Positions 1-64,000 of a stretch of DNA of 64,000 nucleotides are shown here, one piece after another; position 1 is the first letter of the stretch, and the number at the start of each line of letters is the position of its first letter. The notes beneath the pieces are model-generated. The model saw only the letters and a list, made by a program, of their open reading frames with translations. It was not told the DNA's origin and did not search any database. Where the stretch lies: contig NC_044296.2 of assembly GCF_004027225.2 (NCBI RefSeq), forward strand, positions 5,513,943 through 5,577,942. Direction: 5' to 3'. The position numbers and the translations under genes are program-made. Source of the stretch: Strigops habroptila. Its lineage: Eukaryota; Chordata; Aves; Psittaciformes; Psittacidae.

Positions 1-231
1 TTAAAGCCATTCCCTTGCCCTGGTCCCTCGGGACTGCAAGTTAAGACCTCGCTGGTTTCACCTCCGGAGATGCTTCACTCCCAGCGGGTCTCGCCGAGCA
101 CCGAGCCCGACAGCGCTGCGGACGGGGGGAACCCCCAGAAGGCGCAGAGGCCCCCGGAGCCCGCACAGCACCGCCGGGACACGGGGCGGGCGACGGGGGC
201 AGCCCGCGGCACTGGGGGGGGCGGCACTTAC

Positions 232-269
232 AGCATCCCGGCCGGCAGCTGCTTGGCGCTGTGAGCCAT
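232..269 (-). CDS. HMG20B: First coding exon of probable HMG20B (partial gene, runs off left edge)
   Basis: On the minus strand an ATG at 269-267 opens a 38-nt coding exon reading MAHSAKQLPAGM plus two bases, ended by a consensus GTAAGT donor (231-226). The human HMG20B start, as I remember it, has the same M-x-H-x-x-K-Q-x-x-A pattern. In human 19p13.3 HMG20B lies head to head with MFSD12, exactly as here, so synteny carries much of the call. HMG20B (BRAF35) is an HMG-box subunit of the LSD1/CoREST histone demethylase complex. None of the HMG box is in the window; the next exons lie left of base 1. With only 12 residues visible the identity is probable, not certain. Confidence 0.6.
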
Positions 270-399
270 GGTCCGAGCTCCGGGGTCCGCGCCCTGAGGG
301 ACAGAAACGGGGCTGGGGCGGGACCAGGGGCACGGCGGAACCCTCCCCCAACGGCGCCCCCCCAGCGGGCCCCGCGCCGGGCTCCCCCCTCGCGCACCC

Positions 400-720
400 G
401 CCGCCGCCGCCGCCGCTTCCTGCCCTGGCCCCGCCCCTCTATTATTATGCAAATGAGGTTCTCGGCCCCGCGCCCCCCATTGGCCGCCCGCGCCGAGCGG
501 GGCAGAGCGCAGCTTAGCGCGGATTGGCTGGAAGCGGTTCGACGTCAGAGGGAAGCGGCGGAGAGAAGGGCGGGGCGAAGGACGCGGGTCTGGGGGCGAG
601 GGGCGGGAACGGCCGGCGCGGCGCGCGCGCGGCTGGCGGCTCGGCCAATCAGCGATCGGCGTGGGGAGGGCACCGCCTTAAAGAGGCAACGGCAGCGCGC
701 GGCGCGGCCCACAGCGGGTG
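400..720 (-). promoter_or_regulatory. CpG-island promoter of the HMG20B-like gene, with octamer and CCAAT boxes
   Basis: GC- and CpG-rich DNA directly upstream of the minus-strand ATG. It holds a perfect octamer ATGCAAAT (447-454) beside a GC box (about 430-437), CCAAT boxes on the minus strand (ATTGG at 479-483 and 523-527) and one on the plus strand (645-649). No classical TATA box at a useful distance was seen. Start sites were not determined. Confidence 0.55.
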
Positions 721-779
721 ACCTCAGCGCTGCCCCCGGGGTGGGCGCCCCGCGGGGAACCGGTGATCCCCGCTGTGCC

Positions 780-1500
780 CAGCCCCCCCGGTCCCATTGC
801 TCCCAGCGACCCCAGTTACTCCCCCCACACTGCTCCCATTATCCCCAGTACCCCATGGCTGCTCCCAGTGGCCCCAGCGCCCACCCTCGGGGTCCCAATG
901 GTCCCGACCCCCCTCCCCACTGCTCCCAGTGATCCCTGTACTGCCCATACTGGTCCCAGTAACGCCACTGCCTACACGAGGGGGGGTCCCAGTCACCCCA
1001 GTACTGCTATACTGTTCCCAGTGACCCTCGTACCCACTCATACATGGTGCCCCCAGGGTCCCAGTGACCCCAATACTGCCCATACTTGTTCCAGTCACCC
1101 AGTACCTACTCAAGATGAGGTCCCAATCACCTCAGTATCCTCAAACTGCTCCCAGTGACCCCAGTAGCCATCCAAGGGGTGGTACTTAAAACAAGGTTCC
1201 AGTCACCCCAGTACCCCCCCACTGCTCCAAGTCAGCCCAGTATTCATCCAAGGGGTGGTCCCAGTCACGCCAGTACTGCCCATACTGCTCCCAGTCACCC
1301 AGTACCTACTCAAGATGAGGTCCCAGTGACCCCAGTGCCCCCACCACTGCTCCTAGTCGCCCCAGTACCCACCCAAGAGGTGCTCCCAGACACCCCAGTA
1401 TCCCTGCCACTGCTCCCAGTCACCTCAGTAGCCCCCACAACTCCCAGTGGCCCCAGTACTGCTCATACTGGTCCCAGTCACCCGGTACCTACTCAAGACA
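780..1500. repeat. Degenerate minisatellite with CCCCAGTAC / CCCAGTGACC core
   Basis: About 720 bases of imperfect short units, pyrimidine-rich on the plus strand, repeating CCCAGTNACCCCAGTAC-like words with ACTGCTCCCAGT spacers. It fills the space between the HMG20B promoter and MFSD12 and creates spurious long frames. The same CAGTAC/CAGTGC words recur near 39.1 kb and at 43.07-43.40 kb. Confidence 0.8.
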
Positions 1501-1599
1501 CGCTCCCGGTACCAGCCGGGCGCCGTTCGCAGCCCCGATGCTGGCGCAGGCAACGGCGGCCCAGCGGTATGCCGGGAGGTGGGGCACAGCCAGCCCCGG

Positions 1600-1678
1600 G
1601 GGGAGGACGGACGGACGACACCGGGACAGCCCCGCCCCGCCCCGCCCCGTCCGTCCGCCTGTCCCAGCCCGGCCCGGC
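1600..1678 (+). promoter_or_regulatory. GC-box cluster immediately upstream of MFSD12
   Basis: Overlapping CCCCGCCCC boxes (about 1632-1652) lie about 30-50 bases before the MFSD12 ATG in CpG-rich DNA without a TATA box. They are probably core promoter or 5'UTR of a TATA-less gene. Confidence 0.5.
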
Positions 1679-4600
1679 ATGGCGGAGCGGGAGCTGCCGC
1701 TGCCGGTGCCGGTGCGGGCAGCGGAGGCGCTGCCGCTGCGGGCGCGGTTGAGCTTCGCGGCCGGGCACTTCCAGAACGACGCCTGTGCCGCGCTGTGGTT
1801 CACGTACCTGCTGCTGTTCCTGCACAGCGCGCTCGGCTTCGGGCACCGCGCCGCGGGCGCGCTGCTGCTGGCGGGGCAGCTCGCGGACGGGCTCTGCACG
1901 CCGCTGCTCGGCTACGAGACCGACCGCTCCGCCGGCTGCGGCCGCTACGGCAGGAGGAAGTCCTGGCACCTCGCCGGTGGGTGCCGGGGATGCGCTTGGT
2001 GGAAATGGGTGGCCCCAGGGGAGCCTTTTGGGGTGTGGGGTCAGCCCTGGAGGTGCCTTTCCGGGGTGCGCTGGGGGGGGCGGAACTGAGGGTGCCCGTC
2101 CAGGGTATTCAGATTGGAGACGGGTGGGGAAAAAGCACCAGGCGGGCTTTTCTGGGGTGTCCTGGGTGGGGGACACCCGGATGCCTTTCTGGGATGCTCT
2201 GAGTGGAAATGGATGGCCCTGGGGGTACGTTTCTGGGGTGTCCTTGGTGGGAGAACACAGGGTGCTTCTCCAGGGTGCTCTGGATGGAGATGGACGCTCC
2301 TGGGGGAGCCTTTCTGGAATGGCTCTTGAGGAGCCCTTCTGGGGTGTCCTGGGTCGGGGACACCAGGGAGCCTTTCTGGGATGCTCTGAGTGCAGCTGGA
2401 TGGCCCCAGGGAGCTTTTCTGGGGTGACCCTGGGTTACGGAACAGAGGATGCCCATCCAGGGTACCCTGGGTGGAGATGGGTGGCCCGGGGGAGCCTTTC
2501 TGGGGTGCAGGATCAGCCCCTGTTACCTTTCTGGGGTGCCCAGTGAGGGGGGAAGACATCAAAGGTGCCCTTTGGAGATGCCAAGTGGAGAGGGATCCCT
2601 CAGGCACAGATGGGGAAGGGACACTGTGATGTCCCCATCCTGCCTGGGGGCACCGTCCCCATCCCAGTGTCCTGTGACATAGTGGCTGGTGCCGCCTAGG
2701 GCTCCGCTGTCCCTCGGGCCATGCACTGTGTGTCCCTGTGTGCCCCCATGTGTGGGTGTCACGGAGCCCAGGTAAGAGCTTTGTGCTCAGCAGGTCAATG
2801 CTACAGCAGAAACAACATTTGGTTGGTAACATTTGGGCTTTCCCAGGAGCCGGGGGTTCACCAGGGCCTTGCCTGTGGCCAGGCAGCGCTGGGTTGTCCC
2901 TAAGGGTGACCCTGGGGCTCTCTTCTGCACTGGGGCAAGCAGCCAGCGCCTGGGGAGACAGAGCCCTGTGGGAATGCAGAGGAGGCACCGGTGGCTCGGA
3001 GTTGAGTTATTGACATCTTGCGTCGTGCCTTGGGGTCAAACAGACTGCAGGGAGGTGCAAGGGCTGGTGGGGACGCTCGTGGTGGGGTCAGCGTGACCTG
3101 GAGGAGGGTCCTTGGTGTGCAGGAGCCTGCCCCAGCCGTGCAGAGCAGTTGTGGGGCAAGTTGGCGTGAAGAAACGGCTATCCACAGCCACAGATAAAGA
3201 CCCTCAATGGTAACACCAGAGTGGATGCACACGCAGAGGACAGTTGTAGCATGGGGTGGTCTTATCTTAATCCCAAACTTATCTTGGCTAACCACTTTGT
3301 GCAGCCCAGCGATAGCCCGATAAGGTGCCTGATGTCCCCAGAGTGCTGCCTGGTGAGTCAGGGAGGGGTTTGGAGCTTCACCCCCCTCCGTGGCTCAGCT
3401 CAGATTTAGGGAAGTGGCTGGTGCTTTTCGTGCCCCCTCCCTGGGCAGCTCTGCTTCTTGCTGCTCCCAAGGGGAATTCCTGGATCACCCTTCCCAGCTT
3501 CAGCAGCATGGCTGGAGGCTGCTTCCCTGCCCAGAGCAGGGGTTGTTATCCCCAGAAGTGGGCTGATGGCAGGTCCAGCAGACCTGGAGTGGTGCCGCGC
3601 TCATCACGCTATGGCAGAGATGCTCCGTGTGGGAGCTTGCTGGCAACCCGTGCTCACAGCAGAGGAAGCTTATGAAACCACAGCCCCGGGGATGGTTGTG
3701 GTGCAGACACCACGAGTTGCTATCGGTGGCATCTCCCCACTGCAGCACTGGGCTCCCGGTGCCGGCGGTGCTGGTGGCTCAGCACCACACCAGCTCTTCC
3801 TGGGGGGCAGTTGCCAGCCATAAAGGTCTGGGAAGGACTAATGTCTCTCTGCTGCCTGTGTGAGCCAGTCTGGTGGTGCTGTCCCAGATTCCCTGCCCAG
3901 GGAAGCCTGGTATTCCTGTGATCCTGCTGCTTCTAATCCTGCCCCGTGGGGCCGGTTGGTGAGAGCGGGCACCAAGGGTGGGAAAAGGGGGAGTTTTGGC
4001 TGCTCCCATGGCCTCGCTTGGGCAGTGTGGGCTCCCCAGCACCCATTTGGCTCATGGTGGACCCAGGGTATGGGGGTGCAGATGTATGGCAGAGGAGCCC
4101 AGCTCTGGGCGGGTGGCCCTGGTATGCGATGGTGGTGATGGGCACAGGGGTGGATGTGGAGGCTGTAGCAGCCTGGGGTGTGCAGCTCCTGCCCCAGAGC
4201 TCCCCTGGGGCTGCCCTTAGGGGATGCAGAGCTCGACCCTGGCAGGGCTTGGTTAAAAAGGAGCCAAGGAGGTCTGGTGCGGTTGGAACCTTCTCAGACC
4301 CTTCCTGTCCCTGGGGCTTTTCTGGGGCAGCCACTGTGGTGTGGCCAAGTCCTCTGTGCTTCCGAGAGCTCCTGGAGCACCAGAGCTGGTTGTGAGCCAG
4401 TGCAGGGCAGCACCAGCAGCCTGCCAGGGCACTTGTGTGGGAAAAATCCACGCTGGGATTGTGGCTGCCTGCCCTTGGCGCAGGGAGAACTGCTTTGCCC
4501 CAGCCCTGTGGTAGTGATGAGGTGAGAGGAGGACCTTAGGGACTGGCAGAGCGGCGGTCGGTGCCCTCAGCAGTGCCCGGTGAAGCTGGGAACACACAGG

Positions 4601-7600
4601 AGAGGGCAACGTGGTTGTCTCCATGTCAGCTCCTGGGCCTCTGGAGCATCGCAGCAGATCTGCTCCGTAACCTTGTGGAAGGGGAAGGAGAAGCCATCCT
4701 GCCCCTGCCTGCTCCACGCAGGCGTCCCCCCGCCGTCACGCTGCGGCTGAGGGAGGAGCCTGGCTCCGCTGCCCCTGACTCAGCTGGGACCTTCCGTGGT
4801 GGCTCAGAGCCATGGGTCACATCCGCTCCTGCCCCCCCCAGCGCTGCCCGGTGGTGTCCCTGGCCCTGCGGGGGCCTGGTGTGGGTGTGGGGGGAGCCCC
4901 CCGGGAGAAGGGACGAGGGACCCCAGAACCTTCCAGCCCCTTGGGGGCTTTATCGCCCTGGGCAGGCGGCACGGCCCTGGCGCTGGTTATCGTGTGTACG
5001 GGAGGTGAGAGAAGCTTCTGGTGCCTGCAAGGCGCGACGGTGTGTGAGGGTCTTGTCTCCTGGACAGAGCGGATGAGAGGTGGCTGAAGCACCCTGGCAG
5101 AGGTGCTGCCTCGCTCTGTCTGTGTCTGTGTCTGAGCTGGCTCTGTCTGTGTCTGTGTCTGTCTGTCTGCGTCTGAGCTGCCTGGGGCTGTTGGTGTCCC
5201 AAGGAAACAGGGCCTGCAGCAGCTTCTCACTGCTCTGCTCTCTTTGCAGGCACCACATGTGTCCTTGTGTCCTTCCCCTTCATCTTCAACCCCTGCCTGG
5301 CCTGCAAGGAGAACACACCACAGTGGGCAGCCTTCATCTACTACCTCCCCTTCATCATCATCTTCCAGTTCGGCTGGGCAGCCACACAGGTCTCCCACCT
5401 CTCCCTCATCCCCGAGCTGGTGACCAGTGACCATGAGAAGGTGGAGCTCACAGCTTTCCGGTGAGCACGGCTGTCCCCTCTGCTATGTCCCTTTGCTTAC
5501 AGGGTGAGGGGTCCCCTGGGTGCCATGGCATATGTGAGCCCTTGGTAGGGCAGGACCAGGACTGGGCCATGCGGGTGTCCTGCAGGATGTGTCCAAGTGG
5601 CACTGGTCCTCTGGGTTGGTGGCCCAAACCCTTTAGTGCCAGGGATGTTTTGATGGCGGAGGTGTTGGTGACGCAGTTTTTGGGATGCTTCCCTGGGGGC
5701 ACTTCTTTGGGAGTGGAGGGTGATGCTCACAGGAACAGACCTCCCCCTGGATGCCCTTGGCCTTGCACAGGCTGTGCCATAGGTAGGGATGGCCTCAGGG
5801 CCAGGCTGGGCATCATGTGCAGCTCTGTGCACGGAGCCGGCTCAGTGCTGCTTATCCAGAGGGATCTGGACAGGCTTGAGAGGTGGGACTGCGTGAACCT
5901 CATGAAGTTTATTCACCCAAATGATTCTATGATCTGTCAGGATCAGGCTGAGGGTTTATCAGATGGAGCAGTGGTGGGAGGAAGTCTCTTCCAGCAGGCG
6001 AGCGGGGACCAGCTGCAGTGCAGTGGGGCGGGGAGGATGTGGGGCAGTGTTGGGGTCACTCAGGGTCCAGATCTTGGGGCACTGGTTCAGGCAGCTTGGA
6101 GCATCCTTGTGGTAGAGGTGAGCTGTGACTGGAGAGTGGACAGGCTGGCCCAGAGGGATCATAGACCCACAGCCTGGTTTGGGTTGGAAGGGACTGTAAA
6201 GCTCATCCAGTTCCAACCCCCCGCCACGGGCAGGGACACCTTCCACTAGAGCAGGTTGCTCCAAGCCCCTGTGTCCAACCTGGCCTTGAACACTGCCAGG
6301 GATGGGGCAGCCACAGCTTCTCTGGGCACCCTGTGCCAGTCATGCCCTGAGGTTTGGATTGGGCATGCTGGGAGGGGCACCACTGGGGCTGATGCCCGGC
6401 CAGACGCCATGTGCTCTTGGAAGTGTCACCTCAGGAACAACGCTGGGGTGCAGAGCTGGCTGTGGCACCCCTGGCTTGGAGAGCAGCCTTGGGTCAAGGT
6501 GTCTGTGCTGTGCCTGGAGCTGTGCTCATCCCCCTGCATCCCCCTGAGGTCCTGTCTCCCCTCAGGTATGCCTTCACCGTCATGGCCAATATCACTGTCT
6601 ATGGCCTGGCCTGGCTCCTGCTGAACTTCCAGGTGGACCAGCCTGACCGCATAGAGCACTTAGGCCCCCAGGATGTACCTGTATTCCGGGTAAGTGGCCT
6701 TGGAGTCCTCTCTTCCCTGGGTGGGACATGGCTCAACTGGGGAGGTACCAGAGGGAGTGAAATAGCAGCGCCCTGAAATGTCACCCACCGCACGGGGCAG
6801 GGGCTGCACTGAGCTTCCCAGGGCTTATGAGAACCTCTTTCTCCATCACACTGCTGGGGGTGGATGATGGGCAGGCAAAGGGCAGCCCCTGCCATGCTCA
6901 CCCCCTCTGCCTCACCCAGAACCTGTCCCTCATTGTGGTGGGGCTGGGGGCCTTGTTCTCCCTCATCTTCCACCTGGGGACCAAAGAGAAGCCGTACCTG
7001 CGGGGCTCATCAGCCCAGCCAGAGGAGAGCACCCCCCTGCTGCAGAAGGAGCCCATGAGCCCCCCGCGTCCGCTGCTGATCTGGAGGGACTGGCTGTGGG
7101 AACCTGCCTTCTATCAGGTACCTGCTGGGGGCTGGGGGGTCCTCTGGCAGCAAGACATGTCCTGTGAGGATGGAAAGATGAGAAAGAAACCTGGAGAGGG
7201 GCTTTGGACAAGGGCCTGGAGGGACAGGACGAGGGGGAATGGCTTTAACCTGCCAGAGGGGAGATCGAGGTGAGCTCTGAGGCAGAAGCTCTTCCCTGTG
7301 AGGGTGCTGAGGCGCTGGCACAGGGTGCCCAGAGAAGCTGTGGCTGCCCCATCCCTGGCAGTGTTCAAGGCCAGGTTGGACACAGGGGCTTGGAGCAACC
7401 TGCTCTAGTGGAAGGTGTCCCTGCCCGTGGCAGGGGGGTGGAACTGGAGAAGCTTTTAGGTCCTTTCCAACCCAAACCACTCTTATTCTATGGGTGGTAC
7501 TGGGCACCTACCTACAACATCAGGGGCTGTCCCCTTCTCAGAGGACGTCTGTGCCATGGCAGGGTTGGGCACAGGAGGTGCCAAACCTGCCATTTGCACA

Positions 7601-10026
7601 GGCTGAGCGGTGCTGCCCTGTCTGTCCCTCACAGGTCGCGGTGCTCTACATGGCCACGCGGCTCATTGTCAACCTGTCCCAGGCCTACATTGCCATGTAC
7701 CTGACCAACTCGCTGATGCTGCCCAAGGTGGGCACAGGGCAGGTCCCTGCTCCTGTGTTAAGGTGCCATGGGCAGGGGTCCTGTGCTGATGGTCTGGAGC
7801 TTATCTCCTGCCTGTCCTCATCTCTTGCAGAAGTACATCGCCACCATCCCCCTGGTGATGTATGTCAGTGGCTTCCTCTCCTCCTTCCTCATGAAGCCTG
7901 TGAATAAGTGGTTGGGTCGAAATGTGAGTCCTGGGGGCCTGGTGAGGTTTGAGTTTGACCAAAGGGAAAGGCCCAGGGGCCAGATCCTGACCACACAAAT
8001 GTGCAGAGCACTTGGCACACCTCAGCCTGGCTAGAGAGCAGGAACCCCTCATCCTTTGCCAGTGATGCTCTGCTGCAGCATGGGTCCTGCTGGGGCAGTG
8101 GGCCAGGGGGCATGAGTCTACCCTGCACACTCCGGTCCACAGCTTGTGCTGGGTCAGCTTGTGCTGGCTCAGCCCCATGGTGCACGTGAGAGGCAGAGGG
8201 AGGGTTTGGCTGAACCACCTTGGGTAGGGATGGGGGACATCCCGCTCCGCACTGCAGCAGGCGCTGCTCCCCAGTACCCTCTCCTAGTGACTGGGTGTCC
8301 CAGTGCCCCACACAGGCCCCCCCCCTGCAGCTGTGCTGAGGTTTGGGCTGTAGAACATCTGGACCACCACAAGGCTCTTGCTGCTCAGAGGCTCCTTGCT
8401 TAGAACAAGCTGGAAAGGAGCCAGGGCTGCCCCGGCCCATGTCCTCCCCACTCCCCACGGCCGCGCTGGGTGCCTGCCGAGCCGCGGGCTGAGCTCTCCC
8501 TTTTCCCTCTGCCTCTCTCCCTGCTCACTGGAGCAGCTGACCTACTTCGTGGGCATTCTGGTGATCCTCACCTTCGCCTCCTGGGTGACCCTGGTCAAGC
8601 AGATGGGAGCAGAGATCTACGGGGCGGCCGTGCTGCTTGGGGCTGGCTCTGCCACCATCCTGGTCACCTCCCTCTCCATGACAGCGGATCTCATCGGCGC
8701 TAACACGGTACCGGCACTCCTCGCGGCCGGGACGGACCCGGGGGGATGGAGACCCCTGCGGGGGGGCTGAGCTGTGTCCCGTGCCCCGGGGACGGGCTCT
8801 ACTGTAATACGGGCTCTGCCCATGAGAGGGCACAAGGCTCTCGCCGCGTTGTGTGGGGAGGGCGCGGCGGCCCAGGAGCTTTCCTCTGCCGTTGCAGCGC
8901 AGCAGCGCGTTCGTCTACGGCGCCATGAGCTTCACGGACAAGATGGCCAACGGCCTGGCCGTGATGGCGATCCAGAACCTGCACCCGTGCCCGTGAGTGT
9001 CCCTCACAGTGACAGCTCCAGCCACATCGACTGCGGGCAGGGCAGCACATACCCCTGGTTTGGAGCAGGGGGCATGGGTGGAAACCAGCTCTGCTTTGTC
9101 ATAAATACTCCCCCAACTTCTACTCTGGCCCCAGATGAGGGCTGCATCTCCAGACACACAAAGGGGGTGGGGATCTCAATGCGGTACAGCCCTTTCTCCT
9201 TGCCCTGGACCTTCCTGTCACCTCCCAGTCCTGGCACTGAGGACATGGGCCTGCTGTCGGGGCACTTTGGGCAGTGCTGGTCCAGTCTCTGGTCCTGGCC
9301 ATCGAGCCACATCCCTGCCCTCTCCCTGCAGGACCGAGCTCTGCTGCTCTGAGTGTGCCAGCTTCTACCACTGGGTGATGGTGGGGGTCACCGGAGGCAT
9401 TGCCGTCGCCGCCATTGCCTGTCTGTGCTGCATCATGGTGTGGCCAATCCACATCCGCTACCGTGAGTGGGGCTGGGGGCTCTGGGAGTGCAGTGTCCTG
9501 TGCCAGCCCGGGATAAAGTGTCTTTCCAAATGGGAGGCAGCGGGAGCCTGGTACCGTGGCAGGGCCAGTGGTGGCCTTGCCCCATATGACTCCCATGAGG
9601 CAGGCAGGACCCTCCTGCTTTGGCCACTCTGGGCGCTGGCACTGGGGGCTGTCCCTGCTGTGTTGTGCCCTCCTGGAGGGCAGGATCCGGCACTGCCTGC
9701 TCCTGCTGGCACCCCTTGGGCCATCGCTGAGGGGTGGTGGTAGCCACATCTGGGGGCAGAGGTGCCGCTTGCCAGGCTGGGGATGCCCACACCAGCACCC
9801 GGTGCCTGCTTCTGTGACCTGTGTCTTGCTCTGGGAGGGGGGAGAGCGCAGACCCCCCTGCGCTGCCCTGGGGACGTGGCCATGGGGAGCAGCAGCGGTT
9901 CCTGACTCGTCCCTTCCCTCCCATCCCGCAGATGCCGTCTGCCTGCGGGGGCTGAGCAGCGCGGGGCCCCCCTGCGCCGGGACCGAGAGCGCGGAGGGAA
10001 GGGGCCGGAGCACCAGCATCAACTGA
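1679..10026 (+). CDS. MFSD12: MFSD12, major facilitator superfamily domain-containing 12 (complete, 10 coding exons)
   Basis: MFSD12 is a 12-helix MFS transporter of lysosomes and melanosomes needed for cystine import and affecting pigmentation. Coding exons: 1679-1976, 5250-5460, 6566-6689, 6920-7117, 7635-7727, 7831-7923, 8537-8707, 8898-8992, 9332-9462, 9932-10026. All have GT/AG ends and phases that join, giving 502 residues and a TGA stop. The translation follows human MFSD12 throughout, for example [38 protein letters not shown], the ANITVYG segment, the [14 protein letters not shown] stretch and the C-terminal [13 protein letters not shown]. The hydrophilic N-terminus and short arginine/serine tail differ most from human. 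Intron 1 (3.3 kb) holds a minisatellite and a GATA cluster; introns 2 and 4 hold CR1 pieces. No AATAAA was seen after the stop. Identity is very secure; exact 5' and 3' UTR ends are not. Confidence 0.95.
1990..2560. repeat. Minisatellite of about 80-bp units in MFSD12 intron 1
   Basis: Diverged units recur with the words GGATGGCCC-GGGGGAGCCTTTCTGGGGTG and GGGGACACC, with successive copies spaced about 80 bases (for example near 2213, 2292, 2397, 2480). All copies have the same orientation. Confidence 0.75.
3192..3324. promoter_or_regulatory. GATA-motif cluster in MFSD12 intron 1 (candidate enhancer)
   Basis: Within 133 bases there are an AGATAA (3192-3197), two TTATCT (3262-3267, 3279-3284), a GATA in a weaker context (3311-3314), a GATAAG (3319-3324) and a RUNX-type AACCAC (3290-3295). 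The density stands out against the surrounding GC-rich intron. Function is inferred from motif density only. Confidence 0.4.
5100..5185. repeat. TCTG/TGTC simple repeat just before MFSD12 exon 2
   Basis: Repeats of TCTGTG and TCTG words with two GAGCTGSCT interruptions, ending about 65 bases upstream of the exon 2 acceptor. Confidence 0.8.
5848..5938 (+). mobile_element. CR1 LINE fragment (short 3' piece)
   Basis: Sequence with the CR1 words GGATCTGGACAGGCTTGAGA and AACCTCATGAAGTT, ending in an ATGATTCTATGATCT-type tail. It is a short diverged remnant in MFSD12 intron 2. Confidence 0.75.
6158..6340 (-). mobile_element. CR1 LINE, truncated 3' end
   Basis: Reverse-oriented CR1 3' segment in MFSD12 intron 2, with the GGTTGCTCCAAGCCCCTGTG block typical of avian CR1 and an ATCATAGA tail at its left end. 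Confidence 0.9.
7185..7492 (+). mobile_element. CR1 LINE, 5'-truncated copy
   Basis: About 300 bases of CR1 3' region in sense orientation in MFSD12 intron 4, starting near an AAACCTGGAGAGGGGCTTTG word and ending with an ATTCTATG tail. It contains the full GTTCAAGGCCAGGTTGGACA block. Confidence 0.9.
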
Positions 10027-10439
10027 GCCGGGGCCGAGCCCCTGCACCATGAGCTCTGCTGGGGGGGACCGCGCTGCGCCGGGCCCCTCGGGGCTGCCCC
10101 CGGCCCCGCCTCGTGTCCGTGCACCGGACTCGTGTGTCCCCCCCCACCCGGCCGGGCACCCCTGAAGGAGCCGCGTGTGCTGGCACAGCCCGGGGCCGCG
10201 CCGCGGTGTCAGCCCTTTATGCGGCCGCTGCGGACGGAGGCGTTTCGGGAGGGAGGAGAGGGGACAGTTAAAACCACAAACACAGCCGAGCACCCGGACC
10301 GTGACTGCGCCCTCGGGGCAGGACCCTGCGGGGTGCCCCGCGGCTGGGGGGGATCTGCGCCGTGCACAGGGGGCTCCGGGGCCGGGCTCGGGGGGGTCTC
10401 CCCGTTGCCCTGTGTCCCCCCCCACCCCTCGGCAGCAGC

Positions 10440-10760
10440 CGCGGCACCGGCAGGGGAGGAGCAGCGGCACCGCAAGATGGCCACCCTCAACAACCATGGC
10501 GGCAGCGCCCGCAAACAAAATGGCTGACGAGGAGGAGCGCTGGAGCGTGATGATTGGGTGGTGCACGCGTGTCCCGCCCCCTGGGGCAGGGATAGCCAAT
10601 GGCGGGGCTCCCCTTGGAGCCGAGTGGGCTTTGGCTGCGGGGCAGGGCCCGCGCGGTCCCGCAGCTCATGGGGCCGTGCCCTGGGGCAGCGCGGGGCGGG
10701 GGGCTCCGGGGCCGCCATGAACCGCGCTCCGCAGCGGTTGCCGCGCCGGGGGGTGGGGTC
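10440..10760. promoter_or_regulatory. CpG island with three YY1-type motifs, possible promoter of the GRAMD2-like gene
   Basis: CpG-rich DNA 0.4 kb after the MFSD12 stop with ATGGC motifs in YY1 context at 10474-10481, 10494-10503 and 10517-10524, and CCAAT boxes at 10553-10557 (reverse) and 10596-10600. A start codon in good context lies near 10717, but I could not connect it by splicing to the next gene. Which gene it serves is unknown; the GRAMD2-like gene downstream is the nearest candidate. Confidence 0.45.
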
Positions 10761-10809
10761 CCACCGCCCTGCTGCGCCGCGGGCACCGGGCCGGGGCCGC
10801 GGCCGCGGC

Positions 10810-10960
10810 CGGTGTGCGTGTGCCCACACGGGTCACGTGTGTGTGGCGGGTCCGGGCACGCACAGCGCGGCAGGAGTGCGTGGTGTGTGCGCACGTGTGT
10901 GCTCTGTGGGTACATGTGTGTGCTGTGTGCACATGTGTGCGGTGTGGGTACATACACAGG
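10810..10960. repeat. TG/CA-rich low-complexity tract
   Basis: Imperfect GTGTG/ACGTGTG words (GTGTGTGCGCAC and ACATGTGTG types) for about 150 bases between MFSD12 and the GRAMD2-like gene. Confidence 0.7.
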
Positions 10961-11020
10961 GACTGGCGGGAGGTCATGGCCTATGTGCCATCACCCCATG
11001 GAGAGAGTGAGGGGCTGGCA

Positions 11021-11322
11021 TCATGGAATGGTTTGGGTTGAAGAGACCTTAAAGCTCATCCAGTCCCAACCCTCTGACACGGGCAGGGACACCTTCCACT
11101 AGAGCAGGTTGCTCCAAGCCCCTGTGTCCAACCTGGCCTTGAACACTGCCAGGGATGGGGCAGCCTCAGCTTCTCTGGGCACCCTGTGCCAGCGCCTCAG
11201 CACCCTCACAGGGAAGAGCTTCTGCCTCAGAGCTCATCTCAATCTCCCCTCTGGCAGGTTAAAGCCATTCCCCCTCGTCCTGTCCCTCCAGGCCCTTGTC
11301 CAAAGCCCCTCTCCAGGTTTCC
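11021..11322 (-). mobile_element. CR1 LINE, 5'-truncated copy
   Basis: Reverse-oriented CR1 3' segment of about 300 bases, very close in sequence to the copies at 7185 and 26830. Between it and 12010 the DNA is CpG-rich around 11690-11830, but no gene beyond the downstream GRAMD2-like exons could be supported there. Confidence 0.9.
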
Positions 11323-12010
11323 CGTCAGCCCCATCTCGCCCCCTCCCTGCTTTTCTCCCCGCTGCCCACAGCCGGGGCTCAGCCTCTGGTGTCACCTCCT
11401 GTACCCCAGCAGAGACCCCCGGGGAAGGGTCAGTGGCCAAACCTGCCCCGAAGGGAGGGGATGGGGGATCCTCTGCTCCTGGTGGTGCTGTGCTCCTGGC
11501 CTGCGTGACCGGTGCGCTGGACATGTCCCGGGACCGCTTCCCGCATCCCACTGGGAACTGGGGCACGTGGCCCGTGCTGCGGCAATGGTGGCGATTCACG
11601 TTCACCCCTTTGCACCTCCCCGGGCGCTCCCACCCAGCCCCGGGCAGGTTATTGCCCGACACCTCCCTGCGAACCTGCTGCGGGCGGCGCTGGCCCCGCC
11701 CGTGTCCGCCTGCGGGGCAGGTGCGGGACGGGAACGGCTCTGGAAGGAGCGCGAGTGGAGCGGGACAGGAAGGACGGAGCGGGGCCGCGCCGCGGGTCCG
11801 GCGTCTACCCTGGTCCACCAGGGAGGGGCAGGTGTGGGTCAGCCGCCCCGTGCGGTGGTTGCAGGCAGTGGCATCCCCCCATGGGGTGGCATTGGCGCTG
11901 GTGTGACCCGGTGGGCTTCGCTGTCCTGGTCCTGGCAGGGGCTGAGCCCTGTCCCCACATCCCCCCGGCACCGCGTGAGGACTCCCCGCCGCGGGTCAGA
12001 CTGGTCCTTC

Positions 12011-14468
12011 ATGCCGGCGAAGCTGAGGAGAAGCCGAAGGGGGACGCTGGAGGCGAAGCGGTGGCAGAGCCTGGAGGAGAGGGGCAGTCCTCGGCCGCGG
12101 TGTCCCGTGCTCACCAGGTGGGTGCTGCATCTCATAGGGTCAAGTCCCTGGGGCGCAGAGGACACGGTGTGTGCACAGCAGCCAACCCCTGCCTACTGCT
12201 TCCTGCCAGGTCCCAGACCTGCGACCCCTCCTTCTGCAAGCAGACAGAGCCGGGTGCCGTGGGCAGGGGCGAGCAGGGACCTCCGTCCCCACCGGTGAGT
12301 CTCAGGGACCAGGAGGGGGGACCCCCGCACCACCATCCCGGCGGGACGCTGGGCCAAGTTGGGGCCCATCCTGGTTTTGTGGCAGAGCTGTGGTGCAGGG
12401 TCCTGCCCCACAGGTGCCCAAGGGAGCTGCTGGGTACCATAAAGCCTTCGGGGAGCTGGCGGCACGTGAGACGCTGCTGTTCTGCTCCTCCTGTGCCTGG
12501 CACAGAGATGTGCCCTACCATGGCCGCCTGTACATCTCCTCCAACCACCTCTGCTTCCACGCCAGCCTCCTGCGCAAGGACGTCAAGGTGGGATGGGGCT
12601 TGGTGTGGGGCAGCGGCTCTGGCAGGGGCAGTGACATCACCTGCTGTCCCTGCACAGGCAGTGGTCCCCATCGCCTCCATCTTGTCCCTCAAGAAGACCA
12701 ACATGGCGCTTCTGGTGCCCAATGCGCTCAGCATCCACACAGCCACAGGGGAGAAGGTGAGAGTGGGACAGGGGCAGTGCTGGGGGCTGGATGGGGTGTC
12801 CTGGTTCCTGTGCCTGAGGGAGCAGCTCTGGCACAAGCCCTTTTCCCACCCTCCGACAGTTCCTCTTCATGTTGCTGCGCCGGCGCGAGGCCACGTACCG
12901 GCTCCTGAAGTCCCTCTGCACACACCTGCAGGTAGGGGCTGGGGGGCTCTGAGCCCACCATTGCAGGGCCATGGGGGTGGTGGCACCCCCACCTGCATCT
13001 CTGCTTGTCCAGGACAATGACTGGAGCCCTCTGGCCTCTCTGAGCAATGAGGAAAGCCTTAAGGAGCCCCTGGTAAGGCTGGCAAATGGTTGGCAGATGG
13101 GTCAGGGCAATCCCAAACACAGGCTGGTGGAGAATGGATTGAGGACAGCCCTGAGGAGAAGCTCCCCATGGCCCGGCTTCAGTGTGCGCTTGAGCCCAGA
13201 CCCCCCCCCGAGTGCTGGGCTGCACCCCCAGAGCGTGAGCAGCAGCTCAGGGAGGGGATTCTCCCCCTCTGCTGTGCTCTGGGGAGACCCCCCCTGCAGT
13301 CCTGATCCAGCTCTGGGGCAGCAGCACAAGAGGGACGTGGAGCTGCTGGAGCGAGGCCAGAGGAGGCCCCGGAGCTGCTGCGAGGGCTGGAGCAGCTCTG
13401 CTCTGGAGCCAGGCTGAGAGAGCTGGGCTGCGGCAGCCTGGAGAAGAGAAGGCTCCTGAAGGGGAGACCTTAGAGCAGCTCCAGTGCCTAAAGGGGCTCC
13501 AGGAAACCTGGAGGGGGCTGCGTTCCTCGGGGACATGCACCATGACTGGAGCTTGTCCCCTTTCAGACCTCGAGCCAGTCGGACCTGGAGCAGAGCACGT
13601 TGGAGCCCAACAGTCTCCGGGCGCTGCCGGGTGAGTGGCTGCAGCATGGCCCGTGCCGCCTGCTCTGTGTGTACCCTCCCCCTGCCCACCCCAGCGGGGG
13701 TCACGCAGCCCTTGGCCACCTCCACAGCATCTCCCACAGCTCCTGTGCCCCGTGGGGGCCCTGGGACCTTCTAGTCCCTGCCACAGGGCACCCACTGAAT
13801 GGCTCCTGGTTGCACACAGATGGGCTGAGCTCGACGCCGAGGCAATCAGAGGAGGAAGAGGATGATGAAGAGGCGGCAGCGCTGGTTCTGAGCAGCAGTG
13901 AAGGGGAGCCCTTTGCCAAGCCCCACAGCCCCTGGGGTGGGTCAGGGCCCTGGGGAGGGGGATGCTGCTGGGGCTGGACTCTGGCTCCAGACAGAGCCAA
14001 CCCCAGCACTGTCACCATCTTATCACAGCAGGGGGACCCCACTCCACACTCTGGGCCTGGAACACCACCACTCAGCTGAGCCCTCTCACCACCATCATCA
14101 TCATCTACCTGCTGCTGTGAGTCCCTGGGTCCTGCTCACACCCCTTAGGGCACCCATTGGGTCCCCATCCCCACTGTCCCCCAGCACCCAGAGACGCTGC
14201 AGTGGGGGACGGGCAGCCCAGGGCTCTGCTCCTGCCCTGTCCCCGCTGACCGCTGCTGGCCTGTCCCCAGCGTGGTGGCCCTGCTGCTGTCCTCGGGGTA
14301 CATCGCCCTGCGCACCCTGGAGCTGGAGCAGCAGTTGGCGGCCGCAGCGGCTTGGCCGGGCCTCAACCTGTCACAGCAGTAAGTGGAGGGGCTGAGGGGG
14401 ATCCTCTGTCCCCAGCACAGCTGGGACCCCCTCATCCTGCCTCCCCCCACAGGTACAGGACGAGATGA
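12011..14468 (+). CDS. GRAM-domain, tail-anchored membrane protein, GRAMD2A-like (11 coding exons)
   Basis: Exons: 12011-12117, 12210-12294, 12414-12587, 12658-12756, 12860-12931, 13013-13072, 13567-13630, 13820-13936, 14029-14116, 14271-14378, 14453-14468; phases join into 329 residues. Residues about 65-180 form a GRAM domain matching human GRAMD2A closely (RLYISSNHLCFHASLLRKDVK, then VVPIASILSLKKTNMALLVPN and LLKSLCTHLQ). An acidic, serine-rich linker follows (EEEEDDEE). A hydrophobic helix at about 275-298 (TTIIIIYLLL joined to VVALLLSSGYIAL) precedes LELEQQL, like RLEQQL at the GRAMD2A end. GRAMD2A sits at ER-plasma membrane contacts and binds PI(4,5)P2; a similar role is inferred. I know no such gene here in human. 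The start ATG is the least certain part, since an upstream exon could exist. The last donor GTAAGT overlaps an in-frame TAA. Confidence 0.8.
13125..13530 (+). mobile_element. CR1 LINE fragment lacking its 3' end
   Basis: CR1 sequence in intron 6 of the GRAMD2-like gene, from GAGGACAGCCCTGAGGAGAA to GGGGCTCCAGGAAACCTGGAG. It stops before the usual CR1 3' block and tail. It matches the copy at 35305 almost word for word through the ACGTGGAGCTGCTGGAGCGA region. Missing the 3' end is unusual for a LINE and points to a later deletion. Confidence 0.85.
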
Positions 14469-14730
14469 GGCCAGCAAGGACCCACTATCACCAGGGCCCC
14501 ACTGGGGGGACAGGCTCAGGGGCTGCTCTGAGCCTCCCCCAGCACCAGGTGCCTTCTGCCCCCCATACACATGGGAAGCCCCCACAGGCTGTGGGGCTCC
14601 ATCCTGCTGCCCTCCAGGTGTCCCCACCCTGAGGAGCAGCAGGAGGAGCCTGGGGGGGGCTGGGGTCAGGCACCCACCATCCCCATCCCTCCCCACCGGG
14701 GTGGGGAACAAGGAGACAGACTATTTAATT

Positions 14731-14736
14731 AATAAA
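14731..14736 (+). promoter_or_regulatory. Poly(A) signal AATAAA of the GRAMD2-like gene
   Basis: Consensus AATAAA 263 bases after the stop, in an AT-rich patch unlike its surroundings. It gives a short 3'UTR. Confidence 0.75.
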
Positions 14737-15480
14737 CAATCAATTAACAAAGATGTGCCCCCACCTGGGGGGACCATGGACATAGAGCTGCCTTATACCT
14801 TAGGAGAAGTGGAGGGAGGCTGTGAGCTCCCCAACCCCTACATGGGGCAGACCCATGGCTGGTGGTGGGGGTGTAGTGGGGGGGCCTCAGCCTCCTCATC
14901 CTCACCCTGGACCAGCTCTGCCCCGCAGCAGAGCTATGGGGTGGTCTTTTTCTTCCAGCCGATGGCCTGCTTGAGCCGGGGGGGGGGGACTGGCAGAGTG
15001 GTCACTAGGGGTGGGCTTTGTGCCCACACCAGCAGCACCTCAGGCTCGCGCAGGGGACACGCATGAGGGTGTCCCCACCACTTGGGGGGTGTCCTTGGAT
15101 GCAGTGGGATGTGATGGGGCTTGAATGGGGGGCCTGGACGCCAAGTGGTGGGACCGAGCAAGCAGAAGAGCTGCCCCATCTCCCCCCAGGCAGATTCCCA
15201 CTGCCCCCCCCTTCCTCCTCCTCCAGCCCAGGGAAACTGAGGCACAGCCACAGGCCCCAGGGGCTGCACTCCCCCAGCTCCATACCCAGAGCTGCCCCAC
15301 ACGAAGGGGAGGGCCCAGGGGAGCTGTGCCAGGACAGGGGCACCCTGGGGAGGGGCACAGGGAGGGTGGAGCTGTGCTGGGAAACAAACACAGGCAGTCA
15401 GGAACAATAAACCACAGGCAGAACCCTTGACCCCCTCACCTCATCCTGGAAAAGAAGGGGAGCCATCCCGAGCCATAAAT
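14737..15480. other. Intergenic stretch between convergent GRAMD2-like and FZR1 genes
   Basis: No coding region supported. A second AATAAA at 15406-15411 on the plus strand could be a distal poly(A) site of the GRAMD2-like gene, making the two convergent transcripts end within about 80 bases of each other. The rest is G/C-rich unique sequence. Confidence 0.5.
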
Positions 15481-17938
15481 CCACACCTTGTTTAATGCCA
15501 GTTAGATTGTTTTACACGGACAAGTCACAACGTGCTCGCTGTGGGGTTTGTCCCCACCTTACATATAACAATGCCCCATGGCCCAGACTTCACAACCCAG
15601 ACTCAGGGAGGCCCCTTTGCTCTGCCCTCGGCCCATGCTCACATGGAACACACACGACAGCATCCCAAGCCCCAGGGAGCACCTCTGCGAACAGCACTGG
15701 TGGGAAGGAGGTTGTGCCAGGTCCACGGGAACAGCTCGGTCACTCCGCCATCACCAAGAGGAGAGAAGCCAACCTGGTCCCAGTGCAGCTCCAGAGTGAG
15801 AGAGGTGGGATGCGGAGCCCCCTGGGCTCTCCCTCCTGCTCCAGAACACATGAAGCCACCTCAATGTTGGGATTTCAGCAGAAGGGAACCCACAACAGAC
15901 ATGAAAATCCACAGCAACAGCTACAACCAACTCCAGCCCCGGTGCAAACACCCCCCGGGCCCAACTGCTGCCCAACAGGGTGACATCAGACAGGACAGAA
16001 GCTTGGGACAGCCCATGTCTTGCTGCATGGGCTTCAAACCTGCTCACCAACTTCTCGATCTGAGTTAAAATTAACTCCTTCTCAGTGCTTTGAGTGCTCC
16101 TTCCACGCGCTGGAAGTTTAACAGTGCCCGTGAATGTACCACACACAGGAGAGGGGCTGGGAGGCCATGGGGTGGGTTTCAAACCAAGCCCCATGCCCCG
16201 GCGCTACACTAAAGTCATTGCGTTGAAAAGGTGGGTCAGAAATCACTTTGACATGACATTCCGGAGGCAGGTGAGGCTGTAAGACCACAATGTGGCTGCC
16301 AGGTTGGGCTGTGGAGACTGGGTGCTGCCAGCCTGGCACACGAGGGCCTCACACGTACCTGTGACGTGCAAAGGGAGCACCAAAAGCCTGATCCAGGCAC
16401 TGGTGAATGGCACCTGTAGTCAAGGCTGCAGTGAACATAGCAGCACCTCACTGCCCTTCTCTGTGTGGAGCTTCCTACACATCCTTCCTACACCAAGGAT
16501 ACCGGTGGCACTGGGGAAGAGACAATCACATCCCTACTACAGCCCAGTGCAGGGAAAGAAGGAAAAGGAAGAGAGAAACGTTATCAGCTATGCAATCTAC
16601 AGAGAACAGGTCAAGGTCTATATACACAGCCAGGAAAATCCAACTGGGAAGACGAAACAGCACTTGCATCCATCCTGGAGTGGCAGGGAGAGCACTGGCA
16701 CATGGGCAGAGCGAGAGGGGCACAGGCTGCTGCAGGCACAACAGATTCTCTTTAAATTAAAAGCAACACAGACACACGAGCGTTTTGCAGCACAGCCCAT
16801 GGCTCACCCCGGGCTCACCAGCGGGCACTCTCTTCTCATACAACTTAAACCCCCACAACAACCTCCCAAAACCCCAACAACAGGTCCCTGGCTTTGACCT
16901 GGGGGGCTAGAAAATAAAGCAACGCTTCTTGCTTTAGAAAAAGAACCCCTGTTCTCGTCCAGACATGGGGTTATTCCTCCCCTTCCAGCCAGAAGAGGCC
17001 ATTGCTCTCTCCTAAACAACCCAGATCCACACGAGTGATTTTGTTTCATAGACACGTCTCAACTGCTTTTGTCCTCAGGAAGACTCCAGAGCAACCAGCC
17101 TCCCACAAACGGCACTGTGGGGAGCTCCACGTGCACAGCGGTTCTTGGTTGGGTTTCTTCAAGCCATTGGTTTTCCTCTCTGTTCACTAAAAGGATCAGC
17201 CCAGAACATGCAACAGCAATTCCGGCACTTTCTGAACGTGCTCCCTCCATGATGGAGCCTCCTCAAGTCTCCTCCAAAGCTGAGCCCCCCAAAGGGATTT
17301 GTTTGAAGGCAGCTGTCAAGCATGCCTAAAACAAGGAAAACCTCAAGCTGGAATGATCATATCGAGTCACAGCACCCCCGGGGAGCACAGGGAAAGAAAC
17401 AGTTCTCCAGGTTCTTCCTGTAAGGGGAGTGCCAGGCAATGAGCCTGGAATCCAGCCCCCGTGCATGAGCGGTGTTGAACCGGTCTGGCTGGCTCCTACC
17501 TCCACCGATGTCATCCAAAGACAGCAGGACCCAGAGCAGCACGTTAAAGCCGTTCCTACAGAGGCAAAGATGCTCTGGTCTCTCCCAGGAGGGGACAACA
17601 CAGCAGCTGGTCCCATCTCAATGGTCCATGTCACACGTGGTTTCTCCAGTACACAACGTGAGGGTTGGAGGATGCGGGTTTAACATTTCTCTTGTACCTT
17701 TTTATGAAGGATGAATCCATAAACCTTTGGCAGTTCCCTCCCCTCCCCAACCCCATCCCAAATACTGCCCAGCATGGTTCACAAGCACGTATTTAATTAG
17801 CATCTCTTGGGTCCGTCCTCCAGTCCCATTGGCACTCCCTCCCCTTCTGGTGGATCATTTGGGGGTCCATGCACACCAAGGTAGTGGTTTCATCCTGGTA
17901 TGGCAGACTGCAGTCTCCCGGCTCGCAGCCCGGGGGCT
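15480..17938 (-). other. FZR1: FZR1 3'UTR
   Basis: About 2.45 kb downstream of the FZR1 stop on the minus strand without coding potential. The most distal plausible poly(A) signal is ATTAAA on the minus strand (plus TTTAAT at 15491-15496). The extent is inferred from this signal; a nearer site cannot be excluded. Confidence 0.6.
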
Positions 17939-20900
17939 TTATCGTATCCTGGTGAAGAGGTTGAGAACGGATACTGACTCCTGACAAGAGAAGACAAGGC
18001 AGGGGCTAAGTACCGCAGCACTATTCCACCTGCCCTTTGGGGTCTGCAATAAAACAACTGCTGGCCTGGTGAGGTATCACCAGCTCGGGGCATGAGCTGA
18101 GCTCTGCACAGTCCAACACCATCAATATTCCCATAACAAGGAGCATGGCAGGTAAGCGAGCCATTCCCACAGCTCTGCAGGAAGCTGCACCCCAGTGACC
18201 ACCACCAGCTCCCCAGCTCAGTCCTGCTCTCTGCCATTCTCAGCTGCCTCTGGCAGACACCCAGCAAAGCTCTCGCAGCTCTGGCACAACGCTCTCGGGG
18301 AAGGCGGGTTGTCAGCTGCAGCATCCACGATCCTATTCCCATCCACGCCACCATTCTAAGCAGCTTTGGAAGGAGCCAGGGAATAATGATCCCTGAGGAC
18401 CAGGTCAACTCATCACAGCATGCTGGGAGGGAAGATGGTGGGCTCAGGGTGAGCTCCCCAAAATGCTGCTGTGTTCAGCAGCCCTGTAACGGCCAGGAGA
18501 AGGATGTCCTGTCCCTCTGCCTTGGGCACACAGAGGCAACCTTTATATCTCAGCAAGTCTAATCCTTCACAGCACCCAGCCCTCTATCTGCAGGATATGG
18601 TGACGAGATCAGAGGCAAGGCAGCGGAACAGAGCGAGCTTGGACTGAATTGACCCCCAAAGGCAGGACACAGCTGCAGCCATGCACACAACACACACATC
18701 TTCACCTTCGTCGAGCGAGTTTTGCTGAAGACGTTCCAGAAGCGCAGGGTTTCGTCTCCAGCTCCTGTGACTATGGCCTCCCCATCAGGGGACATTGCCT
18801 AAGGCCAAGAGAGAGCAACCTTTAGCATCTGTTTCATTTTTGAGGCTGAAAACAAATCTTCATTGGAATGCAAGAGAAATTTATCTCTCCTTTCTACTTG
18901 GTGAGGAACCAAATAACTACCTCTGCTTTTATGTGCTGTGTTCAGTCTCAGTAGGTGCCAATTCAAGCACTTGCATATTATTTACACAGCTATGGAACAC
19001 ATGGGTAGAATTATCATAAAAAGGATTCTTGTGTTAGGAACTCCAAGCCATTTGTAATTGAGGCAACTCCTCCCCACATTCTAAATATGTGTTAAGGCAG
19101 GACGTGTGATAGGACTGGCATTTGCCAGCTCTATTAGTCACTTTGGTTGGAATCCACCTCACAAAACAGTATTTATCACCTCTGTTATGAATCTGCCACT
19201 GAAAGCCCTGTGTAACAGTAACAAAGCAGGTATGGGATCGATGGGGATTAACTACACCAAGCATTTTAATGACAAATTAGGAAGACTGAAAGCATCAAAT
19301 TCTTCCTCTGCTGGCAGTCACCAGTGAAAAAGCAGACGAGTCTTAAGGGAACAAAAATTGATGCTTCTGCTTCCTTAGAAGAGTTTTGGCAGGCTTTGCT
19401 ATTCATTAATAAAACCTCACATTTCCATAGCAGCAAAGGAAAGTAACCCTTGCAGGCAAGGAAACCAGATCCAAAGCATTTTCCACTGCTCATAGGGCAG
19501 CATTCATACCTCCACCTAGACTACAGGCAGCTTACAGTGCCACTGGCACTGTGGCTTTGGGTCTCATCTTCAGCACAGAGAGGAGCCCCAACGAGATGCT
19601 TTATCTGCAGCCAGATAAAGCAGCTACAGCAGTTACAGAGGTTTTCAGCAACGTGGCCATCACTCACCAGATACAAGACTCGGTATGAGTGCCCCGTGAG
19701 CTTTGCTACTTGAGTTAAGGAGGGATATTTCCAGACAAGGATCTGGTTCTGCGAGTAGCCGTGGGTACTCACCTGGAAGGGGAGAGGGAAACATGCATCA
19801 AGCTTCTGAACAGGAGACAGCTCAGCAGTAGGACTGCACAGGAAGGAACTTACCAGCTCATTGGCATGTTTGGACCAGGCCAGGTTGCACACTTGTGACC
19901 CGGTGTCAATGCACTGCAAGGGCTGCCCCGTGAGCGTGTTCCAGAAGCGTATGCAGCGGTCAGCAGTGCCACCGCCGGAGGCGAGGAGCCCGTGCTGGTG
20001 TGGAGACCAGGCAATAGCTTTTACTGCTGCCAAATGCTCGGTGTACTGTTGCACAGGACTCAGGCTGGAGTGATTCCAGACAAGGAGCTGGCAGAGAGGA
20101 GAGACATGATCAAACTTGCACTGCAGTGGGTGTTACAGACACACGACAAACCACGATGTTGCACCGGGACCGATGAAAGCAGTTGAGCAACAAGATGGTT
20201 TCCCACAGCCTTGCCCAAGCACATGCATCTCCACTCTGCACTTGGCAGCCCTGGAGCCAGTCCTACCCTGCCACCACCTCAGCTAAGGAGCCATTCTGAG
20301 GGCCACAGTCACAGAATCCCAGCCTGGTTTGGGTTGAAGGGACCTTAAAGCTCATCCAGTTCCAACCCCCTGCCACGGGCAGGGACACCTTCCACTAGAG
20401 CAGGTTGCTCCAAGCCCCTGTGTCCAACCTGGCCTTGAGCACTGCCAGGGATGGGGCAGCCACAGCTTCTCTGGGTACCTGCATTAGCAGCTCAGCCCTG
20501 CACTATTTTTGCTAGGAAGGACCACACCAGCTCAGCCTCAATGCTCCAAGTAGGTCTATCTCTTAGGATGAGTGCTGAGGGTTTAAAGTAAGCTTAGGAA
20601 GCCAAAGACATGCCATCACTAAACATGACTCAAAACCTTCTTTTGTCTTTATGGCTGTATTATTCCAGAACACATTTAGAAATCTGCTCAGGTTCATTAG
20701 AAGTTATTCTGAGCAGGAGGAAGTGGGTACAACCACGCTGTCACACAGGCACTGGGCAAATGCATTACCTAGCAACCTGCTCCAAAGGGCTCTGTGCACT
20801 GCTTCTCCACAACAGATGCTTCTTCCATATGGTGCTCAGTGAACTACAAGCCTGCATTATAAGTATTAAAACTTCTACAGCTCTAAACTTAGTTTCCTTC

Positions 20901-23900
20901 TGCATAGATAAACATTACTGCAATAAACTTGACTATATTCTACCTAAATAAAGTCAGGAAGCACAGCTTACCAGTAGCTTTGTTGCACTCAAACCCCTGA
21001 GTCAAGCTCTAGATTTAATTAGCCAAATACAGAAGCAAAATTAAATTTGCCTTGTTAATTTTATTAGAGAGAGGAGGCTGAGGAGAGGCTCAGCATGATT
21101 TGGTTGGACAGAGTCCAACAGCTGAAACAAAAACCCCTTTCAGAGAGGACATATATCCTTAGAGGAAGGGGGTCTGCTGTTTTTCTTGGTGAAGATGTAG
21201 AAATCCTGAGCCTTACATGGCTCCTTGGCAGTACCATACCTTGTTGTCGTTCCCTCCAGAGGCCAGGAGCTGGTGGTCTGTAGACCATTTGAGCCCACAC
21301 ACCTCCTGCCTGTGGCCCTGGAGCCGCCGCTCAGACTGCAGTGGGGGTGTGCGGATGTCCCTCTGGAGGATCATCCGGTCTCGACTCCCAGAAGATAGCT
21401 GGTCAGCATTCCATGCTAAGGCACCTGGAATGCAGAGAGAGCATAGGAGCACGTTGTGGGAGTCCTGCAGGAGCGGGGAGGCAGAACACACCCCACAGTT
21501 GCCAAGGTTTTAAAAAGATAAAGAAAAATCAGTGCTGATGGACCTCCCTTATATCCCTCTGAAGTCCTCAGAGTAGTGTACAAAGGAAGATTAACCTGCA
21601 CAAGCTTACTGAAGGTATCACTCGTCCCATTTCACAGTGCAATAAAGCACAGAAACAGAACTTGGAGAGTGCCTTGACTTCCCAAATGTCACTCCAGCTT
21701 TCAGATTCACAGCACCTCTGAACAAAGAAAACAGTCCCCACAGAATAGGGGAACTGGAAATCTCAGTGTAGAGCTGCCTGCTTGCAGGGCTAACACAGGA
21801 AGCCAGTGGCAGTGAAAAAAGATGTTGTAACCAAACCTAAAATGCCTCAAAGACGGCGGAAACAGCAGCTGCAAGACTCCACCACCACCACACCCAGGGT
21901 CAGAACATCACAGTGATGATATTTTGAAGACTGCTGAAGACATAGCACTATCAATTCTGGTTGAGTTCTGTTATTTCAAGCAAATCCCTCACACAGAAGG
22001 AGAAAGTTCGATCATGAAGAAACAAAACATGTGAAACCTCTGCCTCCCACCTCCTTACCAACTCTGGCTGTGTGCCCCTCCAGCATGGAGAGCTTTTTTC
22101 CTGCAGCTGCATCCCAGATCTGTACAAAGCCCTTGTGAGTGCCAACAGCTACCAAGTTCCCCTAGAGAAACAGAAGACCACAATCAGTAAAGCCAGTAAG
22201 TACAGACAGACATAAAGCAAAAGCTAGAAGCTGAGGAAAAGACTTGAGATAAATCCCACAAAATGGAAAACATCCCAAGCTCTTCCATCTTACATCTTTT
22301 CCCTACTGAGAGTGCCAAGCAGCCTGGCTGCAATATATTTATTGTAGCATTTTATTGTCAAGAACCAGAGGAGCCAACTGGCTCTTTCTCCCTCCCACAG
22401 CTCTTTGCAAATACCTCGAGAACCTCAAGATACAAGAGACTGCTTTCTATCTCCTCTCATTTAGCAAAAAAACCAGCGAGGACAGGAAACCACATTTGAT
22501 TTGTGATGCATACAGGAAGTTTGGGAAAATACAGGAAAAACAACCCAAGAAATGAAAGCTGTAAGGAAGAGCTATACAGCTACCAGGAGAGGGCCTAAAT
22601 TACGGGTTTTTCAGCTATTGAGATTGACAATGTTATACTGACCCGTTCTGACCAGCCCACAGATGTTACAGAATCTCCTTCCACAGAGAGATCACACAGC
22701 CGGGTTACCTTGGGAGTAGGACAGAATGGAGTTAAGGAACACTTGCTGTTGTCAAAGCACACTATTAACTGTCTCACTGACTAGTACCTAGTTTGGGGCA
22801 GAGCATTGCGAGTGCTGGATCCCTGACACAGCACCTCCTGTAGCTCTGGAAGATGCTACAGCAACGGCTGCCTCACTCTCCTGACATGGATGATCATTTA
22901 CCTGGCTCGTACAAGCGCTCCACAAGTAAACACAAGTCCCAAGGCCAACGCTGAGCACGTTCAGAGAGGACCAGTCCACCAGGTTCAGGTAGAAGTCATC
23001 CTGCAGCTCTGGGGCATCCAGCACTTTGAAAGGAATCTTGGAGATTTTCCGAGTAGGTTTTCGAGGTGATCTGAGCAGCTTCTGACTGTTTACAAAAACA
23101 GACATAAAAACAAGGACAGGATCTTACACGTGGCAGCAGATGGTAGGCACAGATGTAGCCACTCTTCAAAGCACACCTGCATGTCTACAGAAACACATAC
23201 AGAGGCTGCAACATTCTTTCCAGACTGGAAAGAATTAGGTTCTGATGCTATAAAGGAGCTGGGGAGCAAAGAAGTAAAACTGACTACTGCAAGTTGGCCG
23301 AGAGATCTAGGCATGATGGGCACCTGCAGACATTCTTATAACTTGACTGTCCCTACTTATTACCTCCTCAGATTCTTAAAACCACTTCGCATAGCAGCTC
23401 TTGGTGTCTTAATAAAAAGCCCTAGAGAACACAGGGAATCCTCTGTCCTAAGCCTTCCCTTCTCGCTCTCTACGGAGAATCAGTATTACCTTTTGTTGCT
23501 GACAGGAGACAGGGAATACGGTGAGACCTCGTTGCCATCATCTGGACTAGAACGTTTTGTGCTGAGCGAATACTGCATAAAGAAAACACATCCAGTAAGA
23601 GCCCCAGCACAACCAGGACTTTGGCACAACACACACTGGTGCCCAATGCCTGGCTAACTCCAACAGCCACAGCCAGATTTTCCAGACTTTCCAGTTCCTC
23701 CCTTTCCCAGGTGCTCCAGAACCACACAAAAAACCTCATCTCTGCTGAAGGCCTAAAGTTTGATTTGGTTATTTACCACACTGCCCAAAAAAGCTTGGTT
23801 CCAACTCAGCTTCCGGGCCAGCACAGAAATAGGAAGTATGTAGCTTGCTGCAGATCCTTCTGTTCTCCTTGCAGGCCACCCAACTTTGTTACCAACAGCT

Positions 23901-25729
23901 TATCTCAGGCAAGGCACAGCACTACCTCACTGGCCCCAGCAGCTTGGCAGAACCAGGTGCTTTGTTCCAGTGACACACACACGAAACCTCTGCTGGTTTT
24001 AATGCCAAGTAACGCACTTACAGTGAAGAGAGACTTCTTCTCTGGGGTGGACGGCTGCAACCTCCTGTCTTCTGTCTGTGGGTCTTGCACCTTCTCGATC
24101 CCTGCTCCTAAGAGTTCGTTCTTCAACAAGGCAGAGTAGGCAAGGCCATCTGTGAACCCAAATGTGTGCTTAGGCGGGGAGCTGGGCGGCAGCAAACAGC
24201 TCCACAGGGAGCAGCAGGATCACACTTGCACATTCACAGGGCCTCTTAATAAGCCCGGAGCCACAGTTTGGAATCAAAATTAGCAGCAAGCTCCCCCTCC
24301 TCCCAATCCATCAGGAAAGTGCTTCCAAGGCACAACAAATCAAGAGACACAAACAGCCTCACGCTTCCCAGACACTTCTCAGGAGCCTATTGAGGTTGAC
24401 TCGGGATTCACTCTCGTGATGAGGGCATTTCCTAACACACCAGCATGAGTTTTTCCATAAGCATTGAAGTATCAGTGTTCCCTCAATTTCCAAACTTGCC
24501 AACAGAGTTTGGAGCAAAAGCTGAGCACGGCGCAAGCGATAGGAGTGTGGCCTCACCTTTGCCATTATCTGATGTAGCATCCTTTGCTTTTCTGTTCTGA
24601 CTTGGTGATTTTTCATTTTCCTGAGAGGGAGAAACACACTTTCACCACACAGAAACATCATGACACGTGGTAAAACAACAAGTGAAGAAGTCTCCTGGAC
24701 CACAGGGGCAGCCTGTCTGAAGACATGCACTCAAAGGAACTCTTCTGGGGCAGCAGAAGACAAGCAGAGCAATCATGCCAGCCATTTCCTCACTTCCAAG
24801 ACTGTGCTGCAGGAGAGGGGAGGAAAACTTACATTTATTCTGTGGAAGTTGATGCTCCAGTTGGCCCCAGCTCTTGAGGGAATGAATCTGTCACCATGCT
24901 TACTAGGAGAAGACATGGGAGAATTGGAAGGCGTCAGGGTTCTTCTCATCTCTGCTACCTGAATTAAAAAGACACATATGAGAAAAAGTGTTGATCACAG
25001 CAGGGGTCTGAAAAACATCAACAGAGTCTTGTCAAAGCTGACTGTGCTGAAGGAGAAGAGCCAAGCACTAGTTTATCCCCTTCACAGAACCAGTAAGCAC
25101 GTCAGAGTCCAACTGTCAGGGGAACATCTGTCAAGAGAAGCCAAACAGCCTCTTCCCCAGTGCTCCCTGTCACAGCGCTGCTGCCACGGCAGGCCCCAGG
25201 AAGGTGGAGCAGCGCAGACCGTGCCGGGCGAGCAGCACGTTCCCCACCTGCGCTCACAGGCTTTTTCAGAGAACCACTTCTCTTGGAAGGGACCCCCAGC
25301 TCAGACCAGGGCTGATTTCAACCATCTTGGTGGCCCCCATTGGACTTGTTCTATCTTGTCAAGCCCTGCAGTTGGTCGGTTTGTTGGTTAGCCCCCAGCT
25401 TTTCATGTTCCACATGTGCTTACCGAGATCATTTAGTAGGAAGGCAATACTAAGCTACATTAAAAATATCTTAACTCCCTGTTGTTGAAGTCATTTGGTT
25501 GCTCTAGAACAGCTCAGGAACTCACACCTGCTCACAGCCCAACACTAAGGTTTGCTTCAAAGAGATCCCATCTCTTTTAAAAGCTCAAGTGAAAACAGTC
25601 ACAGGCAAGAAAACTTACTAGTCAGACCAAGAGCACCCAGAAGAGCCCATCTGTACTCACACAAGGCATCATGTTCTCATTCTGTATGTTGATTTGGCGT
25701 AGGAGACGTCTCTCATAATCCTGGTCCAT
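17939..25729 (-). CDS. FZR1: FZR1 (CDH1/fizzy-related), APC/C co-activator (complete, 13 coding exons)
   Basis: FZR1 activates the anaphase-promoting complex in late mitosis and G1 and selects D-box and KEN-box substrates. Coding exons, 5' to 3': 25729-25661, 24958-24833, 24620-24557, 24149-24022, 23572-23490, 23085-22902, 22708-22643, 22161-22059, 21424-21240, 20087-19854, 19772-19668, 18798-18706, 17980-17939. Phases join to 493 residues. It begins MDQDYERRLLRQI, carries the C-box GDRFIPS, then seven WD40 repeats (for example LASGGNDNK, WSPHQHGLLASGGGT, GAGDETLRFW) and ends in the APC-binding tail FTRIR. Near-identity with human is obvious. It ends STK-ESVSVLNLF, the human form lacking VKW. 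The ATG exon extends non-coding to about 25806; the upstream non-coding exon lies in the CpG island near 30.98-31.06 kb. Confidence 0.97.
20310..20480 (-). mobile_element. CR1 LINE, short 3' end
   Basis: Reverse-oriented CR1 3' block in an FZR1 intron, starting with CACAGAATCCCAGCCTGG and truncated after TTCTCTGGGTACC. Confidence 0.9.
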
Positions 25730-26829
25730 GGTGGAAAGCAGAAGGGTTGGGGAATCCAGCAGGCTCAGGATTTTGTGCTCATCAAGTTCAATCAGCAATT
25801 AGTCTGCTGCAAAAGACAGGCCACGAAAACCACCCGATTATTACACCCTTGCATATAGAAGCAGCCTCTTCCCAAGATCCATCTGTTCCTTAAACCCAAG
25901 ACCACTTTTCCTGCCCACAGCAGGGCACACCACGGTGCTGACACTGCCTGGGCTAACTTTGAGCCATCTCAGAAGTCCTGCAGATCCTTAGTACCACACG
26001 GTGCTATGGACTAGGCAGCCCCTTGGGTTAACATCCAAGGTCTGATGCACATGCTCTCCCAATTTCTCCTCATGCTTTGCCCATACGTTATGCCGACACA
26101 AACACTGGAAGAGAGGTGCCAAGTTGGCCTTTCAACCCAAGACAAACATCTCCAAAGGGAAAGGTGGAATCTTAACACACAGGCCTCAGCTTCCACTGCA
26201 ACAGGAGAGGTTTGCTGCAGAGAGCTTCACCTTGAAGAACAAAACGCCCACCCAGGGTCTGCTACTGGAGAGTGGCACCAAGCTCAGAGGGGTTCAGCAG
26301 CACGTGCTCCAATCCAGCGAGACACGACTGAACTATTGCAATATTCTATGTAAGCAATTTGAAAGATAAAGCATATGAAATCTGGAGCATGGTCTGGAGC
26401 AGAGACACCTTCCTTTTAGCTGAGCAATTTCTTAGTGCTGAAACTTGGACTTCTTACAGATGCTGAAACACAGAGGCCTTTTCCTCCCCACCATTAAGCA
26501 TCCCAATGCTTTTGGAGGAGCATCCCGGGAACATATCCTGCCAACCTGTTCAGCTTTCCCACATGAAGAGTCAGAGATGGCATTATTGTGAGGGAGAATG
26601 TAGAGAAGTCTGTGATGCTATTAACAAAGGAGATTAAAAAAAATGAGTGCATCCCATGTCAAGCACTCTCCCTCCCTTTGTAATTCACTCATCACCAACC
26701 TGACCTACCCTTGATCTACCAAATCCGTGTTAGAAGTTAACAGGACCTCTCAAATCACAAAGCATGTCATGTGTCATCATCCCCTCCCTTTTCTTTTTTT
26801 TGTGGTTTAACACCATGAATCATCAAGCC

Positions 26830-27335
26830 ACAGAATCCCAGCCTGGGCTGGGTTTAAAGGACCTTAAAGCTCCTCCAGCTCCAACCCCTGCCACGGGCAG
26901 GGACACCTTCCACTAGAGCAGGTTGCTCCAAGCCCCTGTGTCCAACCTGGCCTTGAACACTGCCAGGGATGGGGCAGCCACAGCTTCTCTGGGCACCCTG
27001 TGCCAGCGCCTCAGCACCCTCACAGGGAAGAGCTTCTGCCTCAGAGCTCATCTCAATCTCCCCTCTGGCAGGTTAAAGCCATTCCCCTTGGCCTGTCCCT
27101 ACAGGCCCTTGTCCAAAGCCCCACTCCAGGTCTCCTGGAGCCCCTTTAGGCTCTGGAGCTGCTCTAAGGTCTCCCCAGAGCACAGCAGAGGGGGAGAATC
27201 CCCTCCCTGACCTGCTGCTCACGCTCTGGGGGTGCAGCCCAGCACACGGGGGGGTTCTGGCTCAAGCACACACTGAAGCCGGGTCATGGGGAGCTTCTCC
27301 TCACCCAACACCCCCAAGTCCTCCTCAGGAGAAAT
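26830..27335 (-). mobile_element. CR1 LINE, about 500-base truncated copy in FZR1 intron 1
   Basis: The second-longest CR1 in the window. Reverse-oriented, it covers the 3' block and extends leftwards in element terms through the GCTGCACCCCCAGAGCGTGA region also seen in the 13125 copy. It has small internal losses relative to that copy. Confidence 0.9.
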
Positions 27336-29399
27336 GACAACTTTTAGGTGGCCAGCAATAGGCACAAACTGAATTCCAGTTTGATTTGAAAGGCAAAGTG
27401 CTTGAAGGCCTGGCCAAGGCACTGTGCTCATCTCCGGTCTGTGCTCAGCCTCCTGGTCTCTAACAGTGGTAGCAGAAGCTCGAGATGCTGCAATTCCACA
27501 CTGAGCTTAGGAGACAAGTGGCATGGGCAGCTCCTGCACCTCCCGCCTCAGGAAACATCACCCCTTCCTCATAGGCAAGGGCTCACCCTGTAATTCTCAT
27601 TAGAGCTGCTAAATGTTGGACTTTCTGTACCTCCACCTGAGCTCAGACAAGCTACAAGATCTCCTCCAAGTCAGCCTCTGGAGCTGATCTTGGCTTCGTT
27701 CCTACCTTTCCAAAGCAACCTACAGCTCAACTCAGGTGACAGAGGAACTCTGACCAGCAAACCATAGGGCAACAGCACCAATTTAGGACACTCAGGTCGT
27801 GGAGTGCTGCAGGGAACTGTGTGAGCCAAGGATGACACAGAGCTCTGCACATGGCAGGGACTTTCACACCCAAGGGACGCTCAGGGTTGTGAGAGCTTCA
27901 GGAAACAGGAAAATCGCTGTCTTTTCAGTAAAATAACACCCCTCCCTCCACTGATCAACCTTCCAGCACACCAGGACAAGCCCAGAGGGTTTTCACACCC
28001 AAACCAGCTGCTCTCAGATGCAAACCCTCGCCCGAAGGGAACACTGCAGGAACCCTACAAGAACACTGCTGCTGCTGCCCCTTACATTGCCGATGCTCAG
28101 GTACGACCATTGCTTTCAGCACAGATGCTTTCCCTACTTCCTCCTGCCCCCTTCTCTCCACAACTGGAAAAGAAGGGAAGCCAGAGTCACGCCTGCGGGG
28201 CTCTACTCAAAGGACAAGCACATTTTCAACTGCTCAACTGAAGGCTCAAACACAAGCATGACCAGCAACTTCATGCAGCTGCCAGGCCTCAGCTGGGGGG
28301 GTGCCACTTTTGCTCCAGCCAGCTTTGAGGAAGTTAGGAGAGGAAGTTCAGAGAACTGCAGGTTTGTTACTTCCTAGAGGATGTTCTCATTCACCACACA
28401 CCTCACTGCAGCGCAGAGCAGCCTCTCAGGAGCACGGGGTTTATCTAAGCAGACACGACAACCACATACTCAGCACAGGATTTCTCAGATCGTCACCATT
28501 ATGATCATCACCCTTTTTATGGCCTGCAGGGAGCGATTATTTCCTCTTTCCTCCATCCTGCTCCACAAACAAGAGGGACACACCTGCTCCCAGAGAACCC
28601 AGAATAAAGTACAAAGTCTTCAGCAGGGCAGGAGAAGCACAGAGCATGAACACGCACCACATGCTCAACACGGGGTCACCTCTGTGCCACCTTTTGCCTC
28701 TGGGACAAAAGGCAACCTCTGCATTTGATTAACAGAACGTCTCCCAAGAGGTTCATCTATTATCAAAGAAAACCAAATAAGAGGCAGCAGAAACACAACT
28801 CCAGTTTGAGAGATGCAATCATTAGCAGGTACCTGTGTTGAACAGCGTTTGAACGCCTCTTCCTTCCTCTCTGGCTGTTCCAGAGGCTCGAGCAGAGCTC
28901 TGGAGGCTGAGTGCAGGGTCAGGCTCAGCTCTGGCAGCTCATATTTAAGAAACATCAAGAGCTGAACAAGTTCTGCTGCTCCTGTGGATGGCAGGAACGG
29001 GTTCCTGCTGTGCTCAACACTAGCCTTGCCTGCAGGTGCCAGAGGGTAAAACACACACTGGGGAAGGAGCTGGGTACTATTCCCTTGAGCTCCTACTTGA
29101 CAAAGAGGAGAGAGGCATCGACCTTGTGTTCTGCTTTGACTTCACCTCACCACCAAACAGCCCTTGAAGTTGAGAGCTGAGCCACTGGCAGCCACTGCAC
29201 AGTCCAGAGGAAAGAGAGGCCAAACTGCAGGCACTGCACCTCTGCTTCCATTGTCACCCAACGGCAGCTTTCCCCACATAAACACACATTTTGGCCAAGC
29301 TGCTGGGTAGACAGGAGCAGTGGAGGTTCTGCTGCCAGCTGCTCACCAACCAGCACACAACGGCGCTCCTTGGGGTGATTACCTACAAGATATTTACCT

Positions 29400-29545
29400 C
29401 TTCTGTACAGAATCATTTAGGTTGGAGAAGACCTTTAAGAGTCCGACCATTAACCCAACACTCTCGTGTCCACGTCTCTGAGCACCACTTCTTTTAAACA
29501 CCTCCAGTGAAGGGGACTCCACCGCTCCCCTGCACACCAGGAGCT
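29400..29545 (-). mobile_element. Older CR1 LINE fragment
   Basis: Reverse-oriented, with AGAATCATTTAGGTTGGAGA, AAGACCTTTAAGA and CCAACCATTAACCC-like words. It belongs to a different, more diverged CR1 subfamily than the other copies and lies in FZR1 intron 1. Confidence 0.8.
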
Positions 29546-30549
29546 GACAAAAGGGAAGTACCTGGACCCCAGGGACACAGGATCTTTACGAAGGTGGAGT
29601 TTTTCCATGTGAGGCATTCCAGACTCAGAGGACTTTCTCAGGAGTAGAGGGGATCCCAAGAAAGGCCACTCACTTGGATGTGTTTTGGAACCTTTTGTAG
29701 GACCTTCAGGCTCTTTTGCTTGGTGGGGTTTTAGCAGTTTCTATGCTAAAAGCCAAGATTAAGAATTCCCCAGAAGCCTTGTCCATGGAGCTATTGCAAA
29801 GTCTGCTTCATCAGAACCTCTAATCTGCTGGAGCTGCAATGGTCAACAACAGAAAGTCAGAGAATTCAGACAACGCAGCAGCTTCAATAGAGGCTTCAGC
29901 CAACAGCCCCAGAAAATAATAAAGTTAATTATTACATTATAGCCCTGTGTTAATAATAAAGTAAATCAGGCTTTAGTATGCCATGCTGTTGCCAGCAAGG
30001 GAGTTGCTCTGTGAAGAACCTTGGGCACAAACCACTCTGCAGGCATCACTGCATCCACTGATGGGAAGAAGAACACAATGCCTTCAAGGAAGGGAATTAT
30101 CCATGCAAGAAAGCCCCCAACACTTTCAGCAGATGCCTCCAACATGGCCCAAAGGCTCTTGTGAGCTTCAACAACTCCTCCTCTCCTCCAGCACCCCAGG
30201 ACGATGCTCAGGTTGGACTTCCAAGACCTCAAGCCTGTAACTGGCTGAACATGCGACTGTGCCCCCCACATTGACCAGACCCTAAGGAAGGATGCGGTGA
30301 GGTTTCACTCCCGCAGACCCCCCGGAAGCCATCGGGTGGACAATGGCGCATCACCAGCGTGTTCTGGGCACGAACCAGCCACTTCTGATCCAAGTTTCTG
30401 TCACTGCTGGGGTGCTCTCATACCAGAGCCCGCACCAGGCAAACCTCAGCCACTGCTCACGGTGTCTCTCTGGCCAAGAAGCCAAGGACGGGGGAAGCCA
30501 CGACAGCGGCGCCAGCCACGGTGTCAGCTCACCTGCCTGGCGCAGCGCC

Positions 30550-32000
30550 GGGTAAAGGCTCTACAGAGCCTGGAGCCACCGGGGACGCACACGGGCCCCT
30601 GCCCCCGGCTCTAGCGCATCACCGCAGAGCCCTGACCCAGCGCCGGGCGGCGGCTCCGAGCCGGGAGCAGAGTCGGCCCCGTCCTGCCCCGGCATCGCGG
30701 GCGCACGCTGGGACGGAGCCGTTGGGGCGCCGGCACCACTCGCCAACCGCCCGCGGCGCGGCTGCCCCGGCGCTGCCCCGCAGGGAGGACACCGCAGGCT
30801 GCGCCCCGCTGCCGCTGCCCCAGCCCCGCGCCGGGCCAGGCCCGCCTGGCCCCTCCGCAAGCCCGGCGGCCCGCGGGCAGGGACAGGCCGCAGCGCCCAG
30901 GCCGCGCCGCCGTGACATCGGCCGCGGCCGCAGCGCCACAGCCCCGCCGCCCGCCAGCCCTACCTGCCGGCCCCCCCCACCTACCTGCCGGCCCTGCCCG
31001 CCCGGCGCGGCCCGGCCCCGCTCCGCCTCCTCCCGGCAGGCTCCGCTGCCCCGAGCGCTCTGCAATATGGCGGCCGCCCCCACGGCGCTGGCCACGCCCC
31101 TCACGGCACTGGCCACGCCCCCCACAGCGCTGACCACGCCCCCCAGCGCTGACCGCGCCCCCCGCGCGCGGGGCACGACGGGAGCGCGCCCCGCCCCCTC
31201 CGTTCGAATCAATACAGGAAGCGGCGCCATGGCAACAGCCTCGACGCCGGTGTGGGGGCAGCGTCTGACGTCAGCTATCAGCGCGCTAGCGTCACGGTTC
31301 TGACGTTGCTTCACGTAACCCCCTCGCTCCGGTGCGGCCTAGTTCCGGCCGCGGCCCCTGCGCCCGGTCCTGCCCCGGGGCCGGGGTCACGCTGCCCGCC
31401 CCGCCCCGCCCCGCCCTGCTCCCGGGGCTCGCTGCCCGCTGCGGACACCGCGCGGCGGCCCGAGCAGGCCCGCACCCTCCGGTAACACAGCCCGAGCCCC
31501 GGTGCGGCCCCGCGGTGCGGGACCCGCCTCCTCCAGCGCGGCCCCGCGGCCCCACCGCGCTGCGGAGGCGACCCCGGGCGACAGAGCCGGGGCCCGGCGG
31601 CCCGGGGGGCGGGGAGGAGGCGGCCGCGCTGTGCCCGTCCCGCCCCCGCAGCCGCCGTGACCCCGCGGCCGGTCGCTTCCCGCGCGGCCCCGGCCCCGGT
31701 GTGAACATGCGGGAGCGGCTCGTGGTGCTGCTGTGCGCGCTGGCGCGGCGGCGGGCGGGCGGGCGGCGGGCCATGCCCGGCACCGGCGCCTGGGACGGGC
31801 CTCAGCGGCGGGCCTGGCTCCGGCACTACTACAGCCAGCGGCAGAAGCGCCTCATGACGGTGACCGCGGCGGGCGCGACAGGCGGGGGGGGGAAAGACGT
31901 GGGAACACGGCCCGCGGGGACCGGGAGCGGGGCGGGGGCGCGGTGGGGGGTGAAGCGCGGGGGGGAGGGATGGGGGACGCAGAGGTGGCAAGGACACAAA
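30550..32000. promoter_or_regulatory. CpG island: likely shared promoter of FZR1 (-) and the Harbinger-derived gene (+)
   Basis: Extremely CpG-rich DNA. Two GTAGG donors read leftwards (near 30961 and 30980) could end the FZR1 non-coding exon. A consensus YY1 site GCCGCCATATTG sits on the minus strand at 31063-31074. Four roughly 20-bp tandem units of the form GGCCACGCCCC (31078-31160) resemble KLF/SP sites. A full palindromic CRE TGACGTCA lies at 31266-31273. The rightward gene starts translation at 31707. The arrangement suggests a bidirectional promoter; transcription start sites were not seen. Confidence 0.7.
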
Positions 32001-33709
32001 GGGTGAGGGACATGTGAGAGATGCAGCGGGGAAGCAAAGGACGTGGCACACAAAGGACACGTGGGGACACAGAGGTTGGAGCTGATGGGCGATGTGGGGC
32101 ACGGAGATGGGGACGTGAGATGGGGCGATATGAAGGGTGGCGGCGGCTTGAAGAATGTGAGCCCAGACACAGAGGGTGTAGAAGACATGGGGATGTGACG
32201 GTGGGGGGCACAAAGGACAGGGAATAGGAAGGGCCTAAGGACACTGAGGCAAGCGGGAGGTGGGGAACACCATCCCAGAAGGGGCCTTTTCTGCAGCCCC
32301 TTGTCCAGGGTCACGACCACTGCCCAGTGGTGGTGTGGTCGGGAGCACCAGCTGCCTGGCACCGGGTGGGTGGCTGGAGATGGAACTGGGTAGTCTTGGG
32401 AGGGCGTGGGCCAGAGAAGCAGTGTTCAAGGCCAGGTTGGACACAGGGGCTTGGAGCAACCTGCTCTAGTGGAAGGTGTCCCTGCCCATGGCAGGGGTTG
32501 GAACTGGAGGAGCTTTAAGGTCCCTTCCCAACTGTTCTATGGTTCTCTGAAGCACCACCTCATTCCCCTCGTCTCCCCTCCACACTGCAGCTCCTGATCG
32601 CTCGCCGGAGGAGAACCAGCTGCTACTTCTACCCCCGCGCCTGGCCCGGCGTCAGGGGCGCAGACTGGTGGGAGCGGGTGGTGCTGAAGGAGTTCAGCCC
32701 CCGGGACTGGCTGGAGAAGTTCCGGATGTCCAAGGAGACCTTCTTCTACATCTGCAACCAGCTGCGTCCTGGGCTGGCTCCACACAGCGCCCACTTCCAC
32801 CCCACGCTGCCCCTGGAGAAGAGGGTGGCTGTGGCTCTGTGGCACTTGGCCACCAACGTGGAGTACCAAACTCTGAGCCCTCTCTTTGGTGTGGGGCCCT
32901 CCACGGTGCAGACTTGTGTGCGGGAGGTGAGCTACGCTGTTGTCTTGCTGCTGAAGCCCCTTTACCTCCGGCTACCCAGCGAGAAGGAGCTGGAGAACAT
33001 GGTGCGCATCTTCCGCACGCGCTGGGGCTTCCCGCACTGCATCGGTGCCCTGGACAGCCTTCACATCCCCATCCACCCGCCCCTGCGCCTCAGTGCTGAC
33101 TACTGCAACGGCCAGGGCTGGCATTCCATCCTTACACAGGCCACTGTGGACGGGCTGGGCCAGTTTTGGGATGTCTCCACCGCTTTCCCCGGCAGCATGG
33201 AGAACAGCGCGGTACTGGAGAGCTCCAGCCTGTGGGTGCTGGCCAAGGAGGGCCGGTTGTGCCCCAACCCTCCCAAGCACTTCATGGGGAAGGCACAGAA
33301 GTATGTGCTGCTGGGTGATGCCACCTATCCCTTGCAAGACTGGATCCTCAAGCCCTACCAGGAGGATGAGACCCTCACTCAGCGGCAGCTGCAGTTCAAC
33401 TACCGCCTGAAGCGGGCACACAGCGTGATTGAGAACGCGTTCCTGCGCCTGAAGGCGCGCTGGCAGATCCTCCTCAAGTGTGACGACTGCAGCCTGGAGC
33501 TGCTGCCCACCCTCGTCCTTGCCTGCTGCATCCTGCACAATGTCTGTGAAGCCCACGACAACCCCTTCAACCAGGAGTGGCTGGAGGGCACTGAGCCCAC
33601 CGAGCTGCCCAAGCCCTGCCAGCCCGCGCCCGCCGCCATGGAGGATGGACGGGCCGAGCAAGTGCGGGAGCTCATGTGCCAGTACTTCGAGAGCTGCGGG
33701 GAGGGATGA
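31707..33709 (+). CDS. PIF/Harbinger transposase-derived (HARBI1/ALP1-like) DDE nuclease-family protein, intact
   Basis: Two exons, 31707-31859 and 32591-33709, join in phase 0 to 423 residues. Exon 1 encodes a very basic 51-residue start. A helix-turn-helix-like region spans about 126-165 (LEKRVAVALWHLA to GVGPSTVQTCVREV). The DDE_4 fold follows with its acidic triad apparently complete: D206 in GALDSLHIPI, D294 in LLGDATYPLQDW and E332 in VIENAFLRLKARW. The C-terminus adds an acidic/proline tail. Exon 2 is a single 1,119-nt frame without stops. A spliced 5' exon in a CpG island, intact frame and no obvious flanking terminal inverted repeats suggest a domesticated host gene like HARBI1 rather than a live transposon. 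HARBI1 works with the Myb-like NAIF1; no such partner is encoded here. The cellular role is unknown. ATG at 31773 (MPGTG) is an alternative start. Confidence 0.85.
32413..32548 (+). mobile_element. CR1 LINE, very short 3' end just before exon 2 of the Harbinger-derived gene
   Basis: Starts at CAGTGTTCAAGGCCAGGTTGG and ends at CTGTTCTATGGTTCTCTG, 43 bases upstream of the exon 2 splice acceptor at 32590. Confidence 0.9.
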
Positions 33710-34089
33710 TGGGACTGGGGAGGGATGACAGGACCGGGCGGGAAGGAGCAGCCCTGCACATCCCTGCTCATGGACTTCTTCCAGCAGACGTTGGCCCAGT
33801 GGTACCGTGCTGCTCGGGAAAGGACTGTGTCCTCCCATGTCTACTAAGGGCTGCTGGCTGCGTTGGCCATTCCCAGGATGGGGAAAGGGGGTGGCTGCAT
33901 TGTGCTTATCCTGGTTTTGCCACTGGTTTCAGGCAGTGGAATGTATTTTGTGCCCTTTGCTGTCTTCCAGGCATGGAGCAGTCTGGTGGTGTGTTGTGTG
34001 AGGAAAAGCGGGGGATTGGGGCTGGGTGGGTGTGTGCTGCCTGGGTTTCCCTTTCTGGGGAGCGTAGCTCTGTCTCAAGGTCCCTCTGT
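33710..34089. other. Intergenic/3'UTR stretch after the Harbinger-derived gene
   Basis: No coding region supported. It should include the 3'UTR of the upstream gene; no AATAAA was seen. Confidence 0.4.
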
Positions 34090-34640
34090 CAGGCTGAAAC
34101 CAGGAGGACCCCTTGAAAACAGTCCAGGCTTGGGGCAGAGCAGCTGGAAAGCCGCTCATGGAAAAGGACCTGGGGGTGCCGAGTGACAGAGCTGAACATG
34201 AGCAGCTTGTGCCCAGGCAGCCAAGAAGCCACCAGCATCTTGGCCTGGATCAGAAATAGCGTGGCCAGCAGGACCAGGGCAGTGACCGTCCCCCTGCACT
34301 GGGCACTGGTGAGGCTGCACCTCGAATCCTGTGTCAGTTCTGGGCCCCTCACTGCAAGAGAGACATTGAGGTGCTGGAGCGGGGCCAGAGAAGGGCACCG
34401 GAGCTGGTGCAGGGCCTGGAGCACAAGTGTGATGAGGAACGGCTGAGGGACCGGGGGGGGTTTAGTCTGGAGAAGAGAAGGCTCAGGGGGGACCTTATCG
34501 CTCTCTCCAACTGCCTGACAGGAGGATGGAGCCAGGAGGGGGCTGGTCTCTGCTCCCAAGGAACAAGGGCTGGGACAAGAGGAAACGGCCTCAAGCTGCA
34601 CCAGGGCAGGTTTAGATGGAGATTGGAACAATCCGTTCTC
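34090..34640 (+). mobile_element. CR1 LINE, about 550 bases including the end of ORF2
   Basis: Sense-oriented CR1 covering the C-terminal coding part of the reverse-transcriptase ORF (GAAAAGGACCTGGGGGTGCC, CAGCCAAGAAGCCACCAGCA) and the following region (GCTGGAGCGGGGCCAGAGAA). It stops about 190 bases before the DOHH first exon, without the usual tail. The subfamily differs from the 13125/35305 pair. Confidence 0.9.
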
Positions 34641-34649
34641 CCGCAGCCC

Positions 34650-34963
34650 GTGTCCCTCCCCAGAGCCGTCCGCCCCAGCCCCGGGGCCCCGCTCCCGCCC
34701 CGCCTGGACCCTCTCGCTGCTCCGGGGCCGGTCCCGCTCGGGGCGGGGGGGGGGGGAGCTGCAGCACCACCCATGGGCGGGCCCGGAAGTGCAGTGGGAG
34801 GAGCCGCTGGTGTGGTCACGTGAGGGAGCAGCATGGCGGCGTGCGGTGAGTGCGGTCGCGGCCCCGTCCCCGTCCTTCCCCCGGGCGCGGCGCGGGGCCT
34901 CCCTCACTCCCTCCCCCCCCCCGTGTGCAGGACCGTGACCGGAGCCCGCTGCCCGCCGGTGTG
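34650..34963 (+). promoter_or_regulatory. DOHH: DOHH promoter, non-coding exon 1 and uORF
   Basis: CpG-rich. A CACGTG E-box in GTCACGTGA context lies at 34817-34822. A likely first exon ends at 34845 before GTGAGT, and the 85-base intron ends in a CAG at 34928-34930. The spliced leader would contain an upstream ORF: ATG at 34833, reading MAACGP then TGA at 34936-34938, ending 25 bases before the DOHH start. Confidence 0.6.
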
Positions 34964-37738
34964 ATGGTGACGGAGGAGGAGGTGGCGGCCGTGGGCCGGG
35001 CGCTGGTGGACGCGGTGCAGCCGCTGCCCGCCCGGTTCCGGGCCCTCTTCACCCTGCGCAGTCTGGGCGGCCCCGCGGCCGTGGCCTGGATCGGCCGCGC
35101 CTTCGGGGACGGCTCCGCGCTGCTGAAGCACGAGCTGGCCTATTGCCTGGGGCAGATGCAGGAGGAAGCGGCCATCCCGGTGCTCGTCCGTGTGCTGGAG
35201 GACACGAGCCAGGAGCCCATGGTCAGGCATGAGGCCGGTACGATGGCTGCGGGTGCAGGGAGAGGGCAGTCTGTGGGTGCTCCCGTCTGTACCAAACCGT
35301 TCCTGACGTGGAGCTGCTGGAGCGAGGCCAGAGGAGGCCCGGGAGCTGCTGCGAGGGCTGGAGCAGCTCTGCTCTGGAGCCAGGCTGAGAGAGCTGGGCT
35401 GGGGCAGCCTGGAGAAGAGAAGGCTCCTGAAGGGGACACCTTAGAGCAGCTCCAGTGCCTAAAGGGGCTACAAGAAACCTGGAGAGGGGCTTTGGGCAAG
35501 GGCCTGGAGAGACAGGCCAAGGGGAATGGCTTTAACCTGCCAGAGGGGAGACTGAGATGAGCTCTGAGGCAGAAGCTCTTCCCTGTGAGGGTGCTGAGGC
35601 ACTGGCACAGGGTGCCCAGAGAAGCTGTGGCTGCCCCATCCCTGGCAGTGTTCAAGGCCAGGTTGGACACAGGGGCTTGGAGCAACCTGCTCTGGTGGAA
35701 GGTGTTCTTTAAGGTCTCTTCTGATTCTTACCATTCTGTAACAGCCTCATCCAGCTTGGGTGTAATGGCTGGGAGAAGCCTGAGGAATACAACCGCTTCA
35801 CCACATAGCACTGGCTGGACTGGTTGGCTGAGCCTCCCTGTTCCCCCTGGCCAGGCTCCTGCCGTGGTGACTTCCCTGGCTGTGTCTTTTAGTACTGGTC
35901 AGTCAGGCCCATGTCCCCCTTCAGAGCAGGGTGAGGCTTTGCTGGAGAACCCAGCAGACACCCTGCTAACGCACCGACACATGCTTCCTTCAGGTGAAGC
36001 CCTGGGTGCTATTGGGAATCCCGATGTGCTGGATATCCTGAAACGCTATTCAGAGGATCCCGTGGTTGAGGTGAGGCTCTTGGCGGGGAGAAGGGGGTTC
36101 ATTTCCCCTGTGATGGGTCTGCAGGGCTTGGAGCAACCTGCTCTAGTGGAAGGTGTCCCTGCCCGTGGCAGGGGGATGGAACTGGACGAGCTTTAAGGTC
36201 CCTTCCAACACAAACCATTCCATGATTCTATGAAAAACCTCTTCCTGCGTGCTGACTCCTTGCTGTCTTAGCGAACCCATTCCCATCCATCCCACAAGGG
36301 CTCTGTCCTCATCCCTGCAGGTGGCCGAGACGTGTCAGTTGGCAGTGAGGAGACTGGAGTGGCTGCAGGAGAACAAGCACGATCCAGGCACCAGCCCCTA
36401 CCGCTCTGTGGATCCCGCTCCCCCTGCGGAGGAGACGGATGTCACCAAACTCCGTGAGACCCTCCTGGACGAGTCCCAGCCGCTGTTCGACCGCTACAGA
36501 GCCATGTTTGCCCTGCGGAACGTGGGGGGCCGCGCTGCTGTGCTGGCGCTGGCGGATGGTGAGGGCAGGCTCCGGGCTGTAACTCTCTATAGGGTAATCC
36601 AGGATTAGCCCTTCCCAAATCCAGAGCCTTGAGGCTCCTCTTGGGCTCTTCACATGTGTGTTTCTGGAGCTGCTGCCCCCTGCTTGCTTGCAGGAGCCAC
36701 ATTGCAAAGCACTCGGTGCTCTCTTGCGTTTCACAGCCCCTGTAATGTCCTCCCTTGCTCCGTGGGTCCGGGTGGGAGAGAGCACAGGCTGTAACATTGG
36801 CTTGGGACCAACCAGTCTGACCTGGTGTTTCTTGGTAGGACCCGGGCCCTACTCTCAAGTTGGAGGCTGCCAACTTCCTCCTGGGATTTGGGAATAGCTT
36901 TGGAGAGGGGAGTGAGTGTCTCCTGAGTGGGGAAGGGGTAAACCACAGCCCAGGGACTGTTTGGGCCCACGGCCCAGCGCAAGGGAAGTGCCTGAGGCTC
37001 TCCAGCCATCTGGGACGAGTTGAGAGCACATGTGCATGAGCTCCTGCTGCAGCTCTTCAGCCCTGCAGCACAGCAGGACTTGAGGTTGAGCTGCCAGCAC
37101 CCGCCAGGCACCTTGTGCTGGTGGAGCAGGGTCCATGGGCAGCGCAGGTTCCCCAGGGCAGGCAAAGGGGCCAGCAGCTCCATCGCAAGAGGGTCTCTCT
37201 GTGCCAGAGCTGCTGTGGCTGTGCAGGCTCGGAGCAGGGTGGGACACCCCTTCCCGTAGGTGTTTTGTCCCCTTCCCCAAACCCCCGTGGGTCTGTGGCA
37301 GTGACTGCCAGCTCTAACCCCCAGGGTGTGCTCCCCATGGCTTTGGGGTTGGGTGTGCGGCTCTGACCACACACCCAGTGCCCTTTGGGGCCGCGGCAGC
37401 TCACTCTCTCCTCTCCCGCAGGACTGCGCTGCAGCAGCGCCCTGTTCCGCCACGAGATCGGGTATGTGCTGGGCCAGATGCAGGACGAGGCCTGTGTCCC
37501 GCAGCTGACGGCCGCGCTGCGCAGCCCCACCGAGAGCCCCATGGTGCGCCACGAGTGCGCGGAGGCGCTGGGCTCCATCGCGCACCCCTCCTGCCTGCAG
37601 ACCCTGCGCGCCTTCGCCTGCGACGCGGAGCGCGTGGTGCGCGAGAGCTGTGAGGTGGCGCTGGACATGTTCGAGTACCAGAACGGGGACCAGTTCCAGT
37701 ATGCTGATGGGCTCTGCAGGCTGGAGGCGTCGGCCTGA
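34964..37738 (+). CDS. DOHH: DOHH, deoxyhypusine hydroxylase (complete, 4 coding exons)
   Basis: DOHH hydroxylates the deoxyhypusine side chain of eIF5A, the last step of hypusine formation, with a diiron-peroxo centre in a HEAT-repeat superhelix. Coding exons: 34964-35237, 35994-36070, 36321-36558, 37422-37738; total 301 residues against 302 in human. The four metal-binding His-Glu pairs are all present and at the human numbering: H56-E57 ([11 protein letters not shown]), H89-E90 (MVRHEAGEALG), H207-E208 ([11 protein letters not shown]) and H240-E241 ([11 protein letters not shown]). The two halves show the expected internal symmetry. The start is fixed by the MVTEEEV opening, after a short uORF in the leader. 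Intron 2 and intron 3 contain CR1 copies. Confidence 0.97.
35305..35745 (+). mobile_element. CR1 LINE, about 440-base copy in the first intron between DOHH coding exons
   Basis: Sense-oriented, from GGAGCTGCTGGAGCGAGGCC through the full 3' block to a short TTCTTACCATTCTGTA tail. Same subfamily as the copy at 13125. Confidence 0.9.
36120..36235 (+). mobile_element. CR1 LINE, short 3' end in DOHH
   Basis: Starts at GGGCTTGGAGCAACCTGCTC about 50 bases after a DOHH exon and ends with an ATTCCATGATTCTATGA tail, the clearest CR1 8-bp terminal repeat in the window. Confidence 0.9.
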
Positions 37739-41489
<3,751 letters not shown>

Positions 41490-41623
41490 CAATAAAAGCC
41501 GCCCCTTGGCCCCAGGTGCGCAGAGCAGCACCCGCACTTGCCTGTCACTGGCTGTGGGACAGGACCCACCTCGGGGTGCAGGATCCGGGGGTGCCACAGC
41601 CTTTTGCTGACCTCCCACCGAAG
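41490..41623 (+). promoter_or_regulatory. SMIM24: Possible TATA-type core promoter and 5'UTR of SMIM24
   Basis: AATAAAAGCC at 41491-41500, in otherwise GC-rich DNA about 125 bases before the SMIM24 ATG, fits a TATA-like box with a start site near 41520. The same word could instead be a stray poly(A) hexamer. Confidence 0.4.
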
Positions 41624-42509
41624 ATGCTGAGGGCCTGGCAGCCCCCCTCACTCCTGGTCTTGCTCGTCCTTGCTGCCACTGCCCAGGGACAGGACGGTAG
41701 GTGTCCCCATACTGCCCATCCCCAGTAAGACCAGTCTGTCCCAGTGCCCTGGCAGCGACCACTTTGGGGGCAGAGAGATTTGAGGGCACCCACCTGCTGC
41801 CCCAGTGCTCCCTGCTGTCCCCATGCTCTCCTGGGGACAGGTTGGCTGTGGAGCGTGGCACTGGAGGGATGGTGGGAAGGGGGTGGCGAGTATCTGGGAC
41901 CCTGTGCCGTGGGATGGGGGGTCCATCTCCTGCAGGACGGGGTTCCTCTGAAGCTGTCCCCACCCCTGTGCCCATCCCTGTCCCCATCCCCGGCTGTGCA
42001 GGCACTGGCCCCAAGGAGCTGCAGCCCTGGCTTGTCGGCCTCACGGCTGTCGTTGTCTTCCTCTTCATCGTCTTCATCGTCCTGCTCGTCAACCGGCTCT
42101 GGAAGCTCCGGATGCACAGGTTGGGGGGTGCTGGTCCGGGGTGGGGGGGAAGGGGGCGACCATGCCCAAGGCCGAGCACGGGAGCTGCAGGGAGGAGACT
42201 CCCAGGCTCCGCTCACCCCTCTGTCCCCTTGCAGGAAGCAGGGCAGCCTCCAGGACAGCCCATGGACCAACAGGTACCACGGCCCGGGCGCTGAGGGGCT
42301 GCCACGGGCCGTTCCGTCCGGGCCTCGTGGGGACGGCCACATGCCCGGCGTGCCTTGAGCACGGCCGGAGAACAGGGTGACGGCCCCGTGTGCCATTTAC
42401 CCTCCCACACAGCAGGCTGGAGCGCACCGGCCGCGCCAACCCGGCGGCTGAGAAGGGCAGCGACGAGGAGAGCGACGGCGAAGGGCGGAAGAATGCCACG
42501 CCGCTGTAA
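41624..42509 (+). CDS. SMIM24: SMIM24, small integral membrane protein 24 (complete, 4 exons)
   Basis: Exons 41624-41696, 42002-42119, 42235-42273 and 42413-42509 join to 108 residues. The first exon gives a classic signal peptide (MLRAWQPPSLLVLLVLAATA then QGQD). Next come LQPWLVGLTAVVVFLFIVFI and VLLVNRLW, matching human SMIM24 ([22 protein letters not shown], then ANRLW). The cytoplasmic tail is short and charged, ending KNATPL, and lacks the long lysine/glutamate region of the human tail. Human SMIM24 is mainly known from gut and kidney membranes; its function is not established. Position between DOHH and NFIC agrees with human. No strong AATAAA follows; AGTAAA near 42759 is a weak candidate. 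Confidence 0.9.
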
Positions 42510-43071
42510 GCCGAGGCCGGCGCCGGGACCCCCGCGTCGGGCATCGCGCCCCCAGCCCAGTCCGCGGGGCGGGAATCCACGCCGGGTTTTGCGGGTGCGG
42601 CCGCGGGGCGGGAGGTGTCGTGGGGCGGCTCCGGCTGCAGCCACAATCCGGCGTGGATCCACCGCCGCCGGCGGAGTGGATCCGGGAGGGCAGCGCAGGG
42701 ACCCCCCGCACCCCTGCATCTGGCTGGTCCCCCCGTGGCGGGAGGGAGTTGAACCCCAGTAAAGGTCCCCAGTGTCAACTGTCTGGTGTCACCGCGCCGG
42801 GGCGGGGCCTGTGGGGCTGCCCCACGCCTCGGGGGTGTCACAGGTACCCCCTGATTGGGGCGGGGCCGGTGGGGACAGCGCGGGTACCCCCAGCTTGGGG
42901 CAACGCCTTCCTACGGGTGAGGGCAATGACGTCACACCGGCGAAGCGATGATGTCACTGGAGCAAAGCAGTGGCAGTGGGGTCCCGCGGCTGCATCCCCC
43001 GTGTGCCCTATAGACTGAGTGGGAGGGGGTGATGGGCACCCATTGCCCGGCATGACCCTGGCTCCAGTGAA
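42510..43071. other. Short intergenic stretch between convergent SMIM24 and NFIC
   Basis: Contains the expected 3'UTR of SMIM24 and GC-rich unique DNA; no other gene seen. Confidence 0.5.
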
Positions 43072-43402
43072 CCCCAGTACAGCCCGGTGCAGCCCAGTAC
43101 AGCTCAGTGCACCTCAGTACAGCCCAGTGCACCCCAATCCACCCCAGTACAGCCCCGTACAGCTCAGTGCACCCCAGTACATCCCAATACGGCCCAGTAC
43201 ACCCCAGTACAGCCCAGTGCTCCCAGTGCACCTCAGCACAGCCCACCGCAGCCCAGTACAGCTCAGTACACTCCAGTGCAGCCTAGTACAGCTCAGTGCA
43301 CCCCAGTACAGCCCAGTGCACCCCAATCCACCCCAGTACAGCCCAGTGCTCCCCAGTACATCCCAATCCAGCCCAGTACAGCGCAATCCACCCCAGCGCA
43401 CC
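43072..43402. repeat. Minisatellite with CAGCCCAGTACA / CAGTGCACCCC units
   Basis: About 330 bases of regular tandem units built from CAGCCCAGTAC, CAGCTCAGTGCA and CACCCCAATCCA words, just beyond the NFIC 3' end. A 40-base island of the same repeat lies near 39.1 kb. Confidence 0.9.
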
Positions 43403-43499
43403 GCAGCGGTGCCTCGGTGCCGGTGGCAAAGGAGGGCCGGAGGCGGGCGGGAGTTGAAGCAGAGCTCGTTTAATGTTTGTACATTTTCTGGCTTTTGTC

Positions 43500-43715
43500 T
43501 TTTTTTTAATTACTTTTAATTTTTTCTTTTTTTTTTAACTTTTTTTTTTTTTCCCCGTGTCAGTTTTTGTTTTGTTTTTGGCTTTTTTTTTTCTTTTTTC
43601 TTCTTTTTTGTCTCTTTTTTTTTTTTTTTTGCATAGGGGGGAGGGGAAGAAACAACCGAAAAACCCCAAAACCCAAAAAAAAAAAAAAAAAAAAAAAGAA
43701 ACAAAACAAACAGAA
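43500..43715 (-). repeat. Poly-T block facing a poly-A block (potential hairpin near the NFIC 3' end)
   Basis: On the plus strand a T-rich run (43500-43631, longest pure T run about 43612-43630) is followed after about 45 bases by an A-rich run (43660-43710, longest about 43676-43697). In the NFIC transcript this is a U tract followed by A-rich sequence, able to pair, about 30-200 bases before the presumed poly(A) signal. Confidence 0.7.
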
Positions 43716-44179
43716 CCCCCCAAAACCCACCTCCCCCCCGCGGCGGGGATCGGCAGCGGCTGCGCGGCGGGAGAACCGAGTATCGTGATGCACCGGGGGG
43801 GGGGGGGTCCCGGGGTGTCCCGGGGTGTCAGTAACGGCTGCGGCGAAGCGAGAAGCGAGAATCCGGCTGCTCGGGGGGGTACAAAGTGGGGGGAATCCGG
43901 AGGGAGGAACATTGGGGTGCAGGGGGGATGCGGAGGGGGCGCGGAGGGTAGGACCCCCCCCAAAAGGCGGCGGGGCAGCCGGTAGCGCGGAGGCACTGCG
44001 GCAGGTTTTTGGTTTGTGAGGGGGCCCCGGCTGCCCCCCGAAAGGCGCCTTTTGGGGGGGTCCCTCCTTCTGCCGCCATTTGGGGGGTTGGAGGGGGGGA
44101 TGTGACCCCCCATTACACGCACACCCCCCTCCTGGGCTCCATCTCCGCTCCCGCCGGCCCGCTGGCACCGTGCGGGGCA

Positions 44180-44315
44180 CCCATTGGTGCTGCAGGGGGG
44201 ATACCCCAGGGTGCTGCATGGGGTCACCCCCGGGTGCTGCTGCACGGGGGTACCCATGGGTGCTGCAGGGGGGTATCCCCGGGTGCTGCAGGGGGGCATC
44301 CATGGGTGCTCCCCC
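44180..44315. repeat. Minisatellite of about 30-bp units in the NFIC 3'UTR
   Basis: Five or so units of the form GGGTGCTGCAGGGGGGTACCC with CATGGGTGCT variants. Confidence 0.8.
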
Positions 44316-44399
44316 CCCGCCCCGCAGCAGCAGGGCTTCCAAACTCAAGAATACGGGAAAAACAAACCCAAACCAGAAACAAACCGACAACGGACACGC

Positions 44400-44532
44400 C
44401 ATATATATATAGCGGGGTATGTATATATATATATAGTGATATTTATATATATATATTCCTTTGCGCTTTAAAGTACCTTTAGGTGCGTGCGGCCCGCAGG
44501 GCCCCCCTGCCCCGCAGCCCCATATATATATA
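44400..44532. repeat. (TA)n simple-repeat tracts
   Basis: ATATATAT runs at about 44402-44411, 44421-44455 and 44521-44532, separated by GC-rich DNA, within the NFIC 3'UTR. Confidence 0.85.
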
Positions 44533-47504
44533 TGTGTGTGTGCGGGGGGGGGAGCTCCTATGTACAGCGTTATTTATAGGGCACGAGGACTATTCATTAA
44601 CGGTTGAAGCCGACGAGCCTAAAAAAACCCTCGAGGAGAGGCTGTAGTGCACGAAACCCCCCGGGGGGGCCCTGGTGATTGTCGAGCGGACCCCCCCCTT
44701 CATCCCCTCATCTTATGGGACCCCTCCCCATAAGCAGCCCCGATGATGGGGGGATCATATGTGGATCTCCCCCCACCTCGCTTTGCGCCCACCCCCGCTG
44801 TGGGGTGGGGGGCGTGGAGGGGGTTAAAAACTAAAAGGGAAAACAATTAAAATAGAAATAATAATAAAAATTAGTGGTGCCTCCCCCCCTCCCCCCCCCA
44901 CTCCGAGGGCTATGGGGGGGTTTGCATATTCCCTTTGGGGGTGTCGGGGGAGCAGTGCAAAGTCCCCGGGGCGTGGGGGATAGGGGCTCCCGGACTCCCC
45001 CACAGGAAGCCTCATCCCGCCCCCCCCGCTGGGGGGGGGTGTCAAGGTGATGATTTTTTGCCTTGATTTAACATGTTTAAGGTGCGTTTCTTGCCGAGGG
45101 CGGGTTCTGGGGGGCCGCAGCAGCTGGGCTGGCCCCGGGCAAAGGCAGCAAAATGGGGTAGCCGGGGGCTTCCTTGGGGGGGGGGGGGGGGGGAGGCCCG
45201 AGGGGCGCCAGCGCCCCTCACCTCCCCCCCCAGGCCCCGCACATGCTGGGGGGCTGCCCCGGGGGGGTTCCCCCCTCCCTCCTGTCACTGGTCACCACTG
45301 CAAAAAACATTAATTTTTGTCAGTATTTTCCCATCTTTTTTCGAGCCTTAAAACCTTAAAACCTTTAAAACTCTCCTTTTGTATTTTTTTTTCCTTTTCC
45401 CCCAATTTTCTTCCTTTTTTCATTTTTCTTTTTCTTTTTCTTTTTTTTTTACTTTCCCCGAAATTCCATTATTTCAACGTCTCTCCCCCCGCTGGACGCC
45501 GATCCTCCCCTCCCCCCCCCCCCCGCCTTGCATTGTCTTTGCAGACACCAACACTGCACCTTGCATCAGGAAGAGTCTCCCACAGATGTTCCCCTTGGTG
45601 GGACCCCCAAAAAACCACACCGGGGGGGGGACCCTCGCCCATTTCCCCCTTAGTCCCCCACTAATACTTTTGGACACACACAAAAAAAACCAAACAAACC
45701 CAAAACAAACCAAACTATTAAAAATGTAAAAAAAAAAAGCCCCAAAATGTTGACATTTCTTCATCACGAAGCAGCGCCGCCGCGCGGTGCCGCCCGCCCA
45801 TCGCTGTCACGACCCGCATCAGGCCTCAGCCTCAGCAGGGCTGGGAGGGAAGGGGGTGTCTCTCCGGCCGGTGGGACGGGGGGTTTTAAGGCAAAATCTG
45901 GATTTTTGGGGGGTGTTAAGCCCCCCGCTCGGTGGTTTGCACAGGCGAGAGGAGACCTCTTGACCTGTTCCCTCCTGACCCCCCAAGATGAGGCCAATGG
46001 GGATAGATGGGGGGGCTGTGACCTGTGACCCCCCCGACACCAGCCCTTTTGGGGGGGGAGGGGCACAGCTACATTCACACGGTTCTATTCCTGTCACAAG
46101 AGCTGCCGGGCTCAGCCCTCCTGCCCTTGCACCCCATTGAAAACCAGTTCAAAAGGGGGGGAGGTCAGGATGCTGGGCCCCCTCCCACGAGGACTCAGCC
46201 ATGAGGGACCCCAACCGCATCCTCATCCATCCTGCCATGCCCAGACCCAGAGCACTGGCGGGGTTCAGGCCCGGGGAGGGGGGGGAAGCACTGCCTCCCA
46301 CCTCGCTGCCTTTGGTTGCTGGAAGCCAAAAACCAAAAGAAACCCCCCCAAAAGGGAAGGACCCCCCCCAAAAAGAGGCAAAGCGGGGGGGGTGGGGGGG
46401 CGGCTATTGCATATTCCGGTGTGTTGGCGCAGAGGGTGCATCAACTGGAAGACATTTCCGAAGGGGGGGGAAATGGGTTAAAAAAAACAATTAATAATAA
46501 TAATATAATAATAATAATAAAAGAGAGAGAAAAAGGGGATTTTTCCGGCCGAGAAGAAGCCATGCAGGAGGCGGGGGGGGGGCCCCGGGCATGCAGCGGC
46601 TCCCGCGCCCCGGCACCGGGCCCGGTAATACTGAGGCTCCGAAGGCAAAGGCACATCTTGTGGTAGAAAACTTCGTGCAAATTAGGAAAACATGGATTTC
46701 TTTTTTTGTTTTGTTTTTCTTTTTTGTTTTTTGTTTTTTTTTTTTCCTTGCGTTTTTTTCGGTTTTTCGCCCCTTTTTTTTTTTTTTTCTTTTCTTTTAT
46801 ACAGATTTTTTTTGTTGTTTTTTTTTTTTTGGTGGTTTTTTTTCCTCTTTTTTCTCTGTTGCTGAGGGGAAGGTCGAGCCGGTTACACTCTGCCATGCAC
46901 AGCATCGCCAGCGCGGCGGGGCCGAGCCGGGTCGCCAGGTCCTGGTAAAGCACCATGCACTTATAGATAGGGGGGTTTGTCCTTTTTTTTTTTTTTTTTT
47001 TTCCCTCTTTTTCTCTTTTTTTTTTTCTTTTCTTGAGGGGTTTTTGTTTTGTTTTTTTTTAATGCTTTTCTCAGATCTTTAAAAAAATAACCCCAAACCA
47101 AAGAGGGCTCCGTCACCGCCAAGCGCTTCTTTTGCCGTTTTCTCTTGTTCTCTTGCGGGTTTTCTCATTTTTCTTCTCATCTTGGATGTTTTCTCCTCTC
47201 CCGGGATTTCCTCCATCCAACCCTTCTCCTTTCCGCGGGAGCCGGGGGAGGGTTTGGCGGTGCTCCTCGCTGCCATCCCGCACATCCCACAGCCGCTTCT
47301 CTCCGTCATTCCCCGTGGGCTGCCCCCTGCGGCGCGGGGGGGGACACCAGTCTGCTCCGGGGGGACACCGGGGGTCTTCCTCATCTTCCTCCTCCCCCGC
47401 GCGGGATGGGGGCTTCCTCCAGCGCTTCCCTCCCAGTGGGGGGGATCCTCAGGAGGGGTCTCCGGGTCCGTGTCCCGTCCCCCGCAGCGGTTCAGGCACT
47501 TGGC

Positions 47505-47590
47505 GGGGGGGGGCGGAGGGGGTTTTGGGGGTGCAGGGGAGGTTTGGGGGGTGCGGAGGTGCTTTGGGGGGTGCAGGGGGGGCTCTGCCC
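47505..47590. repeat. Short G/T-rich tandem repeat
   Basis: Three units of GGTTTTGGGGGGTGCAGGGG type, about 27 bases each, in the NFIC 3'UTR. Confidence 0.7.
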
Positions 47591-48544
47591 TTGGCGTTAA
47601 AAAAAGAAAAAATCCCAAAAAACCCCAAAGCAGCCAAAGGCCGGGCTGGGGGCTCTGTCTCTTCCTCCTCCTCCTCTTCCTCCTGCTCCTCCTCTTCCTC
47701 CTCTTCTTTTTCCTCCTTTTTTTGTGATTTTTTTTTCTTTTCTTCTTTTTCTTATCTTTTTTTTTAACCATTCCCTCTTCAAAGTGCATTTCCTACAAAT
47801 GTGCAACACAATCGCACCCCCCCACCCTCCCCCCTGTACCTGTCCACAGGAATGCATAGCTCAGACACACGGACGTGTCCCCTCATCACAGCCCCCCCCC
47901 GGCGTGGGGACACGTGTGGGGGACACGGGGACACGGTAGGGGGGGAAGGGACTGGTGGGGGACCCCCAGCCCCCTTCCTCCTGTGACAAGTCGTGACAAG
48001 CCGAGCCCCGGCCACTGCAGCACCATGTCACCGTGTCACCCCCGGGGCCCCCCCGAGAGTCTGTGTGGGGCCGGGTGGGGGGACGGCGAAAGGGGGGTTT
48101 GATCTTTTCTACTCACATGGAGGCAGGACCGAGGGAGTCGGCAGCCGCTGGGGCTCAGGCGCTGCAGGAGCATCGCTGGCACGAGTTGTGTCAGGTCTCA
48201 GCGCCGGCCGATGGGGGCAAATAATAGTGTTTTTTTCTCTCCTTTTTTGTGTGTGTTTCTTTGTTTTCCGGGGGGGGAGGGGTTGGGATCCTCCTGGGCT
48301 GGGGGTGTGTTGTTTGTGTGGGGTTTTTTTGTTTTCCTTTTTGAAAAAGTTTGACCCTTTTCCTTCTTCCTTTCCCTCGCTCTTTCCTTCGGGTGTGGGT
48401 TTTACTTGTCGTCGTCGTTGTCGTCGTCGTCGTCATGAGTCCACGCTCTCCGTCGTCACCGCAAGGCTGGGCCTGGTGCTCAGGGATGTTCCTCTGGGGG
48501 TGCCTAAAGCAGAGAAGGGAGGCGAAGGGGCGGCACGGCGGCGG

Positions 48545-51500
48545 TTATCCCAGGTACCAGGACTGCCGGGAGAGAGGAGAGAGCCTGGCGTTACCCTGTG
48601 TCCCCACGCTGTCCCCACGCTCCCCTCACTGCCCCACTCCTGTACCGAGTTCACTCAGTGCCCCCCCCCGTCCTCCTCGGTGGCCAAGGCGATGGTCTGC
48701 AGGGAAAGCATCCTGCTTGGGGACAAGGAGGGGGGGTGGCAGAACTGGGGACCCTGCGGGGTGGCCCCTGCCACCCTCCCCTTGTCTCTCCCCCCTCTAT
48801 CTCCAGCCCCAAGTTCAAGTTCATTCCCGATTACCTCATGTCTGGTTTCCGTTGGCAACGAGACAGCTCGGAGCCGCTGCTTCCCTTAACCCTTCCCAGC
48901 CCCACCACACATGACCAGAGAGCAGCAGGTCTCAGCCACCCCTCCCGGGACACGGGACACCCCCTTTGTGACCCCTGTGGCTCAGTTTCCTCAGGCAGAG
49001 CGTCCTTCAGCCCTGGGGAGGCTCCTGGAGCGCATCCAGACACACATGCACAGGGACAGGGACAGTGACCTTCACAGGGTGTGGGGTGTAGGGACCCTAG
49101 CACACCGTATCTCCTCTTTAGGGATCCAAAAGCCTCAGGGTGCCCACCCTACTCTGCTCATTGGAGAAACTGAGGCAGGGCACTGTGGTCAGAGCCGGAC
49201 CCCAGTGTTTGCCTCCAGCAACAGCACAGCATGCCTGCCCCAGCTCATGGGCCCTGACCACTTGCATCGTGGCACAGCACAGCACCCTTGAGTGCCCCAC
49301 GGAACGGCTCAGCCCCCCAAATCCTTGCCCCCCCCACGGCGCCATCCACACTCCGTCCCGCTGCATCCCGACACTGCCCCTGAGGGGACCACTGAGGCTG
49401 TGCAACTCGTAGTACAAGTGAGGCACAAGGTGCTGGCGCTGGCCCGTGGCACTGCCCACGGTGCCTCACCCATGGCCGGTTCCAACGCACCCAGCACCAG
49501 TGAAGATTCCCGGGAAAGGTGCCTGCCACATCCCACCACGGCTGGAGTGGCAAGGGCAGGGTGTCCGTGTCTGCCTGGGGAAGGGATACACGGCCCCAGT
49601 GCCCCTCGTGCAGGAATGCTGTGCATGGTGCCAAGCGGGGCATGGCAGGGATCTCCCGCTGTCATGGGGGATATTTGGTGGCCAAAAGTCACCAGGAGCA
49701 CCCGAGGCCTTGGCACGGGGCACCAGCTGGGGATGCCCATGGTGGCAATGCACAAGGTGGGGATGTCATGGTGAGGATACCCATGGTGGGGATGCCCATG
49801 GTGGGGATGCAGTGGTGGAGATGATACCCATGGTGGGGATGCCATGGTGGCAATACCCATGGTGGCAATGCCCATAATGGCAATACCCATGATGGGGACA
49901 CCCACAGCGGCAATGTCAAGGCAGTGATGCCCAAAGCAGCAATGCCCACAGTGGCAATGCCATGCTGGTGATGCCTATGGCAGCAATGCCCACAGTGGCG
50001 ATGCCCACAGCAGTGATGCCCACCACTGCAGCAATGCCATAGTGGCGACACCCACGACGGCGATGCCCGCGATGGCCATGCCCACGGCAGCAATGCCCAC
50101 GACGGCGATGCCATGGCGGCGGTGCCCAGGGTGAAGGCAGGAGGGTCCCCCCAGCAGCATCCCCGCTCTCACCTGTGCCTGATAGATACTCCCAGGATCC
50201 CTTGGTCCTAATCCCACGAAGGAACGGTTCGCAGGGGGCGTGCCTGGTGCAGAGTAGGCTGGGGAACAAACGAGAGCTCATTAATGGGGCTGCCAGTGGC
50301 ATCGCCGTCGTCCCTCCGCTGCCTGGCACTGCTGGGACGGGCGTCCTGGGCACATGGAGTTGGCAGCAGGGCACTGTCCCTGATGGTGTCCTGGCAGCGA
50401 GTGGAGGTCAGGGATGCTGTGCCTACCATGCCTGTGCCCTCTGGGGAGGGGTGGCTTTGAGGTGACGGCGGGCTGGGGTGGACAGGACACCCCTCGGGGT
50501 GCCAGCGCAGCGCTGTGGGGCAAGAGCAACAGGAGCCACCAGCTCCACTCAGCCACATCACCCCGCTGCCACCTCCACCCCCAGCTAGGTAGGGGTCCAG
50601 CAGTGGGACCCCCGGCCCCGCTGAGCTCCTGAGACCCATCGGAGTGGGGGGGGAGGCATGGAGCCAGCTGGCCCCTATGCTCCTTGGGGACACCCAGTGT
50701 GCATCCTTCCCTGAGCCAAGGGGAGGCTGGCACTGCCCAGTCCCTCCCTGTGACCATGGTCCTGTCACTGGCCAGGCCACACCACGCAGAGCTCTCCCCT
50801 CCACATCATGCCATGTAACCTCCACACCAGTGGCATCTGGCCATGGCCTGTCCCTGGGGATGTGGCAGCCTTTCTGGGTACCAGGAGTCCCATGGATATA
50901 GCAGGATGGGGACAGGGACACTCTCGCGGAGCATGGTGATGGCACACCATGGTGATGGTAGCACAGCGTCCCACCACTGCAGCACATGCCCTGATGCCGG
51001 GGGTGACAACAGTGTCTTCCCTTTGTGACCCCAAACTCCTCCTGGCCAAGGCACTGAGGCCACGCAAAGGATGAGCTCGTCAGCAACTGCTGCTAACAAG
51101 GGGTCCCCCAGGGGCTCTTGGGGGGCCCTGCACCCACGTCGCTTCACAGCCCCTTGTCAAATGAGGGTCCCAACGCCGGGGACCCTGGTGGCAGCGCGAG
51201 GACGGCAGCCCCATGCAGCACAGCCCAGCACCCTTCCAGCACCACAGCCATCCAACCGGTCCCTGCCTCACCAGCAGCACCACCGTGTTCTGAGGCACGG
51301 AGAGGCAACTGCCTCCCCTGGCAAGCCCTGCCTGTGCCGGGCGGGGTTTGGGCAGGACGTCGGCTCAGAACGACACGGGGCTCTGTCCGGTCCCTGGGAC
51401 CAGTGCAGGGCCCCCCCAGCTTGGTGGGGACACACAAGAGCCTCCTGCCCAAACCCTGCCCGCTCCGACCTGCCTGAGACCCAGCAAACTCATCGCGTGC

Positions 51501-54500
51501 CAGCTGCCTCCCTCTCACCGGCTGCGGGGAGCCCACCTCCGCCAACGTCCCCCCCAGCAGCACCGGGGACGGGGGGGGAACACGCTTTGGGGGGGCTGCA
51601 AGAGGAGGGGGCCAGCCGGGCCGGGGAGAGGGGTGGGCGCCGCGGGGTGCTTACTGGGTGATGTCGGCGAGGTCGTCCCTCCCTCGGTAGTTGTCGTGGT
51701 GGGTTTGGTGTCAGGAGAGACGGCCAAGCGGGGCATGCCAGGGGGAGGTGGCGGCGCCAGCATCTGCGGGGGCAGGTAGTGGCTGGGCACTTTCACTTGA
51801 CCACTTCCATTTAACTGGGGACACAACACAGACAGAAAAACAAACAGCACAAGCCATTAGGAAGCACGGGCAGCACCGGCAAAAGCCGGCCCGGGAGCGC
51901 CTGGTGCCGCTTGGCACCCGCACAGAGCATCCCTCACTGCTGGCATGAGTTTGATGGGTCTCAGAGCAGCCCTGAACAGACGGCGCCAGCCACAGGGGAA
52001 TCACGGCGGGGTGAAAAGGTAGGGGTCAAGGTGGGCTTTGGGGGGGGCCACGTCCCCCACCCCATGGCGGCACATGCCGGAGCCAGGGTGCTGTGTGGGG
52101 AAGGGGCACCCCGTGGTGGCATCAAAGGCTCCTGTACCAGCTCCCCCCTATTCCCAACCCAGTCTCTGCCAGCCCAGCACTGAGCTGCTGCATGGGGAGA
52201 AGAGCAGCCGTGCCCCTCACCCTGGCATGAGGCCTCGCCGGGTGCTGGGCAGAGCTCAGAGGAGCTCCCTCAGACTCTGCGGGTGTGAGGCAGAATGGGC
52301 CACAGGAGGGCAGGGGGTGGGGGTGTGGCTACCCCTGGGGCCTGGCTGCAGGCACAAAGGGAGCACAGGGTGGGGGTGCAGGGTGCTGGGTGCGTGAGGT
52401 GATGGGTGCATGGCATGTGGGGTGCACTGGATGCTAGGTGTGCAGGGTACTGGGTGTGCTGGGTGCTGTGTGTGTGGGGTGCTGGGTGCATTGGGTGCAC
52501 TGGGTGCGTGAGGTGATGGGTGCATGGCATGTGGGGTGCACTGGATGCTAAGTGTGCAGGGTACTGGGTGTGCTGGGTGCTGTGTGTGTGGGGTGCTGGG
52601 TGCATTGGGTGCACTGGGTGCTGCATGCACTGGGTGCTGGGTGCACTTTGTGCTGGGGGGGCTGGGTGTGTGGCATGTGGGGTGCATGGGGTGCTGGATG
52701 TGCAGGGTGCTGGGATGAGGGACAGCACACGGCAGCTCAATGTGGCCCTGCCACCCCCCTGGGGACATGGCGTAGTGGGGACGGGGCTGACGGGTCACCA
52801 GCCGGCGCTGGGGCACATGGAGCCCATCAGTCCCTGGCACACAGAGCCCATCAGTCCCCCGGCACGCTGGTGGACGGTGGCTCTTTGGCAGTGGTCACAC
52901 ATCCCCTGCTACCACAGACACCCCCAGCCCCAGCTAACGGCTCAGCCCCAGCACCGACTGCCCTGTCTCCCCTCCATCGCTGGAGAACCAAGCTGTCAAC
53001 ACTGACCAGCTGCAGCTGCACTCCCAAATCAAAGCATGGCACTGCCCAGCCCTGTCCAATACCCTACCGGGCTGGGTGCTGGCACCCAACTGCCACCAGA
53101 GCACCCTGACCCCCAACTGTGGTGGTGGTGATGGCGGCGGTGGCAGACAATCATAAAATCACAGAACGGTTTGAGTTGGGACCTTAAAGCTCACCCAGCT
53201 CCAACCCCTGCCACGGGCAGGGACACCTTCCACTAGAGCAGGTTGCTCCAAGCCCCTGTGTCCAACCTGGCCTTGAACACTGCCAGGGATGGGGCATTCA
53301 CACACCACCCCAATCAAGGGGATGCAGCAGACCCTGGTGCCTCACGGTGAGCTCAGTGATGGGATGCAAGGATGGGGCTGCATCCTTACCGGTCCGGGCT
53401 GCTGGTTGGACGGGTCACAGGCCAGCGAGACGAGATCTTTCAGTGGGTCCTGCGGGTTGAGATGAGGCGGGTACCGAATGGCCGTGTGGGGGAAGTAGGT
53501 GGAGGCCGTTTGGGGGAGGATGGAGGTGGTGGGGAAATGCAGCGCAGATGATGGGTGAGGGCTTCGAGCGATACCTGCGGGCGACAACGGGAAGGGGAGG
53601 ACCCCTCAGTGTCACCAGCAGCCAGCCGCTGCCCCAGCCCCACACTGCTCACCCCCTGGCTCCGTGCCTCGGTTTCCCTGCTAGGACACTCACCGCTGTG
53701 CACCGCGATGACGGGACGGTGGTGCTGCGTGAAGCTGCTCAGCCGGGGCGAGGAGTCCTGGGGTGATGGGCTGTTGAAGGGGGACTTGTCCATCTCCGTC
53801 TTCTTCACGGTGGGGGAGATGCCTGAAGCAAAGCGGGGCGCAGTGTCAGAGCCCAGCATCCGCCGCAGGCTCGATCCTGGGGTGAGGGGCACCCTGAGGG
53901 CAGGCTCGGCACGAGTGCACGTGTGTGTGCATGAGTGGGGGTGTGCATGGATGTGGGCAGCTCTATGGGCCTACCACAGGTGTGCACATAAACACGTGTG
54001 TGCAGGCACGTGCTCATGCATGGGCATGTGTGTGCCTCCGTGCCTGTGTGCACATGCATGTTTGCATGTGTGGGTGCCTACTCAGGCTGGCAGAAGTGGG
54101 GGCTCCCAGGAGTGCGCCACTGGACCCCTGGGTTTGGGGGCTCACATCCTGCCAGCACAAGGATCTCCTGGGGGGTGACCCCTCCAGGGACCCCTAGAAC
54201 CCCCCGGCAGCGCCAGACACTGGGGCAGAGCAGGAGGGGACGGTAGGTGCCTTAATCCCCCTCCCCCATCACCGTGGCTTTATCTCGGGCCATTTGGCCA
54301 AGGCCTGGTAATGGATTTAGCCCCTTCTCAGCTGGTGTTTAGGAGGATTTCCTGGAACATCCCATATGGGATTGCTGCCCCCCTCCCTCCTGCCCCGAAT
54401 CAGGCCACCAGCAGGGGACAGGGGCACCCCTGCACAGCCCAACCTGCCACACACACCCCCAGGCAATGCTTTGGGCAGGGGGTGACATCTCCCTGAGGAC

Positions 54501-56168
54501 ACACCAGCCCCATGGGCACAGTGGTGGTGCAGGATGGGCCACAGTCCCCAGCACCTATGGGGCACCTTCCTGGGGCAGGACTTGCTTGCCCCACATTGCC
54601 TCCAGCGCCCCAAAGCCAGGCACCCCCCAGGCTCTGCCAGGGCTGGGGGCACCGGTATGGATCCTGCCCCACTGTTTGGAGTGCAGGGAAGCAGGATAAG
54701 AGCCAAAGAGGGGGGAAGACGAGTGCTCCCTGGCCTGCAAAGGCACCCCGGGGTGTGGGAGCTGCCATGCCTCCCCGCAGCATCGCTTTAATTAGCCCAG
54801 CCCCCCCCCCCATTTTCTTAATGAACAGCTAATTGGGGCTGTCTAGACAGGAAAGGGAAAAAAAACAACCCAACAGAAAAAACGCCAAGAAAGCAAGAGA
54901 GCTGCTGCCCGCAGCAGAAGCGGCCGCCGTGGGGCTGGGAGAGGCTGGTGTGGGGCTGGGACACTGGGCTGGCCCTATAGAGAACACCTATAGAGAGCCT
55001 GTGCTTTGGTGGGCAACCCCACAGCAACCCCACAGCCCCCACAGAGAAGCAGTGACTTGCTGGGGAGCCCTACAGCAACCCCCCAGCACCTCCAGCCAGC
55101 TGGTGCTTTGACCTGAGCACCCTAAAGCAACCCCAGGCTCTCACAGGGTAGGTCAGACAGTAGTGACCTGGCTGGGGGGCCCTGTAGCAGCAGGGGGGCA
55201 CCTATAGGGAGACCCCTATAGGGAAGCACCTACCCCCTTCCATGTCTTCTGTCCAGTTGCGGCTGCTGCTGGTGGGGGAGTTGGAGGAGGTGTAGTACTC
55301 GCCCCCTGGGCTGGTGTCGATGTCGTCCTCCATGGACCCCGACTTGTGCCGTTTGCTCCTGGGGGGTGTAGGGGAGGAATCAGCTCCAGCCTGTGGCAGG
55401 ACACAACCTGCCCTGTGCCTCCACCACAGTGAGATGAGCAGTGGCCCATGGCCAGGCTAGGGTTCACTCCGGCATCACCCCGGCATCACCCCCAGTATCA
55501 CCCCAGCATTGCCCCAGCACTGCTCCAGCATCACCCTGGCATCACTCCTGTACTGCCCCCTAAATCACCCCAGCATTGCCCCAGCATCACCCAGTTCCAC
55601 CCCAGCATGGTCCCAGGATCACGTACCCGCTGGAGGAGGTGCTGGGCAGTGTCCTCCTCATGCCGGTGCTGGAGGGGTTCAGGTCATAGGCCAGGTGGCC
55701 CTGGAGCTCCCCAAGAGAGAAGTTTGGACCCGTGCCTGTCACCACCGGTGCTGCAGGGAGAGAGAGGAATCAGGGGGGTCCCAGCCCACATCTGGGATGG
55801 GGAGCAATCGGGATGCTGCCAGTCCCCGGCAGCCGGGGGGGGGGGGGTTGGTGGTATGATGGTGGCACTCACTTCGGGACACTTGGATGAGCTCGGTGAC
55901 GCTGAACACCCCCGAGGTGACGAAGCTTTCCTGGAAGTCTGTGGAATCTGTGTGGGAAGAGAGGAGGGAGCTCTGTGGATGGGGGGCAGGACAGGACAGA
56001 AGCACCTCTCCTGCTCCACAGTGTCTTGTGGTAAAGCTTGAGAGCACTCCAACACCCCCAAAGCTGCTGTAATGCTGCCCCTTGAGCCCTGCTCACCCAG
56101 CGTGATGGGTTTGCTGTCCTCCTGGTCTGAGCCAATGCCCGTCCGGGGGCTGCTGCTCTGCTCTGCAT
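48545..56168 (-). CDS. NFIC: NFIC, nuclear factor I/C (3' part: nine coding exons, N-terminal DNA-binding part outside the window)
   Basis: NFI proteins bind TTGGC(N5)GCCAA as dimers and regulate transcription. Coding exons, 5' to 3': 56168-56097, 55947-55873, 55750-55627, 55358-55234, 53822-53694, 53574-53390, 51814-51655, 50258-50173, 48562-48545; about 323 residues with joined phases. The visible part starts at [20 protein letters not shown], right after the DNA-binding/dimerisation region, and includes [38 protein letters not shown], the proline-rich transactivation region ([20 protein letters not shown]), the NFIC-specific [19 protein letters not shown] and [14 protein letters not shown], and the terminal SWYLG-stop on its own 18-nt exon. 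The middle exons distinguish it from NFIX. The large exon encoding the DNA-binding domain is not found up to 64000, so it lies further right. Exon skipping is common in this family. Confidence 0.96.
49730..50125. repeat. Minisatellite of 18-bp units in the last NFIC intron
   Basis: About 20 imperfect copies of GATGCCCATGGTGGCAAT, drifting into GATGCCCACGGCGGCAAT variants towards the right. It ends about 50 bases from the exon at 50173. Confidence 0.9.
52391..52618. repeat. Tandem duplication of a 114-bp block inside a TGGGTGC minisatellite
   Basis: Two 114-base copies starting TGCGTGAGGTGATGGGTGCA, at 52391 and 52505, differ by one base as far as I can read. They sit in a wider GGGTGCTGGGTGCA repeat field (about 52370-52715) in an NFIC intron. 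Confidence 0.9.
53148..53300 (-). mobile_element. CR1 LINE, short 3' end in an NFIC intron
   Basis: Starts with an AATCATAAAATCACAGAA tail and carries the usual reverse 3' block to CTGCCAGGGATGGGGCA. Confidence 0.9.
53910..54090. repeat. GTGTGCATG-rich low-complexity tract
   Basis: Imperfect TGTGTGCATG words for about 180 bases, starting about 90 bases upstream (in NFIC orientation) of the exon at 53822. Confidence 0.75.
54246..54365. promoter_or_regulatory. Candidate intronic regulatory element in NFIC
   Basis: A less GC-rich island with dense motifs: TTATCT (54280-54285), TTGGCCAA (54294-54301), a STAT-type TTCCTGGAA (54349-54357) and a CATATG E-box just after. About 420 bases to the right, TAATTA (54789-54794) and CTAATTGG (54829-54836) form a homeobox-type pair. 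Function is inferred from motif density. Confidence 0.35.
55475..55620. repeat. Short tandem repeat of ATCACCCCAGC / ATTGCCCCAGC units
   Basis: About a dozen 11-14-base units abutting the NFIC exon at 55627-55750; it ends at the splice donor. Confidence 0.8.
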
Positions 56169-57049
56169 CTGCAAGAGGGAAAAATACCACCGGGATGAGG
56201 CACCCGGTGCAAACTGGGGGTACCCAGCTGGTTCCCTGCCCCGGCAGCCCCCCTCACTGCTCTGTGGCATGGGGAAACTGAGGCATGGTCTGGCAGGAGG
56301 CCCAGGGCCAAGCTGGCACGTCCCCAGCCACCAGGGAAGAGCCACCACAGACATCCCTCGCTAGGGGCAGGAACAGGGACAGGAACAGGGACACCCTTGT
56401 GCTGCCATGTGAGGGGAACTCACAGCCCTCGACCTGCCCTGAGGCAGAGTGATGGCTGCCTGGCCCTGCTCCTGTCTCCCCTCCTCCCTCCTGCTGCTGT
56501 CGCCCAGCTCGGGCAGTGCCGCCGCTGCCAGGCATTGCCTCTGTCACTCCATAGCACCTCGTCCTGCCTCCTCCAAGCCCCTCGGAGGGCAGTGGGGCCA
56601 TGGGGCAGCGCCCGCTCCAGCTCCTTGAACACCCTTTTAGCTTTGGATATAAATAAGCTGGCTCAGATGCTGAGATCAGCAGCGCTGGCACACCCCAGCA
56701 TGACATGGCACGGCGCAGCATGGCATGGCCAATGTGCCCTCTGGTTCCCTGTGCCCTACCGCGAGCATCCTTCCTCCCCGGCACAGGACACTCGCCTGCT
56801 CCCAGATCCCTTCCATAACTTTCTGCCACACGTTTCCCCCTCTCCTCATCCTCCCTTCTGCTTCTCCCTCCTCCTCCTCCTCCCACCCGTTGCTCTCCAG
56901 TGTTCCTCTTCCCCAGCTTTGGCTGATGCCGGGAAAGGGCCGCGACACCGTCAAAACAGCGCGGCCGCGGCTGCCAGCCCGCCTGCTGTGCCTTGGCCAG
57001 GGTCTGCCCAGTTTTCCCTTTTCTCTCCTGATTTTCCCTGCCCCTCTCA

Positions 57050-57650
57050 CTCCGTGCCCCCCCTCAGCCCCTCACACACACACAATCCGCTCCCACCCAA
57101 CACCCCGGGGGCCGCTGGACACCAGTGCCAAGCGCCGCCATTTTGTCTCCCTCCCCAGTTCCCAAGGCTCCTCCGCCGCCGCTCCCCGTGCCGGCCTGGC
57201 AGCCCCTTCCCTGCTGGCAGCCGTCCCGTGGCAGCACCACGGCCCAGCGCCAGCCAGCCCCATGCCCGCCGTTGCCCACGCCCGCGGCTTCCCCAGGGCA
57301 GCCATTTTAGGGAGCAGCAATTCCCGCGGCAGTGCACGCGGGGGGGGGGTGGGGGGGTGGTGTTTCCTCCCAATTCCTTCTCTCCATTTTCCTTCCACCC
57401 CTCCTTGCTCTGAAGGCTGACGCATGGGGGGCACAGGCGAGGGGTGGCCGGCCCCCCCCCCTTGCGCTCATGGGCACCACGCGGCCGGACATGGCCCCTC
57501 CTCGCCTCTTACAACAACAACCGTCGCGGCGGCTCTGGAAGCCGTTAGCGATGGAGCCCGGCCAAGGCGCGGGGCGGTGGCTGGCGGCTGCAGCCCCGTG
57601 ACCTCCCCGACGCTGCCTCGGGGCGCCCCGGTCCCTGCTCGCTCCCCGCG
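57050..57650. promoter_or_regulatory. CpG-rich patch with YY1-type motifs inside NFIC
   Basis: CpG-rich DNA with GCCGCCATTTTG (57134-57145) and AGCCATTTTAG (about 57299-57309); a further reverse copy AAAATGGCGGC lies at 58314-58324. It could be an internal promoter or unannotated CpG island, but no linked exon was found. Confidence 0.35.
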
Positions 57651-59239
57651 GGGGGATCGGGCATTAGAAGCCCACCAAAGCTGGTGGCCTCCGAGGTGAT
57701 GCACATGGCCCATGGGACCTCCCATGACGGCTTGTCCTGAGATGGACCCTGCTCGCTCCAAATGCCCCACACGGACCTTTGTTCTCCTCAGGATACCCCA
57801 CATGGCCCCTGCTCACCCCACGATCCTCCACACGGACCTTTCCTCAGCCCCAGTTGCCCCACATGGACCTTTGCTCTCCCAGGACGCTTGGCACAGCCCT
57901 TTGCTCCCCCCAAAGCCACCCCAGCATGTCCTCTGTAACCCCCGGGCACCTGACAGGGCAACTTGCTTGCCCTGAGTACCCCCCTGGGAGCCCCCCACAT
58001 CCTCCCACAGCATCATCTCCTGACCCTGATCCCAAGGGAGCATCCCTCAAGTCGAGCATCCCAATCCCAGCCATGGCACTCCAGCAGCACCCAGGGGCTG
58101 TCCGGAGCTCTGAGGTTTGCCAGCAGGCCTGTCCCCTCCCAGCACCCCTCGTGTCCCCACAGATGGAGGGCTGTGGGTGCCAGGAGGGGGGCTGCGGGCT
58201 CGGCACCCTCTGTGGTGGGGCTTGGTGACCTTGCCAGCACATTTCTGGCTGCCTCCTCCAAACTCTGCTCTCGCCGCCATGTGAGGGCTGCCTGGGGCCT
58301 GCTGGCCCACGCTAAAATGGCGGCCTCCTTCCTCCCACCTCCAAGGGATGTGTTTTTGGGGGGGACACCCCAAATCCACCACCCAACAAGTGCTTCGGTT
58401 GCATTGGGAAAGTGAAAGAAGGCTGGGAGCCCCCCAGCCTCATGGGTGGGGGACAACCTCACACCTCCTGCACCCCCAAATGATGGATTGGGGGATGAGG
58501 GGAGGGGGGGTCCTGCTGTGACGCTGTGGGGTTCAGTGCATGGAGGGGCCCAAACAGGTCGATCCCATCTCTGTTGCAAAGAGCAAAGTCTGTGCCCTGA
58601 GGCAGGGTGAGGGCTGTCCATGCTCCCAGCCCCTGGACTGATGCCACCCATTGAATTATGGATCCCAGCATGGTGCCACCAGCCCCATGGAGACTCTCTC
58701 CCCTTGGCCTCAGCACATGGGAACAGCTCCTGGGCAGGATCTGGGGGGGTCCATGCAGGCTGGGTGCCCCCCGGGGGCAGGGGGGTGCCCCCCTGGCTCC
58801 GTGCCGCAGCACTGATGGGAATAGGGACCAGTATAGGGTGCAGGTGCAGCAGCTGGAGGGTGCTGGGGATTGGTGGGACATCCCCCCCGGGGAGGGCAGC
58901 AGGTTTCCTCTTCCAGCCCTGTTAGCAACAGGGCAGGAGATAGGAGAGGGCTCGGCACCGCTGCCTCAGTTTCCCCAGGGCTGGTGCGGGGCCCCCTGCA
59001 ATGGTGTTAACCCAGGAGCAACGCACAGCTCCCCCCTCCATGCCTCTGCCTGGCCCTTCCCTGCCAGGAGCATCAGTAAGGCCCAGAATGAACAGCCTGG
59101 TCAAGGACCAGAGACACTTGGAGACCTGAGGGAGCCCAAGTGCTGCGTGGCAGCGGCTGCAGGGGGTGTGTGTGTGTGTGTGATTTGAGGTCTCTCCCTG
59201 CAAGACCCCCAGCATCCTCCACCCCACAGCGGCCCCATG

Positions 59240-59345
59240 GCCCTTACGTAAAACCCGGACCAGCGCCGCTTGTGTAACCTCCTTTAGATAATCCCCAGAG
59301 AAACACTCTGTGTTCCAGCTAAATCCCGGCTCAGCCGGCGCGCCG
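59240..59345. promoter_or_regulatory. Candidate NFIC intronic element with a perfect PAR-bZIP site
   Basis: Palindrome TTACGTAA at 59244-59251 followed by AGATAATCCCC (GATA plus OTX/bicoid-type TAATCC) and TAAATCCC, ending in a CGGCGCGCCG patch. Unique sequence between repetitive regions. Confidence 0.35.
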
Positions 59346-59872
59346 GGAGCACCGGACCCCTCTGCCACGCTCCCTGCAACCCCCCCTTCCCCTTCCATCC
59401 TGCCTCCTTCCCTGCCGTGCCTGAAGGATGGCGGTGCTACAAGGGCATGAGATGAGTTTGCTGGGTCTCAGCCTGCTCCCTGCCAGCTCCTCCTTCCCAC
59501 ACTGAGCCCCGGGGAGGTCCTGGCTGCAGATGTCCCCCAGGGCGGCGGGGGGGGGGTCACATCATGCACCCGCTGCCACGTCCCAGCCTGCAGCCGGCCC
59601 AGGAGGCTGAGCCAGAGCATTTGTCCTCAGCTGACCCTGGCGGCAGTGGCCGGGGGGGGCACGGGGCTTGATCACCCCCTCGCTCAGCCCTGCCAGGCCT
59701 GGGCCTCATCCAGGGCTGCCGGCGCCTGCGGAGCACAGATGGCAGCGGACAAAGGGATGGGAGCATGACGGACAAAGGGACGGCTGAGACCCCCACATCC
59801 TCTATGAGACACCCCCCCCGGGGTGATGGCACATAGTGCCTGTGCCACGGAGTGGGGGGACCTGGGGGTGCA

Positions 59873-60135
59873 GCTGTGGGAGAGGATGACGGGGAGAAAG
59901 GGAGGGAGGGAGGGGTGGGGAGAAAAAAGGGAGGAAGAAGTGAAAGTGGAGAGAAAGGGAAAGGGAAAAGAAAAAAAGAGAAGAAAGGAGGAAGAGAAGG
60001 AGAAGGAAAAAGAACAAAAGAAAGAAGAAAATAAAACCAAGGAAAGAGGGAAAGAGCTAACAGGGAGGAGGAAACGAGGGAGGGAAGGGAAGGGAAGAAA
60101 AGGGAAGGGAAGGCAGAAGGCAGGAAGCAGGAGGC
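59873..60135. repeat. Long purine (GA) tract
   Basis: About 260 bases almost wholly A and G on the plus strand with GGGAAAGGGAAAAG and GGAAGGGAAG words. Possible H-DNA. Confidence 0.9.
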
Positions 60136-60224
60136 AGAAGGGATATGGGGGGGACACACACCCCAGCTCTGCAGGCACAGTCAGAGGGTCCCAGGCCTGG
60201 CCCTGCGCTACTGGACACATTGCC

Positions 60225-60445
60225 CCTGCCCTGCCCCATGGCACAACACAGCCCCATGACATGGCAGGGTCCTACAGCAGGACACAGCCCCACAGCACAG
60301 CCCCACAGCACAGCCCTATGGCATGGCAGGGCCCTACAACATTGCATGGCCCCACGGCACAGCCCCAACACACAGCCCCATGGCATGGCATGGTCCTGCA
60401 GCACTACATAGTCCCACGACACAGCCCCATGGCACAGCCAGCCCC
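60225..60445. repeat. Minisatellite with CACAGCCCCATGGCA units
   Basis: About ten imperfect 15-25-base units alternating CACAGCCCCACAG and CATGGCAGGGCCCTACA. Confidence 0.85.
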
Positions 60446-61204
60446 CCCCGCAGAGTCCCACAGACCTCCCTCTCTCGCCCCACTGACCACAGGCATCCCT
60501 CCCAGTGCATTGTGGGAATCTCCCTCTCCATGGCCAAGATCTGAGGCCGCACAAGGCTGGAGGGGGGCAGGTTCAGGGACCCCAAACCCCCAACCCAGCT
60601 CGGGGGAGCAGCATCCTGCCAGGAGGGTTTGGCAGCACAGGACCCGCGGTGGCATCTGCCACCCCAGCTGTCCCCTGCCAGCGCGGCAGGAGCTGGGCGC
60701 CCGGCCAGGACAGCAACTGTGGCCGTGGGGCAGGCACTGGGGGGGGAACAGTGGGTGCTGGCACAATGGAGCTCCCTCATCTTTTATCCGCAGGGTGCAG
60801 GGAAGCTTTTGCTCCCCCAGCCCAAGCGCCGTGGACGTGGCACCCTGGCTGGGGCCACGGGGCTGAGCACAGGGAGAACTTGCTTCACTGGTGGCACTGT
60901 GGGAAAGCTGCCTGGCTCTGGCACGGCTCCGGCACACTGCCGGCCCGGCGCACTGCAGGAGAGCCGGGGAAGCCCTGACCTCCCCAAGGTCACTGGCACA
61001 CCATCCACAGAGCTCCGACGTGCCAAAACCAACCTGGCTGCAGCCACCTCCAGGCTCGGCAGAGGGATGCTGCAGCGGATGGGGATGGCTGCGGTCACAG
61101 CACCCTGGTGAGCCCCTTTCCACCCCACCTCTTGAGGGCAGGGACCCAGCCCACTGTGGATTCCCTGTGCGCGTTGCTGTTGGGCCCTGCCTGTAGAGTG
61201 GAAA

Positions 61205-61508
61205 GATACAAGAAACCTGGAGAGGAGCTTTGGACAGGGGTCTGTAGAGACACGACAAGGGGAATGGCTTTAACCTCATCTGAAGGGGAGATTGAGATGA
61301 GCTCTGAGGCAGAAGTTCTTCCCTGTGAGGGTGCTGAGGCGCTGGCACAGGGTGCCCAGAGAAGCTGTGGCTGCCCCATCCCTGGGAGTGTTCAAGGCCA
61401 GGTTGGACACAGGGGCTTGGAGCAACCTGCTCTAGTGGAAGGTGTCCCTGCCCATGGCAGGGGTTGGAACTGGAGGAGCTTTAAGGTCCCTTCCAACCAA
61501 ATACCGTG
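61205..61508 (+). mobile_element. CR1 LINE, 5'-truncated copy in an NFIC intron
   Basis: Sense-oriented (opposite to NFIC), from AAGATACAAGAAACCTGGAG through the full 3' block to CCTTCCAACCAAATACC; no clear ATTCTATG tail remains. Confidence 0.9.
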
Positions 61509-62389
61509 CACCCCATCAATCTCTTCGCATTCCTGACCATAAATACTGGCGTGGGGGGCTGGCAGAGCAGTGCTGCCAGAGGGAATTCCTGCCCTTCCAT
61601 CTGGAGGGACCACGCAGACGCTTGGCACATCCGGGCCCAAAGCCCTGGCACGGGCTCCCCGGCAGATTGGTGCCATCTGCCTCAGGGAGGCTGGTGAGGG
61701 GAGACAAGGGGCTGCCAAGGCAGGGGGACACAGATGCTGGCAGCGTGGTGGAGGTCTTGCCTCCCCCCAGTGCCATCCATGCAGCATCGGGGCCAGCAGT
61801 GATGCCACCCTGGGACCTGCCACCTGCTCGTCCCGAGCATCCATCTGCTCCCACCCCAGACACTGCCAGGGGAGCTCGCTGCTGGGCAGAGCCTTGTCCC
61901 CAAAGCCCCACTGGCTACGGGGTCCCCGCCAGCTCCAGAGCACCCCAAAGGGTGTGAGGGGACAACACTGAGCCCAGCCAGCCTCCTTACAGCTTCTGCT
62001 CCCCCCCAGCTGGGATCAGGATGGGGGGTACCAGGATGGGGATGCAGGGATGGGGATGCAGGGCTGCGGGATGCAGCGATGGATACGTAGGGAGGGGGAT
62101 GCAGGGCTGTGGGATGTAGGGATGGGTGTGTAGGGATGGGGTGCAGGGATGGGGGCACAAGGTGCAGGGAGGGGGGCACTGGCACCCCCAGCTTGGCTGC
62201 GGCTGCCGGGCGCTGCCGGGACGGATCTGCTGCTCCCGAGGTCCCGGAACATGGAGCGGCTCCATCGATCCCCGGTTACTGCAGCGGTGACTTTCACCAG
62301 CGACCTCCGAGCTCCCCCTGCAACCCCCCACTGCAGCGCCCGCCCCGCCCCCACTGCGGCGTGCACAGCCCAGCTCCGCACCGGCCCCG

Positions 62390-62765
62390 CACCAGCCTGC
62401 ACCCATCCTGCTCCCATCCTGCACCCAGCCCCAGCCCCGCACCGTCTGCACCCATCCTGCTGCCATCCTGCACCCAGCCCCGCACCGTCTGCACCCATCC
62501 TGCTGCCATCCTGCACCCAGCCCTGCACCTTCTGCACCCATCCTGCTCCCATCCTCGCACCGTCTGCACCTATCCTGCTACTATCCTACACTCATCCCAC
62601 CAGCCCCGCACCATCCTGCATCCAGCCTGCACCATCCTGCTCCCATCCTGCACTATCCTGCACCATCTTGCTCCCAGCCTGCACCATCCTGCTCCCAGCC
62701 TGCACCCATCTCGCACTATCCTGCACCATCCCGCTCCCATCCTGCACCCAGCGCCTCGGAGCCTC
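62390..62765. repeat. Minisatellite of CATCCTGCACC / CTGCTCCCATC units
   Basis: About 375 bases; the left part has a higher-order unit of about 60 bases (CACCCATCCTGCTGCCATCC plus CAGCCCCGCACCGTCTG), the right part decays into CATCCTGCACTATCC words. Confidence 0.9.
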
Positions 62766-64000
62766 CGCCCAGCCCGGCTCTGCTCATTCCTTACTTTCCC
62801 CCGTGGGTCTTTCCCCCAGACGAGTGGGGGAAGCAGAGCGGGAGCTCCCCCCCTCCGGCGCTGCCAGAGTAGCAGCGGGGAATTTGTGCTGACCTCAGCA
62901 GAAGGCGCCTGGCCCAGAACCACGTGTGCAGCCGCATCAGGGGGGCCGTGGGGAGCCCGAGCGGCCCGGCCGGGGGGACCACAACCCCCCAGTCACCCCC
63001 TGTCACACCCCTTGGGCCTGGGGATGCGGGGGGGGGGGGGGGGGCGGGGAAAGGAGCTGCAGGGTGAGATGTGCGAAGGGGGGAAAGCAGGATGGGAGCA
63101 GGATGGGAGTGGGGATGGGAGCGGGGATGGGTGATGCTGCCTGGTCCTGGGCTCCCTTAACCGGGACCCGGAGCGACCTTAACAGGGCAGCAGGAGCCTT
63201 ATCGGAGTATTTGCAGCCCCATGTTCCCAATTGGAGCTCAGGTGACCGCGGGCGCTGAGGACAAGGTCACTGCCGGGGGGTGGCAGAGGAGTACCCACCT
63301 CTCTGGGGACACCCACCGGCACTGGCACCCCAATGCAGTGTGGGGGACCCCAGCGTGGCTGCCATGGGGGTCGTGATCCATGCCACCAGCATGGCCACTG
63401 CAGGGCTCCCACTCAGTCCACTCTAGTCCAGGGTGCCCCCCAGCCCAGCCCAGTATGCAGCACCCCACCCACCCAATATGGGGTGACCCCAGCATAGCAC
63501 ACTGCATCCCACTTAAGCCCTGGGGCTTAACTGGATGGAACTGGGGCTTAACTGGATGGAACCCCAACCTAGTTCAGCCCAGCACACCCCAAAGACGTGG
63601 CTGGGAAGGCAGATCCTGGCGGCACACACGCCTCCATCTGAGGGGACCCCCAAGCAGGTGAAGGACATGGGAGCAGCACCCCCTTGGTGCACAGCAGGAG
63701 CTGCTGGTGTTTGTGGTTTGCCCCTGCTGGTGTTATCGCTGCTGCTGTCCCCACCTTGGTCACCCACTGTGTGAGGGACCACGACCACAGCCCACAGCAA
63801 CCTGGCACTGCAGGATGCTCCCAGCTCCAGCACACCAGGGCACACCAGGAACAGGCTGTCACCAGGCTGCTGGCACAGGCAGCGTGGGATGTGGGATAAC
63901 CCCCCCAGATCCCCCTTTGATAATGCCCAGAGCCACGAGCATCCTTGGGGACCACTCACTCCCCTCCCTGGCACATGAACCTCTCTCCCTGGGAGCTGGC

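Follow-up and report, generated by a model that had tools for sequence, protein, structure and literature searches.

A probable host gene of PIF/Harbinger transposase origin between FZR1 and DOHH in Strigops habroptila

Gene content and the CpG island

The stretch of DNA analyzed here (the window; 64,000 nucleotides of a Strigops habroptila contig, C21 in our numbering) contains, in this order, an MFS-type gene, a GRAM-domain exon, FZR1 on the minus strand, a transposase-derived gene on the plus strand that we refer to as the FZR1-side gene, and DOHH on the plus strand. The labels FZR1, DOHH, and MFSD12 are our own assignments, made from Pfam families and resemblance to the known proteins. The MFS-type gene runs from position 1319 on the plus strand, and its match to MFS_2 scored 25.8 bits, just under the cut-off of 27. 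The GRAM-domain exon (12138-12905, plus strand) was recognized by Pfam between the MFS-type gene and FZR1, and no such gene is known to us at the corresponding human position. FZR1 was represented by CDC20/Fizzy WD40 stretches at 19524-20132 and 22791-23123, with an initiator exon at 25729, and DOHH by HEAT-repeat stretches at 34850-35557 and 37394-37735. A minisatellite with the 10-base unit CCCAGTACAG occupies 43073-43382, with approximately 31 copies at 73% matches. The sequence-only reading, made before this analysis, had placed the transposase-derived gene beside FZR1, and it indeed sits between FZR1 and DOHH on this contig.

A CpG island spans 30251 to 32250. The 500-base windows starting at 30251 to 31751 had a GC content of 0.68 to 0.82 and a CpG observed/expected ratio of 0.74 to 1.01, compared with ratios of 0.07 to 0.51 for those starting at 29501 to 30001 and at 32001 to 34251. 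The proposed start of the FZR1-side gene lies within this island, upstream of FZR1, so that the two genes stand head to head. The island covers the start region of the FZR1-side gene and, by inference, that of FZR1, and from this arrangement it is likely to be a two-way promoter shared by both genes.

Coding frame and domains of the FZR1-side gene

The predicted protein has 423 amino acids encoded in two exons (51 + 372). Exon 2 (32591-33709, plus strand) encodes the transposase-derived protein in 372 undamaged codons (32591-33706), followed by a stop codon ending at 33709. The proposed exon 1 (31707-31859, plus strand) is uncertain; it consists of 51 codons that are basic in character, begins with an in-frame ATG with A at position -3, and is joined in phase 0 through a proposed intron (31860-32590) whose acceptor, CCACACTGCAG, is preceded by a pyrimidine-rich tract. 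When the sequence was read again, the coordinates, frame, and length originally given for the gene were found to be correct, and the claim that its frame is free of damage held over all 372 codons of exon 2. The claim of a separate basic first exon fared less well: the frame is kept, but the donor is weak and the exon unproven. This donor, ACG/GTGACC at 31860, scored 0.54 bits, and approximately 11% of the GT dinucleotides in the window scored higher, while it was still the top scorer among the five phase-0 donors available to the ATG at 31707. An alternative donor at 32003 (AGG/GTGAGG, 4.96 bits) would join an 11-codon exon beginning at the ATG at 31970. Judged from these signals, the proposed exon 1 appears to be the weak part of the gene model.

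The codon-usage score of exon 2 was 130.7, against 41.7 for the next-best open stretch of the window, a score that is partly circular because exon 2 itself was among the training sequences. The interval between the stop codon and the start region of DOHH, the next plus-strand gene (33710-34850), lacks the common polyadenylation hexamers: 15 of the 17 hexamers tried, including AATAAA and ATTAAA, were absent from it, and only AAAACA (34116) and GGGGCT (34018 and 34539) were present. The 3' end of the gene is therefore less certain.

The domain content places the protein in the PIF/Harbinger transposase superfamily, for which we required a DDE_Tnp_4 match above the curated Pfam cut-off of 24.8 bits. 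The match at 33050-33541 (plus strand) scored 93.6 bits (E = 1.2e-26) and covered the profile from 1 to 158 of 158 positions; exon 2 also matched Plant_tran in Pfam (1.6e-11). All three catalytic acids named by the sequence-only reading were confirmed in their motif contexts, D206 in GALDSLH (33053-33055), D294 in GDATYP (33317-33319), and E332 in ENAFLRL (33431-33433), and each aligned with the corresponding acid of HARBI1 from the same genome. The helix-turn-helix-like region that had also been reported was partly supported. HTH_Tnp_4 matched at 32807-32929 (plus strand) with an E value of 2.8e-5, but its 24.1 bits fall below the curated cut-off of 27, and thus an N-terminal helix-turn-helix is probable without formally qualifying as one. 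A single-sequence AlphaFold2 model of the protein reached a pLDDT of 36.8, too low to judge the RNase H-like fold of the superfamily, and a sequence search of the PDB with the protein found no solved relative.

Transposon ends and Harbinger relatives in the genome

Terminal inverted repeats had not been seen by the sequence-only reading, and a directed search agreed with it: no TWA-flanked pair was found within 5 kb on each side of the gene, at a criterion of 14 nucleotides with at most 3 mismatches and an identical flanking TAA or TTA at each end (mean of 0.2 pairs in 20 block-shuffled controls; the test would miss ends more than 5 kb away and those with more than 3 mismatches in 14). Without the duplication requirement, six inverted pairs of 15 nucleotides with at most 1 mismatch occurred within approximately 2.5 kb, all of them G+C-rich. 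Between 26700 and 38700 there were 68 inverted pairs, and the four longest among the matches listed overlap a repeat family that is also present in the proposed intron. This intronic fragment (32419-32528, plus strand) reads as the 3' end of what we take to be a CR1 retrotransposon, and it matches nine other sites of the window at 87 to 100% and a tenth, 61 nucleotides long, at 98%. Against a consensus built from 10 copies, without the one of 61 nucleotides, it shows 1 difference in 110 positions and so represents a young insertion. Dating the FZR1-side gene by this repeat was tried and rejected, since the young copy gives no deep age.

The genome searched comprised 1.149 Gb in 89 contigs, of which C21 accounts for 5.65 Mb. 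A genome-wide protein search returned six matches, the FZR1-side gene itself at 100% and five others at 22 to 32%, and the gene is thus single copy at the protein level. Many near-identical copies would have spoken for a live element; at the protein level, genome-wide, none were found. A search with DDE_Tnp_4 gave 13 matches, seven of them above the cut-off. Five of the 13 belong to three intact genes, namely the FZR1-side gene, a gene on contig C4, and a gene on contig C1, and the remaining eight carry stops. A tblastn search restricted to nine loci, to which the E values refer, confirmed six of these eight (E < 1e-3 with at least one intact protein as the query) and left two (L015 and L016) without confirmation. 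The confirmed, decayed remnants lie on C5 (L012 and L017), C3 (L013), C26 (L014 and L018), and C13 (L019). The remnant L012, at 73.54 Mb of C5, was nearest to the FZR1-side gene (E = 5.5e-10, versus 3.6e-4 with HARBI1 and 0.75 with the C1 gene), and each of the other five matched the C1 gene or HARBI1 better. A scan of viral contigs, with a reach limited to close relatives, and a phage search gave no match to the FZR1-side gene; the one match in a scan of contigs from other genomes, to a frame resembling a bacterial membrane transporter, was rejected as chance.

The gene on C4 (5.996-5.998 Mb) is presumably HARBI1, judged against the human protein. Both HARBI1 and the FZR1-side gene contain DDE_Tnp_4, retain all three acids, and are intact in the same genome, but they share only 23% identity over 307 residues, and in HARBI1, whose two exons scored 56.9 and 63.0 bits against DDE_Tnp_4, a phase-1 intron immediately precedes the second Asp, a position through which the FZR1-side gene reads without interruption. 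The C1 gene (L002, 122.455-122.457 Mb; parts 617-1003 and 1447-2211, minus strand) is an intact paralogue of HARBI1, sharing with it 40.9% identity over 281 residues and the phase-1 intron ahead of the second Asp. Its first Asp is replaced by Gly and its Glu by Arg, and two of the three acids have thus been lost from an intact frame. DDE_Tnp_4 and an intact frame are common to the C1 paralogue and the FZR1-side gene (26% identity), whereas the former has the HARBI1 intron and an incomplete triad and the latter no intron and a complete triad. We therefore rejected the FZR1-side gene as the HARBI1 orthologue, which lies elsewhere, on C4, and whose intron is absent here. The intron shared by HARBI1 and its paralogue and missing from the FZR1-side gene suggests that the latter arose separately from HARBI1; loss of the intron within a single Harbinger lineage is the less likely alternative. 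Taken together, the patterns of introns, identities, and fossils suggest that at least two Harbinger lineages are present in the genome and that in each of them one gene is intact and bears the triad.

A partner protein was sought through the Myb families. Myb_DNA-bind_5 was found in at least eight exons, all eight of those listed being free of stops, and one of these (L020) reads as NAIF1. Myb_DNA-bind_4 gave at least nine matches, seven of the nine listed without stops, and neither family was found on contig C21 among the matches listed (eight and nine, respectively). On C7, three Myb_DNA-bind_4 exons without stops (L031, L032, and L033) stand in tandem within 21 kb (29.395-29.416 Mb).

A probable host gene, its rivals, and what it may do

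We consider the FZR1-side gene to be a host gene derived from a PIF/Harbinger transposase and separate from HARBI1, with a probability of roughly 0.8. It has the features by which we define a domesticated gene, being single copy at the protein level, intact, and without transposon ends, and the presence of decayed relatives with stops elsewhere in the genome strengthens this reading. The host gene proposed by the sequence-only reading stands in that it is Harbinger derived, intact, single copy at the protein level, and located between FZR1 and DOHH. Base composition adds weak support: exon 2 reaches a GC content of 0.82 at its four-fold sites, with 0.64 GC in the intron and 63% in the 3' flank, and this value is near that of the DOHH stretches (0.89 to 0.92), an argument that remains weak because host genes vary widely and FZR1 (0.42 to 0.61, some intron included) and HARBI1 (0.57 to 0.65) are lower.

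A live Harbinger transposon is very unlikely, since no TWA-flanked pair of inverted repeats lies within 5 kb, and we rejected this candidate also on the single copy at the protein level and the low identity (22 to 32%) of all other matches. A single-copy insertion so recent, for example by horizontal transfer, that it has not yet decayed is a very improbable explanation. The intact triad is compatible with it, as is the match over the whole DDE_Tnp_4 profile, which is closer to the Pfam consensus than either HARBI1 exon, and a young copy could well look intact: in simulations with 0.1 indels per substitution, the probability of finding neither a stop nor a frameshift was 0.33 at 0.01 neutral substitutions per site. 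However, such an insertion would have to be reconciled with the lack of TWA-flanked ends and of a second copy in the protein search, with the absence of Myb_DNA-bind_5 and Myb_DNA-bind_4 from C21 among the matches listed, and with a proposed exon 1 placed in a CpG island. We find it hardly credible that the gene is retired, that is, unexpressed, intact by chance, and on its way to becoming a pseudogene. The weak exon 1 donor and the lack of a common polyadenylation hexamer downstream of the stop codon would fit such a gene, but its 1,116 bases contain no stop or frameshift, for which the simulated probability at an assumed 0.1 substitutions per site is approximately 2e-5, and the relatives that did decay in this genome carry stops. 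Because the number of substitutions is an assumption of the model and the intronic repeat is young, the simulated figures alone do not prove selection.

Within the host-gene reading, a rival that we rate at somewhat less than an even chance is a domesticated protein that retained binding and not cutting and would serve, in the manner of Arabidopsis ALP1, as a structural cofactor. In ALP1, which is a Harbinger transposase domesticated as a component of PRC2, the DDE residues read DGA (PMC4671723), and the C1 paralogue has an intact frame but only one of the three acids, so that a protein of this kind can persist in this genome without catalysis. The complete triad of the FZR1-side protein is not what would be expected if cutting had long been irrelevant, although catalytic residues are no proof of activity.

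For the preferred reading, a host gene separate from HARBI1, we propose that the gene would be transcribed from the CpG island that may also serve FZR1, that a Myb/SANT protein encoded elsewhere would carry its product to the nucleus and to DNA, as with HARBI1 and NAIF1, and that the protein, once bound to DNA there, would act on chromatin or in regulation. By analogy with related systems, the protein most likely acts together with a Myb/SANT partner inside the nucleus, and dependence on a partner encoded elsewhere is probable. Transposition of the rice and zebrafish PIF elements is reported to depend on a Myb-like protein in addition to the transposase, partner interaction is required for nuclear localization in zebrafish Harbinger3_DR and in HARBI1-NAIF1 (PMC9710019), and ADF-1L, a PIF/Harbinger-derived protein of the Myb side, recruits an acetyltransferase to its own gene and a neighboring one (PMC11893794). 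Nicking activity may have been retained, as the triad is unchanged and its residues would allow cutting. The fullest version, a catalytically intact second Harbinger nuclease that is a sauropsid host gene between FZR1 and DOHH, lost from mammals, expressed from the FZR1 island, tied to the cell cycle, and guided by a Myb/SANT protein to cut DNA, we consider decidedly unlikely as a whole. The FZR1-side gene may have been lost from mammals.

Like the PIF/Harbinger transposons of zebrafish (Harbinger3_DR) and rice (PMC9710019), the FZR1-side gene encodes a protein of approximately 400 to 500 amino acids with the transposase domain and the triad. Unlike them, it has no inverted repeats or target duplication that we could find, is single copy at the protein level, and has no adjacent Myb gene among the matches listed. 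It shares its probable status as a transposase-derived host gene with Arabidopsis ALP1 and insect DPLG and LPLG (PMC4671723 and PMC9710019), which belong to other lineages. For the LPLG genes, intact coding regions, no transposon ends (as here), and purifying selection are reported. In ALP1, two of the three acids are changed and the protein is an accessory part of PRC2 (PMC4671723), whereas the FZR1-side gene kept its triad. Among vertebrate genes, HARBI1 is the one that the sources cited here name as domesticated from a Harbinger transposase, and it is described as not yet functionally characterized (PMC9710019). A Harbinger gene at FZR1-DOHH appeared in no title or abstract opening among the matches listed in a literature search that covered mostly papers outside subscription, and the gene may already be annotated in bird genomes as a HARBI1-like or ALP1-like protein.

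As judged from its sequence, the FZR1-side gene is likely to add to the known class of domesticated genes with a Harbinger nuclease fold. It would be the second gene with a complete triad, probably of independent origin, in a genome that also contains a triad-less HARBI1 paralogue and decayed fossils, and setting these side by side offers a natural way to see which Harbinger proteins retain the active site. With it, the persistence of DNA cutting in a vertebrate Harbinger protein becomes a directly testable question.
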